A stretch of 64,000 bases of DNA from NCBI GenBank assembly GCA_006384855.1, contig VCJN01002436.1, positions 124,001-188,000 of the forward strand, written 5' to 3'. Below the pieces are notes generated by a model. That model was not told the origin of the DNA and did not search any database. It saw only the letters and a program-made list of their open reading frames with translations. The position numbers and the translations under genes are program-made. This DNA comes from Tetraselmis striata (Eukaryota; Chlorophyta; Chlorodendrophyceae; Chlorodendrales; Chlorodendraceae). This document shows positions 1 through 64,000 of the stretch, one piece after another (position 1 is the first letter of the stretch; every line of letters begins with the position of its first letter).

Positions 1-28
1 TGCCCAAGATGCAACAGATGACCGCCAT

Positions 29-1061
29 ATGCGCCGTTATGCTGAACTCAGGCCCAAGCAGCTCATGTACCTCCAAGTAGGTATCAGACTGTCTAAATAT
101 CGCAGCCTTCCGCATGTTCCTCGCGCGCAATTCAAACAATTCATCAAGAGTTCGCAGGGCTATCGCACCATCTTTGAGCCCAGTGATGCTGATGACACAT
201 ACATGCAGCACGTGTCACCACCAACAGGTCTCCCAGCCGCTCTTGTCACTGCTTGACAAGCACCCCATCGCACTCAATGCGATTCTGACAACCCGTGAGG
301 ATGTTGGGCCCAATGGCCGGCAAGCTTACATGTTTGGAAGCTCTGCGCCTTGAGTTCATCTCGAGTCATGAAGGTGAAGCCCTTGACACCGGCGTCGTGA
401 CATGGATGAGAAGCAGCGCTCGACCGAGTCGGTGCGTGACTACGCTCGCCGCCTGGAGCAGTGCCGCAGTGCGCTCTTGGATGCAGGTGGTCACATCACA
501 TATCGTGAAATGTTGACCCTCTTCAAACATGGCATGAACCCCGAGATGGAGGTGCACCGCGTTGCACTGCGCATGGACACCTCCCTCACCACTTTTGCTA
601 GCTACAAAGCAACGCTCTTCCAATCACTCCCAAGTCCCAGCACGGACCCGAATGGAGCCTTCGCCGCACTGTCTTCTCGGACATCCGCACCCCCACTGGC
701 AGCCGTTTCATCACCGCCGACCGCTCCATCAGGTGACATTGCCGCCCTGATGGCGAAGCTTGAGCAGATGCAAACTCATCTCCAAGCTCAATCACAGGAA
801 ATCAGCAGATTCCGGGGCCGCCACACCGGTCCTAGTGACCCCCGCACCTCTCGTCCGTTCACTGACAAGTCCTGGAACCGCGGGCGTGAAAGGCACCGTG
901 CGTCAGAATGTCGTGCCAAGACCCATGTTGCAGCGGACGCTGCTCCAGTAGCTACCGCAGCTACGCACGACTTTGGCGCACTATCATTCAGCTTCCTTGC
1001 AAATGACATGAGTCGCCCGCTTGCTGAGACCCCACTGCCCCCAATGCCGCCCCAAGCCTAG
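29..1061 (+). pseudogene. Copia gag-like region (frameshifted)
   Basis: The longest frame is 402-1061. Its first 80 residues contain a helical stretch (key words YARRLEQCR, TLFKHGMNP) typical of the UBN2/Retrotrans_gag capsid-like domain of Copia elements. Segments at 29-256 and 114-353 look like the upstream part of the same protein in other frames, so at least two frameshifts are present. A basic, Arg/Ser-rich stretch with one Cys-His pair at about 820-920 could be the remnant of a nucleocapsid zinc knuckle, but no complete CCHC is seen. The C-terminal proline-rich tail runs into the 234-bp tandem repeat. The call rests on resemblance and position upstream of clear protease and integrase. 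Confidence 0.6.
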
Positions 1062-1425
1062 TCGGTTGACAGCTCCGGTGTCAAATTGGTGCCCAACTCC
1101 CTAGTGTCCCTACCGCGGAGCCCGTTTGGCACCCTCGCCTTTGTCGACGAGAGCGGACCGCTCATGATCTCCCCACCAGCCCGCTTTCCCACACCCGGGC
1201 CTAGTTTCGGCGCGCTGTCATTCAGCTTCCTTGCAAATGACGCGAGTCTTCCGCTTGTTGAGACCCCACTTCCTCCAATGCCGCCCTAAGCCTAGTCGGT
1301 TGACCACTCCGGTGTCAGATTGGTGCGCAGCTCCCCAGTGTCCCTGCCGCAGAGCCCGTTTGGCACTCTCACCTTTGTCCACGAGAGCAGACCGCTCATG
1401 ATCTCCCCACCAGCCCGCTCACCCA
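975..1425 (+). repeat. 234-bp tandem repeat, about two units
   Basis: The sequence from 975 (ggcgcactatcattcagctt) recurs from 1209 with a period of 234 bp, and the second unit stays recognisable to about 1425. The period is 78 codons, so the frame is preserved. Each unit encodes an FSFLAND...ETPLPPMPP peptide followed by a stop codon (TAG at 1059, TAA at 1287). It sits between gag and the acidic ORF of the retroelement. A linker duplicated by slippage is the simplest reading. Confidence 0.85.
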
Positions 1426-2081
1426 CACCTGACTCAATTCATGCGGGCTCAAGCCCCCTTGTGGCATGTCGCTTGTCAGCGCGTGCCAAGGGCAAAGGTC
1501 CGGCGCCCATGCCCGTGCGCGCAGCCCCAGCGCGCATGGAGGGGATGCATGCATGTGGCAGTGGGTGCCAACCAAGACTCGTCACGGCATCAGCGCGACA
1601 AGCGCGGTAACCACTCCGCTGGCGACGACCACAGTCAACATGTACCAAACATTGGCAGGAGGGCGTGGACTTGGTGGCCATGACAGAGAGCCTGTCCTTG
1701 TGCGGGAGCGTGAGACACTCGCGCGTGCACATGCCCTCGCAGTGGAAGAACGGGCCACACATGCCGCAATGGAGGAAGTAACTGCATCACATGTCATGCA
1801 AATCAAGAAGTTGTTTTCGGAGCTAGCAATCCTCAGCCCCTCGGAACGCCGTGACGAGGAGCTCAAATGGCTACATCAGAACGTGTACGAATGTTACCTC
1901 AAGAATGTACCAGCTGCATCGCCGCATCTAACAGCCCTCCCGCCGAGTGGCCGTCGTACCAAGCGCCAGATATGTCATGCTTTCAGCCTCATGCTAGGCA
2001 GACGCAAGCCCCCGCCCCCCGCCCAAAACGGCTGCTCAACTGGACAAGACCCGTATGGCTCGCTAGTCACACACATAGCAT

Positions 2082-2615
2082 ATGGAGAGCTCTTCTGCAA
2101 TAGCGGATGTGGAAGCGTTTCAGAGCAAACCTCAGGACTACGACTTCTATGGCTCTCACCTGCTCGCGAGACTGCCAAGGGGCGGTTTAATGCGCTCAGC
2201 ATCCGCCATGAACATCCCGCGCCCGGCACGGCATCCACTGTCGACGCACCCAAGACGGTTGCGCAGCACTCCACGTCTAGGCAACCTGATGCATGTCAGC
2301 AATTCCTACACTAACGAGGCAGACAGTGATGGCGGAGACATGCCTAACCTCGAATCCAACTCTGACACACCAGATGACCTTGATGAGGATGAGCATGTGC
2401 ATGAGCGCTCTGCCCACACCGAGCACACCGAGGGAGACTTGCCGTCTCTCGCTCCCAACTCCACCGATGACAACAGTGATCCGGACTACGATGTTGACTC
2501 TCCTCGAGGTTCTTACCTGAGGCGTGCGCTGACAGCGCTCGCAGAATTACATCACGATGAAGCTCGTCACCATGACAATGGGCTGATTGACCGCGATGCT
2601 AAGCGACAACGGTGA
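2082..2615 (+). pseudogene. Acidic ORF inside the Copia element, function unknown
   Basis: An ATG-started frame of 177 residues within the retroelement polyprotein region, between gag and the methyltransferase. The middle (about residues 70-150) is rich in Asp, Glu, Ser and Thr and low in complexity. It ends in a basic run (DAKRQR, with Arg codons continuing past the stop). I recognise no domain. It probably belongs to the linker of the element's polyprotein. The frame immediately upstream (1466-2314) is also open, so the true polyprotein frame here is unclear. Confidence 0.4.
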
Positions 2616-2729
2616 CGCCGCACACAGCGTCAACGTCGCCGAGCTCGCCGCCGCGCACATCATTGGTGCACCCGCATTGACGTTGCATACAACTGTCAGC
2701 ATGGGTTGCATGCCAACAGCAATAAGAGC

Positions 2730-3140
2730 GTGACATCCAGGACGGCATTGCCCCTCTCACGGAGATTCAACACCTGAAACCCGATATCACAGCCTGCAGC
2801 AAGTCACGGCCTATTCACTACGTTGGCCTATGCAGCGGAGCAACTTTCGCCATCCTTGATGAGCTGTGCTCATTAGGGCATCGTTTCTATATGGTGACAC
2901 TGGTAGAGAACGACCGTGCAATCGCAGCCGCAGCTTAATCGGAGCTACATACTCTGCACCGCAAATGGTCTAACATCTTGCCACGTACGGCCGTGGACAA
3001 TGCGTTTGATCGACTCCCATCACAAGATGTCAACCAACTCTTGGGCGGCTAAGGACTTCCAGTCCCTGCCACCTGTCGATCTGTTGGTCAGCTCCCCACA
3101 GTGTCAACTGTTCTCTGTCACAGCATATTTCCGCTATAAT
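2730..3140 (+). pseudogene. Cytosine-5 DNA methyltransferase domain, N-terminal half (motifs I-IV)
   Basis: Frame 2 (about 2730-2936) encodes a motif-I-like stretch, VGLCSGATFAILDELCSLGH, corresponding to the SAM-binding DLFaGiG...G of C5-MTases. It is followed by VENDRA, resembling the motif II acidic E.d. After a TAA at 2936 and a shift to frame 3, VDLLVSSPQCQLFS (3077-3118) matches the motif IV catalytic loop DLiiGGPPCQgFS, with the nucleophilic Cys and following Gln kept. The domain stops abruptly near 3140 and resumes at 6601 with motif VI. Family knowledge: C5-MTases methylate the C5 of cytosine through this Cys. One stop and one frameshift make this copy inactive. Confidence 0.75.
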
Positions 3141-3663
3141 ACGCGCGGACATTTTAATGTCGCGCGCGCGCGGGACACGAGTGTAAAAAGCCGCGTCAGC
3201 GAGACGCCCCGCCCAACCGCCTCACCCATTGCAGGGCCATCCTGGCCCGGCCCAGCGTGCGCACCAGCTACCCGCTCTCGACCAGCGCCCTTCCAGGGTA
3301 GTGCACCCATAGCGTTGACGACATGTAGGTGGGAGCATAGGCGCCGAGGGCGCCCCATCTGCTTGCGAGACCGGCACCTCCATGTGGGTTTGGGTTGGGT
3401 GTGGCTCGCAACCACCCACTCACTCACCCACTTGCTGCCACGGGGATGAGCACGCCTCCATCGCCATCCCCGTTCGCGTGGCCGTTTTTCGCCCATCGTG
3501 TTCCTTATGACCAGTTGCATGAACGCACAAGGGGGTTTGTCGAGTTTTTCCCTGTCAAAGAAGTTACAAGCGTTCTCCTCACGGCCCCTCTGCTGCACAT
3601 GTGCCGCCCGTCACGTACGGAGGGCTAATGGCGGCCGTAAATCGGCGGAGCCGCGTCCTAGAG

Positions 3664-4704
3664 GGCGAGTGCCTAGAGTGCCTCGAGTGGAGTGCTTCGA
3701 GGAGGCGTACGCCTCGGAGCCGCAGTGCTACAAGAACACCGCCTGCACAGCCTGCTTCCGCCCTCACCTGGCCCCGGTGGCGGTCGTGGAGCGGGCAACG
3801 TGGGAGGCGCAGTTCCGATTGGCCCCGTGGAATGAGCTCGGCCGGGACTGGCGGCTCTCGAATGCCGCCAAGTCCTTCAAGCTTTGCGGCTTCCCCTCGG
3901 CGCTGCTTGCCGGTTGGGTCAACGACATCGTCAAGAAGTGTCGGAAGCCGAGCCTGGAGGCGTGGGACCGGGAGTATCCCTCGGCCAAGTACTGACAGCG
4001 AGAAGCATGGAGTCGGCCGCCTAGTGCGTGGCTACGTCTTCTTGACAATGCGCGCGATGGAGCTCATGTTTGAGCATGCGAAGGTGACCAGGTCACCCCA
4101 CATCCCCCCATGGGCATGTGGCCAACGCGAGTATGTGCAGTTTAAGTTCCAGCAATCAGTGCTGGAGGAGCCAGAGATATACATGGATAAGTTGCAGCTG
4201 CCAGACGTGGAGCAGCTCATTTAGCAAGCTGGCACGTGGGGCTTTCCTGAGCCCGCCATGACGCGAGGTTGGGGTCAGCAAGGGCACATTAACTACTACC
4301 CAGTCGCTGCCAGGAGGTATCAGCACCCGGCGCTGACGAAGGCTGTGGCCGGCTTCGTGACATGCGGGGATCACGCGGCGTGGTTGGAGAAGCAAGCTAA
4401 GGCTCGTGCTCAGCGGGAGGCGCAACAGGAGAGGAGGGCGTTGGAGGAGGACTACCTTGCCAAGCCCAATGAGCGTCTTCGGATGCTCGTTGTGATAGGT
4501 GGGCGTGAGAGGCTAGCCGCCAACGGGAACTATCCCCCCAGCCGCGATCCCATGTTCAATGGGCAGGATAAGGCAGCTGGCGTTAAATATGCCTTGGACA
4601 TGTCTGAGGTGCCGCCACCAGCTAGGGGGGTGTATGATTATGATGCATGGGTGACATATTTTCTGGGGCAGTTCAAGAAGCCGGGGAAAAGGCGGCGTCG
4701 CTGA
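3664..4704 (+). pseudogene. Unrecognised ORF of the nested element, + strand
   Basis: Two frames make up this region. The first ends at 3995 and contains a short Cys cluster (ECFEEAYASEPQCYKNTACTAC), which could bind metal. After a frameshift, the second runs from about 4026 to 4704, broken by one in-frame TAG at 4222. Its C-terminal part has a charged coiled-coil-like helix (LEKQAKARAQREAQQERRAL) at about 4385-4445 and a basic tail ending in KRRRR. No catalytic motif is recognised. Position inside the insertion and convergence with the - strand ORFs suggest it belongs to the same element. Confidence 0.45.
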
Positions 4705-4979
4705 TAGTCACCGGCATGCACATGCGGCATTGCGGGAAGGATGCCAGCATGTGTGTAATTACATTTCCAACCTATTTCTTTGCCGCACGGGATGTGTTAA
4801 AGGTGTGCTCTGGGAACTTGCGCTTCGGGCTGGCATGTGTCTGCTCATGCTTCCCTCGCTTTACCTTGGCCACATGCCCAGTGCCCAGACAATCTGCGCA
4901 GCCATAACATCACCATCCCTTTTAGCGACATGTTGTGTGAACACAATGACTATAAATGACATCAAAATATAATTGCAGC

Positions 4980-6191
4980 ATACATTCAGCACCACAATTG
5001 TGCCATTAGTCCTTGTGGCATTGAAGATTTCTGTGGCATCAGCAACTAGCTGGATGCTGAGAGACTCCCCAAGTTTGATGAGCCCCTCCTTCAGCAGTAG
5101 CCTGGCGCGATGCTGAAGCACCAACTTAAGATCCATTGTGCTTGATATCATGCATGTCCTCCGTAGTGCTGAGCCCCGCAGCAGCAAGCTCCACCCCTTG
5201 CCCTTTCAGCATGTCCTCCACTGATGGCCACTTGATCATCAAGTTGCCATGTGGCAGCACCATATGCAACAGCTTCTCCATGTCCGCGTCCCACTTGGAG
5301 CTGCTGAGGTTGATGAGACGCTGAAAGGCATCTTGAGATAGCTTTATGTCAATGTAGACATGCACAGCGTTGTGCCCCCACAGCTTTCTAATGGCCATTA
5401 GGGTTTTAGGGCGACCAACATGGCACGCCTCTCTGTTGCTTTCAAGTGATGTTTAAACTGCTTAGACTCCAATATGGAGGCCAGCAACTCGGGGTAGTTG
5501 GCTAGGAGGGCGCCTAGGATAAAGCGGGGGGTGTGCGCTGCTCGCACATCCGCTGGCTGGCCCACTAGGTCCGCCTCCTCCACGATGCCTGCCTCCTCCC
5601 TGTCAGCTCCATGCGCGTCGACATCGCCTTGCTGCTGCTGCTGCTCTGCTCCTTTGTCACCGCCGGAAGGGGCTCCGAACTGTGCGCCGGGCCCGCGCTC
5701 CGCATACACAAACTGCCGGTTGTCGTCGTCTCCGACTGCGTGGGTGAGCCACGCCTCCAGCCGCTCAGCCTTGCGGCCGATGAACTTGCGCACCGTCGCT
5801 CGGGTCGTCGCCTCCCGCAGCTTGTAGGACAGGCCTACTGGCCGCTCCCTCCCCGGCTTCTGGCCCCCGCCCTCCTCGTCACTGCCGCTGCCCTCACTGC
5901 CATTTGACTCAAACATGAGCCGTATCGGCTTTTAGGCGCGCTATCCTTCTTGTCGCGCTTTCGGCGCAGGATGTCCGCCTCCACTCGCGCCCTCTCCTCC
6001 GCCGCAAGTTGGGACCGCAGCTCCTTCTCCACTTCTTTCTGCATGTTGACAACCTCCCTCCAGCAGCGCTCTGCCTCCTCCGAGGCCGTCGCTCTCTTCA
6101 GCAGGTACTTGACCTCTGATTCGAGGTTTGGCAGCTGGGTCGACACACGAGTCGTCGCTGCTGATGCTTGCGACGACGGCCCGGCCGGCAC
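4980..6191 (-). pseudogene. Unrecognised ORFs of the nested element, - strand
   Basis: Three or four overlapping frames read as one decayed gene. At 6191-5835 is an Ala/Glu/Arg-rich coiled coil. At 5916-5398 is an acidic and glutamine-rich protein ending in LVALKP. The frame at 5398-5126 overlaps the previous stop as TAATG. A last frame runs from about 5150 to 4980. Hydrophobic and helical segments continue across the frame changes, which supports a single ancestral protein. I do not recognise the family. The TAATG overlap may be a stop-restart junction or just a frameshift. Confidence 0.45.
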
Positions 6192-6600
6192 GCCGCTGCC
6201 GCTAGCACCCGCCCCGCCTCCTCCATCACCACCGGCATCGCCGCGGTTTTCTCAGACTGCCTTTTCTTTGACTTGTAGCCCATTATACCCGGACGGGGGA
6301 CGAGGGGAAGGGGGCAAAATACGTGGCTGTTGTAAGCAAAGATGTTATATGCAAGCTGCTGTGACATGCCGGTGAGTGGCAGATGTTGCATCCCGACTGT
6401 ACGCGGCCGCCAGGTCGCCCCCACCGCCTGCGCACCAGCCGCCTCCCGACACCGCATGTACTACCCCCAAAGGGCTTGGCAGAGGTACCTACAAGGTCTC
6501 TAGACATAGGTCGGGCACTATGGTGACTGCCAGTACGGCCAGCAGAGGTACTGGAGGGCGGGTACGCGTACGCGTACGTTGAAATGTCCAATTTTCGGGC

Positions 6601-7240
6601 CCGGAACTGCGCTGTGGTTGCGGTGCTCAGTCTAGGCATGCGAGACGACCGAGCACAGGCATTCTATGCGACGTCCAGACTCATTTATGAGATCCATCGA
6701 TCGCCAACAGCCGAGTGGTCTCAATTATGTGATTGAAAATGTCACTGGCGCGGCTCGGTCACCACAGATCCGCGCAGCCCTTGGGCAGCCCATGCTCGCA
6801 CGAGCGCACGAACGGGGCTCCACCGCACGACGTGACACTCTATTCGGGACCAACATTCACAGCCTTGATGACCTGCGACGACACTATTAGCGATGTGTGA
6901 GACCACCAATGACAGTGGAGGGCATGTTTACCCGTGGCAACTTCTCTCCTGCATGGGCGGCTCCCCCACACGTGAAAGACTGCGTTCTTCCGAAATTCCA
7001 ATCTCGCAAGGGAACCTGGGCATACAGAATGCACGGCCCAACCCCAAGCCGCGGCATGCTGCTCCTCGATGGAGTCTGCACGAAACCTGACTGCGACGTC
7101 CGCTACGAAAGCATGATGGGCTTCGATCAGTCCACGCTCAACATCGCTGGCATATCTGAGGACCTACGACGTCGTGCACTTGGAGCGTGTATTGATGCCA
7201 ACGTTGCTCGTTGGTTGGCTATCGCTATCTCCGTGACATC
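6601..7240 (+). pseudogene. Cytosine-5 DNA methyltransferase domain, C-terminal half (motifs V-X)
   Basis: Frame 2 (about 6640-6720) gives a TSRLIYEIHR segment, like the GTGRLFFEFYR that follows motif IV in DNMT3-type enzymes. Frame 3 (6699-6890) gives LNYVIENV, the ENV of motif VI, then an ALGQPM...ARRDTLFGTN segment, matching the motif VIII region (AAHRARYFWGN in DNMT3). Frame 3 from 6897 continues with a target-recognition-like stretch, MMGFDQ, and R..LGACIDANVARWLA, fitting motifs IX-X. It is followed in the same frame by the Copia protease, so the domain was part of the polyprotein. The closest layout I recognise is DNMT3-like. The frameshift between the first two segments inactivates it. 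Confidence 0.75.
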
Positions 7241-7244
7241 TCGG

Positions 7245-7610
7245 AACGATGAAACATCCTTGCCCAGCATCCACACCTTTCCTTACCAATGGGTGTTCGA
7301 TACCGATGCCACGTCCCATATGGCAGCTTGCTTCGCAGACTACGCCAGCGCCGGTGATCACCGAAGTATGACCCGACGATATATCAGTGGGCTTGGCGCG
7401 TGCGCAGTGCTGGGAGTGGGCACAATCCACCTTACCCTGCAGACAGAGGATGGACGCTCTGTGTTTTCCATGGTCCGCAACTGCCTGCACGTCCCCGACC
7501 TGGCATCGAAATCATATGGACGCGTACTTCGGTTGTTCAGTGCGCGAGCCGCTCAGATAGCCAACGCGGATTTCAAAGTGTTGATGACAGCTCGGCGCAA
7601 TATGCCATGA
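7245..7610 (+). pseudogene. Copia aspartic protease region
   Basis: The frame 6897-7610 carries WVFDTDATSHM at about 7287-7323, corresponding to the Copia protease active site W.lDSGATsHM. The Gly of DSG is Asp here. Downstream are the usual follow-on motifs: an ISGLGACAVLGVGT glycine-rich flap region and CLHVPDLASK, the VLYVPdL..NL of Copia elements. The aspartate is kept but the G-to-D change in the active triplet would probably disable it. It is in frame with the end of the methyltransferase domain, which shows their fusion. Confidence 0.85.
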
Positions 7611-7649
7611 TTGCAGCTATCCGATGCCGTATCTGTCCCCATTGAGGTC

Positions 7650-8650
7650 AATGGTCAGCTCTTTGTGCTGAACAAAGCAATCACTACCGCTCAGTCATCG
7701 CTGTCCGCTGACACATCTAGCTCCACCGGCATGCTGGCAGTGCGCTCGCCGAAGGAACATATCAAGTAGATGCCGTGGCACGCTCGTCTTGGTAATCTCC
7801 ATGAGCGTGCAATGGATGCCGCCCTGGCAGTCCACAACATACCCCGCTATGGTCACCTCCAGCACATCGGCTTACCGTTCTGCGAGGCGTGTGCACTGGT
7901 CAAGTCGACCAATGCACCGATGCTGCGCCAATGCCACGACAAACCCACTGTCCCGTTCTCACTGGTGGGTTGGGACTTCTGGGAAACCCGATCTCCATCT
8001 TTACAAGGCAATACCTACTGCTGTGGCGCCTTCGACTACGCCTCGTCCATGGCATGCTTGTACTTTGTGCGCTCTCGCTCCGCGGAAATTACCTGTCTGC
8101 GCGCCGTCAACACAATGGTCAACCTCGGATTCACTGTACAAGCCCTGCGACTTGACAATGACACCGCGTTCAGGAGCGCATCATACATTGCCGCCTGCGA
8201 CGAGATGCAAGTGCGTCGCATCACATATTAATAATGCAGCCCCGTACAGCCAATTTCAGAATGACCTATTTGAGCGCTCGTGGCGCACTCTCAGTCGCAA
8301 TCTCTGGCGGTCGATATGTGGTCGATTTGTGGTCTATCTCCGCCCGCCTCGCGCCGCTCAGCTACATCCGGCTGTGCACGCACCGCTCATACCCTGCAGG
8401 TTGCGGCGGACGCGCAACCTCCGCCGCGCCGGTGTGGGGGCGTGGGGCTGGCATAATCCCATCGGGTGGTGCTTGGCGCCTCGTCGTCGACGACATGCCT
8501 AGAATGGCTGGCCATTTGATGCGCACAACGCGCCCGTGGGAAGCACAGCACGATATACTCGGTGGCTATTTCTGCGTTCCCGCTGTCGAAACCTTTCACC
8601 CGCGCGAGCAGTCAAGATTTGTCCGCTATATTCGAACATCGGTAGAAGCA
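7650..8650 (+). pseudogene. Copia integrase (GAG_pre-integrase, DDE core, partial C-terminus)
   Basis: The frame 7770-8231 starts with a WHARLGNLHERAM...FCEAC..VKST segment, the HHCC zinc-binding GAG_pre-integrase domain. The catalytic core follows: GWDFWE holds the first Asp and LRLDND the second. After a TAA at 8229, APYSQFQNDLFERSWRTL contains the catalytic Glu. A degraded C-terminal piece to about 8650 (RLVVDDMPRMAGH) fits the Copia integrase tail. Stops and frameshifts make it inactive. No RT domain follows. Confidence 0.85.
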
Positions 8651-9082
8651 GTTCCCGTACGGGAGAAGTACCCGGATATGATATTTCTCCTTTCTCCCTT
8701 ATTATTGATTTGTTGTCCGTTTTTTGCACGGTGATTTTTTGAAGAATAATAACAAGATCTCAGCATTATCCATTCGACGGCGCTCGCCGCCGCAGCCGTC
8801 CGTCCGTCGTCACCTGGCGAGCGCGGGCCTCGTACCTGGCGCACCTGTACGTCGGACGTCGTCCACCACTTGGCCCCGGCCTGCGCGCGCCACCGCCCCA
8901 ACCACTCGTTGCAACCGGTTCGCCGCACATCAGCACCAGCACCCCTGACTTCGTTGAGGGTTCCCTGTTGAATCACTCCACACCTCTCCCACACGACTGT
9001 TTTCGTCGGTGCTTGAGACTAGCGCTGCCAACCACCACCGCTCCGTCCGGCGTGCTACCCTGTCCCACCTTCCCACCGCAGC
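8651..9082 (+). other. Upstream region of the phosphoglucomutase gene
   Basis: No coding sequence is recognised between the end of the Copia remnant and the first phosphoglucomutase ATG. The 5' part is AT-rich (8690-8760); the rest is C-rich with CACC runs, as often seen in algal promoters and leaders. No convincing TATA box or operator was identified, so the transcription start is unknown. Confidence 0.4.
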
Positions 9083-14864
<5,782 letters not shown>

Positions 14865-14941
14865 GCGCGCTAGTGCGCCCAAGCGGTGCAGCCCGCCGCC
14901 GGGCGGCCCGCCTACCTCCTCCATACATTAGCTAGCATTTT

Positions 14942-14946
14942 TGTAA
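14942..14946 (+). promoter_or_regulatory. TGTAA polyadenylation signal of phosphoglucomutase
   Basis: TGTAA lies 78 nt after the TAA stop. This pentamer is the usual polyadenylation signal in Chlamydomonas and Volvox, so both the gene end and the lineage are supported. Confidence 0.75.
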
Positions 14947-14949
14947 AGC

Positions 14950-16300
14950 AGCGAGTTTTACACCGCACCACACGCTGCGCCGCTCACACGAGCAGCCGCA
15001 GGCCCTGGGCTGCTGTCTCCACCTGCCATGCCATGTGCTCGCTAGGTCCCTACCCCACCGTCGGATCCGCAATCGCCCCTACCGTTACCGATGCTCCCCG
15101 GTGGCTGGCCAGGGCTGGCCAGGGCACGGTGCCCCCATGACGCAGCCGCTGCCTTAACCGTGGCCACTTCCGTTGGCCCGGTGCCAGCCGGCGGGCGGGC
15201 ATTCACCCTGCTGCGCGTACCTGCGCCTCCGGCGCCGCAGCAGCTCGCACCATTCTCGGTGGTTGGCGACGAGGTGGCTGCGCAGGCGGCATCACGCAGC
15301 CGGGGGCTACTATGGTCAGTGGCTACTATCCGGCTGCCGGCGCGGTATGCAGAACTCCATACACTGCGAGCGAGAACCTGACCTAGCTGGGTTAGGACAA
15401 AGATGGACGAAGCCATCCGCCACCATAGCGTATGTTTGTATGTATGGGTTGCATGCCAGCCCAGTTTGAGGCTTAACACAAGAGTCCGTATGGGTGAGGT
15501 GACACGACCCGAGAAGAAAGCGGGAGCATTTGGAAAATGCTTCCCAGGGGGGGTATATATGGGCGCATGGGGGGGTGAGTGGGTTATTGGCACCTCGGGA
15601 TCCCGTCGTTGGTCTTCTGGAAGATCGCGCGGTGCTGCGCAGATGCGTCTGGCGGAGGGGGGTCCAACCCAAGAAAAGCGAAGACGCCCCTGCGTGGGCA
15701 GCGGCGGTCCACAGGCAGCACATGTCATCACATCCAAACGAGGGTACGTCCTATATGACAGGCGCAGTGAGTGTCGGACTGGGAACGGATCCTTGTGTAA
15801 ATGAAAGTAAGACTGTCCGGAACCTTTACGGCAGAAGTACACATTGCGAGCTCTGCATGAAAGCCCCAGCTTCAGGTGCTGGGGCTGTGACCTGTCACGT
15901 GACATGAAAACGTCTGCTAACGGTCGTCACATCGACGCCGGCTCGCGCGGAGATGTGCTGGCGGCCGCGGCTATACCGGTGTGCTTGCACAGTATTCCCA
16001 CGTCAATCGTCCGTGTTCATAATAATATCTGTCTTGGCATGACATCCTCCCTGCCGATGCTGCACCAGTAACGTTGCGAATCGCATCCGATTGAGTACGC
16101 GGTTACCGTGCATACTCATCGTGCTCATTAAGTATGGGCTATTTAGCAGCGTCAAACCATGCACGCTCTCCCAGTATGTATACTAATCTGCAGACACGGT
16201 GGCCTTCCGCGTCGCGGTGGAAGGCTCTGCTGTCTGCGTTGCGGGCAGCGATGCTTCAATGAACGGCAATGATCGTATGGGTGTCAGCAGCCCGTTGGGC
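14950..16300. other. Gene-poor stretch downstream of phosphoglucomutase
   Basis: Nothing here is recognised as a gene. A long - strand open frame (15905-15042) has no domain resemblance and an amino-acid bias expected from GC-rich antisense. A short inverted repeat is present at 15864-15888 (agccccagcttca/ggtgctgggg). The 3' end of the sulfotransferase gene may extend into the right part, for example an AG-preceded segment at about 16219-16150 on the - strand, but no family motif supports it. Confidence 0.4.
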
Positions 16301-16308
16301 ACTCGCAC

Positions 16309-19087
16309 CTCATGGTGTGCGTGGGCCTTTCCAGGAAGTCTTCGTATTTGACCCGCAGTGTCGGCCGCCTGTACCGCACCACCGCCTGCTCCAGCTGCCT
16401 GTTGGCCTTCTCCGTGAACCTCAACCAGCGCCTGTACTTGCGGAGATCCACCACGGACGAGCTGCCGTTGGTGGTGGCAGTGGACGGGGCGGTGTCGGCG
16501 GCCGCGCTGGTGGCGGGATGGAACTGGCTCTGGTGCAGCTCATGCGCCCTGCGGCAGCGAGTGCGACAAACAACGCAGCACCGCAGACAGGCCAACATGC
16601 CATCACTCCAATGCACAGAACATCAAGTTCACAGAGGCGCCGGCTGCCGCATGAACACCATTATTATAGCATGATTGCGCTCTCGATCCGCCTCCTCAAT
16701 CTTGTCCAACCGCGACCGCCCCCCCCCCCCCCCCCCCCCCCCACAACCACCTGCTGGGGTGTGCGGCTGTTGGGGGCGGTGTATTGGGGGCGGCTCTCAC
16801 CTGTGCCACGACAGCGCCTCCATGGCCGTGTTCTCCCGGGCCGTCACTATGAACGAAACCTGCGCGGGAACAATGAGGGGCGAGGTGCACGCGGGGCCGG
16901 TTAGACGCACCGCAACATCTGTCATGAGCTCGCCCGGCAAAACAATCAGGCATGCCAGCTGCGATACATTCATGCAGCCGTTGTCAGGCTGTAGTTTACA
17001 TTGGACGGCACTGCTTGCATATTGCATCAAGTCGGCTTGAGACCGGCTTCACAAATCCGGCGAATGGCGTGTTCTGGGGGACATCACCGTGCCTGCGGCC
17101 GCCTGGCATCCGTCGATGCAAAGCAGGAGAACTGCCCATGCTCATGTAGGATGAAATGCCGTGGCCGGGGGTTCGATCATTTGATACGATAGTACAGGTG
17201 CTGATCCATCACCTATAAGAGCTCCCATTATAAAAGCAACAAAATGGGCTTGCAGACAACTTTTAGGAACGTTTGCTCTGGCTGGTTCCCCGGTACATTA
17301 CAAACACAAACGGTGTGCGGATAAGTACCAAGTTCAACCCCCCCCCCCCCCCCCCCCTGGCGGACAACAAAACTGTTAAATTGGAGAAATAATTCAGAAT
17401 ATAGAACGACTACAGCACGAATACTCCGACGCGAAGGGGCAAAACAATTCCTTTTTTTGGACCCGCGGACCGTATTTAATTCTACGCTGGTTTCATCTAC
17501 ATTTGTGCTCCTCTGACAGGCAGGGCAGGTTCTCATTTGTGTTATTGTAGCTGCGGGGGAAGTCGTAGTGGGAGGTTGGCTTGGGGATATACTTCGGGGT
17601 GGGACAAGCGATTTGAATGGCTGCGAGACGAGAGGTGTCGTCGGGGTCTCTCGCTGGGTATGTGGCACCACAGCAAGGTGCTGCACTGTCCGTAGAAACT
17701 AGATATTTGAGGGGGGGAGGCATGCCTCGCACTCATCCAGGAACTTTTTGAATTCTGTTCCCGAGAGGCCGGTCAAGCCAAAACGCTCTGGCCGCCGCCT
17801 GTCTTCCAGGGGCCGGAACTTGAAGCCCACCGCCGTGTATGCGCTGACCTTGGCATGTGAGAGGGCCTCCGGGTTGACTCGGGGCATCCTTGCCATCGCT
17901 TGGCGCCACTGAACGCGTTATTGAGGCAGCAGCCATGTAAGGATGAGCCCCAGATGACGGCATGAGAGATTGCGACGCAGGAGGACGCATTGGGGCTGTT
18001 TGAGCGAGCGCCCATCGATTATTAATGCATAGATAGTTTGCAAAATTCGCTGGATGGCACCATGCGCAGGATGATCAGCAGTATTATGCGCACGTGCACA
18101 TTTGGCCGTTTTGGATCGGTCGATGCAGCACCTTTTGGTGCTCCATTGGGTCTGCGCCAGGAAGGTTGAAGGCGAGGTGAAAGTACTCCCACTTTTTGGG
18201 CGCCGTCAGCCCGTACTCAAGCGGCTCAAAGCCAGGCACAAGCACTGACACCACGCCGCCGCCACTCTTAGAAGCCATAGCTCATAGCTCATAGCTCATA
18301 GGTGAAGTTTAGAATACTTTATTAGTTATTTAGATTTATTTTTAGTTAGAGTACTAGAATAAATCAGTAAATGGAATAGAATCGACAGAATAAATCAATA
18401 TAAAGCATGGGAAGCGAGTAATATGTACAATCGCTCAAAATGGCTGATCCTTAATTTGGAAATGGCTGATCATTTATGTGTACATGCAGCAACAACGGGC
18501 TCGGCATAATAGTATAATCCTACTGAGGCTGATGATACTTCGACGGTAGCATTTTACTTGTAAAGCCGTGCTGTTAAATACCCAGTACTCTCGCCATTAT
18601 TCATTCTGATTGTTAAATTCGACCACTGCGACACGCACCCGGCGCGGGCGGCACCTTTATTCGCCGAAGAGAGAGCCTCGGCAATCGCGCTGGAGCCCTG
18701 GTGACCAGTGAATAGTATGAGGAAACGTCTAAGCAGGTGGCTGTCGTCACTGCCGGCCTGGCGCGGAGCGCAGTGCTGCGCCCTACTCCGGCCCGGCCAC
18801 CATGCGTGTACGTCGCCCCCCTCCGGCAGTTCCGGGCTGCGAAATGGCGACGTCAATGGCGGGTCGGGCGGACTCGTAAAATTCGCTGGCGCCTCGGCTT
18901 CCCTCGGATTTTCACGCGCGGCGGTCCTCGCCAGTTGGGACCTGGTGTTCTGAGAATAAGAGAGGTCGGGAGTAGCATTGTCCCGTAGTGCTGAAGCTAC
19001 CGATAGCTTCCCGCCGTGTGCAGCGAGCAGTAATTTCAGCAATGTTGCTGTCGTCGTGACAGCGATGATGCCCGCCGTGCCCCTCAT
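16309..19087 (-). CDS. Membrane-anchored sulfotransferase (3' end unresolved)
   Basis: Transfers sulfate from PAPS to a carbohydrate or similar acceptor, probably in the Golgi; volvocine algae use such enzymes for sulfated matrix glycans. Exons on the - strand: 19087-18655, 18244-18132, 17908-17726, 16859-16801, 16548-16309, all joined in phase (1028 nt, 342 codons). Residues 7-23 form a single hydrophobic signal anchor. FLILFTGHQGSSAIAEAL (122-139) is the 5'-PAPS loop. VPGFEPLEYG, AVGFKFRPL and SFIVTAREN...LSWHRAHELH follow in the expected order, and LRVKYEDFLERP is the 3'-PAPS-region YED motif. The intron after exon 3 has a GC donor (GAG|gcatgc). The exon coding the C-terminus after 16309 was not found, so the gene may be incomplete or continue into unrecognised sequence. 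Confidence 0.8.
18276..18301 (+). repeat. Short tandem repeat in a sulfotransferase intron
   Basis: Three to four copies of the 9-mer catagctca, followed by an AT-rich stretch (18310-18420). It lies just upstream, on the sense strand, of exon 2 of the sulfotransferase. Confidence 0.7.
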
Positions 19088-20670
19088 GATGTGTTTATTC
19101 TTTCTGGCCTTCGTTGCGCTGCACAGTCGGGTTGTACGCCGCCGTAGTAGCCCTGGCAGTAGTGACGATTGGCAAATATATCCCAACTTGGCGGTTGTTC
19201 TGAAAAGACAATAACGTGTAACTTTACGCACCGCCGATGAGGCAGCGATCGCCGACCCAGAATGATTTGCATGATGATGAATGTTTCTAGCAGTCTGCTG
19301 CTTTTTATTTGTCATAGTTACAACGGCGGCGACAAAGCATACGTCCACTTTGGTACATAGTATCACATTCATCATTATTTATTAATTTTCGGTACTAATG
19401 CCCCTGGAAGTCAATGGTACCGACTGCCACATATGATGCATGGCTATATTATATGTTATAGCGCGACAAATATCACTGACTCACTTCGGACGATATGTTT
19501 AGCCGCGCGACGACCGTGCGCGTATACTGTAATCGAACGGTAGTTACATGATAATAATATGGCGAACGCGTGCAGTCGACAGGCAGTACGGGTGCACCAC
19601 GACTGCGTCGCGCTATATGTATTATGGGTAATGCGACTCGGTGGAGCGCATCAGCAGTGTCGCAGGACTACTGAGACTGCGGCAAAGCAAAGTAATATGG
19701 CGAGTACGCACCGTAGCGGCGACCATTTGTATGATTTTTCTTCGTAATGGCGGTGGTTGGTGCATTTTCGGCATTGAAACTTCCTTCGCAGGTGACTAGC
19801 AAGCTATGGTATTGACGCATGTACTTATGCGTTTAATGCAAGTTTAGAATTCATTGTTTCAGGTTTGAAACTTTGGATTCATATACAGTTATGTGATTAC
19901 ATGCAGTGTGCGCTCTGCTATAGAGAACAGATTCTGTAACAATTCTGCATGATTCATATGTTTGAAATGAAAAGCAGTGGTTGCGATCGATTAAAATGAT
20001 GTGTTTATTAAAATGCACGAATCCACAGTGATTCGGCAACAGCACATCCAGCATGATATGCCCATAGAGTCACGGTCCGACTAGAAACCCAGCCCCAAAC
20101 CAAAGCAAACCATTATAGTATAACTTTTGCATGCACGTCGCATATGTTCGTGTCATGTGGGCGGACGACACCCCATGTGCGACTTCAATTGAGCCTGTGG
20201 CCAGACGGGCCCATTCATCACATTTTCCTATGTGTCCCTGCGGTGTTGTCGATGCGGAAGCAGGGGATCGGACACGCAGTCAACGCGGAAGCAGCCGATC
20301 GTTTCATCATTGTTTATTTGACTTCTCCGCCCGAAACAGCCGATAATGCGCATGCGCGCACTGCATGTCCTCACACCATGGCTCCAGATCCCCAAAACCG
20401 GCGATGCACTGCTGCCTGTTCCCACCCGGTAGGATTGTCCTGCTGCCCGGGAAGCCCCACATTACCACTCCACACAGCATTACTACCACTCCACTCTCCA
20501 CAGCGCCATGCGGTGATGGCCGCGGGACATAGGCTGCGGATCAGGGCATATACATACCATCTTACGTACCACCCAGCGTCCATTCAGTTGTCGGCGGCGG
20601 TTGCATTGGGATTGGGCATTGTATCAGGGTCTGCAGGCCTTGGATAAAGCCCTTCCCTCAGAGCCTTGTT
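19088..20670. other. Intergenic region between two minus-strand genes
   Basis: This contains the presumed promoter of the sulfotransferase (near 19.1-19.4 kb) and lower-GC sequence (19.3-20.1 kb). Several short open frames exist at 20131-20647, but none has an ATG-started domain I recognise. I see nothing further. Confidence 0.4.
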
Positions 20671-20674
20671 GTAA

Positions 20675-20679
20675 TTACA
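20675..20679 (-). promoter_or_regulatory. TGTAA polyadenylation signal of the secreted protein gene
   Basis: On the - strand TGTAA occurs 128 nt past the TGA stop at 20808, a normal distance for volvocine genes. Confidence 0.65.
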
Positions 20680-20807
20680 GGGCTACAGATCCCATCCAGG
20701 GAGATGCCTATGGCAGAGCTTGCGCGGGCAGAACTTGCCAGATTTGCATCTGCTGCAGAATGTGGTACGCGCTCTTCCCGCTTCAGAGTTCGGACCTTCT
20801 GTGCTAA

Positions 20808-22694
20808 TCAATCGGAACTAAGGTCAAGCTCCGTGATTCCCCCAACAACAATCACGATCCGGCTCTTGATCTCATTGATCAGGCCGTCGAAGTCGTCTTT
20901 AATGACGGCCGAGCCAGACGCGAAATCCACTTTGTTGACGACATCCTTGAGGATTTCGTCCTTGATATCGTCCGCGAACGCGTCCCAGAACCCGGGCTGG
21001 AAGATGTCCCTCCCGCTGAAGTCAAAATCCCCAAACTCCAGCGCCTGGATGTTCGACACGATGTCCTGCACCCTTAGGCGGATGCTTGCGGCCAATGTAC
21101 CCGCGTAATCCTTCAATTCGTCAACCTGCAGCCCATCCACCACAGTGATGTCCCCAATGACGGAGTTGGCCTTGTCGATGATGTCCTGAATGTTAGGCCT
21201 AACCTTCTCCAGAAGTGCGTCACTATCAAGGCCCTCGCACACATCGGTGCCGAGCAGATCGCAGGGGTCGGACTTGAGTAGGTCCAAAGACACCTTGCGC
21301 AACACACTGGCTCTGATCTTGTTGGCGAAGTCAGCATCCAGAGGTGAGCCGAGCTCGCCGTCATCGAAGGCACTCTGAATCTTGCGGCGAATCTCAGCAG
21401 CCGTCTGCTGTGCGAATGTGGCGCTGAAGGGATTGCCACCAGAAAAGCGCCGGAACATCTCATCTTGCAAGGCCGTGGCGAGACCGTAGGCCAGGTTTGA
21501 AAGCGAATCACCGTCCACACCCGCCACCCTAGACAGACTGCTGGACAGTCTGTCCATTATGGCGCGTTTCATGTTGTCGCTGAAGCCGGAATCAGGGCTG
21601 ACGGCGCTGTCTGAAATTGACTGCAGGACCTTCTCCCTCACGTCCATCGCCAAGCTCGAGGGAAAGTCATCAGACAACTGCACAATCATCACAGCAAGTG
21701 GTGTCAGCACATATAGGCGGTGACGTTCATGTAACAGTGTGTCACTATGTGTTTGAAAAACCGGGGGGGGGGGGGTCCAATAGACAAAGTCGAAGTCCGG
21801 CACTGGCATTGAGACCACCCATGCATGCAGGTGAGGGTAGCAAGGCAGCAAGGACTTGTGAACTTGCCAGGTCGTCATCCAGCTTGTCAAGAATGGCCTC
21901 CTTGATCAACTCGGTGTAGCTGTCGCCGACGTCCCCGTCGCTGAAGCCCGGAATGCTGTCATCCAGCTGTTCGTACACTATCTCGATGATGTCCTCGGCC
22001 TGCGGTAGAAAGCAGGGGGTGAGGTCGAAACGCGCAGTCGAGTGCCGTGTGGCACGCAGAAACGCGCGCGCGCCCGTGTGTGTGTGTGTGTGTGTGTGTG
22101 TGTCTGTCTGTGTCTGTCTGTGTGTGTGTCTGTGTGTCTGTGTGTGTGGGCGGGGAGGGCGGAGGGAGACCCGGTCGTGACTTTAATGGGGGTTCGAGGA
22201 AGCAGATGGATAGTATGCCTACCAGCATGGAAAGATAAAGGATGCAATGCACGCGCCAGGACAGGAGGCAGGGGTCAAAACATTCCGGTCCTGTTCCGGG
22301 GGGGGGGGGGGGGGGGGGGGGGGGCGCGAACCAGGTCGTCGGCGAAGTCATCGTCGAGAGGGCTATCGTCAAAGTCCGCGATGTTGACGTCGTCGGAGTC
22401 GAGGACGTCGTTCACTTGGTTCCTGGCGTCATCTGCAAGCTCGTCAAAGTCCAAATTCTCAAGAAAGTCCGCGATCTTCTTCTGGAAGTCCTGAACGAGG
22501 CGGTCTGCCACTGAGCGCAGTGGGCTCAGGTCCGGCGCGTCACCGTTGCCCGCTGACTGCTGGCCCCTTAACACCACGTCGCGGATGCTCCGCAGCGTGC
22601 GCCGTGGCGCCCGATTGGACGCGTCCACAAGAGCGGCTGAAAGGCTCAGCACGAAGAGGAGAGCTGCCGTCGCGCGATAGGCGGAGCGGGTCAT
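20808..22694 (-). CDS. Secreted acidic helical protein, unknown function
   Basis: Three exons on the - strand, 22694-22332, 21999-21868 and 21677-20808, all in phase 0, give 454 residues. The ATG at 22694 starts a clear signal peptide (MTRSAYRATAALLFVLSLSA) ending near residue 26. The mature protein is rich in Asp, Leu, Ile and Ser, with repeated amphipathic blocks (for example VADRLVQDFQKKIADFLENL and IRLRVQDIVSNIQALEFGDF) and almost no Cys or Trp. It is therefore likely all-helical and extracellular or vacuolar. Intron 2 starts with a GC donor (CTG|gcaagt). Intron 1 holds a poly(C) run 7 nt from the donor and a (GT)n array. I do not recognise the family; an extracellular-matrix protein is a guess from the export signal. 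Confidence 0.8.
22073..22148 (+). repeat. (GT)n / (GTCT)n microsatellite
   Basis: About 75 bp of GT dinucleotides with interspersed TCTG units, preceded by CGCGCGCG. It lies in intron 1 of the secreted protein gene; on the sense strand it reads (AC)n. Confidence 0.9.
22298..22324 (+). repeat. Poly(G) tract, poly(C) on the sense strand
   Basis: About 26 consecutive G. On the transcribed - strand this is poly(C) beginning 7 nt inside intron 1, directly after the donor CTG|gttcgcg. Confidence 0.9.
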
Positions 22695-22699
22695 AGCGA

Positions 22700-25120
22700 C
22701 CACGAACACCTGCCCGGATGGGCAGCAGTCGGGCCACCGTCAGTGCGTCGTAGCTCACCAGCTGCGGTTCAAGTCTGCTGCACCGCACACACGCCTCGCC
22801 GTGCCGGGTCGTTCAGGCGCACTGTACAAAACAGAGAACACCAGCTAAAACTACCACGCGGGCGCGGGGTGTAGTCAGGTGCTCTTTAACAACGACCTCC
22901 TCACAGACAGTCCATGAGGACGTCACAGTAGGCGCAATGGGCGCGGACGACGTCGCGTCCCGGGCGAGCGTGCGCGCGAATCGTCGCGCGGACTTCTCCA
23001 GCCATGTCGAATCGTCGCGCGTGACGACGTTCAGCAACAGGTAGGGCGCCGCATTCCAGGCGAGTTCGTCGATTTTCGCCCTCAGTGGCAGTACTTGGCT
23101 CTAGAGTCCGCCACCACAGGTCATATCGACTCGTCGTCGCGTCGCAGTCGATCATCGCGTATTTATACTCCGCTATATACACATCATACCGGTAATAATA
23201 ATATTATTATATAGATGACATATGTACACACGTAGAATTTGTGCCTACCAGTACCTGCACCTGGGTAATATGGCGAGTAGCTGTCGCTAGATTTGCTGGA
23301 TACATATTTTCACATATGACGATATAGATTATTAGTCATACGTTCGCGTACCCTCCGGGTATTCGCGGACTGACGATGCGAGTACAGGGACCATCAGTTA
23401 AGGGTACCTGTCGCATCATGAGTCATTCCATTTCCTAGCAGTACATTTCGGTACCAGTACTGGTATGAACCGGGCGCAGGTACGACAACAATTACAAGAG
23501 GTACGACCGCAATTATCGATGACTCGTCGCTGTGTATGTACTACACCCGCCTGTGGTCCCTAATTTATTTAAAATCGCTCCCTCATGCTACGGGTACCCT
23601 GCTGTAGCGAGTATTTGCGGGGTCTCGCGCCCGTTTGCAAGAAGAAGCGGGCGATTTATATTAGCATTTTCAAATTCTCGGCCGGCTTTTTATATTACGG
23701 TCATGCATAAGGCGGATACGTCGGTAGTATATTTTCGTGTATGTACCCGTGCTGCTGCTGCTGTACTGCTTGCGACTAGCTTGTACATACAGCTGGCCAC
23801 AAAGTCTGCATGTTTTATGGGTGTGATTTCGCTTAGGGCGCTTCATCTAGTCGATAAACGCACAAAAAGCCTATGCCGTTGCGGTCATTGCGGGGAAACT
23901 TGTGAAAGGGCGTGCACATGGTGTGCTAGGAGGGTCAATACGACGGTGTGCGGTGCGCGCGAGGCAACTGTCATTCGGCAACATCAGTGTAACATGTGTT
24001 GGAAAACGGGGTGGTAGCCGGTTTGAGCGCAAAGACGATCTGTCATGGTGGGGCCTCCAGCATCCAGAGATGATGCACACCCCCTCCCACCCTCGCCCTC
24101 CGGTCCCATGCCTCTGCCGGACATATATATAGTCCCTGCTTTGCGGCTGTTAGTAATGTTGTTGCTGCAGGTGCTGCCCCACTTCAGTTTATCCAACAGT
24201 TGGACCCCATTTGTTCGTTCAGTGGTGTAGAAGATCTCCGTATCAATTTCGGTATTATGTCCCAGTAAACGTATCCGAATCCCACCAGGGGGGTGTGGTC
24301 GTTTATTTGCTCAGCTGCCAATTTGCAGCTAAATTGATCACGCATGTAATCCTGACCGCTCTACTGCTTGTAATCGCCGTGCATGAATAGCAAAATGCCT
24401 CCAGCTAGCCATGCAGCCCCGCTTTCGCACCGCTGAACACCTACCTTTACGCCACTGCTGCACAACTCTCGACCACCACAGCACCATCAACCAAAGTAGA
24501 ATAGAGCCAGCGCAGCACACAGCAACACCCAGAGTCCTCGCCCTCAGGCGCGCACCGCACAGCATCCGCTAAGCGCGGCAGAAACTATATACTGCAAGTC
24601 TGTGATTCCGATCTGCGCGGCAGCATTGGCATCTTGCGGCATGCAGCCCCGCGAAGCGGCCGCTTTCAGCAGTATAGTACAGCATGGGTCCATGCACAGC
24701 AGCCGCTCAGCATCACTTCTGGCAACGCCAACAGTCGCGCAGCCACACTCCACATGACACCACAACTTGCATCCCCTCGTAACCTCACTGCAACCCCCGC
24801 CTGCCATAGCGACCACCTGGATGATTGATGCACCGATCGAACAATGCACGATCACGAATGGCACGGTCGCCCTGCTCCACGTAGCACCCACGGGACTCCA
24901 TCCTCCATGCGCCCAGTACATCCCCTTACTTTGGGTTATTTCACAACAAGCACGGCGATGCAGGCCTCTCAGCCGCCCGCCCCATGCTAAAACGCCGAAC
25001 AACCATTTCACATGCTCCATCAACCAGATGACATCTGCGCCTTCAGTAAGATCGCCAACCTGCAGCAGCCGCAGCAGCAGCAGTAGCAGCGCCAGCTGCC
25101 CGCACACTGCGGTACGGCAC
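22700..25120. other. Intergenic region, no recognised gene
   Basis: 22.7-23.1 kb is the upstream region of the secreted protein gene. 23.2-23.8 kb is AT-richer. An open frame at 23532-24017 on + ends in a Cys-rich stretch (CRCGHCGETCERACTWC) but shows no known domain. 24.5-25.1 kb is downstream of the kinase gene on the - strand; an open - strand frame there (25107-24544) lacks domain resemblance and is taken as 3' untranslated or intergenic. Confidence 0.4.
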
Positions 25121-27829
25121 TCACAGACGCCGTCTGCTCCTGGTGACTATGGGATACGCCACCCCGCCCCCCTTGTGGGCCGTCCGCTCCCGCGCCGCAA
25201 TCTCCTCCACCCTGAGGCACCTCTCAGCGCATTTGCAGGCAGTGAGAACGGCCGCCCTGATGTCCGCCTCTGGAATGCCGTCCGGCATGTCTTGCATGCA
25301 GCTCTCCGTGACCGCGCACCGCACATCCACCAACACCGGCTGCGTTCGCCCCGCAAGCGCCAGCTCTGCGTGCTGGCTGCCACGGATCAGGCGGACCGAC
25401 ACCACCTGCGAGCCGGCGACATCCCATGCATAGCATCAGCATGTGCAGTCCGCAAAGCCAGCCGCATTCACACGATGCCACCTGCTGATCCCACCTGACG
25501 GAGCGCGGCAGGCGGTGGGCTGCCGCGCTTGAAGTGGACCGACACATCCCCCGACTCAGACAGCACCGCCGTTGCTTCTGGCGTGTCGCTCACTATACGC
25601 GGCGTGGCGCATGCGACCAGCTGCACGTACTCTACCGCCAGCTGGTAGAAAGGGGTCAGGCAGGCTGGGAGCCTGGGGAGTGCATACTCCTGCCGCATGA
25701 CAGGGCCGAGTTGCGGGTCAGTGCCCGGGCAAGTATGCGGTCACAAACGGCATGCTGCGGGGCGTGCTGGGCGTGACTGCGTCACAGGGTACACTCGAGC
25801 GCGCGGGAAGCCATGCCAGCTGCCCAGTATGCAAAAATAGGCGGCGCACCCGGGTGGGTCGGTCCATGCGCTCCAGCGTCATGGTTCGCCTATTAGCTGA
25901 TACCCCCACCCGCACTCCATGGGTGCGGTGCACAACCTCCACGCTGCCGTCTCCCAGGATGGCAAGATGCCCAAATGCGGTGGAGTTGCGGCACGGCGCC
26001 AGGCGCGCAGTGGGCCCCATGGGCGGCAGGGACGGAATCGTATCTTTGCGCTCCTCCATCTTGGGCAATGAGGTAGCGGCGCCGGTCGAGGATTCTCTGT
26101 GGCCCTCCGGCGCCGCGGGAGTGTCGGGCCAGGCAGAGGTCGAGGCCGCGCTGGTGCGGCAAAGTTCTGTGGCGCAGCGCTGCAGCTCCTTTGGGCATCC
26201 GAGATCCCGAACCCGCTCCTCCAGAGGGAGTTGCCTAGGCATGACTCCGTTCTGAGGGTGGTGGGTTGCTTCCCCTGGTGATGAGTGCGACTGCTCCGCG
26301 CCAGCCTGAAGGATCGCTTCGCCGGAGTTCGGGAGCTGCCGAGCGGCACTGGGCACTGAATCATTGGATCGCCTTGCGACATGAGGCACCGGCACCGGCG
26401 ACGGGCAGTGCTGCAGCCACGACGGATCATTCCCAGCGCCCGCGGTGCATTCACCAGGGGCTGTGTTCTCTTTGCCCATGCCGCTCTCTTTCTGGGCATA
26501 CGCGGCCGGAGATGAGGCGCACTGCAGACTGGCAGATCCAGCGCTGCCGATGTGGTTTGGCGCTGACAGGTGGGACTCCTCCAGGGTGGAACATAGCCGT
26601 AGCGGACAGGGTGTCTCTTGACTGCTCTGCTCGGCAGAGATGTCGAAGTGGCACACGGCGATGGCCGAAGGAGGATCGCCTGATGCACCGGCAAGCCTTC
26701 CCGCGGGGGGCACGTCCCCACCATACCCTGCGCATGTTGACGTTGTACTACCGGGGGAGTCATCCCTGTTTCTGCAGCCTGCACTGCTTTCGCCACTGAC
26801 GGAGTCCCCGCTTAGACACAAGTTGCGACCGCTCTGCAGGAGCTGCGAGTCGCAGCCCGGAGCAGCGTGGCCGAAATCGGCCGCCCCTGGCTGCTGCTGT
26901 TCAGCGCCCCCCTGCCTTGGTGCATCGGTGTGTGGCGCGCACGGCAGCTCCTCCACATACGGGGCGCTGCATCGCGTGGTCCTGGCGTCTGCAACGGCGG
27001 TGGCCCGGGAAGAGGCCAGGAAGGGGTGGGACAGCACTTGCGGCAGCGTGGGACGCGCTGTGGGGTCAGCCTGCAGCAGCGACTCCACGAGGGCGCGGGC
27101 ATGTATGCCCGCGCTCTCCGGCAACGCCGCCCCATATCGTCCCTCGCGTACGTTCGCCAGCGTGTCTGCAACGCGCACGCCCTGGAATGGCGGTTTGCCG
27201 GCGAGCATGGTGAACAAAGCGACACCGAGGCTCCATGCGTCGGCTGCCAGGCCGTACGGTCGGCCGGCAGCCACCTCGGGCGCTAGGTAGTTCGGCGTCC
27301 CGCAGAGGGTCACGCGCTCCGAATCCGCGCTGTCCAGCGCCGCGGCGAGGCCAAAGTCGGCGATCTTCAGCTGCCCGTCGTCCGTGAGCAGCAGGTTGGC
27401 TAGCTTGATGTCCCGGTGCATGATGGCGTTAGCGTGTAGGTAAGCAAGCCCGGCGGCGAGCTGCGCTGCGAGAGCCGCGGCCTCGGCCTCCGGCAGACCG
27501 CCCCGCGACCGCACGTGCTCAAGCAGCTCCCCGCGACCACAGAGCTCGGTGACGAGGTACACGGCACCCGCGTCCTCGTACGCGTCCAGCAGGGACAGGA
27601 CGTTTGGGTGGTTCAGGCGGCGCAGGATGGTCACCTCGCGGCGAAGCGCATCCTGCGACGCGCCGTCCGCCAGCAGGCGCTTCGGCACCGCCTTGACCGC
27701 CACGGCGCGCCCGTCAGATAGGCAACGCCCTGCGTACACGTCACCAAAGGTCCCGCGCCCCAAGACAGCACCCAGGGAATAGCTTTCCGCCCGGTGGCTG
27801 CTCACCGCGGCCTCGTGGGCGCCTGCCAT
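25121..27829 (-). CDS. Ser/Thr protein kinase with polo-box-like C-terminus (PLK-type)
   Basis: Start at ATG 27829, the first in-frame ATG. The kinase domain (residues about 17-275) shows LGRGTFGDVY, VAVK (Lys46), HRDIKLANLLL, DFGLA and GTPNYLAPEV, ending in HPFL. A long Ser/Pro/Gly-rich linker (about 280-590) follows. Then come a polo-box-like segment around FGHLAILGDGSVEV and, in exon 2 (25689-25495), AVEYVQLVACATPRIV...VHFKRG, resembling the polo-box FV.lVr.KTPKi...F..G. Exon 3 is 25405-25121, ending in TGA; both exons are in phase 0. The exon 1/2 junction is not fixed: the frame must change between about 25790 and 25690, probably by a short intron ending at GGCAG|GAG. Polo-like kinases act in mitosis and centriole/basal-body control. 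The kinase call is firm; PLK is likely. Confidence 0.85.
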
Positions 27830-30090
27830 CGCTGCTGGTAGCCGCACCCTCACGGGCAGGTGCCCCGCACGACGCCCCGCACCGTTCGTCGGCAACCAGC
27901 GCCCCTTCAATATCCGCCGGGAGTGCCCAGCTGAAACACCCACCACTCGGAACGGCTCGTGTTATATGCACCAACAGCCTTCTTGGTGGAGAATGGGCGG
28001 GGACTGGTACCCACGCGCCCGTCTGGCACGTCGGGTGCGGCGGGCAGGCATCAAAACTCGCCGTTCCTCAACCTGCTTGCTTCGCGACCTAACAGTCATC
28101 CGTAGGTGGCGGGTCCATTTCCGGGCGGTTCATCCGCCCCCGCCGGCTACCAGTACGGTACCGGTACTTCTACGTACCCTTGACTGGGAGACGCCAGCGT
28201 CAGTAGCCCTATCGTCCAGGGGTTTATTTATAATCAGGTTTTATTCAGGCTCCATAATATCGCATAATCACAAATTGAGTAACCACCGCAGAGGAAAAAA
28301 ACATTAAAGGACTTTCCGCGACGAATTCTGGCGGTGGAGACACAATTATTTTACTAGATGTGCGACAATGCGCATACCTGTAGCACGATAGCATAGCATG
28401 GCAACTATGCTCTGTACTCGTAGCGACCGCGACACTGGGGTGGCATCTTATTGCAAAATCGCGATGTTTTCAGGACGAGTACATTAAAACCTTAATACTC
28501 TGATAGCGGGATGGATGGCCAAGTTTTATCACCGTTATCGTCTTGTCACCATAAGCAGCACGGCGGCGCCGGGGGGCGGCGGCGCCGGGTGGTTGCCCGA
28601 CGATCAGGCTCCTGCTGTAGTTGTTTGGAGGGTGTTGCTTATCTGCGCCATCGAGTACAACTCGCTCGACATCCGATTGGCCCGCCGGCGCTAAGCTCTG
28701 CTTAATGTAGGCTTTTCCCATTTTCATGCTGTACTTTCCGTGCAATCTCTATATGTCATCCCTGTAACCAAACCCATGATAACCAACATCTCATAGGTCA
28801 TCAGAACAGCCCTCGACATGCCTCTAGGGACTTCATGTCTCTCATCAGGGGCCAGCAAGGGCACCGCCGTGCTGCTGCTGATGGTCGCGAGACGACAGCG
28901 GATGATGAATATTTTAATATTAATCAACAGGTATCGCCACTTTGGTGTTGCCGGTGTAGGTGACGTATATTAAGTTGGCAAAGGGTGGGCGAGAGTATTT
29001 GGTATCACCTGATAATAATGCACGTGGAAACTCGCTCGTGATAGTAATGTGGGGGCAAGTGGTGTGCTAGCAGCGGTGCAACGTGTTATGTGACTTGGAC
29101 CACATGTATATCACGCTCTGTGTTGTGTCATGTCGGAACAGTGTATATACCATATGCTACAAGCTAACAGTGCATATGTGGCATTGTTGGTTCTTCTTTG
29201 AGCGCATCAGATGGGACATCGTCACAATCTTGTCAGCAACAACAATGCCGCTACAGCCACGGAGAATACAATAATCGGAATATTAACTTCGCACCGCCTT
29301 TGGGCCGCCTTTCTGTCAGGACTTGATTCTGATTACGGGTATAGCGCGTCGTAACAACCCCGTATTGTTTTTTCGGATGAGACCGCCTGCCCTGAGACAA
29401 GATTCGCCATAGCTGTTGCCGTCTACTCCTTGCAGGCGGCGGCATGGCAGAAATTTGATGTGCTGCATGGGAATACGAACGGGGCGGCGGCCCATTCTGG
29501 CATCAGTCCATATCCTCATGGTTGGGTCACCCAGTCCATACCCTAGCTACATATAGGGCTGATCAACTAGGTTTTGCGGCATCATCGCTACTTCTCCATG
29601 GCCTCGCCGTCGCGTATGCCGCCGGATACACGTACTGTTGCTGTTGAACTCACATACGCCACTGTGCTCAGTCGTATTTTTAGATAGCGATGAGACTTTT
29701 GTTAACATGCATACTTATGTATATACACAAATATATATACACAAATATATTAGACTGTTGTTAACATGCATATTATGTATATATACACAAATATATATAT
29801 ATTTACACAAATATATATAAACAAAGTGTTTCAGCGTATTCTGCTTCATTCGGGATGTGGTGAAACCAGCTGCTGTACACAAGGGGATGTCACACAGGAA
29901 GACTTGACCAGCGACGTGTGAGCGAATGCCGCCAACTGCACCACACACTTAGCTGTGAGCGCCTTTGGCACCGCAACGGATGGACCACATGCGACGAGGC
30001 AGATGACTAGCATGCGATTCGTGATTGGATTCAATGCTGTGCCGGTGTTGCACGCTGCCGTGGTGACACCCCGCGAGCCTTGCGAGCCGA
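27830..30090. other. Intergenic region with AT-rich repeats
   Basis: The kinase promoter should lie just above 27830. A G-rich ggcggcgccggggggcggcgg stretch occurs at 28561-28590. No coding region is recognised. An AT-rich tandem repeat is listed separately at 29698-29826. Confidence 0.4.
29698..29826 (+). repeat. AT-rich tandem duplication, about 59-bp unit
   Basis: gttaacatgcata...tatgtatatacacaaatatat at about 29701 recurs at about 29760 with small differences. Inside each unit, acacaaatatat is itself repeated two or three times. It could form cruciforms or serve as a matrix-attachment-like sequence; no function is shown. Confidence 0.8.
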
Positions 30091-30099
30091 GCCAACAAA

Positions 30100-30883
30100 C
30101 TAAACCTGCGCCGACATGCCCTCGGGGTCCGCTGCCTTCATAGTGGCCACAGCAAACACGCCGCAGCAGAGGCAGCAGCAGGTGAGCGCCCACAGCACCA
30201 AGTTGGTGATTACCCAGCCCTGGGTCCAGTGCCACAGGAAGGGTTCACATCCCCTGCGGCGGTGGGTGAGCAAGCAGCGGGGCGAGCAGCCGTCAGCAAC
30301 CGCAGCAGTGCCCGATAGGGCATGCTCCCTGCCAGGTCCTAGCATCAGGAGAGAGGCCGGCGGAAGGGGTATGCATGGTTTCACGCAACGGGGCGAGGGG
30401 GGTGGGGCTCACTTGGGTTCGAGCCCAAGCTCACACTCATCCGATGGGAAGGTCGTCCACACAAACACGGCACCGATGATGACCATGATCATGATGTAGC
30501 AGCTCTGGCAGGACTGCGTGAACCCAAACAGCTTGCCGACCGGACCGTCGTACATGGCCGCCATGCGCGCCTGGGACTCCTGGTGCTCGCGCATCATCTT
30601 GGCCACCGCCTCCTGCTGCGCCTCGGATAGGTCTGACCCATCTGGCCCCTTCGTCGGCACCTCGCCAATGTCCTTCGCCAGCTTTTTGGCCTGCAAAGGC
30701 CTCGCTCATCAGTGGCGCATGCCAAGAGCCGCTCAGAGCAAATCAGTTCGGGTGTTGGATGGGCGTACCTTGCTGTTGGACAAAAAAGTAGGCAGCGTAC
30801 ACGATCACAGCGATAATGATGCCGATCGCTCCGCAGGCGATGTTCCAGTTGGCCAGCGGCTTTTCGCAGCAGGCATCCTTGCT

Positions 30884-30919
<36 letters not shown>

Positions 30920-31149
30920 GGGGGTCAGCAGCTGGAAAGGAGACACCAGCGCAAGCAGGAAAGGAGCGAGAAGAAGGCAAGTTGCCGCAGAGGGGCGTCT
31001 GACATGGTGAGGCCCAGGGGGGGGGGGGGGGGGGGGCGCACTGCTGGACGCCGACGATGAGGAAGGCGACGGAGAAGCAGGCCGTCACGAAGGAGGTGCA
31101 CAGGACGGAGGAGAAGTAGGTGGCGGAGGCGACCGGCATCGTGCCCAAC
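30100..31149 (-). CDS. Four-transmembrane protein, family not recognised (5' end unresolved)
   Basis: Four exons on the - strand: 31149-31042, 30881-30769, about 30690-30413, and 30253-30100 (TAG). Each carries one hydrophobic span: TYFSSVLCTSFVTACFSVAF, IACGAIGIIIAVIVYAAYFF, CYIMIMVIIGAVFVW and WVITNLVLWALTCCCLCCGV. Between spans 2 and 3 lies an acidic/basic helical loop (EAQQEAVAKMMREHQESQ). The exon 3/4 junction is exact (AA|gtgagc ... cgcag|G). The exon 2/3 junction is off by one phase with the best sites; an alternative acceptor at gatgag|CG would fix it. An exon 1 upstream is implied by the acceptor gctcag|GTTGGG, but was not identified. The intron between exons 1 and 2 has poly(C) at both ends. 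Confidence 0.65.
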
Positions 31150-32390
31150 CTGAGCGCAGAGCGGTCAGCGGCGTGGTACAAGTGACATTACTCCTATAAA
31201 GCCCCCCCCCCCCCCCCCCCCCGGTCCACTACAGGAGCGGGTTCGTTGTAGAAGGGTTCGTGATAGGGAAAGTGTCACTATATCGCGGACTCCCCAGCAC
31301 AGGTCGCTGCGCGAACGCAGGGTCCACGCAGGGGGTGACGTCCGATCCGGCCGAGCCGCGCACCTTCTTAGCCCCGCGAGACGGCGGCTGCGACCCGGAG
31401 GCGCAGGAGGTGATGGGGAGGGGCACCCTAACCTGGCCGCCCAACGAGGCGCTCTGCCAGCCCCCTTGCAGTTGCGATGAGCCGCGCTGGACCAAGGCGG
31501 GTGAAGGGGTCGATAAGTGCAACCTTCGACAGCGAAGCGACAGACGGTGACAGGGTCACAGGTATGAGTCGGCGGGACGGACGCGAGCAGCCCAGAATAA
31601 GACGGCAGCCCGGCTGCGACTGCTGCTTTGATGACAGTCGGTCGATCGACGAGTCGTCGCGACCCCCGCCTCACATAATCCTTATACGATCGGTATGAGC
31701 CTGGTAGTCGCTACGTAGCGCCAGATACAGGTACCGGCAGTAATACATACAGTAGTCGCTAAATATATATATTAATTACATGAGCTAAATATATATATAC
31801 CATTTATTGATTTATTATTAGGCCATTCCGACAAAATGACCTGGTTTAGGTCACCCCCCCCCCCCCCCCCCCTTCATTAACTTTTTCTTTTACCCCCCCC
31901 CCCCCCCCCCCCCCCCCCACTTCATTTGAGCCCCCCATCCGGTTTGTTTGTAGTGATTTTCTAGTACTTTATGTACTGCGGCACACTATGTAATGCATTT
32001 TGACATGTGGCATGCACTTTCAACAACGCAATGCACCATGCCTCTCCCCCACCCCAACTGCATGTGGTAAGCCATTAACATGCAGACGGGTGGGAAAATT
32101 GAGAGAACAAGTGAGCGTTGAGTAGTGCCCCGGCGACCCAGCAGAGGGCTTGGTGCGGCTGTTGTTTTGGATACTAGCCATGTTGAGAGTCGTCCCGGCA
32201 ACGAATGAGCGGTCGTGCGGTGCGTTGCGGTGGCGGTTCCATCATTCCATGTGTTGAATTCTTGATTTCGCAGCAAATTCAACGTGCAACACGCATCGCC
32301 GCTTATTGCTGCCGCCGAGCTCTTGCCCCGCCAGCCCTTTGCACATGCCGACAGCATACCCACTGGGTGATGTCCCGGCGACGCAGCGGC
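31150..32390. other. Intergenic region with poly(C) tracts and AT-rich repeats
   Basis: 31.2-31.65 kb on the - strand may hold the missing 5' exon of the four-span protein gene (open frames, none convincing). Poly(C) runs occur at 31202-31222, 31853-31872 and 31895-31918. A ctaaatatatatat element is repeated at 31758 and 31784. Two diverged copies of a sequence around tcccggcgacg...gcggcgacggtt occur at about 32190-32240 and 32372-32418. Confidence 0.45.
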
Positions 32391-32520
32391 CGTGCAGTGC
32401 TCTGCGGCGACGGTTTCAGGACTGGTTTCGGAGCATTTGGAGATGCGTTGTGCCCGGCGAACATCATTATTCCGTGTGTGGGGCCCTATAGTAGCCCCCC
32501 CCCCCCCCCCCCCCCCCCCC

Positions 32521-33087
32521 AAACTGTTTGCATGTGCTGACATGTGTAGTCATATATCTGGGGCCCACGCGGAGCAGTTCCCGCTGTTCCAACTCATGCG
32601 GCTGACCGCACGCGTGGTGCAAGAAGCCCTCACCCACACATGGATTCAGACGGACAGATTCAGCCGGTTCCTGTCCGACATCACAAAGGAAGCCCACAAG
32701 TGGGAGACAGACAGAGCGGCAATCCCCGGGAGCACGCACCACGTCGGGTCTTTTCTCCCCTATGCCCCTTTGACGTGGACCGCGACTTCCCCGCCAAGGC
32801 TTGCGCACATGGAACCCATTCATAAGTGGCGCGAGGGGTATTTCCCAACGGTTAGTAAGCCCAAGGAGGCACAGTATCCTCACAGCTTCCAGGGAACACT
32901 TGGCGCGGCTTCCAACTGTGGCAGACCTCACGAAGGTGCCCTAGCCGCCCCCCTAAAGTCTGAATTTCAAATGTATAGAAAATTAGGCAGGAGCTATTTT
33001 GTGGTGGGCACCGCCCACAACGGCGAAGTGATGCCCAGCAATGTAATAAAAGCGCCTCCGCGACACCGGCCCACACCTCCGCCGTGA
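32521..33087 (+). other. Open frame of unknown origin
   Basis: An uninterrupted frame, part of a larger one starting upstream, encodes about 189 residues after a poly(C) tract. It contains an amphipathic stretch (FPLFQLMRLTARVVQEALTH) and several Trp residues. Balanced composition makes it more protein-like than its antisense, but there is no ATG near the start and no recognised domain. It could be one exon of an unknown gene or a transposon fragment. Confidence 0.3.
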
Positions 33088-33089
33088 CT

Positions 33090-33600
33090 GCCGCGCAAGC
33101 CATGATCGCATGCCGGCAGCTTGCGATCATGATTTGCCACGCACTCCCGGCACCCTGCCGGCACATGCATGCTGTGCCGCAACGCTACGCGCGAACTAAG
33201 CACCATTGATGTGCGGGCACGCACGGGCTTCGCGAGAGTCGGCCGCCGCACCGTGCCAGTACCTATCGTGATTACTCCTTGGCATGGGCCGGGGGCGCGG
33301 CCCGCCAGCGTGGGGCACCGCGACGCCAGCGACGCCAGCGACCCCGCGTTGTGCAGTGATGTGCGGCGATGTGCAGTGAGTACGTGCAGCCGCCTGTACT
33401 TAGCCCGGGTGCTCCGCGTCGGCGGGCGACACGCGAGCCCGCGTGCGCATATCAATTTGATGAAATTATGGAAACGAGAAATTCATATAGTACTTTAAAG
33501 GTCGCGCGCGATAGTCGTCGCTACTCGGTATGAAATCCACGTCTCTCGTCCGTCCCGTATCGTCCCCGCATGTCGTCGTTCGTCACCAGTAGGGCACACT
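33090..33600. other. Intergenic
   Basis: No gene recognised. A small tandem of gacgccagc occurs at about 33322-33345, and a perfect short inverted repeat, gatcgcatgccggcagcttgcgatc, at 33103-33127. Confidence 0.4.
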
Positions 33601-33604
33601 TGCG

Positions 33605-34441
33605 TCACATCTGAATCTCACAGTGGGTAGTGCGGCGGCGTTGGCGCGGAGATTGAGAGACCACAAAATGATAAAGATGCATCGGTGTGTGCAATGCAGT
33701 AGCCAGACAATGATGGTGATGTTCATGAAAACGTTTCAAAAATGTAGCACATGGCAGCCTTGTTTGAAAATTGTGAACACTTGTTTGTACAAGTGTGCAT
33801 GGTCCGCACCCTTGTCCCTGCGCTTTACATGTGCTACAATGTCTACGGCTAGCATAAGCAAACCATACAATAGTAATAAGCGCCTCCAGTGGCCGACTCC
33901 GAAGGCGCAGCCGCGGTGGTGGCTGATATGCCGCCGACGCTGACGCTGACGCCGTCGGGGCTGTCGCTCCCGGTTGCGGGTGCGCGCCTCGTATGCGCTC
34001 CATTGCTTGGCTGGCCAGCTCCTTGTCCAGGTTCATGAGCTTTTGCTTGCCGTTAGCATGCTTCAACGTGCGCACGACGTGCTTCAGCCCATCTGCTTCG
34101 CATGCATGCGCGATGTAAGAAAACATTTGTCAGTGACACACAATAAAGTTGCAGCCAACAGCAACGAAAAGCGCAGGCTGTATCTCGCAGATGGGCATCA
34201 CGACGTGATAGACGTCCGGCAGGTCTTTGTGGCGCCGTCCGGCTCCAAGTTGTCCAACACTACAGTGCACACATATTTGTCCGGGTTGAACCACGCCACC
34301 GACTGGTGGGTGTATTACTCCCACTCCAGCCTGGACTCGCATGCATGTCAAGGCATCATCACAAACATAGATGTCGCGAATAAAGGGGTGATCCTCTGGC
34401 AAAGCAAGGGCGGGGAGCCTGTGCGTAGGAACCGGTCATGA
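33605..34441. pseudogene. Opposed ORF fragments, possible transposon remnant
   Basis: On + strand, a frame reaching 34441 holds about 90 well-composed residues from 34130 (AGGTG-free reading with HTYLSGLNHATDWWVYY). On - strand, 34126-33905 encodes a helical stretch (LKHVVRTLKHANGKQKLMNL). Both look like pieces of coding sequence rather than random frames, but neither has a start, a full domain or a recognisable family. The head-to-head arrangement of two fragments suits a decayed mobile element. Confidence 0.3.
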
Positions 34442-34719
34442 CGACGACGCCATGGTGGCGCGCATGCGCTAGTATGTGAGAGTTGGCGGCCAACATAGGT
34501 TGCTGGCGGGCGCTGGAAGTGTGACGAGGAGCGGTCGTCAGTCGGTAGGAGGTAGGTGGTAGGTAGCTAGGTTTGCATGCGGGCGAGCACGGTGGCAGCA
34601 GCGGCGGCGGCGCAGGAAAAGAACAAATGGGAGGTGCACTACCCAGCGGCGAATCAGCGAGCCCCGCACTACCCAGCGGCGGGGAGCCAGGGGCGTTCGG
34701 TGTCGTCTGATGGTGGCAT

Positions 34720-35000
34720 GGCAGCAAGCATGGCCGCCCAGCGTTCGAACCCCGAAGGACTAATGCACCAACCGGAACCCAGGACACGCCGGAACGGTAA
34801 TGCCGAAATATATCGACCAGAAATCGATCCCGGGACCTCTCGCGTAGAAGATGACCGCTCAAACGAGCAGACACGGGATGTGCAAGGTATTTATTTCGAC
34901 AATATTGGCCCCGCGTGTCATCCTGGGTTCTACCCGGTTGATGCATAAATTAGCCAGGCCTTCGGGGTCCGAATGAAGCTATGGTCGAAGGGCTATGCCA
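34720..35000. repeat. Two SINE-like copies in head-to-head orientation
   Basis: 34740-34870 is the reverse complement of, and 34880-34995 is direct to, the SINE-like repeat at 50493-50690. Shared words include ttcggcaatat, ggccccgcgtgtc, cccggttgatgcat, agcccttcgggg and gggctatgccag. The inverted copy retains a degenerate tRNA-like head (gagcggtcatcttctacgcg, then the B-box-like ggatcgatttc). The two halves meet around 34870-34880. Confidence 0.75.
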
Positions 35001-35296
35001 GCTTGGTGGCGGACGGAGCCCCATATATATTCTGCGACCATCATACGTATCGCCATGTGCGACCTCGTCTCTATTGGTGGAGTCCTGATATGGCGGAGGT
35101 ATCTTGACCTCCAATGAACCCACCGAGGATGGTGTCGACAGAAAGGTACATATAGGTGGACATGGATACCAATAGTGTACATGTATATATGACATCGCTC
35201 ACCATACACTCGTACAATACACTACGCACCGTACACTCCGCTTACGTACACTACTCGTGTACCGTTTATCATCCGTACGTCACTGCGTGCGTCATC

Positions 35297-35611
35297 ATGT
35301 CATCAGATGGAGAAGAACCCATCGTTAAGCCGACGCTCGAATCGCTACAAGCAGACATGAAGGCCCAGTCTACATTGCTGCGCGAGCTTGCAACAACGTT
35401 AGCTCAATTGACGGCTCATGACCGTGTTGTTGACGGAGACAGAGTACATGGCCCTACTGTTTCCAGGCAGCGCGTCGCGGGACAGCCGACATGCACCGGG
35501 GGAGCCGCAAAGCGCCCCAGCTTGCTAGAGCTAGCCCAGAGCGACCGTGTCGGAGCAAAATCCGCGAGTGACGAGGATGACTACCTCGCGGTGCCAGAAC
35601 TACTGCAATGA
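35297..35611 (+). pseudogene. Gag-like ORF of recombinase element copy 1
   Basis: Starts at an ATG at 35297 and runs 104 residues. The first half is a predicted helix with heptad-like Leu spacing (LQADMKAQSTLLRELATTLA), the second half is hydrophilic. Copy 2 has the same start at 48216 with about 75% similar residues, which shows it is a real element ORF. It ends at TGA 35609; homologous reading continues in other frames to about 36240, so it is truncated. Confidence 0.55.
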
Positions 35612-36769
35612 GCAGAGTCTGGCTACGAGGGCGTTCGACCGATCAGCCCAGTGCATGGGCTCTTCCCCCTGAGCACCAACCTCACGACGAACGAGTACCT
35701 TTAGCATGACGACCGGCGTCTGCCGGCCCGGGAGGAGTATCTTTGGATGGCATGTTTCGGAGCCCACGTGGCTGCTCTCTTCGTAGCTCTCGACGAGTCG
35801 CTACCTTACGTCCCTGCTGCTAATCAAGACTTCACCCCTACCTCGCGCGTGCTCGGAATCACGCCGAGGCCATCATCGACAAGGCATTTCGCTTTCGTGT
35901 AGTAAGCCTTCGCGCGGAGGCTTAACGGGGTCAAGCGTGTGCACTGTGACCAAGGCGTCCTGTTGGACGTGCTGCGAGCCCAGCATTGTTTTTAGCATGC
36001 CGCCAAACATCTGGGTTCTACGATTTTCGGGGACCTGGTGAAGGACTACAAGCGCCGCGTCTTCGAGGCGACGGTTGCCAGCGGCGCAAAAAGCTACCGC
36101 TACTGCTCTGGTGGCGGCGGCGGCGGCTGCAGGACGCGGGCGTGGCCGCGAATACAAGGTGAGCATGAATGACGGTGTGCGGCGCCTTTCGTCGGAGCTG
36201 CTGACGCAGTGCAAGGCCACCTTTCGGAGACTGCTGCACGGCGAACCTTAGCAACTCAACTGCGGGATGAGCGCCATGTGTCCGGACCAGATCCCCCACC
36301 CTACATACTTCATACTTCATTTAGACTTTCCTCGGTGCGGCACTTCTTATATAGCTACAACCGAGTGCGGCTCATCAACCATCCGCACACATGCGCATGG
36401 CGGCTCAACAATCCGTCTCCCGTACCATCTCGTCGTTGCGTCTGTCGGTTGTTACAATGCGTGTTACAATTGGTTCTCAACGACCAAGCTTCGCGCGTGT
36501 ACGTTACGCGCGTGACATGCGCTAGGAGCGAAGGGCGCGGGGCGGCCCTCCCACCTGAACCTAGCCCCGCAAACCCGTACTGATGATGTTGCAAACCCGT
36601 CCAGCAATTACTGGCTAGCCGCAGGAAACCTAACCGCCGCCGCCGAATATTTTGCTAATAAAAAGAACCGGCCCCGTGCCACTCCGTCGGCCAAGCGCCG
36701 TAGTTACGTAATTGACGAGCCCGAAGCTGTCGCCCCTTATTGCTTGGGCTGCTCTACTCCGGTCTCGTC

Positions 36770-37830
36770 TGCAGGAGGCGTTCTTCTCACACAATAAGCT
36801 TGGACAGTGGACCCTCGACCTACTCTCCAGCTCCCTCACCGCTCAGACGTTCAAGAGCTACGCCGGCTGACTGTCTCAGTTCGCGGATTTCTGCAACGAC
36901 TCGGATCAAAACGTCAGCCCGATGGAGGCGACCGCTGCCACTGTCGTCCAGTACGTCGCTTGGCGGATTGGTGAGCGGGGTCACATTGGGGCTAAGTCGT
37001 TACATCCTTACTTGTCGGCAATCAACACGTTGATTTCTTCGAGCTACACGACCTCGACCTGATCGCCAAGGACAGCATGCACCTTACCGCCGCTCGTCGT
37101 GGCCTAATGCTAAAGCAACGTCGCCTGGAGGCTGCCACTTTGCGAGTTCCTATGCCTGCTAATGTCGCTTACAGCTTCGTCGAGTGCGCAGAGTTGATTG
37201 TGTCTGCTCCCTAGTCCGAGTCTAAGTACGATTTCCGAGCCCTTATAATGGTTTCGGTTGCCAACTTCATGTTCTTTGCAAGGGGACTTACTGGCGTGTC
37301 ATGCCGAGTGCGGGACGTGCATGTCGACGACTATAACATTACCATGCAAATGCACCGCGAGACGAAGGGACGCGCCGGTCGACGCGGCCCCAACGACTCG
37401 CCTTCCAGTGTCAGAGCACCCCCGCATTGCGCGTCTCCTGCACCACTTCATCGACCACGTACATACTGCCCCCATGGCCCCTGTTGCCATGGCCGAAACA
37501 AACTTCTAGGCGGTCACCCCGAGCGCGCAGTTCAAGTCTTGGACTACCGCTACAATGTTGGATTGGCTCTATACGGCCGTTCGCCTTGTCGGTGCTACCC
37601 CTCCCGCGAGCACTTCATGGAGCTCACACAGCCTTCGCAAGGGAGCAACATCTGCCACTAACGCCATCGGAACTCCGCTGTCCCACATCCGCTACCAAGG
37701 CGATTGGGCTACCAACTCCGACGTCGTTCTAGACTATATCGACCCCAACGTCCTTCCTTCGCCTTTCGCGTGGTTCTTCTTCGGTCACATCGCGCCCCTC
37801 CGCCACTTCCAAGTCCAACAAGACTCCGCA
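36770..37830 (+). pseudogene. Tyrosine recombinase, copy 1, frameshifted
   Basis: The core-binding domain (about 36773-37035) reads LGQWTLDLLSSSLTAQTFKS with FADFC and HPYLSAINT, the SAM-like N-terminal fold of phage-integrase-type enzymes. The catalytic domain contains FMFFARGLTGVSCRVRDVHV (37264-37330), HSLRKGAT (37624-37650) with the second catalytic Arg, and VLDYIDP (37726-37746) with the presumed tyrosine nucleophile, then FFFGHIAP. Stops and frame changes (for example TGA at 36868) inactivate it. The DIRS/Crypton type recombines circular DNA intermediates. Confidence 0.75.
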
Positions 37831-38262
37831 GCGGTGGCCTTTCGGTGCCCCCTTCGTGACGTGGCGCTACCCCTTCTCCGTCAATCTACCGCTCTCTCCG
37901 TTCGCTCGCTCGTCACTGGCAAAACCAGACTCAACTTGGAAATGTTCCAAGCTTGTTTATGGTTGGTTTCCTCCTTTCCCTAACTTACCGCTTTTCCGGC
38001 TAACGTGCTACTAAGTGGCACGGGTTACTAGGCACCTGTCGTTGCGCCCTTTTTATTGCTTACAGCACGGGTAGACATGAAAGCAACCATAAAAGCTGGG
38101 CCTGCCATGTTCCAGTTTCGCTTCGTTACACCCAGCGCCCCCTTGACTCACTCCGTTTTCCCTCCACGCTTTCACTTTTAAACCTTCCTGCCAATTTCGG
38201 CTCTTGTCGATGTAAAGCAGCCTGCGAGACCTTCTTGGCAGAACCATACTCAACTTTGAAAT

Positions 38263-39366
38263 GTGTTAGTTGTATTCGAACAGAGCACGTCACACATAAT
38301 CGTTACGTACGGGTAGTTTGTCACAGATTAGCCGTGCGGAGTACTGGAATATGGGAATTATCTGTCTGTCTGTGACGCTACCCATCGATATGGATTATGT
38401 GATTTGCGATCTGGCGTCTGCTATTCGACTATTTATGAAGGCGCTTACAACCCATATATTCGAAAAGCCGGGCGACCGCCACCATTCAGCGGCCCGACAG
38501 GACCGGATCGTGGGTGCGGCAGGCCAGGCGGCACCATGCCCACCTCCACGTCGTGAGCGATGGTGACCCCTAAGAACCGTGCCCGGCTGGGTGCGGCAAG
38601 GGGCTGAGCGGGGTGGTCGGTTGTGGCGGGTCCTCGGATCCTGCGACGACTCGGGCACCCGCGCCGTACTGTGGCGACGGGTTTGACGCATTCCGCATAA
38701 GACGCCCGGACTTGTATTTCCATATAGACAGCCACGTTCTGCCTTTACGCGCGCCATCTGAGGCTCGCGCAACGGCTACCGTAGCTCTAGTAGACAGCTT
38801 AAAGACAGCTTACAAAGGCCCCCATGCGACTTCGAGCTAGAGAGCTTGCCCTTCCCGCTTCGAGCAGTGAATGTCGACCGAACGATGGCGCACGACGCCG
38901 ACTCTTCCGGTGCATCGCCGACTCTTTTCCCGCCCCCCAGCCGAATTGGCTTTTCCGGGAAATCGGTGGCTAAACCAGGATATTTTAAAATCGTAACAGC
39001 CTAAATAAGGCCGCCGGCGCGATGCGATAGAGCTCAGCAGCTTGGCCTGGCGGCAGCTGGTCTGCCACCAGACAGGCGAGTGCAGCGCCCTGTCACCCAA
39101 GTCCAGGCGGCACCCCCCTGCCACCTGCGAGACCCCTGAGAAACCCTTTTCGCCCGTCAGCAGCATACTTTGCCGCGACTCGACGCTCTAGAACAGTGTT
39201 CGCGAAGCCCCTAACAGATACGACGCAAAGCGAGTATATACGCTGACGAGCCACTAGTTTAGTTTGCGCCGAGTCCGCCCTGTCGCCGAGCCACAGACGG
39301 CCAACTTCCAACGGGTCACGTTGCTCGCCTTGGCAGAAGGCAGGCACAGTGGGGACCAGGCAGCCC
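38263..39366. other. Intergenic
   Basis: No gene recognised. Open frames here are short and lack domains. The last 300 bp are the upstream region of the ORF at 39367. Confidence 0.4.
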
Positions 39367-39840
39367 ATGAGTAAGTACTCCCACGTGTTGCAACGCCACG
39401 GCCTTCCCACCTCCCCACTTGTGAGCGCACAGCGCGGCGCCGCGAACTCGCCGCCCAGCGCCGGCTCGCCGCGCTTGGGCTCCTTGGACGTGGACTTCAA
39501 CTCCAGGCTTCTTCTCGCCGAAATTGGGGTCGAGACCTCGCCGACCGGGCCAGCATCTGCGGCGGCTGAGCGTCGGCCAGTAAAGAGCGCCACGGCATCG
39601 CTGGCGAGCTGCCCCTATTCAGTGCGCGAGAGCAGCGGCCGCCCAACGGCCGAGGGCGCGATGAGTGAGGGCGAGCTGGTCGCTCGCGAAGACGGCTACC
39701 TCAGCGCGGAGCTGGGCACGCTGCAGCAGGCGATGGAGGGCGCAGAGCAGGCGGAGCGCGAGGGCGGCCAGCCCCGGAGGCTGGACTTTAGCCGCCAGCG
39801 CATGCGGGAGCGCCTCCTCCGGAATAAGGGCTCGCGCTGA
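39367..39840 (+). CDS. Hypothetical protein, 157 residues
   Basis: The ATG at 39367 opens an uninterrupted frame to TGA 39838. The N-terminal two thirds is Ser/Ala/Pro-rich and likely disordered. The C-terminal third is a charged helix (LQQAMEGAEQAEREGGQPRR, then RQRMRERLLRNKGSR). Codon use is GC-rich like neighbouring exons. It lies tail to tail with the ubiquitin-like membrane protein gene (whose poly(A) signal is at 39975). The family is not recognised; a single-exon gene would be unusual beside the intron-rich genes here, so part of a larger gene is possible. Confidence 0.45.
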   Translation: MSKYSHVLQRHGLPTSPLVSAQRGAANSPPSAGSPRLGSLDVDFNSRLLLAEIGVETSPTGPASAAAERRPVKSATASLASCPYSVRESSGRPTAEGAMSEGELVAREDGYLSAELGTLQQAMEGAEQAEREGGQPRRLDFSRQRMRERLLRNKGSR

Positions 39841-39974
39841 GTATCTGCAACATCTTGTTGGAGCACTGGGTGGCCTGAGGACCCAGCGTGTGCATGATGG
39901 AGAACAGGTAGCCGTGCACCGATTCATACCGTGCTGAGATGCTCACTCTGCAATGCCTGCTCTCTAGTAATAAA

Positions 39975-39979
39975 TTACA
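39975..39979 (-). promoter_or_regulatory. TGTAA polyadenylation signal of the ubiquitin-like gene
   Basis: TGTAA on the - strand, 85 nt beyond the TAG at 40065. Confidence 0.65.
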
Positions 39980-40064
39980 AGCGTCAAAGATGCTAGCCGC
40001 AAGCTGGATCGAGTGCACCGACGGCCTTAATCCGTCCCATTTATTATCAACGTAGCATGCAGGG

Positions 40065-41283
40065 CTAAACATCGTGGCCCCTTGTGGGATGGTCATGAGG
40101 CGACAGCACGACGCGCATGACAGCGAATGTCACATGGCATGAGATCCCAAACAGTATGCCAAGCTTGAAGCGCGTGGAGATGGTTGCCTCGATCAGGCAA
40201 ATGGCAGCCAGTCCGCCCATGATTGTGCCAATCATCACACCCAGCACCTGAAGCAGTGAAGCAGCGTCAGCCTCTGGCATGCGCCAGTGGCGAGGGCTCG
40301 TCAGCTGGGGCGGTCAAAGCCCACCAATCCCTCCCCCCCAGGCCGCTCACCAGGTCCATGGCCTCCCCCTCCCGTGTCTCAAGAAAGCCAGAGTCCAGTA
40401 GGTTGTGTCCTACCAGTGTGTGGTCACCCACATGTACCGTAAAACCAGCTTCTGGGTCGTAGACCTGTGGTCTCCGCTGCAGACGAGGAATGCTGCGCAC
40501 AGTGGCAGGCAACATCCCATCAGACATGTACACCTGGCTGGTTTAGTGGTGGTGGTGGTGGTGGGGGGGGGCATGCATGCAGCTGCTGCTCGACAATGCC
40601 ATGCCGAGCTTTTCAGATACAAACTTACAAGGGGTAGGACTGCTCCTGCTGCTGCCCAAGTGAACCTGCTTTCAGCCACACATTGAGCAAAGGCATGACA
40701 CAGGGTCAAGCATTTCTCAGGTGTCATGGATTGCGACGAAATCTCGACAGGGAGGCATGCAACAAGTGGGCACCTGGTTCACATGAATCTGGTGTAGACC
40801 TCCGCGTCCGGGGCACGATGAGAAGCACATGGCCGTCGCTGATGCGGGCGGAGCCTAAGCTTGCGGTGTCATCAAGAATGCGCCCCTATTTACAGCAGTG
40901 ACGGTGCATGCACACACGGGGTCGATTGCCGCATATTCAACAGGGGCGTGAGACGTGGGTGCAGGTTGGTAAAAGCAAGGGACATAAGTATAAAATACAT
41001 GCGCACCGCAAAGATTATCCTATGGGTGTCTGCCTTCAAGGAGGCATCTTGATCTTCCAGGAGGAGTTTCACATCCGCGATTGTGTCACTATTTCGTCAC
41101 CGGCGTGGAGAAGGCAAGAAGGGGGGGGGGGGGGGGGGGGAGTCAGATTTTGAGCAGCCATGGGATGGGACATACACTCACAAGTCCGTTATATGACGAC
41201 GAAATTCAGCATAGCGGGTCTCACCTGGGCGTTATGTCCACATGATACACCACTTCCTGAGCTGTTTTAACTTTTATCTGCAT
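40065..41283 (-). CDS. Ubiquitin-like domain protein with two C-terminal membrane spans
   Basis: Six exons on the - strand: 41283-41225, 41088-41007, 40885-40800, 40665-40629, 40533-40351, 40247-40065. All junctions are GT-AG and in phase; 630 nt encode 209 residues. Residues 1-75 align along ubiquitin: MQIKVKT, ITPSDTIADVKLLLEDQD, HRIIFAGRILDD, then GHVLLIVPRTR. There is no C-terminal Gly-Gly, so it is an integral UBL domain, not a conjugated modifier. A linker of about 75 residues follows, then two hydrophobic spans (VLGVMIGTIMGGLAAICLIE and FKLGILFGISCHVTFAVMRV). UBL-plus-membrane proteins often act in ER-associated degradation, but that role is inference. The ATG at 41283 could alternatively be an acceptor (tgcag|ATA) for upstream exons. 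Confidence 0.85.
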
Positions 41284-41540
41284 TCTAGAGCATGCGAGCT
41301 GGTAGGAGGGACGGGGGCTCTGCATCACACCGACACAATACACATTGTTGGTCAGTGCCCCTTATGCAACCCACCGCCTCACACTTTATAGCGCTGTAAC
41401 GCAGAGGTCCCGGGTCAACGCAGAGGTCCCAGTACCTCGCGGTTGATGCTAAGACTGGCATCACCAGGCTCCTAAACGTGTGTGGTTGCTGTTGCTCATG
41501 CCACGGCCCACAGCAGACCTGACAATCGAAACAACACCCA

Positions 41541-41981
41541 TCAGACAAAAGCACGCACACTCAAAGGCGCGCCGTTTACCTGCAACGGGGCTAGCAGCAG
41601 TGATAGAGGCCGTGCGTTCTCTACACTGTAACACATAGCCCCATAGGCACGGTTTAGGAAATCTCGGTTTTCGTCTAAATGTGAAAGCTTCTGAATAGAC
41701 TTGAGGTATGAATGTGTGAAGCTCACTGTGAATAGCTCAGCAGCACGTAGAGAACTGAGGACACTGCCATACAGTAGCAGTGCACTGTATAATACTATAC
41801 AAGTCACTATCACTGCCACTGCTCGTGATATGAATGACAGTGCTTTGAAATAAAGCAGGGAAGGTTGTGGCCGCGCGGGTATATACTGCCCCGTTGCTGC
41901 TGTGCGGTGGGGCCTCTCCGAGAGAATCCATGCGGGGTCGACGCAGCAAGCGCAGAACTTCAGGCGGCGCTGTGAGCTCAC
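41541..41981 (-). other. Possible exon encoding a membrane segment
   Basis: A - strand open frame encodes one hydrophobic span (AVAVIVTCIVLYSALLLYGS) followed by about 60 balanced residues (SYLKSIQKLSHLDENRDFLN). It ends at a good donor, TTGCAG|gtaaac (41572/41571). A following exon may start at gattgtcag|GTC near 41522. It could be part of a separate gene or upstream exons of the ubiquitin-like protein gene. No in-frame ATG precedes the span. Confidence 0.35.
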
Positions 41982-41989
41982 CAGCTATC

Positions 41990-42822
41990 GAGTACAGTGT
42001 GATGCCATTGGCTGTCCGCATGCAGTACCACCTTGGGTTACGGGCAGCGAGCATGCACGTGCGCCAGCCGCGGGGAAGGCGCGACCAGCTTGCTGCGTGC
42101 GAGGTTATCACGCACCGAAACAACATCCCGCATGAACCACAGCTTTATATTCACTCGTCGTATCGGGCTCGTACCATTTGCGACTAGTCGCTACTGGGTA
42201 AGGTCTTCGTCGCGGCTTCCTTACCGTATTTATAAATAAGGATTATGGCAGCAATATAAGCCATCATCGTACGCCGTCGTGGTCGCTTCTGCTGTCTGCT
42301 GATGGATGATATTTATGCTACGCTGACCTCGTGCCGACGTGCCGGTACGGGTACATCACGCACAGTACGTACGATTTATATTCTAGAATAATCCTACTAG
42401 CTTCCAGTACGGTACTACCAAGCGGGTACTGTACTTCATACCGTTATACGCCGGTATCATCGCGTCGGTCGGATGAATCACGACTTCAATGTATGAGAAT
42501 GAGAGCGCTCACGACTCGTGCACTCACCTACTGCTGCCGCTGAGCGAGTGATGATGATTGATGCGCGCGCCCGTCCCGGCCGAGCAATAATAATTGGCCG
42601 CGCGCGCGCTCGGCCGGAGGGCTGAAATTATGGCAGCAGCGCAGCAGTCACTAGCGCGTCAGCATTCCGACGCTGCTAAGCCTCACCTACAGGTATATCC
42701 TCGCGACCGTGACAGCACGCGCACTGCCAATAAGGCCCGCGAGACAACGCCACCAGGGTCAGCCAGGAATCGTTGCATCTTACCCAAACTCAAGATCTGC
42801 AGCAACTGTTGTCTCTTTTAGG
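41990..42822. other. Intergenic region upstream of the Yippee gene
   Basis: No coding region recognised. AT-rich between 42.2 and 42.5 kb. Just before the Yippee ATG is ctcttttag|GATGGG, which looks like the acceptor of a 5'-UTR intron. Confidence 0.45.
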
Positions 42823-42931
42823 ATGGGTCGACCCTACCGGCAGTACCTGAACGGCCCGCGAGTCTACTCTTGCGCTACTTGCCGGTACCATGCGGCCGAT
42901 CACGACGATATCATCAGCAAGGCGAGTCCCC

Positions 42932-42967
<36 letters not shown>

Positions 42968-44717
42968 CTCTCTTCTCGTGCTTTCCGCCGCGAGCGTTTT
43001 TCTCTCACCTTGGTGTGAGCATCCCGACTTCCTTCTCCGCCACCCGCTCATGCGTTCTTCCCCTGAGGCTCGCGCGAGTCCCCGTGTCGGAGCCGCTGCC
43101 CGGCCCGTCGGTCGCTAGCTGTCGGCCGTTCCGGTAGTCGATACCGGACGAACGCGTGCCGAGTAGGCAGGGTACTGTACGAGTATTCGTACTATAGTGT
43201 ACGAGACTCTATAATGGCATAATGCCGGTGGCGCGGCTTCTTAAACACGAGTCATGTCAAGTTTTATCCGGTATCCGGTATCCGAGTAGTGTGTAAAGTT
43301 TCAGAGATAGTCTTAAGCAATCTGGTATATATACTGTATATATAGCGATATATATATACAGTATACATATATTATTGAAGCTTGACGAAACAGGTGGCAG
43401 AATGCGACAGGCTTTGAGCTTTCAACCCTTGCCAGCCTTCACCCGTACACTGGAGCAGTACCTCAGAACCGACCTCGGAATAGATGCTATACACTGCGTT
43501 CGTCAGTTGTGATGATGATGAAGCCGAGAATAGTGCGAAGTCCGTCAGAGTTTACTGCACACATGCAACTCCAGGTTCTCGCCCGATGTTGAGAACACGT
43601 GCTACATGACCAACTACATGGCTCAAAGCTTAACGGAAGAACCATGGACTAATTACCAAGTCCGTGTTACAGCAACGGCGCTCCTTTTTCGGGGAGCACA
43701 ACTATGCATTGCGAGGGCACACGGGCGTATCACCCGCGCTCGTGGCGTGTAGCCCCCCCCTCCCCCCAGGCCCCCGTTCCCCCCTGTTTCGGCTGCTGCT
43801 GGCGTTCAGTGCAAAGATATTGACTGTCCTCACTAGACGCATGGAGACTGTCTCTGTATACGGGGCGGTTGATTCTGCCACCGGTGCCGATACGCCGGCA
43901 ACCATAGGCAATCCTCGCTCAATGCACTCTTCCGCAGAGGGAGAAAGGTAGTGGTACCATTCATCCGTTGAGGTGGTATCTGCTTTTCTCGCCATGATTA
44001 GCGAGTTGGTCATATGCCATATTCCCGCATTGCGCTCAGTAGTGACGGGAGCGCCCCCGGGTCTACTGCAAGGCACATGCGTTCAGACGCATGGTGGGGC
44101 GGGCGCCAGCGCTCTATCGCACCCCTCACATTCACTCACATTCACACGCAATCTGCCGGCTTCCACAGGCGTTTCAGGGTCGCCATGGGCGCGCGTTTCT
44201 GTTCAGCAATGTGTACGTGCCGCGCCTGCCTGCACCATGTCGCCCTGCACTGTCCGTGAACGGCAGCAGCACCGCGCGCACCGCGCCCCCTGCAGTTGCT
44301 GAGGGTGTTGCTGACGAGCGGCGCAGGGTAAACGTGACGCTGGGGCCCAAGGAGGACCGCCTGCTGATCACCGGCCTGCACACAGTGGCCAACATCTACT
44401 GCACCTCATGCAACACCGTCCTGGGCTGGAAATACGTGCGCCCTCCCGGGCCGCTCCCAACATTTCCCTTTGTCATCACAGCCACGTGCACTGGAATGCT
44501 GACTGGCAGTGCGGTGTATGCCTGCAGGAGCAAGCCTACGAGGAGAGCCAGAAGTACAAGGAGGGCAAGTACATCATCGAGAAGGCCAAGGTCATGAAGG
44601 TGCGGCCTCGACGCTGCTTGCGCCGATGCGGCCCTCAAGGACGCCCCTCAGGCCCTGGAGCACTGACTGCTGCTGGCTGTGCCCCCCTTGGGTGACGTTT
44701 AGGAGGGCAAGTGGTGA
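42823..44717 (+). CDS. Yippee-like zinc-binding protein
   Basis: Five exons: 42823-42921, 44169-44212, 44327-44435, 44528-44599, 44703-44717. All are in phase and give 112 residues, a normal Yippee length. The zinc ligands are C17-x2-C20 and C73-x2-C76, exactly the C-x2-C-x52-C-x2-C spacing of the family. Conserved words are [42 protein letters not shown] and [11 protein letters not shown]. Yippee proteins are small nuclear or centrosomal proteins of unclear biochemistry, related in fold to the Mis18/cereblon CULT group. Intron 1 (1247 bp) has a GC donor (AAG|gcgagt) followed within 15 nt by a 28-nt poly(C). The last exon codes only EGKW. Confidence 0.95.
43325..43372 (+). repeat. AT-rich near-perfect palindrome
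   Basis: tatatatactgtatatata, then gcga, then tatatatatacagtatacata can fold as a hairpin of about 20 bp with a 4-nt loop. It lies in intron 1 of the Yippee gene. Confidence 0.8.
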
Positions 44718-44982
44718 GATCACCGAGGGCTCTGCCGCCGAGAGCGCAACTGCCAACTCAGGCGCCCCCCCCCCCCCCCCCCCCCCCTTTCCACGGTCCC
44801 CTTCAATTCTGTGCTGCTGAGCCAGCAGTACAGCACCACCACATGTATATTCACATGACAAGTTGTGAGCGCTGCTCGTTCACTGCCGAAGCTCACCGCT
44901 TTCCGCTTAGCATTAGATGTATCACTATCAGCTAGAAGGCAAGGGGCACGCAGGGCTGCCTCGTTGGCATACCCCCCCTCTT

Positions 44983-44987
44983 TGTAA
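44983..44987 (+). promoter_or_regulatory. TGTAA polyadenylation signal of the Yippee gene
   Basis: TGTAA 266 nt after the TGA at 44717. A poly(C) run (44766-44787) lies in the 3' untranslated region between them. Confidence 0.6.
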
Positions 44988-45056
44988 TCCATACATGATT
45001 TGCGCTCAGCGCAGCTCGCCTCCACAGTGTCCTGAGCTGAGCCAGCTCAGCTCAGC

Positions 45057-47254
45057 TCAGCCCGCCTCCACAGTGTCCTCCAGCGGTACCTCCACGCGCA
45101 CCAAGTCATACAGGGCGGGGCCCCACGCCTCGTCAAATATCCACTCCGGCAGAAAGTCCATCGCGTATTTGCCCTCGTTATTCTGCAGCCTGAAGGGGAA
45201 AGGGGGGGGGGGGGGGGAGCGCAAGACGATGCTCAGGTTGCCAAGCAATTGCGTACATACGAGTCGGCTGCCATGGAACAGGCTTGGGCTGGCAGGGGGG
45301 TGGTAGGCAGCCGGGGCAGCGGTCACGCACTCGGGGTCCGCGCCCCGCTTCAGAAGCAGCCTAACCATGTCGATGTCCGCAGCTTGGGCAGCGTAGTGCA
45401 GTGGCGTGTTCCTGTTGACGTGACCACTGTCAGAATGTCTTGCTGTTACCGCCAGACACTAGAGAATGTAGAAAGAGACTGGAAACCCTCTATAGCTCTT
45501 TCTGTTCCATGAGAAGGGGGGGGGGGGGGGGGGGGGGATACGGATGATGCTGAACTGGCCCTCCAAATACTTGCTGCTGAACAGTGGTGATAGAACTGAG
45601 CACCGGGCAGCAATGTACCCAAGGGGAGGAAGGAACGGCATGCAATGGGCGAGGAGCGCTTCTGTGAGGGAGTGTACCCCCATATGTCCGTGATGCAGGG
45701 ATTGGCGCCCCAGCTGAGCAGCAGCTCCGCCATCCCGCGGTCCCCTGTAGCCACCAGCGCGCAGCGCATCCATCCCCGTTAGGCAAACCAGCATGGTGCA
45801 CCACCGCGGGGCTTCTTCATGCATGGGCAGGGCACTGCGGCGGCACCTGGCATGTGAAAGCCTTGATTGTACCGCCTGCAAGCAATGTGGAGCGCCGTCT
45901 GGTGCGTCGTGATGGCCTGCCAGGACAGCGCGCAGGGGCAATGCCCCAAACCGTTACAACGCAGGGCGTATGGGCTCTGCGCTGTCTCAGCAAGGGCAGG
46001 AGCCGGCTCACCTCGTAGTGCGGTGGGGCGGTGGGCGTCGCGCATTGCAGGTTCACGTTGCAGCTGCCATCCTGAAGCAGGCGCAGCACGACGCGCCGCT
46101 GCACCAGAGCCAGCAGAGCCACCCGGGTCAATCCCCGCATCGCATGTCGGCCCTGGCACGGCAAGACAGATGCTCTGCAGCACTGCACGGGCAGCTACCT
46201 GTCCGTGACCGACCGCTTTGTGGATCGGCGCAATGCCAAAGCAGTCGTACGTGTTGGGTCTCGCGCCCTCTTGTAGCAGGTAGTCCACCACCTGCATTCG
46301 ACCAAATGGCGGGAGCATTGCCAACTCACGCTATGCTGCCCAGACGAGGCACAACAGTCACCAAGCGGGCGGGCGCCATGCCAGGCCGCGGCCCAGGAAT
46401 GTGAGGAATCGCACCAGGTAGTGCCCCTTCCAGCAGGCCAGCTCCAGCGGAGTGACTCCATGGACATCCCCCTCCCGCACTGCGTCGCGAGGTGCGGGGT
46501 GCTTCTGCGAGCAGGCGGGGGGGAGGGAGCAAGGGGGGGGGGGGGGGGGGGAGCAGCATGAGAGACAGAAGCACTCGCGTACGGGGCATGGCATGCATCG
46601 GGATACGCATGATGCGCCGCCCCGGATACGTGCATATCCGGGCGCCACCTTGAGACAGAGATCCACGTTGTCGGCGCTGCCTTGCATGGCCGCCAACATG
46701 ACAGCCGTCCGCCCAGACCTGTCTTTGCATGTTAATATCTGGGCAGCAGTGCAGGGGGTTGGCAAACAGGCATGATCAGGCGCAGTCAGCAACAAGCAGC
46801 TGCCCGATATGCGTGATCCGCCGCCTCGCGCAACTCGCAGCGGAGGGCAATTGCACGTTGACATGAGCACGCAACGCACCATGTCCTCTTGGCCCGTCAG
46901 CTCCATCAGCCGCAGCGCCCGCTTGAGCTTCAGCCCAGTGCGCGCGGCCGCGAGCAGCTCGTCGCAGCTCACCGACAGCCGCGCTGCCGCGGCATCCGCC
47001 TCCTCCGTCGCCGCCCGCTCCCGTCGCCGCTGCCGCAACTCCTGCGCAGCCTGAACGCCGTCGCTGAAGAAGGCGTCCCACATACGGTCGCGGTACTCCG
47101 CGTCCTTGGCGAAACCGGCGTACGCGTTGCGGCCATACTCTCGCTGCGTCTCGTTCTCACAGGCCGCAGAGGGCGCCGCGCCCCCCATGCCGCAGCTGGC
47201 GCTCGCGGCCGCGACCGCCGCGACGGAGATTGTCCGGAGCCCGGGCGCCCTCAT
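45057..47254 (-). CDS. Ankyrin-repeat protein
   Basis: ATG 47254. Exons on the - strand: 47254-46880, 46738-46649, 46504-46415, 46291-46199, 46098-46012, 45898-45873, 45744-45678, 45411-45327, 45182-45057 (TGA). The N-terminal 125 residues are Ala/Arg-rich and helical. Repeats follow: GRTAVMLAAMQGSADNVDLC; GVTPLELACWKGHYL joined to VVDYLLQEGARPNTYDC; IAPIHKAVGHG; VLRLLQDGSCNV; TALHIAC; GMAELLLSWGANPCITDIWG joined to NTPLHYAAQ; MVRLLLKRGADPEC. A short cap ends in VEAG. Junctions agree in phase except between 45873 and 45744, where the best sites are one base out; this could be a frameshift, an assembly error or a missed small exon. Ankyrin arrays mediate protein contacts; no enzymatic domain is present. 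Confidence 0.8.
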
Positions 47255-47910
47255 ACCGCCCAGGACAGCGGCCGAGGTCGGCGGGTTCCGCTGATTGGCC
47301 CTCGGAGTGAGTCGGTGCGGCTGACCAACCGGCCAAGACGGCCGTCGAACAATCAAAACCGCGCTCCGCTCAGCCTCCAAGCACGTTCAGGGATTGATAG
47401 CAGTCGCTTGGATACACGGTCGCCAAAGTGGTACTTCTCCCTCGGTTGTGCGACTCGCGGGAGGCCAGGAACTGATGAGTGCTGCTGCTCCGACAGACGA
47501 GGTGGCGCGCCTTCAGTGCGCGCCGCCCAGCGGCGACGTGGCGCCACGCCACATCGTCAAACAGTAGCCGAACATTTTATTGCTGGGGCTGCAAGCAACC
47601 GGGAACGAGTGGAAAACAAAATTCCTAAACTAGACGATTGATTATTCCGCCTGGCGCGTGGTGATTTGTCGCTATCACAGCGCAACAAAAAACCCTTGAA
47701 TTGCATAATAAATGATACACGTATCTTTATTATGATTCTGTCCGGTGGGATGAAGGTCAGGCATCTCTAAATACCCGGAGTAATACCGAATCTTTAACGG
47801 AATAATCAAGGAATATTATGCCCAGAAAACATGGGTTTGCATTACATCACAGGCAGTACTTGGCCTTGCCAAGTGGGGCGGTATGAGGAATGTCCAAATT
47901 GCCTTGTAAT
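47255..47910. other. Intergenic
   Basis: The promoter region of the ankyrin gene (GC-rich to about 47580) is followed by AT-richer sequence up to the A1 repeat of recombinase element copy 2. No gene recognised. Confidence 0.45.
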
Positions 47911-48215
47911 GATCTAGATTAGTTTATGGGGTTTCCGCCCTTTCCCTAACCGCTTTTCGGCTACAAGTGCTGCTCAGTGGTACTAACAGGAACTAGGCAC
48001 TTGTGGTTGCGCCCTTTTTGGGTGCAACACTAGTAGACATAAAAGCAGCCGTAACAGTCGAGCCTGCCATGCATCTCCAGTTTTCGCTGCGTTAGACGCA
48101 TCAATGTTAACACTGTCTCGTAACCTGTTGCGAGCAAGGTCATTCCAGGTTGTTCAAGGCCACACCCGGCTCACCACCCGTGTGTGAAATTCTCATCCAT
48201 ACGTCCGTGCGTTAC

Positions 48216-48440
48216 CATGTCAGATGAAGAAGAACCCGTCGTTGAGCCGACGCTCGAATCGCTTCAAGCAGACGTTAAGGCCCATTCTACACTGTTGCGC
48301 AAGCCTGCAACATCGTTAGCTCAATTGACAATTGACAATTGACCATGATGTTGATGGAGATGGGGCACATGGCTCCGGTTCCGGGCAGCAGCGCATCGCG
48401 GGACAGCCGACATGCAGCGGAGGAGCCGCAGCAGTGCGGG
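48216..48440 (+). pseudogene. Gag-like ORF of recombinase element copy 2
   Basis: Begins MSDEEEPVVEPTLESLQADV at 48216, matching copy 1, and is interrupted by TGA at about 48342. Reading continues in another frame (HGSGSGQQRIAGQPTCSGGA). Shared starts in both copies argue that this is the authentic first ORF of the family. Confidence 0.5.
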
Positions 48441-48929
48441 GGAGCGCCATGTGTCCGGACCGGACCCCTACCCCTACATATATACTTCATTTAGACTTTC
48501 CTCCGTGCGGCGCTTCTTACAGCCGCAGCCGATGCGGCTCAACCATCCGCACACATGTACATGCATGGCGGCTCAACCAACCGCCTCCCGCACAATTTCA
48601 TCACTGCGTCAGTCGGTTGTTACACCTACCGCGTGTAACAACTGGTTGGCAACGACCAAGCTTCGCGTGTGTACGTTACGCGCGTGGCAGGCGCTACGAG
48701 CGCGAAGGGCGCGCGGGGCGGCCTTCCTACCTGAACCTAGCCCCGCAAACCCGTACTGATGATGTGGCAAACCCGTCCAGCAACTACCGGCCAACCGCCG
48801 GAAACCTAAGTAACCGTTGCTACCGAGTATTTTGCTAACAGTACCCGCCCCTCTGTTACTCTGTCCGCCAAGCGCCGCACTTACGTAATTGACGAGCCCG
48901 AAGCTGTTGCCCCTTGGGCTGCCTCGCTC

Positions 48930-49960
48930 CGGTCTCGGCTGTAGGACGCATTCGGCTCAGACGAGCTTGGACATCGGAATCTCGATCTACTCTCCAGCTC
49001 CCTCACCGCTCAGACCCTCAAGAGCTATGCCGGCAGACTCTCTCAGTTCGCGGAGTTCTGCGTGCCACGACTCCGAGAACATCTGCCCGCTAGAGGCGAC
49101 CGTCCAATGCCACTGTCATCCGGTATGTTGCTTGATTGGGTTGGTGAGCGAGGCCATATTGGGGCTAAGTCGTTGCAGCCCTACCTGTCCGCAATCAACA
49201 CGTTCTTCGAGCTACTCAACCTCGACCCGATCGCTAAGGACAGCCAACACCTTACCGCAGCTCGTCGTGGGCTAATGCTACGGCATCGCCGGCTAGAGGC
49301 CCCTTTGCGAGTCCCCTTGCCTGCTGATGTCGCTTACAGCTTCGTCGAGCGGGCAGAGTTGATTGTGTCTGCTCCCACTCCAGAGTACCAATACAACCTC
49401 CGAGCCCTCGTGGCCCTCGGTTGTCAACTTAATGTTCTTTGCCAAGGGACTTACCGGCGAGTCCAGCCGAGTGCGGGATGTGCATGTCGACGATTTCAAC
49501 ATTACCCTGGAGGCGTACCGCGAGAAAGACCGCGCTGGTCGACGGGGCCCCGACAGACATGCGCGTGCTGCTCCTTCCAGTGTCAGAACATCCCCGCGGT
49601 GCAGGTCTCCCGCACCACTTCATCGACCACGTACATTAGGTCCCCCTGGTTCATGTTGCCTTGGCCGAGAAACTTTTGGGCGGTCATCCCAAGCGAGCAG
49701 TTCAAGTCTTGGACCGCCGCTACAATGTCGGGCTGGCTCTCTACATCCGTTCGTCTTGTCGGTGCTGCCCCTCCCACCGGCACTTCCTAGAGCTCACACA
49801 GCTTTCGCAAGGGAGCAGCGTCTGCCCCCGCTAACGCCATCGGAGCTCCACTGTCCCACATTCGCTACCAAGGCGGCCGGGCCACTAACTCCGACGTCGT
49901 TCTAGACTACATCGACCCCAACGTTCTGCCTTCGCCTGGCGCATGGTTCTTCTTCGGTCA
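48930..49960 (+). pseudogene. Tyrosine recombinase, copy 2, frameshifted
   Basis: Frame 49062-49790 and adjoining frames encode GERGHIGAKSLQPYLSAINT (core-binding domain), a LTAARRGLMLRHRR helix, then in another frame FFAKGLTGESSRVRDVHVDD, and finally VVLDYIDPNV with the tyrosine and FFFGHIAP. The arrangement follows copy 1 closely, with different disabling changes, so both are independent decayed copies of one family. Confidence 0.7.
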
Positions 49961-50448
49961 CATCGCGCCCCCCCGCCACTTCCAAGTCCAACGGGACTCC
50001 GCAGCGGTGGCCTTCCCGGTGCCCCCTTCATGACCTGGCGCTACCCCTTCTCCGTCAATCCACCGCTCTCTCCGTCCGCTCATGACTGGCAAAACTAGAC
50101 TCAACTTTGAAATGATCTGAACTAGTTTATGGGGTTTCCTCCCTTTCCTTGACCGCTTTTCGGCTACAAGTGCTGCTCAGTGGTACATGAACTAGGCACT
50201 TGTCGTCGCGCCCTTTTTGGGTGCAACACTAGTAGACATAAAAGCAGCCGTAACAGCTGAGCTTGCCATCTCCAGTATTCGCTGCGTTACACGCAGCGCC
50301 CCCGCGGCTCCGTTTTCCCTCCACGCTTTCACATGACCTTCCTGCCAATTTCGGCTCTTGTCGGTGTAGAACAGCCTGCGAGACATTTTTGGCAAAACCA
50401 TACTCAACTTTGAAATGGCCAAATGTTTCGAACGATCTTAGGCAGAAG

Positions 50449-50690
50449 TTATCGTTCGTCAACAAAACGCGCGCGCGGGATTGGCCCAACACTGTGGGAA
50501 CAAGGTTCATCCCTTGTCCGCTCGGTAGAGCGGTCGTCTCGCATGCGAGAGACCCGGGTTCGATTCCTGGCCGATGCATTTCGGCAATATCGGCCCCGGC
50601 GTGTCCCGGGCTTACCCGGTTGATGCATTAGCCCTTCGGGGTTCGAATGAGGCAATGGTCTACGGGCTATGCCAGACCTACGACTGCAGT
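50449..50690 (+). repeat. SINE-like element with tRNA-derived head
   Basis: 50488-50575 resembles a tRNA: a D-arm-like ccgctcggtagagcgg, an anticodon-arm-like tctcgcatgcgaga, and a T-arm ccgggttcgattcctgg containing a perfect B box (ggttcgattcc). No matching 5' acceptor strand pairs with ccgatgc, so it is not a functional tRNA. The tail (to about 50690) is shared with the copies at 34.7-35.0 kb. It lies about 70 bp after the B2 repeat of the recombinase element. Confidence 0.7.
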
Positions 50691-50699
50691 TGCTTGGCG

Positions 50700-52241
50700 C
50701 ACGAGGTCAAGTGCTGGGGCGGCTTCGGCCGATGTCCCGGGGCGAACTGTACTGTAGGAACCACGGCACCCGCCGATAAAACCGAGTCTTTCTCCGACGG
50801 TCTAGCACCCGCAGCTGGCCCGAAGTTATGATTCGCAAATGAAAGCGGGGCGCGCAATACGCCCTCGAACGCGCAATACGTCCGATGCGGCCTCCTCCTC
50901 CAACCAGGCATCGTCATAACCGTACCCAGCAACTCACGTCTGGCGGAGACGTGCATGCCGGGCCAGGCGGCCTCAGCGCTGCGCCAAAACAGCTAATCCT
51001 ACTTTAATAAGGAATGGCCGGCACGCCGGCAACTAAGCCCGAAGCCCCCACGGCTAGCAGACCGCCGAGGTCGGGGCGCAGCCCAAAGCCCTGCGCTGTC
51101 ATCAGCCCCACGGGTCTTGTGGCCGCCCATGAGCCAACCAAAGCCGCACATCAAAGCCCAGCCGGCCTCCCCCATCGGCGAGGGCAGCCCGCAGGGCTGC
51201 AAGCGCGACGCAACCAGCCCGCCTTTTCGCGCCGGGTGTGCCTGCCAAGAGGCCGCCGCGCCCCACGCCCCTCAAGGTCTCCGGCCGCGACGCGCATGAG
51301 CTGTGCGCTGAGCAAACAAGCCGGGCGCGGGAGGGTGGGTGGGGGGAGTATGCATGGTCGGGGCATGCTCGGGGCTATCGCTCGCCATGGCGTCACCAGG
51401 TGGCTTCTATTGGAGGAATTACGCTCCTACAATGGAAGAGGGGTTCGGGAGGAGGAACGAGCTCATCCAACGTTTCTCTGACCATCGTTCATAGAAGGGG
51501 AAATGACATCACCGACGAATGATAACTAAGGGGGCGCGGTGACCGTTTTCCTACAGTCGGGTAATCCGGAAGAATCCGCCGATTTTTATATTGTATGAGT
51601 TTCATTGACGAATGATAAGTTCTGCCTTCACCAGAGGATTTTGCGAGATTTGGCAGCATTCAAAAGTTGCTCCGATAATGCAGGCCACTTATTATGCAAA
51701 TTCCGGCATTTTATTGCGCCGTGATTCAGGGCCTGATTCCTTGTTCCTCGTACTACCCTTAACCTGCTGCCGCGACTACTCGCGTCATCGAACTGAATCG
51801 TCGCGCAGCAGCACCTGACAACTGCACATGACCGCCCGCCCCAGCATCTGACAGCAGCATCTCGCCGCGCGAGTGTAAAAAAGCAAGAATAGACAAGGAC
51901 TGGCATAAGATGGCGCTCGAGTAGCGCCAGCTTCACGTCGTGTGCCCGTCGGCGACTTCCCTCACTCATCAATGACGGCACCACGAATGACAGTTAGACC
52001 AGCAACTCTGTGAAGCACGAGCGCAGCGACTTCAGACAGCACGGAATCCACCCAAGTCCACCCAAGTCACCCAAGGAGTCCTGTCCGTTACCCCTCCCCG
52101 ATCAGGACCCGGACCCGGAGTGCCTTCCTCCCCGCTGTAAACCCCTAACCAGCCCCCCCCCCCCCCCCCCCCCCCCCCGCCAGCACCCCTCTTGCGCACT
52201 GAAGCCCGCCGAGAGGTCTACAATCAGGTCGCCGCGCGATA
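50700..52241. other. Intergenic, one unsupported ORF
   Basis: An ATG-started frame at 51014-51481 is Pro/Arg/Ala-rich, without domain resemblance and overlapped by open frames on the other strand, so it is not called a gene. The stretch 51.5-51.8 kb is AT-richer. A poly(C) run (52157-52178) precedes the esterase ATG. Confidence 0.4.
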
Positions 52242-55200
52242 ATGAGGCGCCGCGCCCCGTCGCCCCTCCGGGCCCCCGACTGCGCCGCTCTGCTGATGGG
52301 CGCGCTGTGCATGGCCTCCAGCCTGGCTGCGGCCTGGCCAGGTGCGTGGGCACCGCACAACCTGCCAGCTCTTGACCCGCCGCCCCTGACCGATGGGCGG
52401 CCTGCGCGGCTCCTGGCGCTATCGCGTCACGGGCAGTGATTTAATTGCGTTCCGGGTAACACAACTTCGTAGCGACTACACTCTACAATTCTGCCTCCTC
52501 CCCCTTCCCCGCCGCCGCCCTTCCCTCCCCTCTCTACAGCCATACACTCGCACTCACAATCTCTCACACCTTCACGCGCACATATACTTGCAAGAAAGCG
52601 CACAATTCGCTCCTTGTTCCTGTTCGACGGGGCCGAGCCTGATGTGGCGCTGTGGCACAGGTTCTGCCCCGAGGCAGCTGGCCAGCGAGGAAGCTCCAGG
52701 TACGGTTGACACGGTGGCGTGCAGAGGAGGCGAGACTTCGCACACCATCCCGCACGGCGGCCTGCAGCGCCACTTCACAGTGCACGTCAGCCCCCCCCCC
52801 CCCCCCCCCTTCTCGACCTGCCTACCCCTTTCATCGCCTCCACCAGCCGACAGCCCGAGGGCCCGGTGCCCCCCCCCATTGCATCACAGTGCAGACACAC
52901 GCACCCAGCCGGCACAGGGATGGCTGACCGCAGGCTCCCGGCGGCGCCCTCACAGGTGCCACAATCTCTGTGCGAAGAGTCCCGTGCGGGGCCGGTGCCG
53001 CAGATGTTTGCACTGCACTGTTTCGGCTGCACCCCTGATGTCATGACTCACGCCTTCGGGCCCGCCGCCGCCAGGGCTGGTGCGCCCGCCCCTCCCCCCC
53101 CCCCCCCCCCCCCACCACCATACACACACGCTCACATGTGCGCGCGCATGTCTCAACGGCCCATCCAAGGGCACCGCTTGCCGTGCGAGTAACATTTGAT
53201 TGGGTTTGCGGGTCCAAAAAGCTGCATGACTTGGATTGCAGCAACGTGTCGGATGATCCGTTTGATATTCGTGGTGTATTCTGATATATTTCAAGATTAG
53301 TATAGTTTTTTCTCTCTTTGCAGGGGGTTACAAACGATAATACACCTCGAACCCAACAGGTGGTAACGGCATCTGTGTTACTACCCGCTCCGTGTTGCTT
53401 TTTGGTCCATAATAACTGGAAAGATCTGCAGAGACACCCAACCACTGGAGACTACATCCCCAAAACTAAGTCTCATGTACGCATTAACTGTGATTCTGGC
53501 ATGTCCATCATGAGCTGCGGGACAGAGAGGGGGGGGGGGGGGTACACAAGCAGGCTCCACTCAAGACCCACTGCCGAACACAACTATACAAGACTGCCGT
53601 ACAAACTAAGACTACTGTCGGCTGATATACCAAATAGGACTTTCAGGCGAGCTCTGCATTGGGCGGTGCCTTATGCCGTTCCTTTTATTGCTCCCATGAT
53701 CTCAACGTCTCCCTCCCCCCTCCCCCCCTCCTGTGGGCCGCCCTGCCGAGCAGGCTTTGTCTTGGTGGTCCCCACCGGTGTCAGCAGGTCGTGGTCAGCG
53801 GTGCACTGCTGCGGCAAGGCGCTGCAGAGCAAGCTCGATGATGTGGACTTTCTCAAGGTGTGCGGCGGACCACTGCAGTAGCCTGACAGGATGGGAAGCA
53901 GGCTGCAAAGGGGGGGGGGGGGGGGGGGTTCCGGCCACTGCACAGCGATGACTGCCACCTGAAGTACCACTCATGCCGCCTACCTCGGCCCACTTGCAGA
54001 CCATCAAGCAGGTGCTGCCGACGCTGCTCCGCAAGGTGCGAGAGGGGCCTGCACGCCAGCGTCTCCCCCCCCTCTTCCCATCCTTAGGCCGCAGAGAGAA
54101 AGAGAGAAACCGGATGTGAAGCTGTGGTGGCTAAAGGGTGGCGTCTTTCTGCATTTCAATTGAGCGTTGAACGACACCCGGTGTCGTCTACCGGATGATT
54201 TTGATGCAGATCTCTCATCCTCCGCGATTGATGTTGTGTTTTATCTCTCCTACTTTAACAATAGAAAGTCATTATTTTTTCTTTTCGGCGTGGATACGCA
54301 CCGCTCTTGCCTTCTTGCCGTCTGTATGCCAGCTTCTTGTTCCCCGGGGAAACCCAATATCATCACACGGTACCCATATTACCTAGGCCAATACATGCGC
54401 ATTCCGTTACAGGCAGTGCGGTCAATGGAATGAGCCGCGCGCCTCTGTCCCGCGCTTATTTCGTTGCCGCCTCGTTATATATATTACTCAGCAGGGGCAG
54501 AGCGGGCGTGTTCCCGGCCCACATGCGCGCCCTCTTCTCTTTTGTGTGCGCTTGCTCGGGCCTCTGACGACCCGCCCTGCGCCATCCCAGGAGGCTGGGC
54601 ATCAGCTGGCGGAGAGAGTGTCTAACGGGAAGGCGTACCTTGCCGGTGCGGCGCCTGCGCGTTATACCCCCCCCCCCCCCCCCCCCCACCACCCGCATAG
54701 ACACCCCCTGCCCCCTCACCGCCTCCATTCCCTTGACAGCAGCCGCCTCGACATCTATGCCTTCAAAGCATCACGCAGTGCAGCCCATGCAAAGCATCTG
54801 TAGCGGTTTCCAGCATCGAGTCGGAGTGTGCGTTGTTGGCATTGTCTGACCAATTGTGCGGCCGATGTGCATCTCACTACAAAGAGGTGAAAAGCAGTGG
54901 TATATAGGGAATCCGACTCGAGTTTTAACGGCATGCGCGAGCGTCGGCCTCAATGCAGCATAGACTATCTCTGTGTTGAGATACAATCACTCCACCCTGC
55001 GAGCCATTGAGCCGGCCGGCCAGGTGCTCATCAGCCCGCCCTCCCGTCTGCCCACCCAGGCTGGGCCAACGGCGGCTACCTTGCGATGCAGACGGCCATC
55101 AAGTGGGGGCCCTCCCTCTTTGCGGCTGTGGCGCCCATCTCTGGTGATTGATACCCCTCCCCCTCCCCCGAACGCACAAATTCCCCTTCCCCCATTGTCG

Positions 55201-58200
55201 ATGCAACCCTGCATGTCTGGAGTCGGAGGGCTATATGTCGGTGTTGAAGAAGGCCACGTCAATCAGGACATGAGCGTCCTCGGTGCCAGGACACACTACA
55301 TTGGTGTCTTTCTACGTCGCAATTCTATGGGCAAGAAGGGTGTCTGGCTGTAAGCCCGTCTGGGGGGAGGGCGGCTCTCCGCTTGCAGCCGCTAGGCGCG
55401 CCTTCCCACGAAGAGATGCGCCCAGTGTACCCAGCCCTAGCCCCAATCCTAGACGTATTCATAAATCTGCCCCCCCCCCCCCCCCCCAGGTTGCCGACGC
55501 GGTACTAAGGACACTGTGGGCACCTTCCCTACCTGTCAGCAGAGGTGAAATGTAGACGAAACAGTAGTGCGTCCATAGCAACCGTTATTCACAGGTTACT
55601 AGCAATAATCTGAATCTAATAAGGGTTCTTAAAAGCGCATCGGCACCCGTAGCCCTGGCCCTGGCTCGGTCTAAACCCCTGACCTTAACTCAGACCTCAT
55701 CCCACACCAATGGCTGGCCATGGTCGCTGTCCTAGCTATAACCCCCAATCATGCCACTAGACCTGCACTTAGCCCTAGCCTGAGTCTTGGCCCTAGCCCA
55801 ACCTCTGCCTGACAAAGAGCCCCCTCTCCCCGTCCGCCGCACGCCCGCCCTTTTCCCCCGCCCACCTGCAGGCTTCCAGGAGGACGGCTTCCAGGGCGTG
55901 CCGAGCCCGGTGCCAATGCTGATGCACCATGCCGAGGTGCGCGGAGCCACGATTATGTAGTCTGCTGCTGTCGCCCCCATGAACTCTGCGATCTGCTTAA
56001 ACCGTAGGGCTGGAAATGATTTCAAATTTCTTACAACTTTATTCCTGCCAGTTTGAAACCCTCACAGGCCAGCTGTCGTACGACTCGGCTGCCTGAACTC
56101 GCATAGGGCCGGCCGTAGCCCGTAGCATGCAGCCATCTGAAGGCCGGTTGGGCTGGAATCCTGACGGAATTTATCCGGGGAAGAGTATGTTTGTGGGAGA
56201 TAGAGGCCCGTGCTATGAGCGCCCCGGTCAGTCTACACTGTCTGAATTGGATCCAGCTAACTGAATGCAGGCATGTCGCCCGGATGTGATGCACACGTGA
56301 ATTCCTTCGGAAACCACCGAATGCCACACCGCTGACTGATGGAATTCTGGCAATGCCGTGGCAGAACGGCCAGCCTATCGTGGGGCCTTTAACAGCCACG
56401 TACACGCCACTACGAAGCGCCTCTGGCCCTATTGTGAAGTGCATAGTTCCCCGTCAGTTTCGGTATGTGCTCGTAAATGCGTCCGAATTGCCGAAATCAT
56501 GTGACAGTGCTGCAACGCCGTCCTCTGCGCACCGCACTGAAGGAAAGGATCCGGGATTGTCGCTGTGTGCGGCCACGCAGCGGACCTGGCAATCCCCTGC
56601 TGTGCGAAGATCAGCCTAAGTTCAGACTGATTTCGGTGACCGGCATCAATTTACTCGGGATTCTGACCGAACATAATACAAACCGAACCAAATCCCACAT
56701 TTTGTCTAGTCGAGAACATGGCCCTGAAGCTCAGACAAATGTATTTGAACTTGCCTGAAATTCGCTGTAATTCCATCTGGGGACCTTTACTGGCGCTGCA
56801 TGTGACACTGCCTCTACAACAAACCCACCCCTATAGTGAGCAGGCGGGAGGGGCCCCGGATGTTCATCACTTGTATTCAGAACCAAGGCGGTGCTTACCC
56901 CCTTCAGCGGCTGACCTTGGATCCCCCCCCCCCCCCCCCCCCGCTGACAGAACGACCCACATGTGCGCTTCCGCGGCTGCTGCTCCCAGGACCCCGACGA
57001 GCGCTGCTGCTGCGGCATCGAAGGGCCCTGCCAGTCCACGCCGGGGGTGCGCTGCTGCCCCCCCTTCCCGGCTTCGCCGCCCGCGTCTCGAATGCATCCA
57101 GCCATTGGCTCCCACCTTGGACCTTTGCGCCCCGCCTCTCACAGCTGGACACCACCAGCCAGCGGCACTGTCAATTGATGCCTAGATGATGCCATTTGCT
57201 CAGCTACGGGGTGGGTCGCCGCACGGATGTTGTGGGGCGAACAGGCACCAAAAGGTGGGAAGGGGCAGCGGAATGGGGTGATGCTTGGTGTTCCGCCATG
57301 TCTGCATTCCACGTGGTTCCCGGCAGCTTCATCTTCACTTTCATGGAAATGGGCTTGCAAGACGCAGCGCCAGGCCTGATATGGTTTGACGCGCGACCCT
57401 GGCAACGTCTCAGTAAGGGAAATGACGTCCGCGGCGAGAGAGCTCACAGGACACCCTGGCCTGTCCTTATTTTCTGCTTTCCTGACAAAATCTAGACATC
57501 CCCACCAATCATTCACCGGATATATATGTATTTATTCACTACGGAGTGAGTCTACAGGTGCCGATGCGCCTGTGAGCAAAACACGGTTTGATACATTTTG
57601 GGGTCGGTTACCGGACTTCACTTTAATTTCGTTATGTGTGTGTGATGATACCGCCTAAATGCGCCGGGACAGCGGCCACTCATACCGTGTGGCTTGTTCT
57701 ACGCCAGTCGGCACCCGTACGGTGCTCCTCAGTAACCCCCGTCCTATCCTGGACTAGCGTGTGAGTGGCAGAAATTTCAAACGGCAGGGCCTGGCCGCGT
57801 GGTCAATTTGCCACCCTTGTGGCGTTTCCCCCACCATTTCCATTACTGCCATCGTATTCCGCTATTCTATGTCTATTCTTTTATTCTTAATTAGCGACAG
57901 TACTGGCTTATTGCTGATTAATGTCATCGCAGTGTATTGTGTACACTTTACACGCGGTACTAGCTAGGCATCAAGGTGCATGTGCAGCATGATCATTGAT
58001 GTCTACACGTACAACACTGCTTGATTAATACTCATACCGTGCTTTTGGTGCTGCTTCCACCGCGCAGCTGCTGTAGTGGACGTTTTCTTTTGCCTTTTCG
58101 GGTGATTTCCTGATTGCCCTTTGCACCTAGCTCATGTAATTACATTGATACTCGTAGGAGTACAAACATGGCGCGTATTGTAGTCCTATAGGACGGTCTA

Positions 58201-58505
58201 TAGGTTCACCTGCCCCCAGGAACCGCTGTGCTGACCGGCCGACGCGCCCCATCCACCGCTAGATATTTGAGCGCTGGGCGCTGGACGTCAATCAGTGCAG
58301 CGGCACCACCGGCGACATGCAGATGACCAGCAGCTCGCACAGCCCCATGAACGCGGACTGCCACACCGCGCTCGGGTGCCGCGCCAACACCACGCTGTGC
58401 GTGCACCGCAGCGGGGGGCACCTCGACCTGCGATCCGATGACCGTCCCGCCATGGTGGCCAGCATCGTGGACTTCTTCAGCAGCCTCAACAGTGGTAGTG
58501 GATAG
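52242..58505 (+). CDS. Secreted esterase, CE1 / PHB-depolymerase family, copy 1 (nucleophile Ser replaced by Ala)
   Basis: Ten exons: 52242-52341, 52661-52785, 52956-53079, 53754-53857, 54000-54035, 54591-54645, 55060-55143, 55872-55936, 56951-57046, 58263-58505. All are in phase; 1032 nt encode 343 residues. An N-terminal signal peptide (ALLMGALCMASSLAAA) ends near residue 31. Family words are ALHCFGCTPD, GFVLVVPTGVSRSW with CCGKA, LDDVDFLK, AYLAGWANGGYLAM, LFAAVAPISG, HHAENDPHVRF, a Cys-rich GCC...CCCGI segment, WALDVNQC and the catalytic-His GGHLDL (His316). The expected G-x-S-N-G-G elbow reads G-W-A-N-G-G, with Ala184 in place of the nucleophile. So this copy is probably not a working hydrolase, unless an alternative splice supplies serine. 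Family members cleave feruloyl, acetyl or polyester bonds. Confidence 0.88.
52786..52811 (+). repeat. Poly(C) adjacent to esterase intron 2 donor
   Basis: The intron opens gtcag, followed at once by about 20 C. The same arrangement occurs in copy 2 (61198-61221). Similar tracts follow the donors of intron 3 (53095-53113; 61514-61532) and intron 6 (54667-54687; 63577-63593). Confidence 0.85.
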
Positions 58506-59072
58506 CCAGCCAGTTGGCCAGTCGCCCAGCCGCCACTGCCCATGCTAGAGTACTAGGCCAGCTGAGCATGCGGCACCGACTCTGGGCTTTAAACGATCAA
58601 AGTCATTCCCAGGCCAGCACCCGCCGTTTTCTCAAATGACTGATGTTTTTCCTTTTCCATGAAAAAACAAATAATTCAGTGATGATTTGCTGTTGTCATC
58701 AGTAACACGAGTACGCAAACTCTTTTGTGGGATGTGTATGTATTATTAGTGATATATTCGTCGTCGGTTCAATATAAATGAAAGAACATCGGCGCTGATG
58801 CCTGGGAACTTGTGATAAATAAAATACTACATTGTTTATCAGTACCATAAATTTCATGCGGTCCGTGAGGCCCCAAAATAACGAATGTTTTGCACCTTCG
58901 CGTCGGAGTATTCGTGCTGTATTCTAAATTGTTTCTCTATTTTCATAGTTGTTTGCTCATCGCGTGCGCGAGGGGGGCGGCGGGGGGGGGGGGGGGGGGG
59001 GGGGGGGGGGAGGGCGGGGGGAGGGAGGAAGGGAGGGGAGGGAGGGAGGGAGGGAGGGGAGGGGGCAAAACG
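58506..59072. other. Intergenic, with poly(G) and purine-rich tract
   Basis: After the esterase stop, no TGTAA is seen within 350 nt (an AATAAA-like aataaaata occurs at 58817). A long G run (58980-59010) is followed by a gggagg-rich purine tract to about 59066, just outside the inverted-repeat element. Confidence 0.5.
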
Positions 59073-60201
59073 TTGTTTTTTTTCCCGCCCCCGGGACAGG
59101 ACTGGCACCAGTGAAACCCTTGCAGCGTCTCTACGACGTTGTTTATCCGCAGACCGGTTATGTTTGGCCGGTACGCTTCGGGGCCTTTATTTTCAGGTTA
59201 TATGCGTGACGAACCTACCACGACATCAGCACGCGTGGTCGATGTGCTGCGCAAGTGCCATAAACCAGAAAATATACCGCGTCGATGTAGATCGGACGAA
59301 CACTTTGCGCCATATATAGAGGCGGCATGAGAGGCAAGGTGAATATGTTGTGCGGCGAAAAGCGTGCGTGCCGAAATTTATTAGGGCTCTTTCTCACTTC
59401 TCGCAATGAACTAAGGATCCTTAATCCTTACCTGAAGCGACGAACAAAGATCAGTCGCTGAAAATTTATACATACGGGTACGGGTATGGAATATCACCCG
59501 GTATCCGATATATCCGGCAAATGTTTCACTGTAGCGCTAATTGCCAGTCCCGTCCCGGGGTCGGGAAAAATCAGGAACATTCAGTATTGCTCGAATTTTA
59601 AGTCCGTTTGCTGAAGGTGAACATGCGACCTTGCCTTTTAGCACAACAAGGTGCAAACCCGGTTTTTCCACTACATTTGCAGAACAAATTGCACAACAAG
59701 ATGTCACCGATGTCGCTCCTTTAGGACAATTGAAAAACATGGTGCGACTGGCCGGCGGGCGCACACCCTGAGATTCCGCAACTGCGGATCACATCTTCGG
59801 CGGCCGCCATACTACCCCCTCCCCCCCCCCCCCCCCCCCCTCGCCGGCCGCAGTAGCTCCGACTGGAACTGGCGCGGACAGTTGCGCTCCCATCCCGGAA
59901 ACGCGTCGTTCCAGGGTATTGCTTTTAGCGACCTCCGTACCCTATCCCCGGACACTCGATCGAACGTTACTGGCAGATGGGCTTGAAGGAGCCAACCAGC
60001 CGCAAAATTTACATAATATCCTGCTGCGACGCATCAAACGCATATTAATCCTTACTATGGGGGTGCCGACTTCCGCATTTATAGTAGCTAATAATAGCGA
60101 CCATAAATGCTGACTGGATTGCTGCCTAAACGGCCGTCGTAGAGACGCTGCAAGGGTTTCACTGGTGCCAGTCCTGTCCCGGGGGCGGGAGAAAAAAACA
60201 A
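59073..60201. mobile_element. 1.1-kb element with about 66-bp terminal inverted repeats
   Basis: 59073-59138 and 60135-60201 are near-perfect inverted repeats (ttgttttttt, cccgcccccgggacaggact, ggcaccagtgaaacccttgc, agcgtctctacgacg). Only one or two differences occur, in the T run. A third, degenerate copy of the central words (ccagtcccgtcccggggtcg) lies inside at 59546-59566. No transposase ORF is present between them, so a non-autonomous DNA transposon (MITE-like) is likely. A target-site duplication was not identified. It lies between the two esterase genes. Confidence 0.75.
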
Positions 60202-60609
60202 TAGCGACTACCCGGTAGTCGTTCCTTTTTGGCCGCGAGCCGTGTGCCGCCCGTACCGGCTTCCGATACATTGCTCGGGTGGCCAGTACATTCGACAGTG
60301 CACACAGCCCCTGGAAGCGCAACCCCCGGCACGCCCTGACCGTTTTCGCCCGTCGTTTCCACCCCGCAGATGGCTACAACAGTCCCCGCCTCCGACCCTC
60401 GCCCCTCTGAAGCACATGCGCAGCGACTTGAGACAGCACAGAATCCATTACTCTCCCACGGAATCTTGTCCGTTACCCCTCCCCGACTAGGACTCGGACT
60501 GTTTTCCTTCCCGCTGTGGACCCCCCTCCCCCCTCTCCCAGCGGCACAGCATCCCTCTTGCCCGACTCAAGCCCCGACTACAGGCCTGCTATCCGATCGC
60601 CGCGTGAAG
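60202..60609 (+). other. Upstream region of esterase copy 2
   Basis: 60390-60609 is similar to 52014-52241 upstream of copy 1 (shared cgcagcgacttcagacagcac-like and gtccgttacccctccccga words), so the duplication includes promoter or leader sequence. Confidence 0.6.
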
Positions 60610-62100
60610 ATGAGGCGCCGCGCCCCGTCGCCCCTCCCGGCCCCCGCCCGCGCCGCTCTGCTGACGAGCGCGCTGTGCATGGCCGCCAGCCTGGCCGCGG
60701 CCTGGCAAGGTTCGTGGGCACTGCACAACCTGCCAGCTCTTGACCCGCCGCCCCTGACGAGTGGGCGATTGTGCGGCTCCGGGCGCAATACTGGCACGGG
60801 GAGTGATTTAGTTTGGTTCGGGGGAACACTACTTAGCGACAGCAACACTCTGCAATTCTGCCCCCCCCCCGCCCTCCCCCCCCCCCCCCCCCCCCCCCCC
60901 ACCGCCAAGTGCTGCCGCCCTTCCCTCTTCACAGCCATACACTCACACTCACTCTCGCGTACTGACAACCACAAAAAAAAACACCTTCACACCTTCACAT
61001 TCCAAGCAAGCGACGGATTCGCTCCTTGTTCCTTTCTTCCGGGGCTGAGCCTGTTTTGGGGCAGTGCCACAGGTTCCGCCCTGCGGCAGCTGGCCAGCGA
61101 GGACGCTCCAGGAACAGTGCACCGGGTAGCGTGCAGAGGAGGCGAGACTTCGCACACCATCCCGCACGGCGGCCTGCAGCGCCACTTCACAGTGCACGTC
61201 AGCCCCCCCCCCCCCCCCCCCTCTCCAGACCTGCCTATCCTTTCCATCGCCTCCACCAGCCGACAGCCCGAGGGCCTGGTGCCCCCCCCCCCCCCCCATG
61301 CAACACTGTGCAGACATACGCACCCAGCCGGCACAGGGATGGCTGACCGCGGGCTCCCGGCGGCGCCCTCACAGGTGCCGCAATCTCTGTGCGAAGAGTC
61401 CCGTGCAGGGCGACACCGGCCAGTGCCGCAGATCTTCGCGCTGCACTGTTTCGGCTGCACCCCTGATGTCATGACTCGCGCCTTCTGGCCCGCCGCCGCC
61501 GAGGCTGGTGTGCCCCCCCCCCCCCCCCCCCCTTTCCACACTCGCACGTACACATTCACAGGCGCGCGCGCATGTCTCGACGGCTCATCCAGGGCACCGC
61601 TTGCCGTACAGTAACATTTGACTGGGTTCGAGCTAAGTCTCGTGTAGGCATTGCCTATGGTATCTGCCTGTGGCGTGTTCAGCATGAGCTGCGGGGGGAA
61701 AGAGGGGTGGGAAACGGCGTGAATGAGCAGGCTCCACTCAAGATCCGCTACCGACGGCTAAATTCGACTAGCGCGGGGGTGGCAAGAATGTAAATGGCGG
61801 TGCCTGGCCGTGTTTTGCCACCCTTCAAGCGTTTTATGTCATATTTCTATTACATTAAAATAAGTAATATTAATATTTAATATTTTAATATTAATTATAT
61901 ATTATTATATATTATTTAATATATTATTTAGTATTAATTATTAATTGGTAGTATTCTACTCTCCTGTATTATTGGTGATGTTCCATCGCAATAGACTGTT
62001 TGGACGCGATAGTAAGGAGTACGTATTCCTTTATGGCTCCCTCATTGCTGCAAAATATCCTTCAAGTCTGCATTATAATTACCCAACACGCTACGCTACG

Positions 62101-62140
<40 letters not shown>

Positions 62141-64000
62141 GCGACTACGGCCTGCTGTTCCTGGCATTATCTACCTGATATTCCCAATCGGTGCCGGTAC
62201 CCCGTACCAGTGCAAATAAAAGTGATGATATACTGCTCTGAATACGGGTGCCAGTAGTAATCTTATCGGTGTGCACCGGCACACCGATGCATGCGACATT
62301 CCTGTGCCGCTGTCTAATTTCAAACCATATGCGTGCATTTTTCTTTATATATGGGCGATACAAACTAAAACACCGTCCTTATCGCTATCCAAAATCGATT
62401 CACAATAAGTGTAAGATGCATGTCTGTTTTCTTTCAAGAAAACCCGATTAAAAAAAAATCCATTACATTCTTCTCTTTTCTATTCCAATTGCCGAACTTC
62501 TAATAGGCTTGTTAGTTTGCCGTACCAAATAATGACACTTTCAGATGAGCCCTGCCCTGCATCGGGTGTTCCCTTACCCTGCTCCTCTTATTGCCCCCCT
62601 GGTCTCAACGTCTCCCCCTCCCCTCCCCCCCAAATCCTGTGGGCCGCCCTGCCGAGCAGGCTTTGTCTTGGTGGTCCCCACCGGCGTCAGCAGGTCCTGG
62701 TCAGCGGTGCACTGCTGCGGCAAGGCGCTGCAGAGCAAGCTCGATGATGTGGACTTTCTCAAGGTGTGCGGCGGACCACTGCAGTAGCCTGACAGGATGG
62801 GAAGCAGGCTGCAGGGAGGAATGTGTGTGTGTATGGGGGGGGGGGGGGGGGGGGGCGTCCGGCCACTGCACAGCGATGACTGCCACCTAAAGTACCACTC
62901 CTGCCGCCTACCTCGGCCCACTTGCAGACCATCAAGCGGGTACTGCCGACGCTGCTCCGCAAGGTGCGAGAGGGGCCTGCACGCCAGGGCCGCCCCCTCC
63001 CCCTTTCCCAACCTGAGGTCGCAGATAGGGAAGGAAAGAGAGAAACCGGATGTGAAGCTGTGGGTGGCTCAGGAATTGGGTCTTTCTGCATTTCAATTGA
63101 GCGTGGAACGATACCCGGTGTCGTCTACCGGATGATTTGGATGCAGATCCGCGATTGATGTTGTGTCTGGTCTCTCCTACTTTTAGAATAGAAAGTCCGT
63201 CTTTTCTCTATTTGATGCTGATACACACCGCTCTTGCCTTATTGCCGTCTGTATGCCATCTTCTCGTCCCATTATCAACACTCAGTACCCATATTACCTC
63301 GGTCAGTACATGTGCACTCCGTTAAAGGTACTGTGGCCAATGGAATGAGCCGCGCGCCTCTGTCCCGCGGTTATTACATTGGCGCCCCGTTTTATATGTT
63401 AGTCAGCAGGGGCAGAGCCAGCCCACATGCGCCCTCTTCTCTTTTGTGTGCGCTTGCTTGGGCCTCTGACGACCCACCCTGCGCCATCCCAGGAGGCTGG
63501 GCATCAGCTGGCGGAGAGAGTGTCTAACGGGAAGGCGTACCTTGCCGGTGCGGCGCCTGCGCGATACCCCCATACCCCCCCCCCCCCCCCCCCCCTCCCG
63601 GGGTCCGCCCACCACCCACACCCACATAGACACCCCCTGCCCCTCCTCACCGCCTCCATTCCCTTGACAGCAGCCGCCTTGCCATCTAGACCGCGGGTGT
63701 GCACGTGCCTTCAAAGCATGACGCAGTGCAGCCCATGCAAGGCGTTTGTAGCGGTTTCCAGCATCCAGTCGGAGTGTGCGTACAGAGTTGTTGGCGTTGT
63801 CTGATCAATTGTGCGGCCGATGTGCGTTTCTACTCTACTAAGGGAGTGAAAAGCAGTGGCGTACAGGGAATCCAACTCAACTATAACGGCATGCGCGTGC
63901 ATCGGTCTCAACGCACTGGACTATCCTAGTAGACCAGGTCCTCCCCACGCCACCCTGCCAGCCATTGAGCCGGCCGGCCAGGTGCTCATCAGCCCGCCCT
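60610..64000 (+). CDS. Secreted esterase, CE1 / PHB-depolymerase family, copy 2 (cut by window end)
   Basis: Tandem paralogue of the copy at 52242. Exons seen: 60610-60709, 61073-61197, 61375-61507, 62660-62763, 62928-62963, 63493-63547; the seventh should begin just past 64000. Phases match copy 1. Signal peptide, ALHCFGCTPD, GFVLVVPTGVSRSW, CCGKA, DDVDFLK and AYLAG are all conserved. Exon 3 is 9 nt longer (three added residues, RHR). Intron 3 is longer (1152 versus 674 bp), with an AT-rich insertion of about 0.7 kb near 61.8-62.5 kb. Intron sequence, including poly(C) tracts, is largely conserved, indicating a recent duplication. Whether this copy keeps the nucleophile Ser cannot be seen. 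Confidence 0.88.
61800..62520 (+). repeat. AT-rich insertion with (CAAT)10 in intron 3 of esterase copy 2
   Basis: Absent from the matching intron of copy 1. It holds a tata/ttaat-rich run (61850-61945), ten CAAT repeats (62101-62140) and a poly(A) run (62451-62458). Part may be a retroposed or transposon fragment; no ORF of note. Confidence 0.65.

Follow-up and report, generated by a model that had tools for sequence, protein, structure and literature searches.

A predicted cytosine-5 methyltransferase between gag and protease in a decayed Copia retrotransposon of the green alga Tetraselmis striata

Introduction

Retrotransposons are normally the victims of cytosine methylation. A retrotransposon that carries a cytosine methyltransferase (MTase) of its own poses two questions: does the enzyme really belong to the element and, if so, what is it good for? 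Both are raised by a stretch of 64,000 nucleotides of Tetraselmis striata DNA, here called the window. It holds what by its sequence is a decayed Ty1/Copia element with a predicted C5-cytosine MTase domain sitting between gag and protease. A sequence-only reading had arrived at the same arrangement. We asked how far it is borne out by relatives of the element in the genome, and what the enzyme may do.

The copy in the window

The features of the copy are compiled below. Motif coordinates were read by hand from the + strand sequence, identities to L029, an intact relative, are from blastn, and A1 and A2 are MTase alignments.

1 to 1203, + strand: portion of the decayed Copia copy that codes for gag; the copy begins before the window (88.5% identity to L029 2007-3199; 5' LTR match upstream)
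1205 to 3117, + strand: last stretch of gag, followed by the linker and the first portion of the MTase domain (88.7% identity to L029 2968-4858)
2825 to 2848, + strand: MTase motif I-like GLCSGATF (C and G of the LCxG column invariant in A1 and A2)
3090 to 3116, + strand: MTase motif IV SSPQCQLFS with the predicted catalytic Cys (Cys column invariant in A1 and A2)
3118 to 6618, no strand assigned: insert of foreign origin, about 3.5 kb long, that interrupts the MTase region; a DNA-transposon-like repeat with imperfect inverted ends (flanks contiguous in L029)
6619 to 7280, + strand: second part of the MTase domain with motifs VI, VIII and IX/X-like (90.6% identity to L029 from 4860 on, over window 6619-8295; protease in frame from 6891)
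6732 to 6743, + strand: MTase motif VI IENV (no variation at E and N in A1 and A2)
6828 to 6854, + strand: MTase motif VIII-like RRDTLFGTN (in the relatives, A1 and A2 show no variation at R and W)
7179 to 7220, + strand: MTase motif X-like LGACIDANVARWLA (A2 shows no variation at G, D and N)
7290 to 7322, + strand: Copia protease motif WVFDTDATSHM, start of the protease/Pol_BBD region (Pol_BBD PF22936, E 5.6e-5, under the curated cut-off of 27 bits, at residues 134-206 of ORF 6891-7610)
7770 to 8295, + strand: truncated integrase (rve PF00665, E 1e-6 in 7770-8231, under its cut-off; the L029 match stops at 8295)

Both flanks of the insert adjoin in L029, at 4858|4860. This and the match to L029 imply that the MTase motifs in the window are not there by chance, and that the copy is a decayed, interrupted and 3'-truncated element of the family to which L029 belongs (family A). 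It is a dead fossil: 32 indels, 23 of them frame-changing, separate it from L029, and its gag region contains a tandem duplication of about 230 bp relative to L029. The match ends inside the integrase; no similarity to L029 was seen in the window beyond 8295 and, thus, neither reverse transcriptase (RT) nor 3' LTR was found for this copy. The sole LTR seen is the 5' one, which lies upstream of the window at about contig position 122789-123294; the window itself spans 124001-188000 of the contig. The insert is a repeat unrelated to the Copia element; a 480-base piece of it occurs at no fewer than 40 places in the genome, the one in the window included.

When ten pieces of the window were scanned singly, none matched the MTase profile PF00145 at E<=1; the same pieces gave weak matches to gag, zinc-knuckle, Pol_BBD, gag_pre-integrs and rve profiles. 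The domain can therefore be proved only via the relatives. What the window does preserve is the order of the motifs and one frame: the open frame 6891-7610 contains both the closing motifs of the MTase and the protease motif of Copia, as had been read from the letters.

Intact relatives

The search of the 224-Mb assembly with a 239-aa piece of the window yielded at least 155 matches, many of them in open frames of 1,400-2,483 aa. L029 consists of one frame of 2,483 aa; L030 is nearly identical to it, with the frame split in RT. Five MTase-bearing elements have both LTRs in view; families C, D and E are represented among them by one element each and family A by two, whereas family B (L031) extends past the fetched stretch, its LTRs being outside view. 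The two LTRs of these five elements differ at 1/512, 0/513, 0/445, 3/326 and 0/481 positions, and each element is flanked by a 5-bp target-site duplication (ATGTA, GGCAG, GACGG, CGGAG and ATGTC; in two of the five the LTR edge was moved by one base). The 5' LTR is followed by GGTTATGG or a near form, which may serve as a tRNA primer-binding site, and the 3' LTR has a G-rich tract in front of it.

All five LTR-bounded elements have a long open frame in the order gag-MTase-protease-integrase-RT-RNase H, which is broken in RT in one of them; RNase H was read by eye from the translations of the Copia relatives, with no separate profile match. The Pfam domains of L029 follow each other in a single frame as zf-CCHC, PF00145, Pol_BBD, gag_pre-integrs, rve, SH3_retrovirus and RVT_2, and the domains detected in L032, L045 and L046 are a subset in the same order. 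RVT_2 was matched with E values of 7.1e-44 to 9.3e-60 in L029, L045 and L046 and of 3.5e-68 in L032, always C-terminal to the integrase. The domain order gag-PR-INT-RT-RNase H with an RVT_2-type reverse transcriptase is that of Copia.

PF00145 passed its cut-off in six of the seven retroelement proteins scanned (L029, L045, L046, L048, P0124 and P0125); L032 of family C, with 18.5 bits, stayed under the cut-off of 22 bits. The profile check proposed for the joined window segments thus turned out positive in whole frames of the relatives, and the MTase does share an ORF with protease and integrase in intact elements with LTRs. With a LINE-borne MTase as query, at least 113 MTase loci were found in the genome (114 first-part rows, one locus being split in two). 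Among those listed, 4 belong to the LINE type. Frames of at least 2,000 aa contain 26 of the listed loci, 25 of which are Copia-type by similarity. By all sequence signs, then, the same genome houses intact, recently inserted MTase-bearing Copia members of at least five families.

Gene models tell the same story. In T. striata, each of P0121-P0123 unites PF00145 with PF07727 in a single protein. A region search that used the complete L029 frame matched five proteins. The protein search with the window ORF 6891-7610 returned no match, since it was confined to proteins of 0.55-1.75 times its length. Proteins labelled jgi/Tetstr1, which we take to be Tetraselmis striata, are 95.5-100% identical to family B (L031) in the pieces that align. 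As T. striata belongs to the Chlorodendrophyceae, the host is not volvocine, and the volvocine-type alga of the sequence-only reading has to be dropped.

The suspicion that the MTase is foreign to the element, be it a nested host gene, a chance ORF or an assembly artefact, is understandable in view of a broken copy that carries a real foreign insert. It is contradicted by the same order in uninterrupted frames of several families, in P0121-P0123 and in P0124, which comes from another source, and its probability is negligible. We hardly doubt that the window copy is the fossil of an autonomous Ty1/Copia family with a single gag-pol polyprotein, in which the putative C5-MTase follows the zinc knuckle of gag and precedes the protease, and of which intact recent relatives persist.

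The methyltransferase domain

The motifs of the domain follow each other as I, IV (Cys), VI (ENV), VIII and X in both alignments, in which L033 is partial. The catalytic Cys and the ENV glutamate are kept in families A-E, in the LINE, in P0124 and in P0125, and so are the motif VIII-like R..xxxW and the motif X-like GxxxDxN. There are deviations: in family D the PPC triplet reads PCC, the Cys being retained at its position, and in family E motif I is poor.

A profile search of the PDB returned DNMT3A first (6.5e-10), followed by M.HaeIII (3.9e-9), DNMT2 (5.7e-8) and DNMT3B. In a 29-row tree, a single clade (100/100) unites the nine retroelement MTases. This clade is joined by DNMT3A at 80/54, a viral MTase joins both at 98/91, and DNMT2 joins the DNMT3A-retro side at 92/81. 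DNMT3A is the only DNMT3 in this tree, which makes the class assignment provisional. The DNMT3-like character that had been read from the motif layout agrees with the best PDB profile match and is weakly supported by the tree; among the references used, the sequences weakly suggest DNMT3A as the nearest relative. An AlphaFold2 model of P0001 had a mean pLDDT of 44.8 and was uninformative.

An origin from prokaryotes or viruses was also considered. A2 matched at least 22 viral and 17 genome loci in segments that are 26-50% identical at best and mostly cover the catalytic core. Frames were sought for 14 of these 39 loci and obtained for 13, and all 13 resemble ordinary stand-alone MTases. A source of the retroelement clade was not found among the viral and genome loci that match A2.

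Age and selection

Between families, the MTase is about as well conserved as the protease region and less so than RT. Identities of MTase/PR/INT/RT are 53/57/68/72% for families A and B, 45/40/56/60% for A and C, 35/28/34/38% for A and E, and 40/29/37/38% for D and E. As MTase conservation tracks that of protease and RT, the domain seems, by these comparisons, as old as the split of the Copia families.

The ratio dN/dS of the MTase was calculated for 15 pairs (11 within families, 4 across; no significance test). Seven within-family pairs with at least 8 changes gave 0.20, 0.33, 0.25, 0.40, 0.30, 0.19 and 0.33. The four with fewer than 8 changes, too few to tell, gave no ratio, 1.35, 0.68 and 0.34. 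Across families the values were 0.22, 0.25, 0.31 and one undefined, with dS saturated. The protease behaved like the MTase, with 0.31 and 0.27 in the two pairs with enough changes; the MTase values are higher than those of RT across families (0.08 and 0.15, dS again saturated). These ratios suggest purifying selection on the MTase.

Some Copia elements do without the domain. L047 is an abundant Copia family of the same genome with a frame of 1,561 aa, in which PF00145 was not detected at E<=0.01. The MTase thus is optional and not needed for transposition. The RT tree, which is unrooted and carries a long-branch warning, puts L047 next to families A, B and C and P0124 and leaves D and E outside this group (99/99); three family-C-like RT fragments went without a label, which inflates the label count of the tree. 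The Copia MTases are joined at 93/85 in the 29-row tree, but in only 16% of 200 bootstrap trees of a smaller one. Copia may have come by the domain through one gain, with a loss later on, or through two gains.

Methylation footprint

An element that methylates its own DNA might betray itself by CpG decay, provided that methylation raises the mutation rate of C in this alga. CpG o/e is 0.75 and 0.74 in family A, 0.84 in C, 0.97 in D, 0.89 in E and 0.88 in the B frame. For comparison, the MTase-less L047 has 0.89, and window positions 12001-64000 have 0.92. Counted from L029 to the window copy, transitions affect 47 of 703 CpG bases (6.7%) vs. 105 of 2,078 other C/G bases (5.1%); with reversed polarity the numbers are 46 of 696 (6.6%) vs. 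76 of 2,006 (3.8%). A clear signature of CpG depletion was not found in the elements and the window copy; transitions at CpG are at most mildly in excess. With the proviso on mutation rates, this argues against heavy long-term CpG methylation of the window copy, and a role in self-methylation receives little support from these CpG-decay tests. Methylation outside CpG would escape a test of this kind.

What the enzyme may do

The reading that we prefer is that the predicted DNMT3-related MTase is made and packaged with Gag-Pol, and that the element's own protease would free the domain. The enzyme could then methylate the cDNA of the element, or an RNA-DNA intermediate, in the particle before integration, and the methylated new DNA might resemble host DNA or resist a host attack on foreign cDNA. 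It is favoured by the retained catalytic residues, the low dN/dS of the MTase and the precedent of SymbioDIRS-Dnmt3 in yeast. Counted against it are the lack of clear CpG depletion, the thriving of L047 without MTase, the poor motif I of family E, an MTase dN/dS above that of RT, four within-family pairs with too few changes to tell (one of them at 1.35), and the inactivity of Gypsy and LINE DNMT domains in yeast. We give this chain of events, with a working enzyme at its start, an even chance; for the explanation as a whole, anatomy plus mechanism, the balance tips slightly to the positive side.

Self-methylation could also serve restraint: the MTase would mark new insertions of the element for silencing by the host, thereby limiting copy number and damage to the host, and the family would persist. 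The possibility is discussed in PMC5890265, and it fits copies that are numerous (at least 113 MTase loci), often intact and presumably quiet. Yet long-term silencing by CpG methylation would be expected to show as CpG decay in the dead window copy, given a raised mutation rate of methylated C, and there is little of it; we consider restraint rather unlikely. Nor need the substrate be DNA. The domain lies next to the zinc knuckle of gag. Its PDB matches include the RNA methylase DNMT2, which is also on the DNMT3A-retro side of the tree; further, SymbioLINE-Dnmt was inactive on DNA in yeast, according to PMC5890265. The domain might thus act on RNA, or as a nucleic-acid-binding fold in packaging, RNA stability or strand transfer. 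That DNMT3A is the best PDB profile match speaks against such a role, as do the catalytic residues kept in every family compared, which exceed the needs of a mere binding fold. We judge it unlikely and keep methylation of the element's own cDNA as the working idea. MTase-bearing Copia families beside abundant MTase-less Copia in one chlorophyte genome are a natural experiment, which opens the question of how methylation, age and survival differ between insertions with and without the MTase.

Comparison with known systems

DNMTs in retroelements were described for LINE and DIRS elements of Symbiodinium and Gypsy elements of Klebsormidium; the same paper states that Symbiodinium Copia is without any DNMT domain (PMC5890265). 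It also reports de novo CG methylation in yeast by two SymbioDIRS-Dnmt3 domains, and inactivity on DNA of the Gypsy and LINE domains in the same type of assay. A later text speaks of DNMT3 in "LTR Copia and DIRS" of streptophytes and dinoflagellates (PMC12344493); it cites PMC5890265, which says Gypsy. In the green alga Cymbomonas, a cytosine MTase was noted among very high-copy scaffolds (PMC5741210). No Copia-DNMT element appears in the accessible parts of PMC6338049, PMC12477816, PMC9998398, PMC10120064 and PMC10538959, and a search of the open-access literature yielded no description of a chlorophyte Copia with DNMT.

Related MTases occur in other elements. P0124, an ENA protein from another source, is a Copia polyprotein of 2,514 aa with PF00145, rve and RVT_2; compared with families A-C, its MTase is 45-50% and its RT 58-60% identical, but its linker is longer and has matches to CCCH-type zinc fingers. 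The ENA protein P0125 is likewise the polyprotein of a retroelement and has a related MTase (about 36% identical; PF00145 9.7e-12), but its Gypsy-type order RT-RNase H-MTase-PHD-integrase sets it apart from the Copia family of the window. L048 is LINE-like; its frame spans no fewer than 3,064 aa and contains endonuclease, RVT_1, a match to PCIF1_WW (1e-14), PF00145 (1.2e-8) and RNase H. The MTases of L048 and P0125 both fall inside the retro clade of the 29-row tree. Tentatively, and with somewhat less than even confidence, we suggest that a lineage of DNMT3-like MTases has become specialised for retroelements and circulates among those of green algae, as a single module that was passed among Copia, Gypsy and LINE and has been under selection since before the Copia families, with RTs about 35% identical, split. 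If one MTase clade is indeed common to all three types, it would mean exchange among mobile elements instead of repeated capture of host genes.

Among the closest published systems is KnitGypsy-Dnmt3 of the charophyte Klebsormidium nitens. According to PMC5890265, it likewise is a multicopy LTR retrotransposon of a green-lineage host, with a DNMT3-related MTase in the polyprotein frame and reported purifying selection. It is, however, a Gypsy element with a DIRS-like repeat structure, whereas the window family is Copia: its LTRs are ordinary, its reverse transcriptase is of the RVT_2 type, and its MTase is flanked by gag and protease. SymbioDIRS-Dnmt3 and SymbioLINE-Dnmt of the dinoflagellate Symbiodinium resemble it in having an MTase in retroelement coding regions, many copies and purifying selection, and differ in class, being DIRS and LINE, again by the description in PMC5890265. 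The window family thus is of another class than the published carriers, which are Gypsy, DIRS and LINE. DNMT-bearing retroelements as such were already known; a Copia among them, in a chlorophyte, is new as far as the open-access literature searched goes.

Insertion and duplication in the decayed Copia copy

The decayed Copia element of the window, which carries its C5-cytosine methyltransferase (MTase) between gag and protease, contains two disturbances:

Window 972-1195 and 1206-1429: tandem duplication in the gag region (224 nt, 89%)
Window 3118-6618: insert that resembles a DNA transposon and has imperfect inverted ends

The duplication is absent from L029, an intact family A relative in the same genome. 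A 480-base piece of the insert is found at at least 40 places in the genome, the window copy included, with 90-100% identity.

Farther downstream, at window 35306-36740, exon-like tblastx matches link the window to L046 8513-9978, which lies downstream of a family E MTase-bearing Copia element. Judged from these matches, the two stretches are apparently a paralogous host gene.

A Copia family without MTase, its frames mostly of 1,561 aa, is crowded on contigs C1776, C805, C440, C1435, C1303 and others of the assembly G000; on the five contigs named, its reverse transcriptase matches number 7, 6, 5, 5 and 5, respectively, of 150 scored. The crowding perhaps reflects centromeric clusters.

Methyltransferases outside Copia elements

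Several loci (L001-L006, L008 and L102) have nearly identical C5-MTase frames that stand alone and are about 325 aa long. In the tree, L001, the only one of them included, groups with locus L007 beside DNMT1, apart from the clade of retroelement MTases. These frames perhaps derive from an integrated virus or a DNA transposon. Another MTase is of bacterial or phage appearance, and its contig may be a contaminant:

G000:C2009:28801-30800: L101, MTase of 630 aa

Of the retroelements other than Copia, the Gypsy-type polyprotein P0125 (an ENA protein with 35 member sequences) carries a C5-MTase together with a PHD finger, both placed after RNase H and before integrase. The other is LINE-like:

G000:C2687:14001-24000, frame 3-9194: L048, LINE-like element in a single frame

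The genome search yielded at least four LINE-type MTase loci among the matches listed. By Pfam profile scan, the frame of L048 comprises endonuclease, reverse transcriptase and RNase H, and it unites the C5-MTase domain with a match to PCIF1_WW (PF12237, 1e-14), which belongs to PCIF1, a cap adenosine methyltransferase.
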